Origin: Actinomycetota bacterium
GTDB lineage: Bacteria > Actinomycetota > Acidimicrobiia > Acidimicrobiales > CADCSY01
Direction: 5' to 3'
DNA length: 35,335 bases
Assembly: GCA_004366205.1 (NCBI GenBank)
Contig: SIRW01000014.1
Coordinates: 1-35,335 of the forward strand
In this document: positions 1 through 35,335 of the stretch, piece by piece
How positions within the stretch are numbered: the stretch's first letter is position 1
Layout: every line of letters starts with the position of its first letter
Notes under the pieces: model-generated
The model's database searches: none
What the model was told of the DNA's origin: nothing
What the model saw: only the letters and a program-made list of their open reading frames with translations
Translations under genes and position numbers: made by a program

Positions 1-57
1 CGGCCTCGCCCCCCCGCCCGGCCCGGCGCCGGCCGGCCCCGCCGGTGGCCCCGGTGC

Positions 58-99
58 GGCGCCACCCGACGGCTGAGCCCGGGCCTGCCGGGTGGCGCC
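58..99 (-). terminator. Hairpin just after the last gene of the mau-like operon
   Basis: Perfect 11-bp inverted repeat (GGCGCCACCCG at 58-68, CGGGTGGCGCC at 89-99) with a 20-nt loop. It starts 3 nt past the stop codon of the minus-strand gene ending at 103. No T-tract follows, as is common in high-GC actinobacteria. The position fits a terminator for the minus-strand operon; function is inferred from sequence only. Bases 1-57 are GC-rich and show no gene. Confidence 0.5.
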
Positions 100-102
100 C
101 GT

Positions 103-1368
103 TCAGGGGCCGGAGGCTGCCCGGGTGGGTGCGCCGAGGTGATCGGAGACGGCGGCGGCCAGGGCGCGGGCCTCGTCGGGGGAGCGCAGCGACGAGGTGC
201 CACCGACGATCACCAGGGCGTAGCGGTGCTGGTGGACGAAGGCCACGGCGTGGGCGGTGAAGGCCCCGGCGCCGGTCTCGTCGACCTGGGTGACGCCGAG
301 CGCGCCGTCGATCTCTGGGACGGGGAAGCGGGCGGCGGAGCGGCCTTCGAGGGTCTGCAACCCGTCGAGCAGGTAGAGGGCGGCGCCGGCGGGCTCGGCG
401 AACTCGTAGAGCGTGACGTGGGCGACGCTGCCGTCGGCGTGCCGCCACGCCCGGGAGACCCCGCGCTGGAAGCGGCGGGTGGCGAGCAGCGCCCGCTCGG
501 CCTCGACGTCGAGCTCGGCGTGGGCGGCGGCCTCCAGGTCGAGGGGCCCGGTACCGAGCTCGCCGTCGGCGGGGCGGAACCCGGCGAGAGCGTCGGTGGG
601 GAGCAGGTCGGTGAGGGCGGCGACGGCCATGGCGTCCTCCGGGGACAGGTCGGGGGTGGCGATGTGGGCGCGCCGGGCGGCCGAACCGTCGCCGGCGACG
701 TCACCGCCCGGCGCTCGGTCCGGTGAGCCTCGCCGGGCGGCGTCGCCGGGTCCGCCCGGGTCGGTGAGGCCGCCGTCCCCGCCGTCGGCCGCGGTGGGCG
801 CTGCGGGGTCGCCGGCGTCGCCGGGTGGGCCGGGTCCCGCCAGCACCGCGCCGGCCGCGAGCGCGATGGCGGCGACAGGGACGCCGAGCGCGACGTGCCC
901 GCGGGCGGCGTGCAGGCGGGCCGTGCGCCGGGCCATGCCGGTCCCGTCGCCGGCGGCGACGCCGATGCTGGCCGCGACCGTGCTCGCGGCGCGGGCGAGC
1001 GCGAACGAGGCCCCGGTGGCCGCGCCCGCCCACGGACCGAGCGACGCGCCCACGCCCAGGGCTGCCCACCACAGCCAGGTGGGCAGCATCGTGAGGGGCC
1101 CGACGCCGAGGCGGGCGCCGTAGAGCGTCGCCGTGGTGCCCGGCCCGAGCAGCCGCCCCCAGGCCTGGGGTACCTGGCGGCGTGCCGCGGGCGGACCCAG
1201 CCGGGGCCGGCGCCGGGCCGCGAGGTCGAGGCCCGCGGCGAGCGCGACGACCGCGGCCGCCGCGGCCGCACCGGCCGCGGGCAGGCCGGCCGCGGTCCAG
1301 GCGATCCCGGCGGCGAACCCGGTGAGGCCGCCGGTGGCTGCACCGGCCCCGGCGAACTGGGTCAGCAC
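103..1368 (-). CDS. Membrane protein with C-terminal extracytoplasmic domain, unknown function
   Basis: 421 residues from a GTG start. The first half is very rich in Ala/Gly/Leu and holds several probable membrane segments (about residues 10-45, 90-135 and 155-180). A disordered Gly/Asp/Pro-rich linker (about 180-240) follows, then a C-terminal domain of about 170 residues with a mixed alpha/beta pattern ending in HRYALVIVG and an Asp/Ala-rich helix. That domain resembles lipoprotein-type sensor domains of actinobacteria, but I cannot name the family. It is the last gene of the run starting with the repeat protein at 4898 and lies in the same frame as the short ORF at 1426-1509, separated from it by a TGA. 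It may be a membrane partner of the MauE/MauD-like pair upstream. Function unknown. Confidence 0.75.
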   Translation of the reverse strand: MLTQFAGAGAATGGLTGFAAGIAWTAAGLPAAGAAAAAAVVALAAGLDLAARRRPRLGPPAARRQVPQAWGRLLGPGTTATLYGARLGVGPLTMLPTWLWWAALGVGASLGPWAGAATGASFALARAASTVAASIGVAAGDGTGMARRTARLHAARGHVALGVPVAAIALAAGAVLAGPGPPGDAGDPAAPTAADGGDGGLTDPGGPGDAARRGSPDRAPGGDVAGDGSAARRAHIATPDLSPEDAMAVAALTDLLPTDALAGFRPADGELGTGPLDLEAAAHAELDVEAERALLATRRFQRGVSRAWRHADGSVAHVTLYEFAEPAGAALYLLDGLQTLEGRSAARFPVPEIDGALGVTQVDETGAGAFTAHAVAFVHQHRYALVIVGGTSSLRSPDEARALAAAVSDHLGAPTRAASGP

Positions 1369-1425
1369 CCGAAAGCGACGTGCCCCCCGGACCGGGAGGC
1401 GGAGGGTCTCGGCGACCGAGAGCCC

Positions 1426-1509
1426 TCAGGGCGACCACAGGCTGCGGATGGCGGCGAGCACCGCGGCCGGCAGGGCGACGAGGCCCAGGACCTCGCCTGC
1501 CGGGCTCAC
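1426..1509 (-). CDS. Possible 27-residue membrane peptide, translationally coupled
   Basis: A GTG at 1507-1509 overlaps the TGA stop of the preceding gene (GTGA), exactly as at the other junctions of this operon. It opens a 27-codon frame with the hydrophobic core VLGLVALPAAVLAAIRSLW, long enough for one short membrane helix. The TGA at 1426-1428 ends it, and the 421-residue protein then starts in the same frame 58 nt downstream. It could be a real small membrane protein, a coupling leader, or a former N-terminus of the downstream protein cut off by a stop codon. No homologue is recognised. Confidence 0.3.
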   Translation of the reverse strand: MSPAGEVLGLVALPAAVLAAIRSLWSP

Positions 1510-2933
1510 CGGTCGGGGTTGGCCCGGGCCACCCAGTAGGAGCCGGCGGGCCGGTCGGGCACGGAGGCGAGCCGTGCCCTGCCCAGCTCGCGCTCGGCGG
1601 GGGGCTGCTCGAACACCGGGAGGCCCTGACCGGCGACCCCGGTGAGGGCCCGGGTCTCGAAGTGGTTCACGGCCGCCTGCAGGTCGTGGTACGCCGGGTC
1701 GCCGAGCGTGCCGAGCGAGCCGCAGGCCACGGCGCGGGCCCAGGCGTGGGGCCGGTCGGCGATCCAGTGCAGGAGCGGCGGGTCGAGGTGGCCGTCGGGG
1801 TGCAGCAGCACCACGCCGGCGGCGGCCAGGCCGCTCAGGATCGAGGCCGAGCCCGTGGGCAGCAGGGCGAGCGTGAGGTGCCGCCGCTGCTCGCCGTCGA
1901 CGACGACGGCGGCGATCGCCCGGGCCAGCGCCGGGAGGTCGGCGCCCCGGACGGCGTTGCCCCCGGGGATCTGGCCGGCGTGCGGTGCCGCTTCGGCGCC
2001 GGCGAGGTAGGTGACGGCCACGCCGCCTGGCCCCTCGGTTGCCTGCCGGGCGGCGTCGATCCCGACGAGCAGGGCCGCCCGCCCGGCAGCCGCGGCCGCG
2101 CCGGCCAGGGGGGCGGCCGCCCGGGATTGGCCCTGGTCGACCACGCACCACGCCCGGTGCACCTCGCCGCGGGCCCGCAGCCACTCGAGGGCCTCGAGGC
2201 TGTAGGCGGGGGGCTCGGGGGCCGACGTGACCGCGTGCACGGCCACGCCGTAGGAGGCGAGGTCGTCGGCGACGGCGCCGTCCAGGCCGGGCCCCACGGT
2301 GAGCACCGTCCGCACCCGCAGCCGCTGCAGCTCGCTGACCGCGGCGCCGCTCAACCAGCCCGACCCGGTGACGAGCAGCGGGGCGCCGGCCGCGGCGGCG
2401 ACGGGCGCGGCCACGGCGGCGGGGAGCGGCCCGTCGTTGGCGACGAGCACGGCGGTGTCGCGGCCGGCCCGGGGGTGCTCGCGGGCGCTGCGCCCGGCGG
2501 CCAGCGCCGCGGCGCTGAACCCGCCCACCCGGGCGACCGGCACGGTCATCACGCGGGGGTCGGCCCAGCAGCTCTCGACGATGCAGCGCACGTTGGTGCC
2601 GGCCGGGCAGTAGCCGTGCACGTTGGGGTAGTCGACCCGGCAGCAGTCGCAGATCTTCTTCAGCCCGCCGTTGGTGCAGCAGCCGGGGCTGGCGTACCAG
2701 CACCAGCCCCAGACGTCGCCCGGGCCCACGCAGTCGAACGTGGGGCAGCGGGGCGTGACACCGGTCTGGCCGCAGACCCGGGCCTCGGCCCGGTCGGCGA
2801 GGAACGTGGCGAGGGTGGGGCCGCCGGCGACGACGATGCCGAGCTTGGCGGCCCGGTCGAGGAAGCTGCGGCGGGTCAGGCGGGCGGCCAGCCAGCGCGA
2901 GGCCCGCTCGACGAGGTCGTCGGGCCGGCTCAC
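1506..2933 (-). CDS. Tat-exported Cys-rich MauA-like segment joined to a cell-wall-binding-repeat-like region
   Basis: 475 residues. The GTG start overlaps the stop of the MauD-like gene (GTGA). A twin-arginine motif (TRRSFL, residues 20-25) precedes a hydrophobic stretch, so export of a folded protein is likely. Residues 54-122 hold 12 cysteines; ICDC, CPAGT and SCWADP in this stretch line up with ICDC, CPPGT and SCYNP of methylamine dehydrogenase light chains. The second half of a light chain and both Trp residues that form the TTQ cofactor are not evident. Residues 131-235 look like a cell-wall-binding repeat 2 unit (VARVGGFS near the start, AVLVAND, then GAPLLVTG). The rest (235-475) is Ala-rich with similar alternating segments. 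Neighbouring MauE/MauD-like genes would supply disulfide chemistry. Probably a disulfide-rich envelope protein, not an active amine dehydrogenase; no heavy chain or MauG is nearby. Confidence 0.75.
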   Translation of the reverse strand: MSRPDDLVERASRWLAARLTRRSFLDRAAKLGIVVAGGPTLATFLADRAEARVCGQTGVTPRCPTFDCVGPGDVWGWCWYASPGCCTNGGLKKICDCCRVDYPNVHGYCPAGTNVRCIVESCWADPRVMTVPVARVGGFSAAALAAGRSAREHPRAGRDTAVLVANDGPLPAAVAAPVAAAAGAPLLVTGSGWLSGAAVSELQRLRVRTVLTVGPGLDGAVADDLASYGVAVHAVTSAPEPPAYSLEALEWLRARGEVHRAWCVVDQGQSRAAAPLAGAAAAAGRAALLVGIDAARQATEGPGGVAVTYLAGAEAAPHAGQIPGGNAVRGADLPALARAIAAVVVDGEQRRHLTLALLPTGSASILSGLAAAGVVLLHPDGHLDPPLLHWIADRPHAWARAVACGSLGTLGDPAYHDLQAAVNHFETRALTGVAGQGLPVFEQPPAERELGRARLASVPDRPAGSYWVARANPDR

Positions 2934-3430
2934 GCCGGCGTGGCCTCCACGGCCCGCAGGTCGGCCACGGCGGACTCGGCGAGCAGCTCCTCGACCTGCT
3001 CGAGCGAGTTGGCCACGCCCCGGCCCCGCACGACGCCGCCGTCGTCGACGACCACGAAGTACGGCGTGGAGCGGACGTCGAACGCCGCGAACACCGGCCG
3101 GGTCGGGCCGTCGAGCTCGACGGTGTGGAGCCGCACGTCGCGGTACTGGCGGGCGAGGGCGGCGATCGACGGCCGCAGGGTGGCGCACACCTCGCATGTT
3201 GGGGAGGTGAATGCGACCAGCGTCCGGGCGGCGGTGCCCCAGTCGACGCCGGGTACGGGCGGGGCCGGCTGGTCGAGGGGTGGGCCCTCGCCCGCGAAGT
3301 GGGCGCCGAGCGGCGCGAGCCGGGCGTGCAGCACCCCGATCTGACGCAGCAGGGCCACGACGGCCAGGGCCAGCACCACCACGGTGAGCCACAGCAGCAC
3401 GTAGGACGTGATCCAGATGCCGTCGGTCAT
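2930..3430 (-). CDS. mauD: MauD-like membrane-anchored thioredoxin-fold protein
   Basis: 166 residues. An N-terminal membrane anchor (about residues 8-28, WITSYVLLWLTVVVLALAVV) is followed by a thioredoxin-like domain. The redox motif sits in FTSPTCEVCATL (CEVC, a CxxC), and the cis-proline region is STPYFVVVDD. This matches MauD/TlpA-like proteins, which act outside the membrane in disulfide formation during maturation of the Cys-rich methylamine dehydrogenase light chain. The ATG at 3428-3430 overlaps the TGA of the MauE-like gene, and its own TGA overlaps the GTG of the MauA-like gene, so the three are probably co-translated. The likely substrate is the 12-cysteine protein encoded next (inference from context). 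Confidence 0.8.
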   Translation of the reverse strand: MTDGIWITSYVLLWLTVVVLALAVVALLRQIGVLHARLAPLGAHFAGEGPPLDQPAPPVPGVDWGTAARTLVAFTSPTCEVCATLRPSIAALARQYRDVRLHTVELDGPTRPVFAAFDVRSTPYFVVVDDGGVVRGRGVANSLEQVEELLAESAVADLRAVEATPA

Positions 3431-3975
3431 CGGGGGACCTCCCAGGACTCGAAGGGGCCGAGGGCGAGCACGCTCCCGGTGATGTGTCGCAGCCCCGCCA
3501 GCGCCAGCCCGACCGCCCCGGCGGCGAGGGCGGTGGTGACGACCACGACGTCGGCGAGCGTGGGCAGCACGGGGCCGGGCGCGGTGGCGGCCAGCACGGC
3601 GGCGCCCGCGAGCACGGCGTTGCGCATCAGCTCGGTGGCGCCGGCGGGCGAGGACCCGCCGGCCCCGAAGCACCCGCACGCCACGGCCCGGCCGCGCAGC
3701 ACGGCCGCGCCCAGCACGGCGCTGAACCCAGCCAGCAGGGCGGCGGCGGCGACACCGCCGGCCCGGGGCGCCAGCACGAGCAACGCCGCCAGGCCCACCT
3801 CGAGGGCGGGCACCGTGCGGGCCAGCGCGGTGGGGGCGGGGAGCCCCAGGGCCTCGAACGCGGCCGCTGTGGCCCGCGGGCGCTGGTGCTTGGCGAGCCC
3901 GGCCCACGTGAACACAACGGCGAGCACGACGGCGGTCGTGTAGGCGACGCCGGTGCTGCCCACGGACGCGGTCAT
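3427..3975 (-). CDS. mauE: MauE-like integral membrane protein
   Basis: 182 residues, strongly hydrophobic, with about four membrane helices (roughly 10-28, 48-95, 120-140 and 142-165). It carries the motif ACGCFG (VACGCFGAGG), with the Cys pair typical of MauE/DoxX-type redox-associated membrane proteins. In methylamine-utilising bacteria MauE works with MauD in light-chain maturation. Here the ATG overlaps the stop of the repeat-protein gene upstream (ATGA at 3972-3975), and the gene's stop overlaps the MauD-like start. No other mau genes (mauB, mauG, mauC) are in the window, so the pair probably serves the adjacent Cys-rich protein. Confidence 0.8.
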   Translation of the reverse strand: MTASVGSTGVAYTTAVVLAVVFTWAGLAKHQRPRATAAAFEALGLPAPTALARTVPALEVGLAALLVLAPRAGGVAAAALLAGFSAVLGAAVLRGRAVACGCFGAGGSSPAGATELMRNAVLAGAAVLAATAPGPVLPTLADVVVVTTALAAGAVGLALAGLRHITGSVLALGPFESWEVPR

Positions 3976-4898
3976 GTGCCGGGGAGGGGGGCGATGGCGC
4001 TGACCGGCGCATCGGCGCGGCCACCACCGAGCGAGCCGTGGAAGCGGGCGTCGCCGAAGGTGAACACGCCGCCGTCGGCCGCCGCCAGGTGGTAGCCGCC
4101 GCCTGTGCGGGTAGGGGCCATGGCGACGATCGGCGCCGCCAGCCGGAGGGCGCCGGTGGACCCGTGGAAACGGGCGTCGCCGAAGGTGAAGATCCCCCCG
4201 TCGGCGGCGACCAGCCAGTAGCCGTTGCCGGACGGGGTGAGGGCCATGCCGACGATCGGCTGGTTGAGGCGCATGGCGCCGGTGGAGCCGCGGAAGGCGG
4301 CGTCGCCGAAGGTGAAGATCCCCCCGTCGCGCGCGACCAGGTAGTAGCCGTTGCCGGACGGGGTGAGGGCCATGCCGGCGATCGGCTGGTTGAGGCGCAT
4401 GGCGCCGGTGGAGCCGCGGAAGGCGGCGTCGCCGAAGGTGAAGATGCCGCCGTCGGCGGCGACGAGGTAGTAGCCGCCGCCGGTGGGGGTCATGGCCATG
4501 CCCACGACGGGCCGGGCGAGCGGCAGGTGGGCGGCGCTGCCCCGGAAGGTGGCGTCGCCGAAGCGGTAGACGGCTCCGTTGCGGCCGGCGAGCAGGTAGC
4601 CGCCACCCGACGGCGTGGCCGCCATGGCGATCACCGGCGACGGGAGCCCGCCACCGCCGGTGTCGCGGTGCCACTGCGCCGCGCCGAACGCGGCGACCGT
4701 GCCGTGGTGGGTCGCCAGCCAGTACCCCTGGGAGGCTGCGGCCTGGGCACCGGCCGGGGCCGGGCCCGCGGGTGCGCCGGCGCCGCCGGCCACCCCCAGG
4801 ACGGCCGCGAGCGTGAGGGTCAGGACCGCGGCGAGCGCCCGCGCCGTGCGGCGGATCCTGGACCTGGACGCGGCCCTGACGACCGCCGTGCGCAGCAC
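3972..4898 (-). CDS. Secreted 42-residue-repeat (beta-propeller-like) protein
   Basis: 308 residues from a GTG start. An Arg-rich N-terminus and hydrophobic segment (about residues 18-45) form a signal peptide, with AGAPAGPAPAGAQA as a likely cleavage zone. From residue 58 to the end there are six 42-residue units of the form GYYLVAADGGIFTFGDAAFR, followed by GSTG, a variable stretch and PIVGMALTPSG. Such repeats are frequent in extracellular proteins of Acidimicrobiia and resemble blades of a beta-propeller; six units could close one ring. No catalytic residues are evident. Translational coupling to the MauE-like gene suggests the product is made with the redox/Cys-rich envelope proteins. 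Its ligand is unknown. Confidence 0.8.
   Translation of the reverse strand: MLRTAVVRAASRSRIRRTARALAAVLTLTLAAVLGVAGGAGAPAGPAPAGAQAAASQGYWLATHHGTVAAFGAAQWHRDTGGGGLPSPVIAMAATPSGGGYLLAGRNGAVYRFGDATFRGSAAHLPLARPVVGMAMTPTGGGYYLVAADGGIFTFGDAAFRGSTGAMRLNQPIAGMALTPSGNGYYLVARDGGIFTFGDAAFRGSTGAMRLNQPIVGMALTPSGNGYWLVAADGGIFTFGDARFHGSTGALRLAAPIVAMAPTRTGGGYHLAAADGGVFTFGDARFHGSLGGGRADAPVSAIAPLPGT
3975..4727 (-). repeat. Six tandem 126-bp coding repeats
   Basis: Codes for six 42-residue units. The two middle units are almost identical at DNA level: the stretch from about 4258 to 4327 recurs 126 bp later at 4384-4453 with very few changes. This points to recent unit duplication or gene conversion. The outer units are more diverged. 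Confidence 0.85.
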
Positions 4899-4955
4899 GA
4901 CGGCGACCCTACCGACGGCCCTGGCGCGGGTGGTGGACCCCCGCCCGGCCGGGCC

Positions 4956-6230
4956 TCAGCCGGCGTCGGGTGGCTGCGGTCCGGGCTCGTCCGGGGCGGG
5001 TCCGGTCGTCGAACCCTCGGCCGTGCCCCTCCGGCGGCGCCACGCCTCCTCGGCGAGGGACACGACCTCCCGAAGCGGCAGGCCCGAACGCGCGGCGGCG
5101 CGGGCGGCGTCGTCGTGCTCGACCTTCACCCGGCCGGCGCTCACCTTCACCCGCACCGGCATGCCCGCCACCTCGACCTCGGCCACCGAGCGGGCGCGGG
5201 GCCAGCGCTCCAGCCGGTGCGCCCGGACGCCCAGCGATCCGGTCTCGGCGGTCAGCACGGCCACGACCTGGGCGGCGAGCGCCGGGTCGGTGAGCGCCGC
5301 CACCACGTGCCCGGGCCGGCCCTTCTTCATCACGACGGGGGTGAGCCAGGCGTCGTGGGCGCCGGCGTCCAGCAGGGCGGCCAGGGCGTGGGCCAGCGTC
5401 TCGCCGGTGGCGTCGTCGACGTTCGCCTCGACGAGCACCACCGGCTGGCCGGGCGCGGCGGCCTCCGCCGCCTCGGCAGTGCGGCCGAGCACCACCTGGG
5501 TGCAGTTCGGCAGGTCGGGCAGGTCCCGGCTCCCGGCGCCGAAGCCCGTGGCCTCGATGGCCATCGGGGGCATCGGACCCCAGCCCGAGACCGTGGCCGC
5601 GAGCAGCGCCGCGCCCGTGGGCGTGGTCAGCTCGACGGGCCGGTCGACCCCCTCGACGGGGCCGCCGACGTCGGCGAGCAGCGCCACCACGGCGGGGGCG
5701 GGGTTCGGGAGCATCCCGTGGGCGCTGCGGACCATGCCCCGGCCGACCGTGACCGGGCTGGCCGTGACCCGGTCGACGCCGAGCACCTCGAGCGCGGCGG
5801 CGGTGCCGACCACGTCGACGACGGCGTCGACGCCGCCGACCTCGTGGAAGTGCACCCGCTCGGGCGGGCGGCGGTGCATGCGGCCCTCGACGGCGGCGAG
5901 GGCGGCGAAGGCGGCGACTGCCCGGTCCCGCACCCGGTCGGGCAGGCGGGCCTCCTCGATCAGGCCGCGGATGTGCGACCAGGTGCGGGTGACGGGGCTG
6001 GGCTCGATGCGCACGTGGGCCCGGGTGGCGGCGATCCCGCCCCGCAGCACCGACTCGACCTCCAGCTCCCAGCCGCCCACGGGGAGGCGCCGGCACAGCG
6101 CACGCACCTCGTCCGCGTCGGCCCCGGCGTCGAGCAGGCTCCCGAGCGCCATGTCGCCGGCGATGCCGGCGAAGCAGTGGAACCAGGCCGTGGTCACGCC
6201 GCCCGGGCTCGGGCCGTCAGGCGGGGGCAT
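4956..6230 (-). CDS. larC: LarC, nickel insertion protein (pyridinium-3,5-bisthiocarboxylate mononucleotide nickel chelatase)
   Basis: 424 residues in a single uninterrupted frame; in Lactobacillus plantarum LarC is made by a programmed frameshift, but none is needed here. LarC inserts Ni into the pincer nucleotide cofactor used by lactate racemase and related LarA-type enzymes. Family marks: FHCFAGIAGDMALGSLLDAG near the N-terminus, HFHEVGGVDAVVDVVG, TTPTGAALL, VEANVDDATGE and VMKKGRPGH. The annotated ATG overlaps the larB stop by 14 bp. A GTG at 6195-6197 (VTTAWFHCFAG) fits the usual family N-terminus better and is an alternative start. The C-terminal 25 residues are a Pro/Gly-rich tail. 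Neither larE nor larA is in the window. Confidence 0.92.
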   Translation of the reverse strand: MPPPDGPSPGGVTTAWFHCFAGIAGDMALGSLLDAGADADEVRALCRRLPVGGWELEVESVLRGGIAATRAHVRIEPSPVTRTWSHIRGLIEEARLPDRVRDRAVAAFAALAAVEGRMHRRPPERVHFHEVGGVDAVVDVVGTAAALEVLGVDRVTASPVTVGRGMVRSAHGMLPNPAPAVVALLADVGGPVEGVDRPVELTTPTGAALLAATVSGWGPMPPMAIEATGFGAGSRDLPDLPNCTQVVLGRTAEAAEAAAPGQPVVLVEANVDDATGETLAHALAALLDAGAHDAWLTPVVMKKGRPGHVVAALTDPALAAQVVAVLTAETGSLGVRAHRLERWPRARSVAEVEVAGMPVRVKVSAGRVKVEHDDAARAAARSGLPLREVVSLAEEAWRRRRGTAEGSTTGPAPDEPGPQPPDAG

Positions 6231-7017
6231 CGACGCGTCGGGTGGCGAGGATGCGGGCGACGGCGCAGGCAGCGCCGAAGCCGTTGTCGATGCCGACGAC
6301 GGTGATGCCCGCGGCGCACGACGCCAGCATGGCGAGCAGCGCCGTTACCCCCTCGAGGCCGGCGCCGTAGCCGGTGCTGGTGGGCACGGCGACGACCGGG
6401 CCGGGGGCGATCCCGCCCACGAGGCTGGCGAGAGCGCCCTCCATGCCGGCGACGACCACGACGGCGTCGGCGGTGGCGATCTCGTCCACGGCGGGGAGCA
6501 CCCGGTGCACGCCGGCCACGCCGACGTCGGTGATGCGGGCCGGCTCGTAGCCGTAGGCGGTCAGCGTCGCCACGCACTCCTCGGCGACGGGGAGGTCGGA
6601 GGTGCCCGCCGTGACCACCAGCACCCGCTCGGGTCGGGCGGGGGCGTGCCGCCACGTGAGGGTGGCGGTGGCGGCGCCGTCGGCGTGCCAGTGGCGCCCG
6701 CCCGGGTTGGCGTCGAGGGCGGCGGCGGCCTGGTCGGGACCGGCCCGGGTGAGCAGCACCGGCCCCGTGCTGGGCCCGGCCAGCAGCTCGGTCACCACCC
6801 GGGCGCACTGGGCCGGGCTCTTGCCCGGCCCGTAGACCGCCTCGGCGATGCCTTGGCGCAGGCCCCGGTGGTGGTCGACGCGCGCGAACCCCAGGTCTGC
6901 GAAGGGCAGGCGCCGCAGGCGGGCGGCGGCGTCGTCGGGGTGCACCACGCCGGTCCTGACGTCGTGCAGCAACTGGCGCAGGTCGGCCTCGTCCACCTCA
7001 CTATCCTGCTCGCTCAT
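6217..7017 (-). CDS. larB: LarB, pyridinium-3,5-biscarboxylic acid mononucleotide synthase
   Basis: 266 residues. LarB carboxylates and hydrolyses nicotinate adenine dinucleotide as the first step of nickel-pincer cofactor synthesis. The C-terminal half (about 131-255) is the PurE-like domain, with VVTAGTSDLPVAEE, DVGVAGVHR, VVVVAGMEGALASLVGG, VPTSTGYG and IDNGFGAA. The N-terminal half contains FADLGFARVDHHRG and GPGKSP, both usual in LarB. The ATG at 7015-7017 is chosen because it gives the expected family length; pheA starts divergently only 30 bp away, so the promoters must overlap. It runs into larC with a 14-bp overlap. Confidence 0.92.
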   Translation of the reverse strand: MSEQDSEVDEADLRQLLHDVRTGVVHPDDAAARLRRLPFADLGFARVDHHRGLRQGIAEAVYGPGKSPAQCARVVTELLAGPSTGPVLLTRAGPDQAAAALDANPGGRHWHADGAATATLTWRHAPARPERVLVVTAGTSDLPVAEECVATLTAYGYEPARITDVGVAGVHRVLPAVDEIATADAVVVVAGMEGALASLVGGIAPGPVVAVPTSTGYGAGLEGVTALLAMLASCAAGITVVGIDNGFGAACAVARILATRRVDAPA

Positions 7018-7047
7018 GGTCCCGTCCGCCCCTTCGCCGACCTCGGC

Positions 7048-7974
7048 GTGACGCGCGTCGGGTTCCTGGGGCCCCTCGGCACCTTCACCGAGCAGGCCCT
7101 CCTCACCCAGGCCGACCTGGCCGCGGGGGAGCTCGTCCCGCTGGCGTCGGTGCCCGACGTGCTCGCCGCTGCGGAGTCCGGCGAGGTCGACCTCGGCTTC
7201 GTGCCCATCGAGAACGCCATCGAGGGCAGCCTGAACGTCACGCTCGACACCCTCGCCTTCGAGTCCGAGCTGCTGATCCAGCGCGAGGTGATCATCCGGG
7301 TCGAGCTCAACCTGCTGGTCCGCCCGGGGACGGGCCTGGGCGACATCGAGCGGGTCATGTCGCATCCCCACGCCACCGCCCAGTGCCGCCGGTTCCTCGC
7401 CGACGAGCTGCCGGGCGTGACGATCGAGGCGGCCAACTCCACCGCCGAGGCCGTCCGCCTGGTGGGCGAGGGCGTCGTACCCGAGGGCACGGCGGCGATC
7501 GGCACGGCCCTGGCGGCCGAGCTGTACGGGCTCGAGGTGCTGCGCACCGACGTCGAGGACCACCCCGAGAACCAGACCCGGTTCGTGGTCGTGGGCCGCG
7601 ACACGGTCCCCGGGCCGACCGGCCACGACAAGACCTCGATCGTGTGCTTCCAGCACGCCGACCGGCCCGGCAGCCTGCTCGGCATCCTCCAGGAGTTCGC
7701 CGCCCGGGCCATCAACCTCACCAAGCTCGAGTCCCGGCCCACCAAGCGGGGCCTGGGCGACTACTGCTTCGTGATCGACCTCGAGGGTCACATCGCCGAC
7801 GAGCTCGTCGCCGACTGCCTGCGCGACCTCAAGAGCAAGCAGGCCGACGTGAAGTTCCTGGGCTCCTACCCGGCGGCGGGCGAGGCCGGCGAGGCCGTGC
7901 GGCGCGACGCCGAGGTCGCCTGGCGCGAGGCCGACGAGTGGGTGCGGCAGTTGCGGGGGCGCGTGCGCCTGTAG
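7048..7974 (+). CDS. pheA: Prephenate dehydratase with C-terminal ACT domain
   Basis: 308 residues, the usual length of a monofunctional enzyme. It converts prephenate to phenylpyruvate in phenylalanine synthesis. The catalytic domain (about 1-185) shows GFLGPLGTFTEQAL, FVPIENAIEGS, SHPHATAQCRRFL and the active-site ENQTRF segment. The ACT domain (about 195-280) has the allosteric motifs DRPGSL and LESRPTK, which bind phenylalanine for feedback inhibition. GTG 7048 is the only in-frame start near the conserved beginning TRVGFLGPLG. It is divergent from larB with 30 bp between start codons, so the 5' leader must be very short or the promoter must overlap larB. Confidence 0.95.
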   Translation: MTRVGFLGPLGTFTEQALLTQADLAAGELVPLASVPDVLAAAESGEVDLGFVPIENAIEGSLNVTLDTLAFESELLIQREVIIRVELNLLVRPGTGLGDIERVMSHPHATAQCRRFLADELPGVTIEAANSTAEAVRLVGEGVVPEGTAAIGTALAAELYGLEVLRTDVEDHPENQTRFVVVGRDTVPGPTGHDKTSIVCFQHADRPGSLLGILQEFAARAINLTKLESRPTKRGLGDYCFVIDLEGHIADELVADCLRDLKSKQADVKFLGSYPAAGEAGEAVRRDAEVAWREADEWVRQLRGRVRL

Positions 7975-7986
7975 CGTTGGCGTCCT

Positions 7987-8071
7987 GGAGGGATGGCCGA
8001 GCGGACGATGGCGGGGGTCTTGAAAACCTCTGAGGCGCAAGCCTCCGTGGGTTCGAATCCCACTCCCTCCG
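7987..8071 (+). tRNA. tRNA-Ser(UGA)
   Basis: Complete class II cloverleaf. Acceptor arms GGAGGGA (7987-7993) and TCCCTCC (8064-8070) pair, with discriminator G. The anticodon loop CTTGAAA gives UGA and reads UCA codons. A long variable arm (GAGGC-GCAA-GCCTC) and T-arm GTGGG-TTCGAAT-CCCAC are present. CCA is not encoded. It starts 12 nt after pheA. Confidence 0.97.
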
Positions 8072-8174
8072 CTCCTCGTCCTCTCGCTGTCGTGGCCCGA
8101 ATCTGTGACACACCCGGCGGGTAGCCTCCGGACCGCTTCCCCCTCCGTTGCCAACCCCCCGTCCGGAGGGCACC

Positions 8175-8501
8175 ATGAGCACCGATGCCGCTGCCGAGCG
8201 TCGTCTGCACGACCGCCTCGCCGAGGTCCTCGGCCCCGACCACGCCGACCACCTGATGGGCCGGCTCCCCCCACCCCGCTCCGAGCTGGCCACCAGCGCC
8301 GAGCTGGCCCTCACCCGCGCCGAGCTGCGGGCCGACATCGCCAGCCTCGACGGGAAGCTCGACCGGACCCGCGGTGAGCTGGAAGCAGCGATCGCCACCA
8401 CCCGGGCGGACATCGTCCAGCAGACCCGCGCGCTGTTCCTCGGCGTGATCGCCGCCAACGCCACCATGGTCGCCGTGGTGCTCGCCGCCGTGCGCCTCTG
8501 A
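8175..8501 (+). CDS. Small coiled-coil protein with C-terminal membrane anchor
   Basis: 108 residues. ATG 8175 is preceded by GGAGGG (8165-8170) at a 4-nt spacing; a TTG 27 nt upstream is a weaker alternative. Residues about 40-85 are Leu/Ala/Glu/Arg heptad-like (ELALTRAELRADIASLDGKL), predicting a coiled coil. A final hydrophobic helix (about 88-106) would anchor the tail in the membrane. It resembles CCDC90/DUF1640-like or XhlA-like architectures, but no family can be claimed. It lies alone between two tRNA-Ser genes. Function unknown. Confidence 0.75.
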   Translation: MSTDAAAERRLHDRLAEVLGPDHADHLMGRLPPPRSELATSAELALTRAELRADIASLDGKLDRTRGELEAAIATTRADIVQQTRALFLGVIAANATMVAVVLAAVRL

Positions 8502-8557
8502 GCGCCGGCGGCCGGACGACGCCGGCGGCCCACCCGGGTACACTCGCCGGTCCATCG

Positions 8558-8651
8558 GGAGAGGTGCCGGAGTCTGGTTGATCGGGGCGCCCTGCTAAGG
8601 CGTTGACGGGTGCAAACCCGTCCGTGGGTTCAAATCCCACCCTCTCCGCCA
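8558..8651 (+). tRNA. tRNA-Ser(GCU), with encoded CCA
   Basis: Acceptor arms GGAGAGG (8558-8564) and CCTCTCC (8641-8647), discriminator G, then CCA at 8649-8651. The anticodon loop CTGCTAA gives GCU (AGC/AGU codons). Long variable arm present (ACGGG-TGCAAA-CCCGT). The 3' part (from 8623) is repeated at 12096 and is the attachment site of the element that follows. Confidence 0.96.
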
Positions 8652-8653
8652 CG
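8623..8653 (+). repeat. attL: 31-bp direct repeat in the tRNA-Ser(GCU) 3' end
   Basis: Identical over 31 bp to 12096-12126. It covers the T-arm, acceptor stem and CCA of the tRNA, so integration leaves the tRNA intact. This is the standard geometry for tyrosine-recombinase elements. Confidence 0.9.
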
Positions 8654-8708
8654 ATCTCGACGCGTTCGCCCAGGTCAGCGGCCTGCGAGTTTCGCCGCGT
8701 CCCCCCTC

Positions 8709-8730
8709 GTGACACGAAAGTGACACGACG
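8709..8730 (+). promoter_or_regulatory. Candidate integrase arm-binding sites next to attL
   Basis: Two direct repeats of GTGACACGA (8709-8717 and 8720-8728, 11-bp period) lie about 55 bp inside attL. A related TGACACAAAA lies at 11984-11993 near attR. Short direct repeats flanking the core on both sides are typical of arm-type sites bound by tyrosine integrases. Between here and 9080 no convincing gene or structure is visible. Confidence 0.4.
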
Positions 8731-9080
8731 TGCGGACTGGGCCGGACCTTGACACGGCGCTCCGCGGGGTGCGCTCCCGCGGGAGACGGTCGCTCGTGGG
8801 ACCAGTGCCCGGGCTGACTGAACTTTGCGAGGGGCTCGCCGCCGTTGCCCGGTGTTGCTCCCCCAGCCCATCGTTGCGGTCACCGACGATGAGCCGCACC
8901 GCATGGGCGAGGGCCAAGGCCGGGGGAAGGTCTCACCCCCCCCAAGGAGAAGACCCTCTCAACTCGCCACCGGCGGTGTGTCCAACCTCGCCGTTACCTA
9001 TCTCAGCCACATCGAGGTTTGACCCATGCGGATGCTCGAGTGTTGGGAGTGACCCAGCGTCAGATAGTGCTCCTTCTGCC

Positions 9081-9102
9081 GCCGTTGACACCTGTCAACG
9101 GC
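9081..9102. promoter_or_regulatory. 22-bp near-perfect palindrome, candidate operator
   Basis: Ten-bp arms GCCGTTGACA and TGTCAACGGC separated by CC, a perfect inverted repeat. It sits in the non-coding part of the element about 165 bp before the transposase remnant. It could be an operator for an element repressor, or part of an insertion sequence end. Confidence 0.4.
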
Positions 9103-9202
9103 CATCTTGATGTCCTCGCTGGTGGCCATGACCACGCTCACGCGGAGCTCCCCAGACCTGCTCACCGATTCTCCCCACCTCTGAGTATCCATCCGTAGGG
9201 GT

Positions 9203-9261
9203 GGGGCTCCTCTCAAGGCTGGTGGTCGACGAGACCGATGCCGGCCGAGGAGAGGAGCCCC
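9203..9261. repeat. 12-bp inverted repeat upstream of transposase remnant
   Basis: GGGGCTCCTCTC (9203-9214) and GAGAGGAGCCCC (9250-9261) pair perfectly around a 35-nt spacer, ending 6 nt before the ATG of the transposase-like remnant. It may be a leader hairpin that limits transposase translation. Confidence 0.5.
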
Positions 9262-9267
9262 GTCTCG

Positions 9268-9366
9268 ATGCTGACACCAGAGGAAGACGTGGAGATCACA
9301 TCGTTGAAAGCGCGGGGGTGGACCGTGTCGGCCATCTCCCGCCATGTCGGCCGGGAGCGGACCAGG
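9268..9366 (+). pseudogene. Truncated IS21-like (IstA-type) transposase N-terminus
   Basis: The frame starting MLTPEEDVEITSLKARGW and continuing SAISRHVGRER resembles the N-terminal helix-turn-helix of IS21-family IstA transposases (MLT.EE, then a resolvase-like HTH ending RHxGR). Similarity stops after about 33 codons, and the frame runs on into the 3' end of the opposing fic gene with no recognisable DDE domain and no istB. The reading is based on motif resemblance only. Confidence 0.45.
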
Positions 9367-9415
9367 CGGACAGCGTCCGGGATCCCGGGATCCCGGCTGA
9401 GGATCCGAGCGGGCG

Positions 9416-10594
9416 CTACTCCCCGGTCAGCACCTCGAGGATCTGTTGCGCGCGCCAGCGGAGCTGGCGGCGGGGCCCGCCGGTCATCTCGGTCAGGATG
9501 CCGACGTCAGCGAGCTGGCGGAGGGCGGTGAGCGCCGCTGGCCTGGTTACGGGCAGGCGGCTCTCGACAAAGCGGGCGTTGAGGACCGGCTGCTCGAATG
9601 CCAGGTCGACCAGGTCGTTCGCTGCGCCTCGCGTGACCGATCTCACCCGGGCTCGGTAGTCCTCCCGGAGATCGATCAGGCGTTCGGCTCTCACGACGGC
9701 ATCGGTGGCCTGCACGCGGACGCCGTCCAGGAACAGGGTGAGCCACCGTTCGAGGTCGCCGCGCTCACGGACGCCCTGCAGCGCGTCGTAGTACTCGTCG
9801 CGTCGTGCCTCGAAGTACGGCGATAGGTAGAGCAACGGCTCGGGCAGCCGGTCACGGATGACGAGGAAGAACACGATGAGCAGACGACCGAGGCGGCCGT
9901 TGCCATCGAGGAACGGGTGGATGGTCTCGAACTGGTAGTGCACGAGCGCTGCCTGCACGAGCGGCGGCAACGCAGGATCCTCGTGGACGAACCGCTCGAG
10001 GTCGGAGAGGAGGTCGCCGAGCTCGTCGGGGGGTGGCGGCACGAAGGTCGCCGTCTCGATCGTGGCGCCGGGCGGCCCGATCCAGTTCTGGGTTGACCGG
10101 ATCTCACCGGGCTGCCGATCACGCCCACGCACTCCGGCGAGGATCACGGCGTGCATCTCACGGATGAGCCGGGTGCTCACCGGCAGCGTGCGAAGGCGCT
10201 GCAGGCCCGCCTCCATGGCGTGGACGTAGTTGACGACCTCCTCGACGTCTGCGTTGAGCGGCTGCTCGCTCGCCTCCGCGTCGAAGACCTCGAGCAGCGA
10301 GGCCTGGGTGCCCTCGATACGCGTCGAGGCCACCGCCTCTCTGCGCAGATAGGGCCGGACGAGCAGATGCGGGTGGGGAAGCAGCCGTCCTGCGCCGGCG
10401 AGCCGCCCGAGGGCGGCTTCGGCGTCGGCGAGCCGGAGGAGGTTCTCGCCCGAGATCTCCACCGAACGGGGGATCGGGCGCGGGAAGTAGGCCGCGTCGC
10501 CCTGGCGGCCCGGGGTGCGTCGAGCGCTGCCGAACGGGGTCTCGGCGAAGCGGCTCACGTCCACGTCCACAGCGTACTCTGACTCGAAAGACAA
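9416..10594 (-). CDS. Fic-domain protein (class II, autoinhibited; probable AMP-transferase)
   Basis: 392 residues. Fic proteins transfer AMP or other nucleotide parts to target hydroxyl groups. The full active-site motif HPFLDGNGRLGR is at residues 226-237, including catalytic His226, Asp230, Asn232 and Arg234. An inhibitory motif of the [S/T]xxxE[G/N] type is at residues 90-95 (STRIEG, Glu94) before the Fic core, which defines class II with built-in autoinhibition. The C-terminal about 80 residues look like a winged-helix domain (RPAALTALRQLADVGILTEMTGG). Start: TTG at 10592-10594, preceded by AAAGGA at suitable spacing. It lies alone inside the tRNA-Ser element and is convergent with the transposase scrap. 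A role in element maintenance or anti-phage defence is inference. Confidence 0.9.
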   Translation of the reverse strand: MSFESEYAVDVDVSRFAETPFGSARRTPGRQGDAAYFPRPIPRSVEISGENLLRLADAEAALGRLAGAGRLLPHPHLLVRPYLRREAVASTRIEGTQASLLEVFDAEASEQPLNADVEEVVNYVHAMEAGLQRLRTLPVSTRLIREMHAVILAGVRGRDRQPGEIRSTQNWIGPPGATIETATFVPPPPDELGDLLSDLERFVHEDPALPPLVQAALVHYQFETIHPFLDGNGRLGRLLIVFFLVIRDRLPEPLLYLSPYFEARRDEYYDALQGVRERGDLERWLTLFLDGVRVQATDAVVRAERLIDLREDYRARVRSVTRGAANDLVDLAFEQPVLNARFVESRLPVTRPAALTALRQLADVGILTEMTGGPRRQLRWRAQQILEVLTGE

Positions 10595-10709
10595 TCGGTG
10601 TTTCCTTTAGAGTCCTCGGTCGACCGGCAAGGTCACGCAAGAGTCGCTTGCCGCCGGGAACGCACGCACCGTGATCCGGGAACCAGCCCGATCCTCCGGA
10701 CACACCTTG

Positions 10710-10734
10710 GCAGGTTCCCCTCCGGGAAACCTGC
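10710..10734 (-). terminator. Hairpin after the integrase gene
   Basis: GCAGGTT/AACCTGC arms with an inner CCC/GGG extension and one bulged base, 37 nt past the integrase stop on the minus strand. No T-tract. Possible terminator separating int from fic. Confidence 0.35.
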
Positions 10735-10770
10735 GGCCCGGCGAGCTCGCACATCCGTGGCGCCCGGGCG

Positions 10771-11942
10771 TCAAGAGGCCGAACCGCTCCTCGACCGGCC
10801 CCGGCCGTTCGGGACGGCACCGAGACTCGTGCCCATGAGTGCGCCGGCTTCGGCGTCGGCGGCGGGGAACGAGTGGCTGTAGATGTTGAGCATGGTCGCC
10901 TTGTCGCGGTGACCGAGGCGTGCGCTGATGGTGGCGATGTTCGTGCCGGCATCGCCGAGGGCGGTGGCCACGAAGTGGCGGACGTCGTGCAGACGCACGT
11001 GGTCGAGGCCGAGCTCGGCCCGGAGGCGGCCGAACCAGTTCGTGCAGACGTCCGGGCGCCAGGGCGCCGAGCCGTCGGGCTCCTCCGAGAAGAGGAAGGC
11101 GTCGTCGGCCAGCGCGACACCGACGGCCAGCGCCCGTTCCCGGGCTCGGAGGTGGAACTCGCGCAGCAGCTCGCGGGTGGCCTCGTCGATGGCGACCCGG
11201 CGGGCCTGGTGAGTCTTGGTGTCCTTCTCAATCCGCTCCTGGTCGATCTGGGCGATGGAGCGGCTGATGGCGATCTCCGCCGGCTCCCAGTGGATGTCCG
11301 TCCACCGCAGGGCGCATGCCTCCCCACGGCGGCAGCCGGTGACGGCGAGCCGCCAGAGGTAGACGCCGAAGTCAGGATCGAACTCGAACGCGGCCTTGAG
11401 CAGGCCATGCACCTGGGCGATCGACGGCGGCTTGATCTCGGTGCGGCGAGCGGCCGGCGGAGTGGCGTCCACCGCCGGGTTGCGGGCGATGAGGCCCCAC
11501 TTGCGGGCCTGTTCGAGCGACTGGCGCATCACCGTGTGGCACAGCCGCACCGTCCGGCCCGACAGCGGCCGGCCGCCCGCTCCGCCGCCGGTGCGGAGCT
11601 GCTGGTACCAGTGGTCGAGCTCGAGGGTGCGGATCGAGGCCACCTTGCGGTCGCCGAAGGAGGGTCGCACGAAGTGCTCGGTGATCCAGCGGTAGCCCCG
11701 CTCGGTGGTGGCCTCTTCAGGTCGAGCCACCGGTCGAGCAGCTCGCCCACCGTCATCGGCGCCGAGGCGACGTGGCGGCCCTCGTCGACCTCGACGACCA
11801 GGCGGGCCAGCTCCCGCTCGGCCTCCTTGCGGCTGCCGTGGACCGTGCGCTCCAGGTACCGGCGCTTCCCGTCGGCGGAGCGGCCGACGTAGACCTTCAG
11901 CCGCCAGGTGTCGCGGCTGCGCTGCTGCAGGTGCCCACGCAT
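10771..11942 (-). pseudogene. Tyrosine-recombinase integrase, frameshifted
   Basis: ATG 11940-11942 follows a strong GGGAGGT site. The first frame encodes the N-terminal AP2-like/SAM-like part (TWRLKVYVGRSADGKRRYL, then PMTVGELLDRWLDLKR). Near 11705-11730 the similarity moves to the -1 frame, which carries RGYRWITEHFVRPSFGDRKV and the complete catalytic domain: box I TGCRRGEACALRW, the HDVRH box, LGHRD and the catalytic Tyr in MLNIYSHSF. All usual catalytic residues (R, H, R, H, Y) are present. No classic slippery heptamer is visible at the junction, so a one-base deletion, a sequencing error or unusual recoding are all possible. The gene abuts attR, as expected for the integrase of this element. 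Confidence 0.85.
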
Positions 11943-12095
11943 GGGACCTCCCTCTCAGGTTGCGACAACGGCGCGCACGCGGATGACACAAAATTCGGGG
12001 TTCTGACGGTCGACGCAGGCTCGTCGAGGACAATCGAAAACCCCCTCTGACCAGGGAAAACGTCCTCCAGCCCGAATCCGCCGCGGGGGCTTCGG

Positions 12096-12126
12096 CGTGG
12101 GTTCAAATCCCACCCTCTCCGCCACG
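12096..12126 (+). repeat. attR: 31-bp copy of the tRNA-Ser(GCU) 3' end
   Basis: Exact copy of 8623-8653 (T-arm, acceptor 3' strand, CCA) without the rest of a tRNA. It marks the right boundary of the element. The stretch 11943-12095 between int and attR holds a TGACACAAAA arm-like site and no gene. Confidence 0.9.
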
Positions 12127-12176
12127 GGGTCGGCGCTCGGTCCACCGCCGGCTTTACGAACGCGTTGCGAGATCCT

Positions 12177-12192
12177 GTAACGTGCTCGTCAC
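12177..12192 (+). promoter_or_regulatory. GTnAC-N6-GTnAC direct repeat before the 3D-domain gene
   Basis: GTAAC (12177-12181) and GTCAC (12188-12192) with an 11-bp period, about 140 bp upstream of the start codon. This resembles the direct-repeat sites of the MtrA response regulator, which controls cell-wall hydrolases in actinobacteria. A similar arrangement is at 34444-34460. The rest of 12127-12332 shows no gene. Confidence 0.3.
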
Positions 12193-12332
12193 CTGCCAGA
12201 GCACGACCGATGGGCGCAGCTTGCGCCCCGGACCCGTCCCTCGGCACGGACCGCGCGGCGGCGGCCGGTCGAGGGCCCGTGCGGGCACCGATCCCCGTGG
12301 TCGGCGCCGGCGCGGCAACGAGGTGAGTCGAA

Positions 12333-13217
12333 GTGCCCCGACAGCCAGCCCCCACGAGCGCGCGACGCCGCGACGACCTCGACGCGACCCCGCCCCGGGC
12401 CCTACCGCTCACGGCCGCCGTCGTGCTCGCCGCCGTGCTGGGCGTCGGCGTGCCCGTGGTCGCGGCCGGAGCGGCCGAACCGGCCGACGCGACGGAGCCC
12501 GCTGCCGAGGCAGGAGCGACGGGGGCGGCGCAGCCGAACCCGACCGGCGCCGAGATCCCGGGCCTGGCCGAGCCGGCCGGGGCGTTCATGACCGGCCCGA
12601 ACGGCGCCTGGTGGGTGTTGACCGCGGGCGGGCTGTACGTGTACAGCCCGACACCGACCGGTCCGAGCGACGCCTACGTGCTCGTCGCCCCCGACCCGTC
12701 GGGTCGCGGTTACTGGCTCACGCTCGACACCGTGCTCGTGGGCTCGGCGTCCCAGCCGAACGACGCGGCGACGACCCCTGAACCCGAGCCCGCCTCGGAG
12801 ACCGACGGCGGGTCCGCCCCCACGACCGCCACCACCGCTGCGCCCACCGGCCGGCCCGCGGCGCCCGCCACCACGACCACCACCGTTGCCCCCCGGCCGG
12901 CCCCGACGACGACCACCGCGGCTCCGCCGGCCTCCTCCGGTGGCCCCTCCGGTTCGACCACCTACCTCGGCGAGTTCGAGGTCACGTGCTACTCGTTGCG
13001 GGGCACCACCTCGACGGGTGAGCAGACCCACGAGGGCGGCGTCGCCGTCGACCCCCGCGTGATCCCCTACGGCACCCGCATCCACATCGAGGGCGTCGGC
13101 TGGCGCACGGCCAACGACACCGGCCGCAAGATCCAGGGCAACCGGCTCGACATCTGGCACCCGTCCGCCGACTGGTGCCGGGACTTCGGCCGGCGCATCC
13201 TCGACGTCCACCGCTGA
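12333..13217 (+). CDS. Exported 3D-domain protein, probable cell-wall lytic enzyme
   Basis: 294 residues. GTG 12333 follows AGGTGA at 6 nt. A hydrophobic segment at about 27-48 is a signal or anchor. Residues 90-137 look like one worn copy of the 42-residue surface repeat (AWWVLTAGGLYVYSP, later RGYWL). Next comes a Thr/Pro/Ala-rich, probably wall-spanning linker (about 145-208). The C-terminal 3D domain (about 211-294) has the three namesake aspartates in VDP (Asp240), NDTG (Asp262) and NRLD (Asp273), the fold seen in RpfB/YabE/MltA-type peptidoglycan enzymes. Cysteines at 219 and 282 may form a disulfide. Likely acts on peptidoglycan outside the membrane; substrate not shown. Confidence 0.85.
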   Translation: MPRQPAPTSARRRDDLDATPPRALPLTAAVVLAAVLGVGVPVVAAGAAEPADATEPAAEAGATGAAQPNPTGAEIPGLAEPAGAFMTGPNGAWWVLTAGGLYVYSPTPTGPSDAYVLVAPDPSGRGYWLTLDTVLVGSASQPNDAATTPEPEPASETDGGSAPTTATTAAPTGRPAAPATTTTTVAPRPAPTTTTAAPPASSGGPSGSTTYLGEFEVTCYSLRGTTSTGEQTHEGGVAVDPRVIPYGTRIHIEGVGWRTANDTGRKIQGNRLDIWHPSADWCRDFGRRILDVHR

Positions 13218-13243
13218 GGCCGCCCGCCAGGCGGCGGGCGGCC
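13218..13243. terminator. Bidirectional terminator hairpin between convergent genes
   Basis: Perfect 11-bp stem (GGCCGCCCGCC / GGCGGGCGGCC) with a 4-nt loop, filling most of the 37-bp gap between the stops of the 3D-domain gene and the NirK gene. Very stable; placed to stop transcription from both sides. Confidence 0.8.
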
Positions 13244-13254
13244 GCGGGTGGAGC

Positions 13255-14652
13255 TCAGTGCCCGGCGCCGTCCCCCGCGGCCACGTCGCCCGCCCGGAAC
13301 AGGCCGAGCGCACCCTTGCCCACGTTCGAGAACTTGTGGGTGACGATGGGGTACAGGCCCGCCTCGTCGAAGGTGAACTCCACGAAGCCACCCTGGGAGG
13401 GCTGCAGGTCGATCGCCTGCGAGCCGCCCTGGCCCGGCCCGGGCCGCAGCAGGTAGGTGCCCTCCTTGAAGACGGTGTCGAACACGGTTCCCACGATGTG
13501 GAACGCCGAGTTCTCCGACGGGCCGTTGTTCTGCACCCAGGCCCGGACGCGCTCGCCGGGCTCGACCCGGATCGGCGCGTGCAGGTACTGGTTCACGTAG
13601 CCGTTGAACGTGACGGCGTCCCAGGCGTCGCGCTGCATCTTCGTGAGGTCACCGGGCTGGCCCTCAGGGCCCAGGTACAGCTCGGACTGCACGAAGACGA
13701 ACTCGTGGTCCACGGGGGCCAGGTCGGGCGGGTCGATGATGATGGCGCCGTGCATGCCGTTGCCGATGTGGTGCAGCGCAGGGGCCGTGCCGCAGTGGTA
13801 CATGAAGCTGCCGGCGTGCTTGGCCTCGAACTGGTAGACGAGCGACTCACCCGGGGCGATCGTGCGCATCTCGTCGTTCCAGGCGACCTTCGAGGCGTGG
13901 AAGTCGATGGAGTGGCCGATCGCGCCCTCGTTGACGAGCGTGACCGTGAAGATGTCACCGACCTTGCCGCGCAGGGTGGGGCCGGGCACCTGGTCGTTGA
14001 ACGTCCACAGCTCCTGGGTGACGCCCGGCGCGACCTCGATGACCGTCTCGGTGGCCCGCAGCGTGATCTCGTGGTTGGTCCCGCCGGGGGCGGGCGCCAG
14101 GTTCGGGTCGAACGGCCGCCACTCCGGTGCGGGGGTGGCGTTGAAGTCGATGACCGCGCCGTCGCCGCCACCACCGTGGGCGCCGCTGCCGGCGGGCGCA
14201 GCCGCTGCTGCGCCCTTCACGAAGATGTCGAGCACCATGCCGCCGGCTTCGTGGCCGGGCACGGTGCACACCAGCCGCGTGTGCTCGGTGAGCACGCCGA
14301 GCTCGAGGGTCTCCGACGCGCCGGGGTCGAGCATGCTCGTCACGGGGCCGCCGGGGATGCCGAGGTCATGGGGCATCGCCCCGCCGTTGCTGACCTCGAG
14401 CACGACGGGCCGGCCCGGTTCCACGTCCAGCGAGCTCGGCGACACGTACAGGTCGCCCAGCTCCACCTGGAACACCTGGGCGGGTCCCGCGGCCGCGGCC
14501 GGCGCCGCGTCATCGCCCGTACGCAGCGCCAGCCCTGTGGCGATGAGCGCGAACACGGCGGCGAAGCAGGCGACGCCGAAGGCGACGGCCATCCAGCTCT
14601 CGGCCGCCCGGCCGTGGTCTCGCTCCGTTCGGGTCTCGGTCGTGGTCGTCAT
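13255..14652 (-). CDS. nirK: Membrane-anchored NirK-type copper nitrite reductase with extra N-terminal cupredoxin domain
   Basis: 465 residues. A membrane segment (about 20-43) leads to a cupredoxin domain (about 60-146) with type 1 copper ligands His95, Cys129, His134 and Met139. A linker follows, then two NirK cupredoxin domains (about 165-455). These keep the type 1 site (His247, Cys287, His295, Met300), the type 2 ligands (His252, His286, His439) and the active-site Asp250 and His385. NirK reduces nitrite to NO at the outer face of the membrane; the extra domain probably relays electrons, as in three-domain NirKs such as that of Hyphomicrobium. Multicopper oxidase activity is a less likely alternative. 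Two DosR-like boxes lie 69-105 bp upstream. Start ATG with GGAG at about -10. Confidence 0.88.
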   Translation of the reverse strand: MTTTTETRTERDHGRAAESWMAVAFGVACFAAVFALIATGLALRTGDDAAPAAAAGPAQVFQVELGDLYVSPSSLDVEPGRPVVLEVSNGGAMPHDLGIPGGPVTSMLDPGASETLELGVLTEHTRLVCTVPGHEAGGMVLDIFVKGAAAAAPAGSGAHGGGGDGAVIDFNATPAPEWRPFDPNLAPAPGGTNHEITLRATETVIEVAPGVTQELWTFNDQVPGPTLRGKVGDIFTVTLVNEGAIGHSIDFHASKVAWNDEMRTIAPGESLVYQFEAKHAGSFMYHCGTAPALHHIGNGMHGAIIIDPPDLAPVDHEFVFVQSELYLGPEGQPGDLTKMQRDAWDAVTFNGYVNQYLHAPIRVEPGERVRAWVQNNGPSENSAFHIVGTVFDTVFKEGTYLLRPGPGQGGSQAIDLQPSQGGFVEFTFDEAGLYPIVTHKFSNVGKGALGLFRAGDVAAGDGAGH

Positions 14653-14720
14653 CGCAGCTCCGTCGTTCCCGGCCGCTTCGCCGGATAGTTCCAGGGTCGG
14701 CTGGAGAAAACCCGGCGGGA

Positions 14721-14735
14721 AGGGTCGAAGGTCCC
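14721..14735 (-). promoter_or_regulatory. DosR-like box before nirK
   Basis: On the minus strand it reads GGGACCTTCGACCCT, one base different from the two boxes at 33825-33887 and close to the mycobacterial DosR/DevR palindrome (GGGAC..., GTCCC or GCCCC). It lies 69 bp upstream of the nirK start; a candidate -10 (AACTAT) lies about 33 bp downstream, fitting an activator site. Confidence 0.55.
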
Positions 14736-14742
14736 AGCGAGC

Positions 14743-14757
14743 AGGGAAGTTGGTCCC
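14743..14757 (-). promoter_or_regulatory. Second, weaker DosR-like box
   Basis: Reads GGGACCAACTTCCCT on the minus strand, centred exactly 22 bp from the first box, about two helical turns. Paired, phased boxes are usual in DosR promoters. It also lies just upstream of the CopD-like gene start. Confidence 0.4.
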
Positions 14758-14768
14758 CGTGCGCGAGG

Positions 14769-15221
14769 GTGGGGACCGTGCGCACCATCGACCCGTGGAC
14801 CCTCGTGCGGTTCCTCCACGTCCTCGCCGCCACCGTGTGGGTGGGTGGCCAGCTCGCGCTCAGCGGCCTCGTGGTGCCGGTGCTGCGCCGGCGAGCCGGC
14901 CTGGGGGAGCGGTCCGAGCTGGCCACCGAGATGGGCCGCCGCTTCGGAATCCTCACGGCCGCCGGCCTGTTCCCGGTCCTGCTGGCGACCGGCCTGGCCA
15001 TGTCGTACCGCTACGGCGTGCAGCTCGAGGGCTTCCAGACCTACGGCTACGGCGCCACCCTGGCGGTCAAGGTGACCCTCGTGTTCGTCGTGCTCGCCCT
15101 GGCCGCCGGGCACGGCATCGCCACCCAGCGGGGCGGCGCCCGCCTGGGGCGCGCGCTCGCCGTGGGGTCGCTGGCCGGTTCGGTCGTCATCGTGCTGCTG
15201 GCGGTGTCGCTGGTGCCCTGA
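14769..15221 (+). CDS. CopD-like four-helix membrane protein
   Basis: 150 residues, four predicted membrane helices (about 12-38, 58-80, 95-117 and 128-148). The first helix contains RFLHVLAATVWVGG, the His-bearing helix of CopD/DUF2269-type proteins; another conserved His is in AAGHGI. Such proteins are linked to copper transport or haem. It is divergent from nirK, so copper supply or electron transfer to the reductase is plausible. GTG 14778 is an alternative start with a better spaced G-rich ribosome site. The HTH regulator follows after 16 bp. Confidence 0.75.
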   Translation: MGTVRTIDPWTLVRFLHVLAATVWVGGQLALSGLVVPVLRRRAGLGERSELATEMGRRFGILTAAGLFPVLLATGLAMSYRYGVQLEGFQTYGYGATLAVKVTLVFVVLALAAGHGIATQRGGARLGRALAVGSLAGSVVIVLLAVSLVP

Positions 15222-15237
15222 TCCGCACGGCGGTCGG

Positions 15238-15951
15238 GTGCCCGGCCGGCAGGGCGGCGAGCGGCGGGTGGTCCGAGTGGTGAGGGACGACGGCGCGCGC
15301 CACGAGCTCGTCCGGGCGCGGGCGCTCGCCGACCCGGTGCGCCACGCCGTGTTCCGGTACGTGGCGTCCTCGCGCGGCCCGGTCGGCGTGGCCGAGCTGG
15401 CGCGCCACGTCGGGCGTCACCCCAACGCCGTGCGCGTGCACCTCGCCCGCTTGCGGGACGCCGGCCTGCTCGTCGAGGAGACCGAAGCGCGCACCGTGCG
15501 GGGCCGGCCCCGGCTCCAGTACCGAGCCGCACCCGGCGCCTCAGGTGCAGCCGGCGTCGACGACCCCTACCGGCGCCTGGCCCACCTGCTCCTGGAGGTC
15601 CACCGCTCGTCCGACGGGCCCCGGGCCGTCGGGCGGAGGGTGGGCGCAGCCGCCGCCGGCGGCCTGCCGGCGGGCGTCGACCCCGTGGAGGCGATCGAGG
15701 CGGAGGTCGCGCGCCAGGGCTTCGCACCCCGGCGACGCGACCGGGATCGCGCGGGTCGCGAGGTGGAGCTGGTGCTCGAGCGCTGCCCGTTCGCCGACGT
15801 GGCCGCCGTCGACCCGCAGACCGTCTGTGACCTGCACCTCGGGCTCGCCGAGGGCCTGGCCGGCGCCCTCGGCGGTGGCGTCGAGGTCCGGGGCCTGTTC
15901 CCCCGTGACCCGCACCGGGCGGGCTGCCGGCTACGCCTGCGAGGCGCCTGA
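15238..15951 (+). CDS. HTH regulator with C-terminal cysteine motif (SufR-like)
   Basis: 237 residues as the longest frame. GTGs at 15268, 15277 and 15280 are also possible and would drop a poorly conserved N-terminus. A winged helix-turn-helix occupies about 25-95 (ADPVRHAVFRYVASS, VGVAELARHVGRHPNAVRVHLARLRDAGLL). The C-terminal part carries ERCPFADVAAVDPQTVCDLH and GC near the end, that is Cys183, Cys197 and Cys230. This is the pattern of SufR-type and related ArsR/DeoR-like regulators that bind an Fe-S cluster. Next to nirK and a CopD-like gene, sensing of NO, oxygen or iron-sulfur status is plausible; the cluster itself is inferred. Confidence 0.75.
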   Translation: MPGRQGGERRVVRVVRDDGARHELVRARALADPVRHAVFRYVASSRGPVGVAELARHVGRHPNAVRVHLARLRDAGLLVEETEARTVRGRPRLQYRAAPGASGAAGVDDPYRRLAHLLLEVHRSSDGPRAVGRRVGAAAAGGLPAGVDPVEAIEAEVARQGFAPRRRDRDRAGREVELVLERCPFADVAAVDPQTVCDLHLGLAEGLAGALGGGVEVRGLFPRDPHRAGCRLRLRGA

Positions 15952-15956
15952 CCGGC

Positions 15957-15973
15957 GCCGGGCCCCGCCCGGC
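15957..15973. terminator. Short GC hairpin between convergent genes
   Basis: GCCGGG / CCCGGC stem with a 5-nt loop, 6 nt past the regulator's stop codon and in the 88-bp gap before the converging hydrolase gene ends. Confidence 0.4.
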
Positions 15974-16039
15974 CTGGCGGGCTGCACGGAGCGACGGGCT
16001 CACACGTGGACGGCCCGCCGGCGGCGCTCCGCTCGCGGC

Positions 16040-16963
16040 TCAGGTTGCGAGGGCGAGGGTCGCCCGGGCGGACCGGGCGGTGACGGCCTCGAGGAAGTCC
16101 TGGCCGAGCGCGTGGGCCCGCAGCAGGGCGCCCTGGCTGCCCGGCCGGGCGAGCATCCAGGAGTGCCCGCCCGTGACCCACGCCGTCTGGCGACCGGTGA
16201 GGGCCTCCACCTCGTGGGCGGTGCGCACCGGGGTGACGCGGTCGAACCGGCCCCACACCGGCAGGAACGGCAGGTCGGACCGGCCCAGCGCGGCGACGTC
16301 GTCGCTGAGGTCGCAGGCGAACAGCATCGCCGCCACGGGCACCGTGAGGCCCAGCGAGCGGGTGTTGCGCCGGAAGTCGGGCCAGACCCCGCGGATCGTC
16401 GAGCGCACCCGCCCGATCGCCAGGTCGGGCAGGTCGGCGACGGCCGCCCCGACGATGTCGACCAGGGCGGCGAGATCGGGCGAAGCCGGCGACAGCACCG
16501 CCACGACCGGACCGCCCCGCTCCTTCCACGACGGGGTGGCGGCGCCGTTGCGGTAGATCACGCCCAGCGTCCGCTCGGGGTGGTCGGTCGCGAACCGCAC
16601 GGCGATGGCGCCGCCCATCGAGTGGCCGAGCACCACGACCCGCCGGGCGCCCACGTGGTCGAGCAGCGCCGCCAGGCCGCCGGCCATGGCACCGAGCGAC
16701 AGCGACTCCCAGGGCAGCGGGTCGCTGCCCCCGAAGCCCGGCATGCTCGGGTTCACCACCCGCCAGCCGAGCGCACCGGCGAGCCGGGCGCTCTCGCGCC
16801 AGTACATCGAGCCCGCCGCCAGGTAGCCGTGCAGGTTCAACGCCCAGACCTCGGGCCCGTCGGCGGCCGGCTCGTTGTCCGACACGGCGTAGCGCCAGCG
16901 GCGCCCGTCGAGCACCACCTCCTCGGGGACCATGCGGACACGGGCGGGCGGGGCGTCGGCCAT
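16040..16963 (-). CDS. Alpha/beta hydrolase
   Basis: 307 residues. Complete catalytic triad: nucleophile Ser115 in GHSMGG, acid Asp241 in GRFDRVTP, and His267 in GGHSWML. NLHGY near residue 43 provides the oxyanion-hole region. The fold is of the epoxide hydrolase/esterase/C-C hydrolase type; the substrate cannot be read from sequence. No signal peptide, so cytoplasmic. It diverges from the alcohol dehydrogenase operon, and the shared 110-bp gap holds a site of the putative TetR operator family. It probably acts in the same pathway, for example by releasing an alcohol from an ester (inference). Confidence 0.85.
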   Translation of the reverse strand: MADAPPARVRMVPEEVVLDGRRWRYAVSDNEPAADGPEVWALNLHGYLAAGSMYWRESARLAGALGWRVVNPSMPGFGGSDPLPWESLSLGAMAGGLAALLDHVGARRVVVLGHSMGGAIAVRFATDHPERTLGVIYRNGAATPSWKERGGPVVAVLSPASPDLAALVDIVGAAVADLPDLAIGRVRSTIRGVWPDFRRNTRSLGLTVPVAAMLFACDLSDDVAALGRSDLPFLPVWGRFDRVTPVRTAHEVEALTGRQTAWVTGGHSWMLARPGSQGALLRAHALGQDFLEAVTARSARATLALAT

Positions 16964-17016
16964 GGCAGCATCGTGATCGTCCTCGATCTGCGGATCAACG
17001 ACCCCCGCCCTGTCGA

Positions 17017-17034
17017 CCGATCGGTCAGTCAGTC
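17017..17034 (+). promoter_or_regulatory. Putative TetR-family operator, hydrolase/ADH divergon
   Basis: CCGATCGGTCAGTCAGTC, matching 15 of 18 positions with the site at 29035. It overlaps the perfect 12-bp palindrome GACCGATCGGTC (17015-17026). It lies 54 bp from the hydrolase start and 40 bp from the ADH start, so one bound protein could block both. Confidence 0.55.
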
Positions 17035-17073
17035 ATATGCTCGCCGGGTGGGCCGCACGCAGGAGGGATCGGC

Positions 17074-18180
17074 GTGAGCCGCGACGGCGCTGGCGGGGCG
17101 CGGGCGCTGGTCCTCGAGGCGCCCCGCCACCTGGTCGAGCGCAGCCTGCCGTTGCCCGCCATCGGTGACGACGACGGGCTGCTGCGGGTGGAGGCGTGCG
17201 GGTTGTGCGGCACCGACCACGAGCAGCTCACCGGCGTGCTCCCCACCAACAGCGCCGTCGTGCCCGGCCACGAGACCGTCGGCGTGATCGAAGCGGTCGG
17301 GCCGCGGGCGGCCGAGCGGTGGGGCGTCGCTGTGGGCGACCGGGTCGCGGTCGAGGTCTTCCAGTCGTGCCGGGCGTGCGGCCCGTGCCGGGCGGGGGAG
17401 TACCGCCGCTGCGAGCGCCACGGGCTCGGCGACATGTACGGCTTCGTGCCCGTCGACCGCGAGCCGGGCCTGTGGGGCGGCTACGCCACCCACCAGTACC
17501 TGGCGCCCGACTCGCTGCTGCTCCCCGTGCCCGCCGGCCTCGACCCCGTCGTCGCCACGCTGTTCAACCCGCTCGGCGCCGGCATCCGCTGGGGGGTCAC
17601 CGTGCCCGGCACCGGCGAGGGCGACGTGGTGGCCGTGCTCGGCCCCGGCGTGCGGGGGTTGTCGGCCGCGGCGGCCGCCAAGGAGGCGGGCGCGGCGTTC
17701 GTGATGGTCACCGGCGTGGGGCCGCGCGACGCCGCCCGGCTCGAGCTGGCGGGCCGCTTCGGTGCGGACCTCGCCGTCGACGTGGCCTGCGACGACCCGG
17801 CCGCCGCGCTGCGGGACGCCACCGGCGGGCTTGCCGACGTGGTGGTGGACGTGACCGCCAAGGCGCCGGCCGCGCTCGCCCAGGCGATCGGCCTGGCCCG
17901 TCCGGGGGGCACCGTCGTGCTGGCGGGCACCCGGGGGTCGGCCGAGACCCCCGGCTTCTGGCCCGACCTGATCGTCTACAAGGAGCTGCGGCTCCTCGGC
18001 GCCCTGGGCGTCGACGCCGCCGCCTACCGGGCGGCCCTCGACCTGCTCGCCGCCGGCCGCTACCCCTTCGCTGAGCTGCCCCGGCGCGTCGAGCCCCTCG
18101 CCGGGGCCCGGGACCTGCTGCTCGCCATGGCCGGCGAGGGCGACCAGGCCCCACCCGTCCACGGGGTGCTGGTGCCGTGA
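17074..18180 (+). CDS. Zinc-dependent medium-chain alcohol dehydrogenase
   Basis: 368 residues. NAD(P)-dependent oxidation of an alcohol. The catalytic zinc ligand Cys45 is in GLCGTDH, and His66-Glu67 are in PGHE. The structural zinc lobe has four Cys at 99, 102, 105 and 113 (CRACGPCRAGEYRRC). The Rossmann domain follows (about 180-310); its glycine motif is VLGPGVRGLSA. GTG 17074 is preceded by AGGAGG at 8 nt. First gene of a five-gene operon ending in the TetR gene. Its TGA overlaps a GTG of the next frame, though the next gene probably starts further on. Substrate unknown; the neighbouring aldehyde dehydrogenase suggests alcohol to acid conversion. Confidence 0.9.
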   Translation: MSRDGAGGARALVLEAPRHLVERSLPLPAIGDDDGLLRVEACGLCGTDHEQLTGVLPTNSAVVPGHETVGVIEAVGPRAAERWGVAVGDRVAVEVFQSCRACGPCRAGEYRRCERHGLGDMYGFVPVDREPGLWGGYATHQYLAPDSLLLPVPAGLDPVVATLFNPLGAGIRWGVTVPGTGEGDVVAVLGPGVRGLSAAAAAKEAGAAFVMVTGVGPRDAARLELAGRFGADLAVDVACDDPAAALRDATGGLADVVVDVTAKAPAALAQAIGLARPGGTVVLAGTRGSAETPGFWPDLIVYKELRLLGALGVDAAAYRAALDLLAAGRYPFAELPRRVEPLAGARDLLLAMAGEGDQAPPVHGVLVP

Positions 18181-18257
18181 CCCCCGCCGCCCCGACACCC
18201 GGCCGGTCGGTGTCCGTGCCCGACCGGTCCCACCCCCCACCCGCCGAGGAGGACCCC

Positions 18258-18872
18258 GTGCCCGACACCCCGACCGCCCCGGGAGCCGGCACCGCGCGCG
18301 TGCCGCTCCTGGCCGTGGAGGACGCCACCGGTCGCGCCGAGCAGGCCGGCGTGCCCGGCGTCCTCGCCCACCTGAACATCTTCCGGGCCCTCCTGCACGC
18401 CCCGCCGGCGGCGAAGGCGACGAGCGACGCGCTGCTCGCCCTGCTGGCGGGATCGCACCTCGACCACCGCCTCCGCGAGCTCGTCATCATGCGGATCGGC
18501 TGGGTCACCGGCTCGGTGTACGAGTGGACCCAGCACTGGCGGGTGGCCCGCGACCTCGGGGTCAGCGACGAGGATCTCCTCGCGGTCCGGGACTGGCGGG
18601 GCCACGAGGGCTTCGGCCCCGCGGACCGGGCCGTGCTCGCCGCCACCGACGAGACCCTCGCCGGCGGGCCGATCGCCCCGGCGACGTGGGCGGCGTGCGA
18701 GGAGCACCTGCCCGGCCCCGAGGCGCTGGTCGAGCTTGTGCTCGCCATCGGGCTGTGGCAGCTGGTGTCGGGGGTGCTGCGGTCGCTCGAGATCCCGCTC
18801 GAGGACGGCATGGCGCCCTGGCCACCGGACGGCGCCGCGCCGGCCGGCGCCTCGGGAGGCGGTGGGTCGTGA
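18258..18872 (+). CDS. Carboxymuconolactone decarboxylase (AhpD-like) family protein
   Basis: 204 residues from GTG 18258, chosen because GAGGAGG (18246-18252) precedes it. A longer form from GTG 18177, overlapping the ADH stop, would add a disordered Pro-rich stretch. The core has the family pattern RELVIMRIGWVTGSVYEWTQHW followed by VARDLGVSDEDLLAVRDW. The CxxC of AhpD peroxidase helpers is absent, replaced by the YEW.QH form common in catabolic operons. Role in the pathway unknown. Confidence 0.85.
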   Translation: MPDTPTAPGAGTARVPLLAVEDATGRAEQAGVPGVLAHLNIFRALLHAPPAAKATSDALLALLAGSHLDHRLRELVIMRIGWVTGSVYEWTQHWRVARDLGVSDEDLLAVRDWRGHEGFGPADRAVLAATDETLAGGPIAPATWAACEEHLPGPEALVELVLAIGLWQLVSGVLRSLEIPLEDGMAPWPPDGAAPAGASGGGGS

Positions 18873-19864
18873 CCACGCTGCTCGACGATGCCGTGGCCCT
18901 CGCCCGCCCCCGCTGGGACGGCACGGCCCACCGCATGGAGGTCTGGTACCTGACCGCCACCGACGAGGCGACCGGCACCGGCTACTGGGTCCACTACGAG
19001 ACGGTGGCGCCGACCGGGGGCCGGCCCTACGCCCACGGCTGGACCGCGGTCTTCCCTCGTGACGGCGCGCCCGTCGTCTCCCGCTTCGGCCCGGAGGAGC
19101 TGGCCGGTCCCGCGGCCGGCGCGCCCCCCGACGCCCCGTGGTTCCGGGCGGCCGGCGCCGAGCTCGGGCCGGGCGGCCTACGGGGCCGGGCCGAGGTCGG
19201 CGGCGGGGGTGCAGGGGGCACCCCGATCGAGTGGGACCTCACCCTGGCCGGCGGCGGCCCGCCGCTGTACACGTTCGACCGGCCCGTGTGGGAGCGGGAG
19301 CTGCTGCCCGGCGCCCAGGTCGTTCCGGTCCCCACCGGCCGGGTCACCGGCAGCGTGACGGTCGCCGGGGACGAGCACCGCGTCGCCGGCCCGGCGGGGC
19401 TGGCCCGCATCTACGGCCACGGCAGCGCCCAGCGCTGGGGCTGGTTGCACGCCGATCTCGGCGGCGGCGAGGTCCTCGAGATCGTCACCGCCACGGCGCG
19501 GCGCCGGGGCCTGCGGCGCATCCCGCCGCTCGCCGCCGTGCAGCTGCGGCTCGAGGGCGAGGACGACTGGCCCGCCCGGGCGCTCATCGCCGCGCCCATG
19601 TTCCGCACGCGCGGCGGCCTGCCCCGCTGGCAGGTGTCCGGGGTCGTCGGCCGGCGGCGGCTGCGCGTCGAGGTCACGGTCCCGCCCGACCGGTCGGTGC
19701 GGCTGACCTACACCGACCCCGACGGGGCGACCGCCACGTGCACGAACAGCGAGGTGGCCACCGCCGTCATCGTGCTCGAGCGCCTCGCCGGCCGGCGCTG
19801 GACCGAGGAGCGGGCCTGGACGCTCGACGGCACCGCCCACGCCGAGGTCGGGACCCGGCCGTGA
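18869..19864 (+). CDS. Unknown protein, possible CrtC/AttH lipocalin-like fold
   Basis: 331 residues. Its GTG overlaps the stop of the preceding gene (GTGA). The sequence is beta-rich with many Trp and Gly. It opens with HRMEVWYLTATDEATGTGYW and VHYET, and has RIYGHGSAQRWGWLHADLGG in the middle. This resembles tocopherol-cyclase/CrtC/AttH-type double lipocalin proteins that bind terpenoids or other lipids, but the match is by eye and only moderate. No signal peptide. Its place between a CMD-like protein and an aldehyde dehydrogenase suggests a hydrophobic substrate. Confidence 0.6.
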   Translation: MTTLLDDAVALARPRWDGTAHRMEVWYLTATDEATGTGYWVHYETVAPTGGRPYAHGWTAVFPRDGAPVVSRFGPEELAGPAAGAPPDAPWFRAAGAELGPGGLRGRAEVGGGGAGGTPIEWDLTLAGGGPPLYTFDRPVWERELLPGAQVVPVPTGRVTGSVTVAGDEHRVAGPAGLARIYGHGSAQRWGWLHADLGGGEVLEIVTATARRRGLRRIPPLAAVQLRLEGEDDWPARALIAAPMFRTRGGLPRWQVSGVVGRRRLRVEVTVPPDRSVRLTYTDPDGATATCTNSEVATAVIVLERLAGRRWTEERAWTLDGTAHAEVGTRP

Positions 19865-21462
19865 CCGCCGGGACCGGCGCCACCGCCGGCGACGAGCGCC
19901 CGAGCACCGGTCCGGGCGGCCCGGCCGTCATCGAGACCGTCGACCCCCGCACGCTCCGGCCCACCGGCACCGTGCCGGTCGCGGACGAGGCCGCCGTGCG
20001 GGCCGCGGTCGACCGGGCCCGGGCGGCCGCGGCGCGGTGGCGGGCGCTTCCCTTCGCCGATCGGCGCGACCACCTGCTGGCCGTGCGGGACGCCTTGCTC
20101 GACCGGGCCGGCGAGCTCGTGGCCGTGATCACCGCCGAGACGGGGAAGCTCGCGCCCGAGGCCGTCGTGGCCGAGCTCGTGACAACCTGCGAGACCATCG
20201 AGCTCTACGCCCGGCGGGGCGAGCGGGCCCTGCGCCCCGAGCGGGCGCGGGTGGGGCTCGCCGCCCACAAGCGGGCCCGCCGAACGTGGGAGCCCCTCGG
20301 GGTGGTCGGGGTGATCAGCCCCTGGAACTACCCGTTCGTGCTGGCCATGACCCCGGTCGTCACCGCCGCCTTCGCCGGCAACGCCGTGGTCCTGAAGCCC
20401 TCCGAGGTGACCCCCCGGGTGGGGCTCGCCATCGGCGAGTTGTTCCGCTCGGCCGCCGGCGGCGCCCACCCCGACCTCGTCCAGGTCGTCACCGGCGACG
20501 GCTCGACCGGCGCCGCCCTGGTGCGCGCGGGCGTGCAGAAGATCGTGTTCACCGGGTCGGTGGCGACCGGCCGCAAGGTGATGGCCGCGGCCGCCGAGAC
20601 ACTCACCCCGGTCCTCCTCGAGCTCGGCGGCAAGGACCCCATGATCGTGTGCGACGACGCCGACCTCGACCGGGCCGCCGCCGGGGCGGTGTGGGGCGCG
20701 TTCTCCAACGCCGGGCAGACCTGCATCTCCGTCGAGCGCGTCTACGTGGACGGCGCCGTCCACGACGCGTTCGTCGAACGGGTCGTGGACCGGGCCCGGC
20801 GGGTGCGCCAGGGCGTCGGGCCCGGACACGACATCGGCTCGATGACGTTCCCTCCGCAGCTCGACGTCGTCGAGCGCCACGTCGCCGACGCCGTCGCTCG
20901 GGGCGCCCGGGTCCTCGTCGGGGGGAAGCGCCTCGACCGCGAGGGGCTGTGGTACCCGCCCACCGTGCTGGTGGACGTCGACCACTCCATGGCGATCATG
21001 CGCGAGGAGACGTTCGGGCCCGTCCTGCCGATCATGCGGGTCGCCGGCGACGACGAGGCGGTGCGCCTCGCCAACGAGACGCCGTACGGGCTGAGCGCCT
21101 CGGTGTGGACCCGGGACGCGGACCGGGCCCACCGGCTGGCCGCCGCCCTCGAGTCGGGCAGCGTGTGCGTGAACGACTGCCTCACGTCCTACGGCGTGCC
21201 CGACCTGCCCTTCGGCGGGGTGAAGGAGTCGGGCATCGGGCGCATCCACGGGCCCGAGGGGCTGCGGGAGCTCAGCCACGCCAAGTCGGTGCTCGAGGAC
21301 CGCTTCGGCCTGTCGCGCGAGCCCTACTGGTACCCGCTGCCGCGTGGCCTGGACCGGGCCGGCCTGGCACTGCTGCGGCTGCGCTACGGGCGGGGCTGGC
21401 GGCGCCGGCTGGGCCTGGCGCGCCGGCGGGGGTCACCTCGTCCCCCGGGCAGGGGCCGGTAG
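19861..21462 (+). CDS. NAD(P)-dependent aldehyde dehydrogenase
   Basis: 533 residues. Oxidises an aldehyde to an acid. Active-site residues: Asn156 (SPWNYPF), Lys179 (VVLKPSE), Glu254 (LELGGKDP) and Cys288 (NAGQTCIS); the C-terminal FGGVKESGIG is also present. The C-terminal about 45 residues (after LSREPYW) form a basic Arg/Leu-rich tail longer than in soluble family members. It resembles the membrane-associating tail of long-chain/fatty aldehyde dehydrogenases, which fits a lipophilic substrate. GTG overlaps the upstream stop (GTGA at 19861-19864). Confidence 0.92.
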   Translation: MTAGTGATAGDERPSTGPGGPAVIETVDPRTLRPTGTVPVADEAAVRAAVDRARAAAARWRALPFADRRDHLLAVRDALLDRAGELVAVITAETGKLAPEAVVAELVTTCETIELYARRGERALRPERARVGLAAHKRARRTWEPLGVVGVISPWNYPFVLAMTPVVTAAFAGNAVVLKPSEVTPRVGLAIGELFRSAAGGAHPDLVQVVTGDGSTGAALVRAGVQKIVFTGSVATGRKVMAAAAETLTPVLLELGGKDPMIVCDDADLDRAAAGAVWGAFSNAGQTCISVERVYVDGAVHDAFVERVVDRARRVRQGVGPGHDIGSMTFPPQLDVVERHVADAVARGARVLVGGKRLDREGLWYPPTVLVDVDHSMAIMREETFGPVLPIMRVAGDDEAVRLANETPYGLSASVWTRDADRAHRLAAALESGSVCVNDCLTSYGVPDLPFGGVKESGIGRIHGPEGLRELSHAKSVLEDRFGLSREPYWYPLPRGLDRAGLALLRLRYGRGWRRRLGLARRRGSPRPPGRGR

Positions 21463-21472
21463 GGTGCCCGCC

Positions 21473-22111
21473 GTGCCGGCCGGCAGGACGCGCGCCCTGC
21501 GGCGCGCCGTGAGCGACGAGGAGAAGAGCCAGCGGCGCGAGCAGATCCTCGCCGCCGCCAAGCGGGTGTTCGCCAGGAACGGGTTCCAGGGCACGACGAT
21601 CGCCGACGTGGCCCGGGCCGCCGGGCTCTCCTACGGGTCGATCTACTGGTACTTCGACTCCAAGGAGGCGCTGTTCCACGCCCTCATGGAGCACCAGGAG
21701 GCCGCCCTGCGCGACCACATCGCCGACGTCCTCGAGGCGACCGCGACCGACGGCGAGGGGTTCGGGCCCAGCGCCTTCCGCGAGGCCGTGCGCGCCACCT
21801 TCGAGTTCTTCGAGTCCGACAAGGCCGCCGTGCGCCTGCTGTTCCGCGACTCCTATGCCTTGGGCGACCGCTTCGAGCGGCACCTGCACGGCATCTACGA
21901 GCGCTTCATCGACGACCTCGAGGCCGTGCTCGGCGAGGCCCAGGCCCGCGGCGAGATCGTCGAGGGCCCCACGCGGCTGCTCGCCTTCAGCGTCGCCGCC
22001 CTCATCGCCCAGCTCGCCCTGCGCCGGCTCACCACCGACGACGGCCTCGACGCCGGCGTCGTCGCCGACTTCGTCGTGAGCCTCACCCTCGACGGCCTCC
22101 GCCCCCGCTGA
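21473..22111 (+). CDS. TetR-family transcriptional regulator
   Basis: 212 residues from GTG 21473 (AGGG 9 nt upstream); GTG 21509 (VSDEEKSQRRE) is an alternative start. The DNA-binding domain is intact: QILAAAKRVFARNGFQGTTI, DVARAAGLSYGSIYWYFDSKEAL. The C-terminal ligand domain is helical and unassigned. It is the last gene of the ADH/ALDH operon, so it is probably autoregulated through the operator at 17017, and is the natural candidate to bind the related sites at 29035, 29862 and 31719. The ligand is likely a pathway intermediate such as an acyl-CoA (inference). Confidence 0.88.
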   Translation: MPAGRTRALRRAVSDEEKSQRREQILAAAKRVFARNGFQGTTIADVARAAGLSYGSIYWYFDSKEALFHALMEHQEAALRDHIADVLEATATDGEGFGPSAFREAVRATFEFFESDKAAVRLLFRDSYALGDRFERHLHGIYERFIDDLEAVLGEAQARGEIVEGPTRLLAFSVAALIAQLALRRLTTDDGLDAGVVADFVVSLTLDGLRPR

Positions 22112-22130
22112 CCTACCGGCCGATCCGCCG

Positions 22131-22931
22131 TCAGCCGGTCGGGCCGGCGGCGGCGCCGGCGAGGAACACGGCACGCAACAGGTCGCGGCGGCCGCGGAGC
22201 TCGGCGGCAGGGCCCTCGAAGCGGACCCGGCCCCGCTCCAGGAAGTACGCCCGGTCGGCGAAGGACAGGGCGAGGTCGACGTGCTGCTCGACCACGACCA
22301 CGCCGACGCCGGCGGTGCGCAGCGAGGCCACCACCTCGAGCAGCTCGCCGACCACGACGGGGGCGAGCCCGAGCGACAGCTCGTCGACGAGCAGGATGCG
22401 GGGCCGGCACACCAGCGCCCGGGCGAGGGCCAGCATCTGCTGCTGGCCGCCCGACAGCGTGCCCGCCAGCTGGTCGCGGCGCTCGGCGAGCCACGGGAAC
22501 CGGTCGATCACCTCGGCGGTGCGCGCCTCGCGCTCGCTCCGGGGCACGGTCAGGGCCCCCACGGTGAGGCTCTCGGCGACGGTGAGTCCCGGGAAGGTGG
22601 CGCGCCCGCCCGGTACCTGGAGCACGCCGCGGCGCACGATCTCGGGGGGCCGCAGCCGGGTGAGGTCCTCGCCGGCCAGGGCGAGGCTGCCGGCGATCGG
22701 CCGCACCAGGCCCGAGATCGTCCGCAGCAGCGTCGACTTGCCGGCCCCGTTGGTGCCCAGCAGGGCGACGACCTCCCCCGGCACCACCCGGAACGACACG
22801 TCCTCGAGCACCGTCACCTTGCCGTACGCGACCCGCAGGTCTTCGGCGACGAGCGCGCCCGAGGCGGCGGCCCTGGCCGGGTCCTGTGCCCGGTCGTGCG
22901 TGCCGCCGCGGCCCGGTTCCGGCGCGGTCAC
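22131..22931 (-). CDS. livF: LivF-type ABC transporter ATP-binding protein
   Basis: 266 residues. Walker A GTNGAGKST (59-67), signature LSGGQQQ (159-165), Walker B ILLVDE (179-184) and the LivF-like LQVPGGRATFPGLTVAESL. Energises a branched-chain-amino-acid-type importer. The GTG overlaps the stop of the exported-protein gene upstream (GTGA). The other subunits are the three-domain fusion at 24781-27588 and the lipoprotein at 27585-28982. Convergent with the TetR gene, 19 bp apart. Confidence 0.92.
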   Translation of the reverse strand: MTAPEPGRGGTHDRAQDPARAAASGALVAEDLRVAYGKVTVLEDVSFRVVPGEVVALLGTNGAGKSTLLRTISGLVRPIAGSLALAGEDLTRLRPPEIVRRGVLQVPGGRATFPGLTVAESLTVGALTVPRSEREARTAEVIDRFPWLAERRDQLAGTLSGGQQQMLALARALVCRPRILLVDELSLGLAPVVVGELLEVVASLRTAGVGVVVVEQHVDLALSFADRAYFLERGRVRFEGPAAELRGRRDLLRAVFLAGAAAGPTG

Positions 22932-23422
22932 GGCGTGACCTCCGCCACCGGCGGGCCGTCGCCCGCCAGCGCCCGGACGCCGGCCACCCCGATCAGACCC
23001 TCCCGGGCGGCGACGTAGGTGCCGTCGCGAGCGGGGGGTACCTCGTCGCGGGTGCCGTCCTCCCAGCGCACCAGCACCACCTCGGCACCCGGCACCCGCC
23101 CGTACACGGCGGTGACGGGTGGCACCGGCCCGGCGCCGGGCGTGGCCGAGACGGCGGCGACGGTCGCGACCGGCACCGGGTCGAGGTCGACGCCGTGCCA
23201 GCCCCGCCGGCCCGGGAAGGCGATCACGGTGAGCAGGCGCCCCTCGTGCACGGCGACCAGCACCTCGAGGTCGCCGACCGTGTGGCTGGCGGCCAGCCGG
23301 GCGCCCTCGGGCAGCGTCCCGGCCGGCTGGGCGGCGCCGGCGGGGATGCTGAGCACGGCGGCGACGGCCACGACGAGCGCCAGGGCGGCGGAGGCGCTGC
23401 ACCAGCGGGCGGCGGGGCTCAT
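22928..23422 (-). CDS. Exported or membrane-anchored protein of unknown function in a Liv operon
   Basis: 164 residues from an ATG 3 nt past the stop of the upstream gene. A strong hydrophobic segment (about 8-30) forms a signal/anchor. The rest looks like a small beta-rich extracytoplasmic domain with segments such as HTVGDLEVLVAVHEGRLLTV and VVLVRWEDGTRDEVP, ending in Pro/Ala. No family recognised. Translational coupling to livF on one side and tight spacing on the other argue for a role with the transporter. Confidence 0.7.
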   Translation of the reverse strand: MSPAARWCSASAALALVVAVAAVLSIPAGAAQPAGTLPEGARLAASHTVGDLEVLVAVHEGRLLTVIAFPGRRGWHGVDLDPVPVATVAAVSATPGAGPVPPVTAVYGRVPGAEVVLVRWEDGTRDEVPPARDGTYVAAREGLIGVAGVRALAGDGPPVAEVTP

Positions 23423-23425
23423 CGG

Positions 23426-24784
23426 TCACCCACGGAGGTACCGCTCCGCGGCCTCGTCCCACCCCGCCTGCACCCGACGCCGGACAGGCAGCAGGGGCGG
23501 CACGGTCGACAGGCGCTCCAGCGCCATGAGCGCCAGACCGGCGACGAGCACGACGAGCCACCACGGGCCCATGGCGGGCAGCGCCCGCCGGGTCACCACC
23601 GGATCGACCAGCCCGACGGCGCCGGGACCGGCCGCCACGGGCGCGGCCGGGGCGGGGGCGGCGGCCCCACCCGGCGTGGTACCGCCGGACCGGGGGGGCA
23701 CGCCCGCCGGGCCCGGGACGGCACCCGCCGGCGCCGGTGGCGCGGCAGCGGGTACGGGGGCGTCGGGGACCAGGTCGGCCACGGCCTCGCCGAGCAGCAT
23801 GTCGATCTCGCCGCCGACCAGCGTCGCGGCCACGAAGTAGCGCTCGGCGGGGTCGTCGCTGCTGGCGAACCGCACGTGGACGCCGCCGCCCCGCACCGTG
23901 ACCCGGTCGCCCTCGGGGGACACCTCGACCCGGGGCTGGCTGACCCGCACGTCGCTGTACGGGCTGTCGAGCCACTCGGCGAGGAGCGCCGTCGCCTGGG
24001 GGACGAGCGGCGCCGGGACCCGGCTGTCGTCGACGGTCAGGCCGTCGGGCCCGACCGCAACGGGCACGCCGTTCGCCTCGGCGCCGGCGACGTCGACCGT
24101 GGCGTCCACCTCGGTCCCGTCCGCGGTGCCGTCGGCGGCGACGATCGCCCGGTAGCGGGCGCTGCTCGCCCGGAACGGCCCGGCCCGCAGCCCCGACACC
24201 TCGGCCTCGACCCGGACCCGCACGACCGCGCCGCGGGCGTCGACCTCGACGTGGGAGCGGGCGGTGCCGGCGAGCCCACCGGCCGCGCCCCCGTCGACGG
24301 GCGTGGACGCCTCGGCGGTCCCGGCGAGGTGGTCGCAGCGCACGGCCAGGTGCACGGGCCCGGCGGTGCGCTCGGCCTCGGTGTCCAGGTTGGCGGCCAC
24401 GGTGTCGCAGCTGACGTAGCTCTCCTCGGGGGGCTGCTGGAACCCCTCGGCGAACCCCATGTCGAACACCGACGCCCGCCCGAACGTGGCTGGGGGCGGC
24501 GAGGCGACCGCCACCTCGGCGGCCGCGGGGCGCATGGCGAGCGACGTCTGCTGCTGGCCGGGGTCGGGTTGGGCCGGCCACGCTCGGGCGTGCACGTTCA
24601 GCACCCGCTCGCCCTCCGGTGCCTGGGCGTGCCCGGTGGGGGGCGAGCTGCTGAGGGCGGCCACGACCAGCGCGACCAGCAGCCCGCCGGGCAGCGTCCC
24701 CCGCCGCGTTCGCCCGCGGGGGCCGGCGCCCCGGGTCCCGGGCCCCCTGCGGTACCTCGCCGCCGCGGGGCCGTCTCGCGTCAC
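23426..24784 (-). CDS. Large exported protein with C-terminal membrane anchor, unknown function
   Basis: 452 residues from a GTG that overlaps the stop of the Liv fusion gene (GTGA). Arg-rich N-terminus, signal segment about 33-47, then an extracytoplasmic region of about 300 residues rich in Val/Thr/Asp, with two cysteines (SYVSCDTVAANL, LAVRCDHLAG) that may pair. A Pro/Ala/Gly stalk (about 340-400) leads to one membrane helix (MGPWWLVVLVAGLALMALE, from about 405) and a basic cytoplasmic tail. The topology is that of a wall-spanning surface receptor or adhesion protein. Unusual to find in the middle of a Liv operon; possibly a substrate-capture or docking component. Confidence 0.75.
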   Translation of the reverse strand: MTRDGPAAARYRRGPGTRGAGPRGRTRRGTLPGGLLVALVVAALSSSPPTGHAQAPEGERVLNVHARAWPAQPDPGQQQTSLAMRPAAAEVAVASPPPATFGRASVFDMGFAEGFQQPPEESYVSCDTVAANLDTEAERTAGPVHLAVRCDHLAGTAEASTPVDGGAAGGLAGTARSHVEVDARGAVVRVRVEAEVSGLRAGPFRASSARYRAIVAADGTADGTEVDATVDVAGAEANGVPVAVGPDGLTVDDSRVPAPLVPQATALLAEWLDSPYSDVRVSQPRVEVSPEGDRVTVRGGGVHVRFASSDDPAERYFVAATLVGGEIDMLLGEAVADLVPDAPVPAAAPPAPAGAVPGPAGVPPRSGGTTPGGAAAPAPAAPVAAGPGAVGLVDPVVTRRALPAMGPWWLVVLVAGLALMALERLSTVPPLLPVRRRVQAGWDEAAERYLRG

Positions 24785-27588
24785 CGCGCCGCCTCCGCCG
24801 GTGCGCCCGCCGTGGCCGCCCCGGCGCCGGCGGGGGTGCCGCCGCCGAGGTAGGCGTCGACCACGGCGGGGTCGGCGAGCACCGCCTCGGGGTCGCCGCT
24901 CGCCAGCACCCGGCCCAGGTCGAGGGCGACCAGGCGGTCGGCGAGGCCGGCCACGAACGGCACGTCGTGGTCGACCAGGACGACGGCGGCGTCGCCCCGG
25001 ATGCGCTCGATGAGGCCGCCGAGCGCCGCCACCTCGCTCTGCTGGAGGCCGGACGCGGGCTCGTCCAGCAGCAGGACCCGGGGCTGTCGGGCGGCGAGCC
25101 ACGCCAGCTCGAGGGCGCGGGTCGAGCCGAACGAGAGCGTCGCCACCCGGTGGTCCAGGTAGCGGTGCAGGTCGACGACGCCGAGCACCTCCTCGGCGGC
25201 GGCGACGACCGCCCGCTCCTCGGCCACGGCGTTGGGGAGGGCGAGCCCCTCGGCCACGATCCCGCTCGAGAACCGGGGGTGGAACGCGCCGAGCAGCACC
25301 TCGCGCACGGTCATCGACGGGAAGAGCCGGGGGTCCTGGAACGAGCGGGCGAGGCCCTGGCGGGCGCGGCGGTAGGGGTGCAGCCGGGTGATGTCGCGCC
25401 CGTCGAGGAGCACCCGGCCGGCGGCCGGCGCCGTGAAGCCGGACAGCACGTCGAGCAGCGTCGTCTTGCCGGCGCCGTTGGCGCCGATGAGCCCGACGAT
25501 CTCGCCGGGCGCGACGGCCAGGTCCACGTCGTCGAGGGCGACCACGCCGTCGAAGCGCACCCGCACGCGCTCGGCGGCGATCGCGGCCCGGGGGCGTGGG
25601 GCGGCGGCTCGCGGCCGGGGGGCGAGGGCTCCGGCGCCGACGGCGCCCGGGGCGTCGTCGGTCACGGGGTCGACGCTCGTGCGGTCAGCGGCGACCCCCT
25701 CGGCGTCGCTGGCCGGCGCCGGCCGGGGTGGGGCGAGCCGGCGCAGGGTGCGGGTGGCGATGCCGACCAGGCCGTCGGGGTCGCGCACCAGCACCAGCAC
25801 GATGCCCGCGCCCAGGGCGACGGCCGTCCAGTCCGACACGGTGCCCTCACCCCGGAACACCTCGGTGAGGAACACGAAGGCGAACGCGCCGATCACCGGG
25901 CCGAGCGGCGAGCGCAGCCCACCCACGAGCGTGAGCCCGAACGCCGACAGCGACAGCACCAGGAACCCGAACGCCCCGGCGGAGAACGTCTCGAGCAGGT
26001 AGGCGAACAGCACCCCGGCCACGCCGGCGTACACGGCGTGGAGCGTGAACGCGACCAGCCGGTACTTGGTGGGGTTGGCCCCGGCGGCGGCCGCCGCCTT
26101 CGGGTTGTCGCGCACCATGGCGAGGGCCCGCCCGGTGCGGGACCGGCCCAGCGCGGCGGTGAAGGCGAACAGCGCGGCGGCGACGAGGGCGCACAGCACG
26201 GCGAAGGCCCGGTCGCCGGCGACGAGGTCGGGGCGGGTGAGGCTCATGGCCTCGCCGGCGTTGGCGAACCAGCGCTGGCGGAACAGCGTCTCCTCGAAGA
26301 GCCCGGCCAGCGCGATCGTCGCCACCGCCAGGTACAGCGGCCGGAGCCGCAGCGCCACCACCCCCACGGCCGCGCACAGCACGACCGTGGCGCCACCGGC
26401 GAGCGGCAGCACCAGCGGCAGGGGCAGGCCCAGCCGGCCCCCCAGGATCCACGCCAGGCAGGCGCCCACCCCGGCGAACGTCCCGGGCATGAGCGACACC
26501 TGCCCCGACCAGCCGGTCAGCACGACGATCGACAGGCCGAGGAGCGCGAACACCATCGTGCGGGCCGACACGAAGGCCCAGAAGCCCGACAGGCCGAGGG
26601 TGACGACGGCGGCGACCCCGAACCCGGCCAGCCACCACCGGGCCCGGCCCAGCGGCACCGAGCCGGGGGCGGCGCGCAGGCCCCGGTCGGCGTCCTCCAG
26701 GGCCCGGGCCTCCTGGTCCGACACGAAGAACCGCTCCACCCGCAGCACCAGCAGCATCACGACCAGCAGGGCCGCCAGCGCGCCGGCGAGGCCGGGAAGC
26801 GGGCCGGGCCCGCCCGCGAGCAGTTCCTGGGCGACGCCGAGGCCCAGGCCGCCGCCCAGCGACGCCGGCAGGCTGACGAACCCACCGGTCAGTCCCGCCG
26901 CCAGCGCCTTCAGCTGGAAGCCCATGAGGCTCAGCGGGTTGAGGGTCCCGAACGGCACGACCAGCACCCCGGCCAGGGCGGCCGACGCGCCCGCCAGCGC
27001 CCACACCCGGGTCTGCACGGCGCGGTCGTCGACGCCGGCCAGGCGCGCCGCCAGCGGGTTCTGGGCGAGCGCCCGCACCTGCATCCCGAAGGTGGTCCGG
27101 TGCAGCAGCCACGTGAGGGCCAGGGTGGCGCCCACCCCGCACACGATCAGCGCCACGTGCTGGTGCGTGACCCGGACGCCGGCGAGGCCGACCGTGCGGT
27201 CCAGGGGGAGCAGCGTCCGGGCGGTCGACGGCGTGCCCAGCCCGGTCCAGACCAGCCCGATGACCCCCTGCACCACGCCCGCGACCCCGAAGGACGCGAG
27301 CAGCTTGGTCACCTGCGAGGCGTGCTCCAGCGGCACGAAGGCGAGGCGGTGCACGAGCACGCCCGTCCCCGCGCCCGTGGCCAGGGCGGCGAGCAGGGCC
27401 CCACCCACGGGCAGCGCGTCGAAGCGGCCGAGCAGCTCGAAGTTGACGTAGGTGGCGAGCACCCCGGTCGAGGCGTGGGCGAAGTTGAGGACCCCGCTCG
27501 CCCGGTAGGTGAGCACGATGCCGACGGCGAGCAGGGCGAACATGGCGCCCACGGCCAGGCCGAGCACGAGGTACTGCAGGACGGTCAC
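24781..27588 (-). CDS. LivH-LivM-LivG fusion: two permease domains and one ATPase in one chain
   Basis: 935 residues. Residues 1-285 are a LivH-type permease (start VLQYLVLGLAVGAMFALLAVG, GVLNFAH, LAGVLVVPFG). Residues 315-605 are a LivM-type permease (TGWSGQVSLMPGTFAGVGA, LGRSRTGRALAMVRDNPKAA, GGLRSPLGPVIGA). A disordered linker spans about 612-668. Residues 670-915 are a LivG-type ATPase with Walker A GANGAGKTT (702-710), signature LSFGSTRALELA (818-829) and Walker B VLLLDEP (838-844). LivH/M/G are usually separate; LivHM or LivMG pairs are sometimes fused. The GTG overlaps the stop of the solute-binding protein gene. The frame stays open throughout with conserved motifs in each part, so the fusion is not an artefact of a missed stop. 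Confidence 0.92.
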   Translation of the reverse strand: MTVLQYLVLGLAVGAMFALLAVGIVLTYRASGVLNFAHASTGVLATYVNFELLGRFDALPVGGALLAALATGAGTGVLVHRLAFVPLEHASQVTKLLASFGVAGVVQGVIGLVWTGLGTPSTARTLLPLDRTVGLAGVRVTHQHVALIVCGVGATLALTWLLHRTTFGMQVRALAQNPLAARLAGVDDRAVQTRVWALAGASAALAGVLVVPFGTLNPLSLMGFQLKALAAGLTGGFVSLPASLGGGLGLGVAQELLAGGPGPLPGLAGALAALLVVMLLVLRVERFFVSDQEARALEDADRGLRAAPGSVPLGRARWWLAGFGVAAVVTLGLSGFWAFVSARTMVFALLGLSIVVLTGWSGQVSLMPGTFAGVGACLAWILGGRLGLPLPLVLPLAGGATVVLCAAVGVVALRLRPLYLAVATIALAGLFEETLFRQRWFANAGEAMSLTRPDLVAGDRAFAVLCALVAAALFAFTAALGRSRTGRALAMVRDNPKAAAAAGANPTKYRLVAFTLHAVYAGVAGVLFAYLLETFSAGAFGFLVLSLSAFGLTLVGGLRSPLGPVIGAFAFVFLTEVFRGEGTVSDWTAVALGAGIVLVLVRDPDGLVGIATRTLRRLAPPRPAPASDAEGVAADRTSVDPVTDDAPGAVGAGALAPRPRAAAPRPRAAIAAERVRVRFDGVVALDDVDLAVAPGEIVGLIGANGAGKTTLLDVLSGFTAPAAGRVLLDGRDITRLHPYRRARQGLARSFQDPRLFPSMTVREVLLGAFHPRFSSGIVAEGLALPNAVAEERAVVAAAEEVLGVVDLHRYLDHRVATLSFGSTRALELAWLAARQPRVLLLDEPASGLQQSEVAALGGLIERIRGDAAVVLVDHDVPFVAGLADRLVALDLGRVLASGDPEAVLADPAVVDAYLGGGTPAGAGAATAGAPAEAAR

Positions 27589-28982
27589 GGGTCGATGTAG
27601 CCGAAGTTCAGCGGCTCGCTGGCCCGCACGTAGCGACCGTCCCGCAGCTGCAGCAGCACGGTGGCGGTGCCGCCCATGTGCCGGTCGGGTGAGAACGTGA
27701 GCGGCGCGGTGGTCCCCAGGTCGAGGCCGCGGATCGACTCGATCTCGGCCAGGAACGCCTCGTTGTCGGGCCCGGTGCGGGCCAGCACCTCGGCGAGCAG
27801 CTGCATGCCCGCCCACGCCGCCAGCTCGTGGCCGGTGCGGGCGCCCTGCGGGTAGCGGCGGTCCATCACCGCGTGGAACTCGGCCATCTGCGGTGAGTCG
27901 CGGTCGATGTAGGACAGCCCGGCGGTGTCGGTGAACACGAGCCGGTCGCACACCCGACCGCACGCGTCCTCCAGCAGCCGGCTCCACGCTGCCGGGGCGT
28001 ACCAGGGCACCTGCCAGGCCTGGCGGTTCGCCGACATGCGCCCGAAGGCGAGGAGCACGGGGTTGGTGGCGACCACCGCCTGGGCCCCGGCGGTGCGCAT
28101 GCGGGTGATGGCCCCGTCCATGCCGGTGACGGCGTCCTCTTCGGCGCGCACCGGCTCCTCCCGCACGACCTCGATGCCGTAGCGGGCCAGCTCCTCGCGC
28201 AGCCGGGGGATGCCGCTGGCCTCGGCCGGCACGTTCAGGTAGGTGAGCCCGATGCGGTCGACGCCCATGTAGCGCACGACCACCTCCGGCACGAAGCGTC
28301 CGTAGAACGCGCCGGGCACGGCGGTCACGAACGTCACGGGCGACAGGGCGTCGGTCGTCATGTTGTGCGCCCCGCCCTGGATCAGCGGCACCCGCCGCTC
28401 GTCGAGGTAGCTGATCACCGGCATGAAGGCGATGACCATCACGTAGGTGTTGACGACGGCGAACACGCCGTCCTGCTCGACCAGGCGGCGGACGGCCTGC
28501 AGGGCCTCGTCCTGGCAGGTGAGGCAGGCGTTGTAGGCGACGAGCTCGAGGCGGGCGCCGCCGATGCCGCCCCGGGCGTTCACCTCGTCGACGAAGGCCT
28601 GGGTGACCCGCAGGATGGGCTCGCCGAACTCCCGCTGACCCCCCACCAGCGGCAGCACGCTCCCGATGCGCACCACTCCGCCCGGCCGGCCGGCGGCCGG
28701 GGCTCCCCGCCCGTCGCCGGCGGCGGCACCGGGCCGGCCGCCGCCCACGGGCGCCCCCGCGCCGGTGTCGCCGTCCTGGCCGGGGCGGCCCGCCGGGGGG
28801 AGGAGGCCGCCCGCGGCCAGCTCCTCGCTGGGGTCGGGGTCGTCGTAGGCGCCGGCGCCGGCGGTTCCGGTGGCCGTGCGCGTCTCGAAGGCGATCTCCT
28901 CGCCAGCTCCGCAGGCGGCGGCGACGAGCGCGAGGGCGGCGAGCACCGTGCCCGCTCGGACCCCCCGGCGTCGGACGGCCAT
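27585..28982 (-). CDS. Solute-binding lipoprotein of a Liv-type ABC importer
   Basis: 465 residues. Signal peptide with lipobox ALVAAAC; Cys24 is the likely lipidated residue. A long Gly/Pro/Ala linker (about 30-100) precedes a type I periplasmic-binding fold (VRIGSVLPLVGGQREFGEPI, AFVDEVNARGGIGG). The fold contains a Cys pair in NACLTCQDEALQ and another in DACGRVCDRLVF. ATG start preceded by AGGAGGGGG. First gene of the transporter operon; a putative TetR operator lies 53 bp upstream. Liv-type systems import amino acids, amides, urea or aromatic/aliphatic acids; the substrate is unknown, but shared control with oxidation genes points to a carbon source. Confidence 0.88.
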   Translation of the reverse strand: MAVRRRGVRAGTVLAALALVAAACGAGEEIAFETRTATGTAGAGAYDDPDPSEELAAGGLLPPAGRPGQDGDTGAGAPVGGGRPGAAAGDGRGAPAAGRPGGVVRIGSVLPLVGGQREFGEPILRVTQAFVDEVNARGGIGGARLELVAYNACLTCQDEALQAVRRLVEQDGVFAVVNTYVMVIAFMPVISYLDERRVPLIQGGAHNMTTDALSPVTFVTAVPGAFYGRFVPEVVVRYMGVDRIGLTYLNVPAEASGIPRLREELARYGIEVVREEPVRAEEDAVTGMDGAITRMRTAGAQAVVATNPVLLAFGRMSANRQAWQVPWYAPAAWSRLLEDACGRVCDRLVFTDTAGLSYIDRDSPQMAEFHAVMDRRYPQGARTGHELAAWAGMQLLAEVLARTGPDNEAFLAEIESIRGLDLGTTAPLTFSPDRHMGGTATVLLQLRDGRYVRASEPLNFGYIDP

Positions 28983-29034
28983 GTCCCCCTCCTGGTCACG
29001 CCCCAGACCTGGTAGGAGGATGCCAGACCCCGGA

Positions 29035-29052
29035 CTGATCGACCAGTCAGTC
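29035..29052 (+). promoter_or_regulatory. Putative TetR-family operator before the solute-binding protein gene
   Basis: CTGATCGACCAGTCAGTC, identical in 17 of 18 positions with the site at 31719-31736. It lies 53 bp upstream of the start of the transporter operon and overlaps the last codons of the MOSC gene. Confidence 0.6.
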
Positions 29053-29505
29053 GGGGCGCCGTGCCGACCGGTCAGGCTCCCAGTTGACGGGGTCGCCGAC
29101 GGCGACGGGCCCGCCGGAGAGCACCTCGCCGTGGGCCCCGCCGCCCCAGTCCAGGTGCAGCGCGTCCTGCAGGCCCGGGTGCTGCTCGTCCATCAGCCGG
29201 CACGGGCGGGTCTCGCCCTTCACCCGGATGCGGCTCGTGCCCACCGCCAGGACCCGCCCCCGGCTCTCGGTGAGGTCGACGCCCGAGACCAGCAGGTTCG
29301 CCCGCCGAAGGGCGGGGTCGACCTCGGCGCCCAGCTCGTCCTGGGCGCGCGCCCAGCGCTCGGCCGACAGGATCGTGACCTGGCGACGGCCGTCGGCGTC
29401 CGCGCTGCCCTCCAGGCCGCGGCCGGGCACGAGGCGGGCGACCTCGACCTCGTCCATCGGCCCCCCGTGGAACCGCTTCACCCAGATGCGCTCGACCCGG
29501 CCCAC
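29047..29505 (-). CDS. MOSC-domain protein
   Basis: 152 residues. MOSC domains occur in molybdenum-cofactor sulfurases and related sulfur-carrier enzymes. Conserved features seen: an N-terminal VKRFHGGPMDEVE, RQVTILSAERW, RRANLLVSGVDL, the family cysteine in GETRPCRLMDE, and GGAHGEVLSGGPVAVGD at the end. Stand-alone MOSC proteins usually act on Moco or on sulfur transfer to small molecules; no partner is adjacent. It follows the small membrane protein gene by 9 bp on the same strand. Confidence 0.85.
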   Translation of the reverse strand: MGRVERIWVKRFHGGPMDEVEVARLVPGRGLEGSADADGRRQVTILSAERWARAQDELGAEVDPALRRANLLVSGVDLTESRGRVLAVGTSRIRVKGETRPCRLMDEQHPGLQDALHLDWGGGAHGEVLSGGPVAVGDPVNWEPDRSARRPD

Positions 29506-29514
29506 GGGCCGAGG

Positions 29515-29844
29515 CTACCGGCGACCCAGCCGCCGACCGAGCGAGTACCAGAGGGGGTAGGTGGCGAAGATCGCCGCCGCCACGGCGTGGGTGGCCGGCC
29601 CCGACCGCTCGTGGTCGAAGCGGAGCACGCCGGAGTTCAGCATCCAGTCCCGACCGGTCTCGGCCCCAAACAGGCGCCAGAACCAGCGCAGCCGGGGCCG
29701 GTTCAGGTACAGCCCGGCGGACACGCCGACGTAGGTGCCGACGACGGCGGCGGCGGCGAGCCGCTTGGCGCGCTCGTCGGGCAGGACCCGCTCGAGGGCG
29801 GCGCCCGTCGCCACGAGCAGGGGTGGGTCGAGCAGGAAGCTCAC
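29515..29844 (-). CDS. Small membrane protein, unknown function
   Basis: 109 residues from GTG. Two to three hydrophobic segments (about 5-18, 30-48 and 83-100) separated by a basic loop (NRPRLRWFWRLFGAETGRDW). No family recognised. It lies between the MOSC gene (same strand, 9 bp) and the divergent GMC oxidoreductase gene. Convincing as a gene mainly through codon pattern and tight packing. Confidence 0.6.
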   Translation of the reverse strand: MSFLLDPPLLVATGAALERVLPDERAKRLAAAAVVGTYVGVSAGLYLNRPRLRWFWRLFGAETGRDWMLNSGVLRFDHERSGPATHAVAAAIFATYPLWYSLGRRLGRR

Positions 29845-29861
29845 GGCCGGACACTACCCTT

Positions 29862-29879
29862 CGTTGACTGATGGATCGG
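29862..29879 (-). promoter_or_regulatory. Weaker TetR-operator-like site overlapping the GMC start codon
   Basis: On the minus strand it reads CCGATCCATCAGTCAACG, matching 12 of 18 positions with the 29035 site, including GATC and CAGTCA. It covers the ATG at 29871, so binding would block transcription or initiation directly. Confidence 0.3.
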
Positions 29880-31748
29880 TTTACCGGACCGGCTGGCGTG
29901 GCCGGGTTCAGCGCCGCCTTGCTGCCGCCCGAGCACGGCGGGCCCGACGCCGCGGCCACGGCGGCCGCCATGCGCCGCTACCTGGGTCACCTGCCCCGCC
30001 CGGTGCGCGCCGGGGTGCGGGCGGCGTTCGCCACCGTCGACGGCCTGGCGCGCGCGACGGCCGGCGGCCGGCTGGCCGACCTCGATCCCGACGCCCGGGT
30101 GCGGTTCCTGCGGGCGCTGGCCGGGCGGCCCAGCACCGAGCCCATGGTCACCGGGCTCAAGGCCCTCGTCCTGCTCGTCAGTGGGGCCGAGGCCGCCGCC
30201 GGCGAGATCCTCGCTGCCGCCGCCGGCACCGGGCCGGCCCGGCCCGACGGGGCCCTCGCCGTGACCGACGCCGCCGACTGGCCGTCGCTCACCCGGTGCG
30301 ACGCCGTCGTGGTCGGTTCCGGCGCCGGGGGGGCCATGGCCGCCCGGACGCTCGCCCGGGCGGGCCTCGACGTCGTCGTCGTCGAGGAGGGCCGCCGCTT
30401 CACGGTCGAGGAGTTCCGCACCGCCCCACCCCTCGACCGCTTCGCCAGCCTCTACCGCGACGGTGGGACCACGATGGCGCTGGGCCGGCCGCCGGTCATG
30501 CTGCCCATCGGCCGGGGCGTCGGCGGCACCACGCTCGTCAACTCCGGCACCTGCTACCGCACGCCTGCCGCCGTCCTGGCGCACTGGCACGACGACCACG
30601 GCTTCACCCTCGCCGCGCCCGAGCGGTTCGGGCCCTGGCTCGACGAGGTCGAAGCCACGCTGCAGGTGGCCCCGGTGCCGGCGGGGGTCATGGGCCGCAA
30701 CGGGGCGCTCCTGCTCGAGGGGGCGGCCGCCCTGGGCTGGCGCGCCGGTCCGCTCCACCGCAACGCGCCGGGCTGTGGGGGTTGCTGCCAGTGCGCCATC
30801 GGGTGCCCCCGCAACGCCAAGTTCGGCGTGCACCTGAACGCCCTCCCGCAGGCCTGCGCCGCCGGTGCCCGCATCCTCGCCCGGGCCCGGGTGGCGCGCC
30901 TGGTCCACGACGGCCGCCGCGCCCACGGGGTCGTGGCGGTCCGGCCCGACGGCTCGCGCCTCGAGGTGCGGGCCCCGGTCGTGGTCGTCGCCGCCGGCGC
31001 CACCGAGACCCCGCCCCTGCTGCGCCGCAGCGGCCTGGGCCGGCACCCCTGCCTGGGCCGCAACCTGTCGCTGCACCCCGCGCTCAGCGCCGCCGGCCGC
31101 TTCGCCGAGGAGGTCGTGCCGTGGCACGGGGTGCTCCAGAGCGCGGCGGTCGAGGAGTTCCACGAGCGCCAGGGGATCCTGGTGGAGGCCACGTCGACGC
31201 CGCCGGGCATGGGCTCGATGGTGCTCCCCGGCCTGGGGCGCGACCTGCTCGCCGAGCTCGATGGCGCCCGCCACCTGGTCACGCTCGGCGCCATGATCGC
31301 CGACGCTCCGTCCGGCCGGGTGCTGGGCGGCCGGCGCGCCGTGCTGCGCTACGACCTCACCCGCGACGACGGCCGGCGCCTGCTGCGCGCCGTGCGGATC
31401 ATGGCCGAGGCCCTGTTCGCCGCCGGGGCCACCGAGGTGCTCCCCGGCCTGCCCGGCACCAGCCGCGTCGGCACCCTGGCCGCGCTCGACGAGGCGCTCG
31501 AGCGGGCCCGGCCCCGCCAGCTGCACCTGGCGGCGTTCCACCCCACCGGCACGGCCGCGGCGGGCGGCGACGACCAGCGCCACCCGGTCGACCCCGAGGG
31601 CCGCCTCCGGGGGATCGCCGGGGTGTGGGTGGCTGACGCCGCCGTGCTCCCGAGCTGCCCGACCGTCAACCCTCAGGTGTCGGTCATGGCCGCGGCGCTG
31701 GCGGTCAGTGAGGCGCTACTGATTGACCAGTCAGTCAAGTCTGGCTAG
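29871..31748 (+). CDS. GMC-family FAD oxidoreductase (alcohol oxidase/dehydrogenase type)
   Basis: 625 residues. An N-terminal helical region (about 1-135) resembles the extra domain of long-chain alcohol oxidases or gluconate dehydrogenase subunit 3. The FAD dinucleotide motif VVVGSGAGGAMAARTLARAG is at 146-165. GRGVGGTTLVNSG is the second GMC signature region. A Cys cluster at 302, 305, 306, 308 and 312 (GCGGCCQCAIGCPRNAK) is typical of the long-chain/sugar-acid GMC branch. The C-terminus has AAFHPTGTAA with the active-site His and PTVNPQVSVMAAA. Likely oxidises a long-chain, sterol-like or terpenoid alcohol. Ends 9 bp before the thiolase start. Confidence 0.88.
   Translation: MDRFTGPAGVAGFSAALLPPEHGGPDAAATAAAMRRYLGHLPRPVRAGVRAAFATVDGLARATAGGRLADLDPDARVRFLRALAGRPSTEPMVTGLKALVLLVSGAEAAAGEILAAAAGTGPARPDGALAVTDAADWPSLTRCDAVVVGSGAGGAMAARTLARAGLDVVVVEEGRRFTVEEFRTAPPLDRFASLYRDGGTTMALGRPPVMLPIGRGVGGTTLVNSGTCYRTPAAVLAHWHDDHGFTLAAPERFGPWLDEVEATLQVAPVPAGVMGRNGALLLEGAAALGWRAGPLHRNAPGCGGCCQCAIGCPRNAKFGVHLNALPQACAAGARILARARVARLVHDGRRAHGVVAVRPDGSRLEVRAPVVVVAAGATETPPLLRRSGLGRHPCLGRNLSLHPALSAAGRFAEEVVPWHGVLQSAAVEEFHERQGILVEATSTPPGMGSMVLPGLGRDLLAELDGARHLVTLGAMIADAPSGRVLGGRRAVLRYDLTRDDGRRLLRAVRIMAEALFAAGATEVLPGLPGTSRVGTLAALDEALERARPRQLHLAAFHPTGTAAAGGDDQRHPVDPEGRLRGIAGVWVADAAVLPSCPTVNPQVSVMAAALAVSEALLIDQSVKSG
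31719..31736 (+). promoter_or_regulatory. Putative TetR-family operator before the thiolase gene
   Basis: CTGATTGACCAGTCAGTC, 17 of 18 identical with 29035-29052. It is inside the last codons of the GMC gene and 21 bp upstream of the thiolase GTG, implying a separate promoter for the thiolase within the GMC 3' end. Confidence 0.6.
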
Positions 31749-31757
31749 GTTGGCCCC

Positions 31758-33275
31758 GTGACGAGCGAGGACCGCATCCCCGTCGTCGTGGCCGCCGGGC
31801 AGGTGACCTCGCGCGACACCGCAGAGATCGTCTCGGCCCTCGACCTCGCCGAGCGGGCCGCCCGAGCGGCCCTCGACGAGGTTCCCGGGCTGGCCGCCCG
31901 GATCGACCGGGTGAGCGTGGTCAACATCATGTCACGGGTGGGGCCGGCGCCGGCGAGCCGGTTGGCGGCCCGGCTGGGCATCGAGCCCGCCGTGCGCGAG
32001 CACACCGCGGTCGGCGGCAACACCCCGCAGTGGCTGGTCAACCGGGCGGCGGCGGCCATCGCCGCCGGGGAGCTCGAAGCCACCCTGATCGCCGGGGCCG
32101 AGGCCATGCGCTCGGGCCGGGAGCTGCGCAACCGGGGCGAGGCCGGCAGCGCCGGTGGGGGCGGGTCGGGTGACGAGCCCGACGGCCGCACCGGCGCCGG
32201 GCCCGATCCCGTGGTCGGCGACGACCGGAGCGGCATCAGCACGGCCGAGACCAACGCCGGCATGGTGATCCCCTCGGTGATCTATCCCATGTTCGAGTCG
32301 GTCATCGCCCACCGGGCGGGCCGGTCCTTCGCCGAGCACCGCGCCGTGCTGGGCCGGATCATGGCGCCGTTCACCGAGGTGGCCGCCAAGCACCCCCACG
32401 CCTGGTTCCCCGAGGCGCGCACGCCCGAGGAGATCGCCGAGCCCGGCTCCGACAACCGCATGGTCGCCGAGCCCTACACCAAGCGCATGAACGCCGTGCT
32501 CAACGTCGACCAGGGCGCGGCGGTGATCGTGTGCTCGCTGGCCGCCGCCCGGGCGGCGGGCGTGGCCGACCGGGCCGTGTTCGTGTGGTCCGGGGCCGAG
32601 GCCAACGAGGTGTGGTTCCCGACGGCCCGCCCCGACCTCGGGGCCAGCACCGGGATCGAGGCCGCCGGGCGGGCCGCCTTCGAGGCCGCCGGCATCGGGC
32701 CCGACGACCTCGCCCTCATCGACCTCTACTCGTGCTTCCCGGTCGCCGTCGAGATGGGCGCCGCCGCCCTCGGCCTCGCCCTCGACGACCCCCGGGGCCT
32801 CACGGTGACGGGCGGGCTGCCCTACTTCGGCGGCCCCGGCAACAACTACGTCACCCACTCGATCGCCACGCTGACCGACCGCCTGCGCAGTGAGGGCGGG
32901 ATCGGGCTGGCCACGGCGCTCGGCTGGTACGTCACCAAGCACGCCGTGGGCATCTACGGCGCCGAGCCACCGCCGCGGGGCTTTTCCCGGCCCGACACCA
33001 GCGCCGCCCAGGCAGCCATCGACGCCACCGCCCTGGAGGTGGCCGAGGCGGTGGACGACGGCGGGGTGCCCGCCACCGTCGAGGCCGCCACGGTGGTTCA
33101 CGACCGCACCGAGGCCGTCAGCGCCGCACCGGTGATCGCCCGGCTCGACGACGGCCGGCGCGTCGCCGCCATGTGCGCGGCGCCCGCGGACGAGCTCGCG
33201 TCCCTGGCCGGCGTCAACCTCGTGGGCCAGCGGGTGGCGGTCGCCGGCAGCCCACCCCGCTACCGCCTGGCTTGA
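31758..33275 (+). CDS. SCP2-type thiolase / acetyl-CoA acetyltransferase-like protein
   Basis: 505 residues. Thiolase fold with the C-terminal-half motifs DLYSCFPVAVEM (Cys326), GGLPYFGGPGNNYVTHSIA (His367) and, after about 420, a small C-terminal domain. In the N-terminal half the position where classical thiolases carry the acyl-accepting Cys reads GGNTPQWLVN (86-95) with no Cys. That is usual for this SCP2/acetyl-CoA-acetyltransferase-like branch, whose reaction is not always thiolysis. Residues 128-158 form a Gly/Asp-rich insert. GTG start; a TetR-like operator lies 21 bp upstream. Likely acts on acyl-CoA from the oxidation pathway. Confidence 0.85.
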   Translation: MTSEDRIPVVVAAGQVTSRDTAEIVSALDLAERAARAALDEVPGLAARIDRVSVVNIMSRVGPAPASRLAARLGIEPAVREHTAVGGNTPQWLVNRAAAAIAAGELEATLIAGAEAMRSGRELRNRGEAGSAGGGGSGDEPDGRTGAGPDPVVGDDRSGISTAETNAGMVIPSVIYPMFESVIAHRAGRSFAEHRAVLGRIMAPFTEVAAKHPHAWFPEARTPEEIAEPGSDNRMVAEPYTKRMNAVLNVDQGAAVIVCSLAAARAAGVADRAVFVWSGAEANEVWFPTARPDLGASTGIEAAGRAAFEAAGIGPDDLALIDLYSCFPVAVEMGAAALGLALDDPRGLTVTGGLPYFGGPGNNYVTHSIATLTDRLRSEGGIGLATALGWYVTKHAVGIYGAEPPPRGFSRPDTSAAQAAIDATALEVAEAVDDGGVPATVEAATVVHDRTEAVSAAPVIARLDDGRRVAAMCAAPADELASLAGVNLVGQRVAVAGSPPRYRLA

Positions 33276-33290
33276 GCGCCGGTCGGGGCG

Positions 33291-33752
33291 TCAGGCGGCG
33301 AGGGCCGTCAGGCGGTCGAGGACGGCGTCGAGGAAGCGGCGGCCGACCTCGGCGGCGACCTCCCGGCGCACGACGACCGTCGAGCGGTCGGCCCGGATGA
33401 GCTCGGGGTCGATCTCGAGCAGCAGCTCGGTGCGGGGTGCGACCCCGCCCCGCACCCTGATCACTCGCAGGCTGGCGGCCCCGGCGAGCTCGTGACCCTC
33501 CGCGCTGGTCGCCGCCCACCGGAGTCGCACACCGGCGCTGCGCCGGCCGATCCGTTGCCCGCCCGCCACGGTCACCGACGCCTCGTGGCGGCGGCCGTCG
33601 GTCCGCAGCGCCCGGGAGAGGGCCCGGTCGAGCACCCCGTCGCCCTCGCGGCCGAGCAGGGCCACCACGTCGTCGAGGGAGGCGTCGACGTAGGCGGCAA
33701 CCCGCACGGCTCCGGTGGCCGTCCTTCCAGTCTGCTCGTGTGGCGTGGGCAT
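33291..33752 (-). CDS. Unknown protein, possible START/SRPBCC-like fold
   Basis: 153 residues from ATG 33750-33752 (GGGGAGG about 11 nt upstream). The pattern is an N-terminal strand and helix (GAVRVAAYVDASLDDVVALLG), a run of beta strands, and a long C-terminal helix (REVAAEVGRRFLDAVLDRLTALAA), as in small lipid-binding SRPBCC domains. No family can be named. Diverges from the PPOX-like gene; the gap holds an inverted pair of DosR-like boxes, the nearer one 73 bp upstream of this start. Convergent with the thiolase gene (15-bp gap). Confidence 0.65.
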   Translation of the reverse strand: MPTPHEQTGRTATGAVRVAAYVDASLDDVVALLGREGDGVLDRALSRALRTDGRRHEASVTVAGGQRIGRRSAGVRLRWAATSAEGHELAGAASLRVIRVRGGVAPRTELLLEIDPELIRADRSTVVVRREVAAEVGRRFLDAVLDRLTALAA

Positions 33753-33824
33753 GGCTGCTGGATCCTCCCCGGTCGGCCGCGCTCGTCGTCGCGACAAGGG
33801 TGGAGGAGCCGAGGCCACCGCGCC

Positions 33825-33839
33825 AGGGCCGAAGGTCCC
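33825..33839 (-). promoter_or_regulatory. DosR-like box, left member of an inverted pair
   Basis: Reads GGGACCTTCGGCCCT on the minus strand, identical over 15 bp to the box at 33873-33887 on the plus strand. It lies 73 bp before the minus-strand gene, nearly the same distance as the nirK box from its gene (69 bp). Confidence 0.6.
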
Positions 33840-33872
33840 TCTCGCGCCGGCGGCACCCGGTCGGCCACATTC

Positions 33873-33887
33873 GGGACCTTCGGCCCT
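33873..33887 (+). promoter_or_regulatory. DosR-like box, right member of an inverted pair
   Basis: GGGACCTTCGGCCCT, 36 bp upstream of the GTG of the PPOX-like gene. With an activator box centred near -40, transcription would start at or next to the GTG, so the mRNA may be leaderless; no ribosome-binding site is visible there. Confidence 0.6.
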
Positions 33888-33922
33888 GTCGCGTCCCGTC
33901 CCCGGCCCCGACACTGGTCCAC

Positions 33923-34363
33923 GTGCTGATCGACGAAGGACTCGAACTGCTCGACGAGGAGGAGTGCCTCCGCCTCGTCGACACGGCGGCAGTGGGACGG
34001 GTCGCGACCACGGTAGCGGCGCTGCCGGTCGTGCTCCCGGTGAACTTCGTCGTGCTGGACGGCAACGTGGTGTTCCGGACCGCGGAGGGCACCAAGCTCT
34101 CGGCGGCCGTCCGCAACGCCGTCGTGGCCTTCGAGGTCGACGAGATCGACCGCGACCACCGGCAGGGCTGGAGCGTCCTGTTGATCGGCACCGCTCGCCA
34201 CGTCACCGAGGCCGACGAGGTCGACCGGGCGGCCGCCGCGCTGCCGTCGACCTGGGCCGACGGACGGCGGGAGCACTTCGTCACGATCGAGCCCGAGCTC
34301 GTCTCGGGACGGCGGATCGCGGCGAAGCGCAACGGCCATCGGGCTCCCGCGCCGGGGGCCTGA
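33923..34363 (+). CDS. Pyridoxamine-5'-phosphate-oxidase-like flavin-binding protein
   Basis: 146 residues. PPOX-like split beta-barrel: ECLRLVDTAAVGRVATTV, PVVLPVNFVVLDGNVVFRTAEGTKL, VVAFEVDEID, GWSVLLIGTARHV. This is the common form of small flavin- or deazaflavin-binding proteins in actinobacteria. GTG 33923 is chosen because it fits the family N-terminus (LELLDEEECLRLV); no Shine-Dalgarno site precedes it. In mycobacteria several genes of this family belong to the DosR hypoxia regulon, which agrees with the DosR-like box upstream. Likely redox or flavin-binding stress protein; reaction unknown. Confidence 0.85.
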   Translation: MLIDEGLELLDEEECLRLVDTAAVGRVATTVAALPVVLPVNFVVLDGNVVFRTAEGTKLSAAVRNAVVAFEVDEIDRDHRQGWSVLLIGTARHVTEADEVDRAAAALPSTWADGRREHFVTIEPELVSGRRIAAKRNGHRAPAPGA

Positions 34364-34443
34364 GGCCGCGGCGATCCGAAACGGGCGGGTGGACGGCTCC
34401 CACCCGCCCGTGACGGACGTCACGTGACGATCTGCTCGCGATT

Positions 34444-34467
34444 GTTACAAAGCCGTTAACAACGGCT
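34444..34467 (+). promoter_or_regulatory. GTTAC-N6-GTTAA repeat and 7-bp inverted repeat
   Basis: GTTAC (34444-34448) and GTTAAC (34455-34460) have an 11-bp period like the site at 12177. They overlap AGCCGTT-AAC-AACGGCT (34451-34467), a small perfect inverted repeat. It is the only AT-rich spot in the 299-bp gap before the surface-repeat gene, so the promoter is probably here. The remainder of 34364-34662 is GC-rich and shows no gene or known riboswitch. Confidence 0.35.
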
Positions 34468-34662
34468 ACCCTCTCCGGCGACACCGCCAAGAGAGCACGG
34501 CAGGTCGACGCGTCCGGTGACGGTGGACCGGCCACCTCCGGATCCGTCCCTGCCCGCGCCGGCCCCGTCCCGTCTGAGCTGCGCTGCAGCTCGGGCCGCG
34601 CCCGCCACCACCCCCGGGTCGTCGGCGCGCGCCCGCGGCCGGTCCGACCGAGGAGAGGACAG

Positions 34663-35335
34663 ATGCACCGAGACGACCTGCTACCCGACCGAAGTACCTG
34701 CACGCCCGAGCCGGCGCGGTCCCTGGGGGGACGCCGGCCCGGGCGGGCACCGCGTGCCCTGGCGGCACTGGCCCTGGGCACGGCGATGGCGCTGCTCGCG
34801 GCCGTCGCCACCACCGGGACGCCGGCCGGCGCCGGCGGCCACACCGAGGGCAAGGTCGTGCCCTTCGGCTTCGCCGCCGACCACGGCGCCCCCGCCGGCG
34901 TGCCCATCGTCGACCTCGAGGCCACGCCCTCCGGTCAGGGCTACTGGCTCGTCGACAACGACGGCGGGGTGTTCACCTACGGCGACGCGCCGTTCCACGG
35001 CAGCATGGGCGGCACGGCCCTCGCCGAGCCCGTCGTGGGGATGGCCACCACGCCGGCGGGCGGCGGGTACTGGCTGGTCGCCGCCGACGGCGGGATCTTC
35101 ACCTTCGGCGACGCGCCCTTTCACGGCTCCACCGGTGACGTCCGGCTCAACCAACCCATCGTGGGCATGGCCGCCACCCCCACGGGCGCCGGCTACTGGT
35201 TCGTGGCCGCCGACGGCGGGATCTTCACCTTCGGCGACGCCGCGTTCCAGGGGAGCCTGGGCGACCTGCGCCTCAACCGCCCCATCGTGGGCATGGCCGC
35301 CACGCCCTCGGGCAGCGGCTACTGGCTCGTGGCGT
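34663..35335 (+). CDS. Secreted 42-residue-repeat surface protein (partial, runs off the window)
   Basis: Open from ATG 34663 to the window end with no stop (224 codons). GAGGAGAGGAC just before the ATG is a strong ribosome site. A signal peptide (about residues 25-56, RAPRALAALALGTAMALLAA) is followed from residue 93 by 42-residue units: GYWLVDNDGGVFTYGDAPFH, GYWLVAADGGIFTFGDAPFH, GYWFVAADGGIFTFGDAAFQ and the start of a fourth. Same family as the protein at 3972-4898. More units and perhaps an enzymatic domain are expected beyond the window. Confidence 0.85.
   Translation, partial: MHRDDLLPDRSTCTPEPARSLGGRRPGRAPRALAALALGTAMALLAAVATTGTPAGAGGHTEGKVVPFGFAADHGAPAGVPIVDLEATPSGQGYWLVDNDGGVFTYGDAPFHGSMGGTALAEPVVGMATTPAGGGYWLVAADGGIFTFGDAPFHGSTGDVRLNQPIVGMAATPTGAGYWFVAADGGIFTFGDAAFQGSLGDLRLNRPIVGMAATPSGSGYWLVA
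34939..35335 (+). repeat. Tandem 126-bp coding repeats (array continues past the window)
   Basis: Three complete units and the start of a fourth, each coding 42 residues, e.g. the shared GCCGCCGACGGCGGGATCTT. DNA-level similarity between units is high, so length variation between strains is likely. Confidence 0.8.

Follow-up and report, generated by a model that had tools for sequence, protein, structure and literature searches.

Importers of the Liv/HAAT type (LivKHMGF) combine a solute-binding protein (SBP), two permease domains, and two ATPases in a single operon. Sortase-anchored proteins of the LPXTG type carry that motif, a transmembrane (TM) segment, and a short basic tail. In the Isd system, anchored surface proteins with NEAT domains and sortase anchoring pass ligand to an ABC importer. 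An excerpt of PMC10147376 deals with this cell-wall relay of Staphylococcus, and an excerpt of PMC5487216 with LucA (Rv3723), a membrane accessory protein that occurs with Mce importers in mycobacteria. The titles and abstract openings returned by a literature search contained no description of the protein family reported here.

The window analyzed (35,335 nucleotides, the whole of contig G000:C14 of the host genome) encodes an importer of the Liv/HAAT type on the minus strand, in the order SBP, LivH-LivM-LivG fusion, P1, P2, and LivF. Pfam searches identified a Peripla_BP_6 SBP, a pair of BPD_transp_2 domains, and a pair of ABC_tran domains within the one operon. The operon differs from LivKHMGF in adding a type I surface protein (P1) and in having neighbors that are catabolic rather than related to amino acids. 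Its features are as follows.

27585..28982, minus strand: SBP (Peripla_BP_6, E = 3.2e-38), carrying a lipobox-like ALVAAAC and an extended linker of low complexity
24781..27588, minus strand: LivH-LivM-LivG fusion (two BPD_transp_2 stretches, ABC_tran, and BCA_ABC_TP_C; Pfam)
23426..24784, minus strand: P1, 452 amino acids, GTG start, from the open reading frame and its translation (family HMM, E = 4.3e-10)
24626..24784, minus strand: N-terminus of P1, hydrophobic at residues 29–47 (hydropathy), a probable signal peptide
23855..24292, minus strand: core of P1, approximately residues 165–310, the most alignable part of the family in alignments
23609..23761, minus strand: Pro/Ala/Gly-rich stalk of P1, approximately residues 342–392, read directly from the sequence
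23519..23575, minus strand: C-terminal TM segment of P1, residues 404–422 (hydropathy)
22928..23422, minus strand: P2, 164 amino acids, ATG start, exported, in the slot held in many relatives by a small protein with two TM segments (2-TM partner)
22131..22931, minus strand: LivF-type ATPase (PF00005, ABC_tran; E = 3.8e-31)

The genes are tightly packed. The fusion and P1 share a GTGA start/stop overlap (24784–24781), an overlap of the same type joins P2 and LivF (22931–22928), and 3 bp separate the P1 stop from the P2 start in the DNA. The flanking Liv genes were confirmed by Pfam, and the initial annotation was thus correct in placing P1 and P2 between the permease/ATPase fusion and LivF. The start of the fusion, GTG at 27588, is inferred; LivH, LivM, and LivG are joined in a single polypeptide of ~935 amino acids (24781–27588). 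In the SBP (27585–28982), a linker of ~75 low-complexity residues separates the folded domain from the cysteine of the lipobox-like ALVAAAC. Elsewhere in the window, two tRNA-Ser genes lie close together (7987–8072 and 8558–8651, anticodons TGA and GCT).

P1 has hydrophobic stretches at residues 29–47 and 404–422, and with the stalk visible in the sequence these bear out the signal-stalk-TM layout originally proposed for it. The motif ahead of the TM segment is LPAMG, followed by a tail of 30 residues, and P1 thus falls outside the LPXTG sortase-anchored proteins. Searches of Pfam, NCBIfam, and PDB gave zero matches to P1 at E ≤ 1; this includes NCBIfam choice_anch_P (NF040603; curated cut-off 27 bits), to which P1 does not belong. 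Two structure predictions had mean pLDDT values of 36.9 (a P1 relative) and 38.9 and were unusable for fold comparison, although strands appear in the core region of the low-confidence model of a P1 relative. The family profile described below produced chance matches only against PDB. For the core, a TULIP-like fold that binds lipid was considered and dropped for want of a usable model.

Searched against the host genome, the P1 sequence matched itself only. Among 298 genomes of the order, eight including the host were matched at E ≤ 0.01, and matches longer than 200 residues occurred in G259 and G220 only, both adjoining Liv genes. Five of the seven non-self matches (G252, G225, G273, G016, and G078; E = 0.001–0.009) were not accepted as relatives. 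Loci L021 and L025 have Liv-like ATPases without a permease, L022 has an ATPase plus a weakly matching SBP (E = 0.007), and L023 has nothing; at L024 only the stalk/TM end of P1 is matched, over 64 residues (E = 1.4e-4). When the G259 protein served as query against those 298 genomes, it recovered P1 at E = 2.7e-6 and added relatives in G197, in G114, and at two places in G001. All six places of these nearest relatives (G259, G220, G197, G114, and the two in G001) adjoin Liv genes, and at L019 the start of the P1 relative overlaps the end of LivF. Contig scans of the named genomes found nothing except L154, which is L043 again. These remote relatives ruled out P1 as a lone orphan.

The G001 relative at L043 scored 25.2 bits against choice_anch_P, just below its cut-off of 27. 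Over 148 genomes of the order, the choice_anch_P profile matched 31 at E ≤ 0.01, in about 74 distinct places. Of these, 61 were examined (60 at E ≤ 1.9e-4 plus L043) and the 13 weaker ones were left out. Places were divided by where the profile match ends, at position 147 or earlier (class A) or at 160 or beyond (class B); the contrast between them is descriptive because this boundary was set after the place table was known. LivH/M genes lie within 5 kb at 35 of the 41 class A places, 33 of these on the same strand. Two further class A places lack the permease but have a Liv-like ATPase within 1 kb; four have neither (L119, on a 3.2-kb contig, L134, L139, and L141). In class B, which holds the classical choice_anch_P places and serves as the control, 1 of 20 places has a permease, three have an ATPase only, and 16 have neither. 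As background, the zones within 5 kb of any BPD_transp_2 domain cover 6.9% of the host genome.

We derived a family HMM from 38 sequences, namely L131 and 37 class A sequences out of the 41. Omission of L125, L134, L139, and L141 biases both this HMM and A3, another profile whose 34 rows were chosen for Liv linkage, toward Liv-linked members. The nearest group of P1 (L019, L020, L041, L042, and L044) is entirely absent from the HMM, which nevertheless matches P1 over positions 6–444 of 467, essentially full length, at E = 4.3e-10. The score was 45.5 bits, compared to −25.5 for the reversed sequence, −7.6 for the best of 1,000 full shuffles, and −1.0 for the best of 1,000 local shuffles. In profile-profile comparison, the P1 group (without L043) matched the family at 99.5% over 338 columns. 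Identity between P1 and the other 33 A3 rows is just 14%–25%. Most of the Liv-linked open reading frames have a hydrophobic stretch near each terminus, with a few cut by contig ends or given over-long starts. Judged from its sequence, P1 belongs, as a divergent member, to a Liv-linked family with a signal, a core of at least ~150 residues, a low-complexity stalk, and a C-terminal TM segment, and it has the family's N-terminal signal, stalk, single C-terminal TM segment, and location in a Liv operon.

The association extends beyond the order. A3 matched 21 of 346 genomes of the phylum at E ≤ 1e-5, in 36 non-host places (35 newly examined and G014:C7, which is L148). Outside the order, LivH/M lie within 5 kb at 19 of 23 strong places (E < 1e-15) and an ATPase within 1 kb at two more; the remaining two (L194 and L196), with neither gene, are on contigs of 6–7 kb. 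None of nine weak partial places outside the order is near LivH/M, and all three further places in the order are. Searching the host genome with the family profile located two more P1 relatives, on contigs C71 and C30, so that all three family members found there are inside Liv operons. Only four or five candidates were scored per genome in the P1, G259-protein, and A3 searches, and the prevalence of the family is therefore a lower bound. The P1 family tends to co-occur with Liv operons in related bacteria.

The family has no Pfam model and only borders choice_anch_P in NCBIfam; it appears to be uncatalogued. Some of its members match NF040603 over positions ~16–124 of 185, some relatives exceed 27 bits, and 24 of the 34 A3 members match at E ≤ 1. 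Ten classical choice_anch_P proteins matched the family at 86% in profile-profile comparison, over 80 columns only. Both groups are signal-bearing surface proteins; they differ in that the family's match usually ends mid-profile and in that classical members occur away from Liv permeases.

Co-divergence was measured at 64 of 72 family loci, those for which LivH and LivM were both found. Spearman correlations of family identity were 0.68 with LivH and 0.53 with LivM (0 of 2,000 permutations each). The value between LivM and LivH themselves is 0.68, equal to that between the family and LivH. When labels were shuffled within genomes, which keeps species relatedness, 0 of 1,000 shuffles reached the observed value. 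Family and LivH shared the same best partner in 607 of 977 cases, compared to a mean of 363 and a maximum of 483 in the within-genome shuffle; for LivM the count was 598 of 977. As a family, the P1 proteins diverge together with LivH/LivM; this holds at the family level, and for the window itself the nearest relatives by P1 and by LivH differ.

These results bear on whether P1 could instead have no role in transport and be a general surface or cell-wall protein that accompanies the operon by co-transcription. The family's distant resemblance to choice-of-anchor P surface proteins and its rapid divergence are consistent with such a protein, but location near LivH/LivM and co-divergence with them within genomes argue against it, as do the classical choice_anch_P places of the same search, which are not Liv-linked. 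We consider this explanation quite unlikely. Association of the family with Liv genes does not equal function; with that distinction, we find it reasonably likely that P1 serves the Liv-type ABC importer of its operon as a dedicated accessory protein.

The second, smaller exported protein seems to depart from this pattern. P2 has one hydrophobic stretch, at residues 8–26 (hydropathy). Its earlier description as anchored is uncertain, since P2 has no other such stretch and this one could be a signal peptide that is removed. Pfam returned nothing for P2 at E ≤ 1, and a lectin-domain assignment from NCBIfam was rejected (15.3 bits, cut-off 200). Its own-sequence search of the host genome returned itself only, with a second match at E = 0.47. 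Among 198 genomes of the order, 13 including the host were matched at E ≤ 0.01, and the one convincing homolog is at G001:C46 (39% identity, E = 6.8e-23). There (L220), the P2 relative adjoins an 11-TM protein that is NuoN-like by sequence reading, not by database match.

The initial annotation treated P1 and P2 as one capture apparatus spanning the cell wall, and named orthologs lying mostly outside transporter operons as the result that would count against it. The two proteins part ways on this point. P1 relatives are mostly in or beside Liv operons, and the accessory idea stands for P1 on its Liv location and the co-divergence of its family. For the pair it is unsupported, because the single clear relative of P2 is outside a transporter operon, and many P1 relatives have the 2-TM partner instead. 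P1 and P2 are adjacent, 3 bp apart, and both have N-terminal signals, as members of a joint apparatus might, but tblastn found no P2 beside the other P1 relatives examined, and the NuoN-like neighbor of its homolog points elsewhere. A joint capture apparatus is thus very unlikely, and P2 is probably a co-transcribed exported protein outside the conserved module.

Small partner genes of the P1 relatives were sought among 96 short same-strand neighbors of the 72 family loci. Thirty-three of these neighbors cluster as the 2-TM protein, usually encoded immediately downstream; it shows the pattern GWxGxxxx...QxPYxxSGG, and most copies also have HxxxC...CxxC at the C-terminus. Four members scanned with Pfam gave nothing above cut-off. 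An HMM for this partner found it in 41 of the 72 family loci, frequent but not defining for the family, and had no match in the window, where P2 occupies the slot. It occurs in 59 of 198 genomes of the order; at 30 partner loci (one per genome), a P1 relative adjoins in 21 and a LivF/G-like ATPase in seven of the other nine. The host genome's one copy (L047:6385–6897, G000:C21) is near a Liv operon, with no P1 relative found there. A second partner type, a cysteine ribbon with one TM segment, forms a cluster of six loci including L019, L020, and L041, and such genes directly follow P1 relatives at L019:7048–7383, L041:8263–8676, and L201:3206–3460. P1 in the window has neither partner type.

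Other exported proteins occur near Liv genes of the host. An exported protein of 540 amino acids with an LPATG-TM end (L048:9408–11027, G000:C104) abuts a Liv ATPase gene and is outside the P1 family by HMM. A protein of 315 amino acids with a signal and a C-terminal TM segment (L053:4460–5404, G000:C25) abuts Liv ATPases and has no family match, and a SpoIID-domain protein of the same layout (L045:5040–6815, G000:C95) is near a Liv locus.

The 2-TM partner raises the alternative that P1-family proteins are sensors, in which the outer core would bind substrate or loaded SBP, and the short cytoplasmic tail together with the HxxxC...CxxC partner would report to the ATPases or a regulator. The type I topology with a cytoplasmic tail, the putative metal-binding knuckle of this conserved partner, and the tails of many relatives, which end in a CP motif, are compatible with sensing. 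The window P1 lacks both the 2-TM partner and a CP tail, however, and Pfam detected no signaling domain in 34 members scanned. Sensing is accordingly unlikely, and we return to P1 as an accessory of import. It would lie on the outer membrane face beside LivHM and reach into the wall. More speculatively, it may bind substrate or keep the solute-binding lipoprotein near the permease; given an accessory role, we see the case for substrate capture as about evenly balanced.

Two described systems serve as working models. P1 resembles Isd as a surface protein that could relay to an importer, without membership in that system: Isd has NEAT domains and sortase anchoring, whereas P1 has neither a Pfam domain nor an LPXTG signal. 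LucA is likewise a membrane accessory, needed by importers of hydrophobic compounds; Mce importers are a different transporter class, and the likeness to P1 is one of working model.

The likely substrate was considered from gene context. Neighbors in the window include a Zn-alcohol dehydrogenase, a CMD-family protein, an aldehyde dehydrogenase, a TetR regulator, a GMC oxidoreductase, an alpha/beta hydrolase, and a thiolase-like protein under the Pfam cut-off. From 279 flanking genes of the family loci, 20 were drawn at random with a single gene taken per locus, and by our count, which has no genome-wide background control, 15 belong to families of carbon-compound metabolism, among them SDR, acyl-CoA synthetase, amidohydrolase, GMC, and enoyl-CoA hydratase. 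The SBP scored 19.3 bits against the LivK model (cut-off 477), which says little on branched-chain amino acid transport either way. Because alcohol and aldehyde dehydrogenases, the CMD-family protein, and the GMC oxidoreductase surround the operon, we take as a lead that the importer may serve a catabolized organic compound rather than branched-chain amino acids.

The host genome shows a strong expansion of Liv permeases (42 domain matches). The placement of the family beside Liv importers suggests that such importers often carry an extra outer part. As a tentative possibility, many actinomycetotal Liv-type importers may carry an uncatalogued module, composed of a type I surface protein and a 2-TM protein with a metal-knuckle-like tail, that would act as an extra station between SBP and permease for catabolic substrates that are hard to capture; the window would then hold a diverged version with another protein in place of the small partner. 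If P1 is a dedicated surface accessory, this would change the annotation of Liv operons and mark a subset of them with a possible unusual capture step.

Follow-up and report, generated by a model that had tools for sequence, protein, structure and literature searches.

An inverted pair of DosR-type boxes between a PPOX-family gene and an orphan gene in a genome of the order Acidimicrobiales

Two copies of a 15-mer on opposite strands were observed between two divergently oriented genes in the stretch of DNA analysed here (hereafter the window; 35,335 nucleotides, contig SIRW01000014.1 of assembly GCA_004366205.1, Acidimicrobiales), which raises the question of whether they form one palindromic operator, a structural element or two separate promoter sites, and which regulator would read them. 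The first-pass annotation had described a perfect inverted pair of 15-bp boxes, 48 bp apart, between divergent genes, and this description was confirmed to the base. Both copies of GGGACCTTCGGCCCT are free of mismatches, one being located on the plus strand at 33873-33887, in the promoter of the PPOX gene, and the other on the minus strand at 33825-33839, facing the divergent gene; they are 48 bp apart from start to start and make up a perfect 15-bp inverted repeat (33825-33887) with a spacer of 33 nt. The flanking genes are also as described earlier, namely a gene for a PPOX / FDOR-type flavin-binding protein (33923-34363, plus strand, GTG start at 33923; PF12900, Pyridox_ox_2) and a gene for an uncharacterised protein of 153 aa (33291-33752, minus strand, ATG at 33752), designated here the orphan gene. 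The downstream end of the window (34663-35335) is occupied by the beginning of a probably secreted repeat protein, with repeats like GYWLVAADGGIFTFGDA, whose gene is cut by the contig end and for which no Pfam match was found.

The box in the genome and at the NirK-like locus

The window box agrees at 14 of 15 positions with the published mycobacterial DosR consensus, GGGACTTNNGNCCCT (PMC6448022). A weight matrix trained without both window boxes scored them at 24.7 and 23.4, within the range of the top training sites. Matches in the window with up to three mismatches were at chance level (3 found against 3.8 expected); as this loose count was uninformative, the test was moved to the whole genome, which was examined by pattern search and in fetched stretches where genes were called by a simple codon-usage caller. 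With at most one mismatch, the 15-mer was found 15 times in the 3.44 Mb genome, against none for the reversed (non-complemented) pattern, and a chance origin of the box was rejected on this control. All 15 matches are intergenic and situated in promoters, and each of them, read from GGGACC to CCCT, faces a start codon. The boxed targets include USPs, a divergent Hsp20/CBS-domain pair, a divergent USP/P-type ATPase pair, pyruvate phosphate dikinase (PPDK), pyruvate:ferredoxin oxidoreductase (PFOR), phosphoketolase and a CBS-PPOX operon opposite a threonine-synthase-like gene, and most of the other targets are preceded by single boxes. The genome's three PPOX paralogues are all found in boxed operons, the third with a weak box. 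This target set matches the DosR/OsdR regulon.

Several further sites were recorded in the same genome. A second back-to-back pair, 49 bp from start to start, is located at L047:5148-5210 (contig C99) between the Hsp20 and CBS-domain genes, with the outward geometry of the window pair and a typical Dos target on either side. On contig C53, a weak near-palindromic box (L056:11654-11668) was found between a USP-USP-PPOX operon and the gene of a second multicopper oxidase (L056:11767-13095), which has cupredoxin domains; an additional box, GTGACCTCCGGCCCT, missed by the strict pattern, lies upstream of a USP gene (L056:15548-15562) and is followed by TACGGT approx. 23 bp further on. On contig C5, a box at L037:6368-6381, between the gene of an ECF-type sigma factor and one that has no Pfam match, is aimed at the latter.

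In the window itself, a box of the same class, GGGACCTTCGACCCT (14721-14735, minus strand), precedes a gene (13255-14652, minus strand) for a NirK-like copper nitrite reductase that carries a cupredoxin domain at its N-terminus. It differs from GGGACCTTCGGCCCT by one base, from which the first-pass annotation had concluded that both loci belong to one regulon. This tie is supported by the agreement of box, orientation and -10 spacing, the predicted -10 element being GACCCT (14693-14698, minus strand), 22 bp past the box. The enzyme aligns with the solved NirK 3wi9 through the copper-ligand motifs and reaches 147 bits with the NCBIfam equivalog TIGR02376, below its cut-off of 296, and is therefore named NirK-like. 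A weaker box, GGGAAGTTGGTCCCC (14744-14758, plus strand), faces a CopD-like gene (14778-15221, plus strand). No title or abstract seen in a partial literature search reported nirK in a DosR regulon.

Regulator, sensor and distribution across the order

A response regulator with receiver and LuxR/GerE domains is encoded at L056:14370-15041 (contig C53). Its best solved relative is DevR (253 bits, whereas the second-best scores 143), and its recognition helix, FLAEKTVKNYVS, is identical to that of DevR, including K179, K182 and N183, the residues with which DevR reads DNA. By these measures a clear orthologue of DosR is present in the genome, and the earlier designation of the boxes as DosR-like is supported both by the consensus, matched at all but one position, and by the identical DNA-contact residues. 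The divergent neighbour of dosR (L056:13158-14297, contig C53) encodes a sensor kinase with GAF, HisKA_3 and HATPase_c domains. Its GAF domain is most similar to the haem domain of DevS, and equivalents of the haem ligand His149 and of Tyr171 (PMC4082495) are kept. Its domains and the conserved His149 suggest a haem-GAF partner kinase with predicted haem binding. A second GAF domain is absent from the sensor, and no further close homologue of it was found in the genome; since DosS and DosT possess two (GAF-A and GAF-B), we call the kinase DosS-like and do not class it as DosS/DosT. The gap between dosR and the sensor gene was searched for a box and none was found, so autoregulation of the M. 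tuberculosis type was not seen.

The distribution of boxes was followed in 198 genomes of the order, DosR being counted as present at a best match of 1e-60 or better. Genomes with DosR carry a mean of 2.98 strict boxes, compared with 0.66 in those without, the reversed-pattern controls amounting to 0.64 and 0.45 per genome, respectively. The PPOX family is present in 76 of the 106 DosR genomes versus 7 of the 92 others, and 76 of the 83 PPOX genomes have DosR; as the genomes are related and not fully independent, the significance of the co-occurrence is inflated. Lack of conservation in orthologous promoters had been named as the observation that would speak against the boxes. They were found to be conserved: a box of at least 14 bits is present in 16 of 41 PPOX promoters (the own genome's three included), compared with 17 of 465 windows taken from these loci as controls. 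No box could be recognised for about half of the PPOX homologues, and some orthologous PPOX promoters possess, at varying distances upstream, a second one in inverted orientation. Among named records, the closest DosR relatives are mostly from Acidimicrobiales and other actinobacterial assemblies, in which boxes near PPOX genes recur. One genome of the same family (G002) has seven strict boxes and four PPOX genes with no strong DosR match, which perhaps reflects an assembly gap or a different regulator.

Promoter anatomy and the two divergent genes

In 15 of 23 sites of the own genome, a NANNNT hexamer stands 22–23 bp past the 15-mer, whereas approx. 1.6 would be expected. When this hexamer is taken as the -10 element, the box centre falls at about -42.5, which in DevR promoters is the position of the activator overlapping the -35 element, and the boxes are predicted to be such sites in activated promoters. 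The predicted -10 elements of the window pair are GACACT for the PPOX gene (33910-33915, plus strand; predicted box centre at about -42.5) and CACCCT for the divergent gene (33797-33802, minus strand), each 22 bp past its box. As a refinement of the earlier description, the pair is best read as two oriented sites, each with a -10 element of its own, and not as one palindromic operator. The -10 signal is weak among exact matches in other genomes (L079-L107) because these are partly coincidences in coding regions, several of them apparently representing one conserved coding motif.

All twelve PPOX promoters with the layout of the window have the start codon 34–35 nt past the box and 6–7 nt past NANNNT, an arrangement to which shuffled spacers conform in a mean of 0.46 of 12 cases; the twelve were selected on a box approx. 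42–52 bp from the aligned start, the -10 element being no criterion of selection. As a start codon 6–7 nt past the -10 element leaves no space for a leader, the PPOX mRNA is predicted to be leaderless, with a transcription start at 33922-33923, which lends support to a suggestion of the first-pass annotation. Leaderless mRNAs make up approximately a quarter of mycobacterial transcripts (PMC6448022). The remaining PPOX promoters, in which the box is more distant, are presumably leadered.

The PPOX protein itself matches PF12900 with 112.7 bits (gathering cut-off 27). Its best solved relative is PDB 6eci, which we take to be Fsq, and it may be an Fsq-like protein with a putative role in FAD sequestration. 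The mycobacterial FDOR proteins Rv0080, Rv3129 and Fsq are members of the dormancy regulon (PMC13284343), in line with what the first-pass annotation had stated for the PPOX family. On the other side, the orphan gene is preceded by a Shine-Dalgarno sequence, GGAGGA (33763-33768, minus strand), and its mRNA would be leadered, with a predicted 5' UTR of about 38 nt; GC contents of 0.82/0.56/0.92 at the three codon positions are of the coding type. It has no close relatives in 84,980 GTDB species, and a single short and doubtful match was all that the 198 genomes of the order yielded. The best of the single-sequence structural models reached a mean pLDDT of 74 (the other four 30–48) and resembled SRPBCC/START folds, TTHA0849 and polyketide aromatase/cyclases among them, with a Foldseek probability of 1.0 but a modest TM of approx. 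0.45. We tentatively assign the protein to the SRPBCC/START helix-grip fold. Judged by its anatomy, this is probably a genuine gene, and the left box probably drives it.

We consider it very probable that the pair represents two independent DosR-activated promoters, placed back to back and belonging to one regulon with nirK. Both boxes might instead serve the PPOX gene alone, as a proximal and a distal site, with the orphan gene unregulated or not real. The scarcity of relatives of the orphan gene and the second inverted box of some orthologous PPOX promoters would fit such an arrangement, as would the use of paired sites by DosR, which is a known habit of this regulator. However, the left box is aimed away from the PPOX gene, its own -10 element stands at the usual distance of 22 bp, and a good Shine-Dalgarno sequence and an open reading frame with coding-type GC come next; most other targets have single boxes, and the boxes of the Hsp20/CBS pair likewise face outwards, towards two typical Dos targets. 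This arrangement is therefore unlikely in our estimation.

Another regulator of the NarL/FixJ type, or some other factor, could read the boxes in place of the DosR orthologue, given that the genome encodes ten GerE-domain proteins and that 3–7 boxes occur in a few genomes where no strong match to DosR is present. Against this, box counts track the presence of DosR, the published DosR consensus fits the box, the targets are those of the classical set and the DNA-contact residues of DevR are identical in the orthologue, which together make a different regulator very improbable. Least credible, and scarcely to be entertained, is that the inverted repeat is a product of chance or a structural element, such as a hairpin, terminator or cruciform: folding would be possible for a perfect 15-bp repeat spaced by 33 nt, but the same 15-mer stands singly at many other promoters, and no transcript end is expected between divergent starts. 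Hairpin and terminator were rejected on the genome-wide single boxes, the location between divergent starts and the absence of a T-run.

Relation to known systems and implications

Returning to two back-to-back promoters of one regulon, we infer DosR binding and phosphorylation, activation, the signal and the exact transcription starts along the following lines. The haem-GAF kinase encoded beside DosR would sense low oxygen, NO or CO and phosphorylate DosR, a dimer of which, bound at about -42.5, would bring RNA polymerase to the -10 element 22–23 bp downstream. From the right promoter, the PPOX/Fsq-like flavin-binding protein would be expressed through a leaderless mRNA, and from the left one the orphan, tentatively SRPBCC-fold, protein through a leadered mRNA, and the same DosR would control the NirK-like gene and approx. 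15–20 other promoters.

This is an extension of a known DosR-type system to another group, and no new system is revealed. With the DosR/DevR regulon of M. tuberculosis and M. smegmatis, the locus shares a box one base off GGGACTTNNGNCCCT, the class of regulator and sensor, and as targets USP, Hsp20, CBS, P-type ATPase and PPOX/FDOR genes (Rv0080, Rv3129, fsq); it differs in belonging to an Acidimicrobiales relative, in its one-GAF sensor and boxless dosR-sensor gap, and in the addition of NirK-like, PFOR, phosphoketolase and orphan targets. OsdR/OsdK of Streptomyces coelicolor (SCO0204/SCO0203) uses a 16-bp palindrome, AGGGCCGATCGGCCCT, and its targets comprise USPs, PPDK and the pyridoxamine 5'-phosphate oxidase SCO0214, with a site at -50 (PMC5069765). 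That list is close to the boxed genes described here (USPs, PPDK, PPOX-type), whereas the half-sites of the present box are asymmetric, one being mycobacterial (GGGAC) and one streptomycete-like (GGGCC). The FAD-sequestering Fsq of M. smegmatis (MSMEG_5243) is of the same FDOR/PPOX superfamily and is likewise encoded by a dormancy-regulon gene (PMC13284343), but the window protein is likened to it by sequence alone, its cofactor and function being predicted.

Because the promoter geometry is fixed, targets and transcription starts should be predictable from sequence, and the PPOX promoter offers a clear test case for the activation of a leaderless mRNA. As the NirK-like enzyme, which would make NO, belongs to a regulon whose haem sensor is able to answer NO, the regulon of these Acidimicrobiales may activate itself, nitrite-derived NO reinforcing DosR; we regard this as a speculative and rather unlikely idea which, if true, would mean self-activation by way of a sensor reduced to one GAF domain and, in part, of target mRNAs that have no leader. 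More broadly, the dormancy regulon of tuberculosis bacteria and Streptomyces would reach deep into the uncultured Acidimicrobiales, and a circuit shared by a NirK-like gene and a PPOX protein of the flavin-binding type would tie dormancy control to nitrogen-oxide metabolism.
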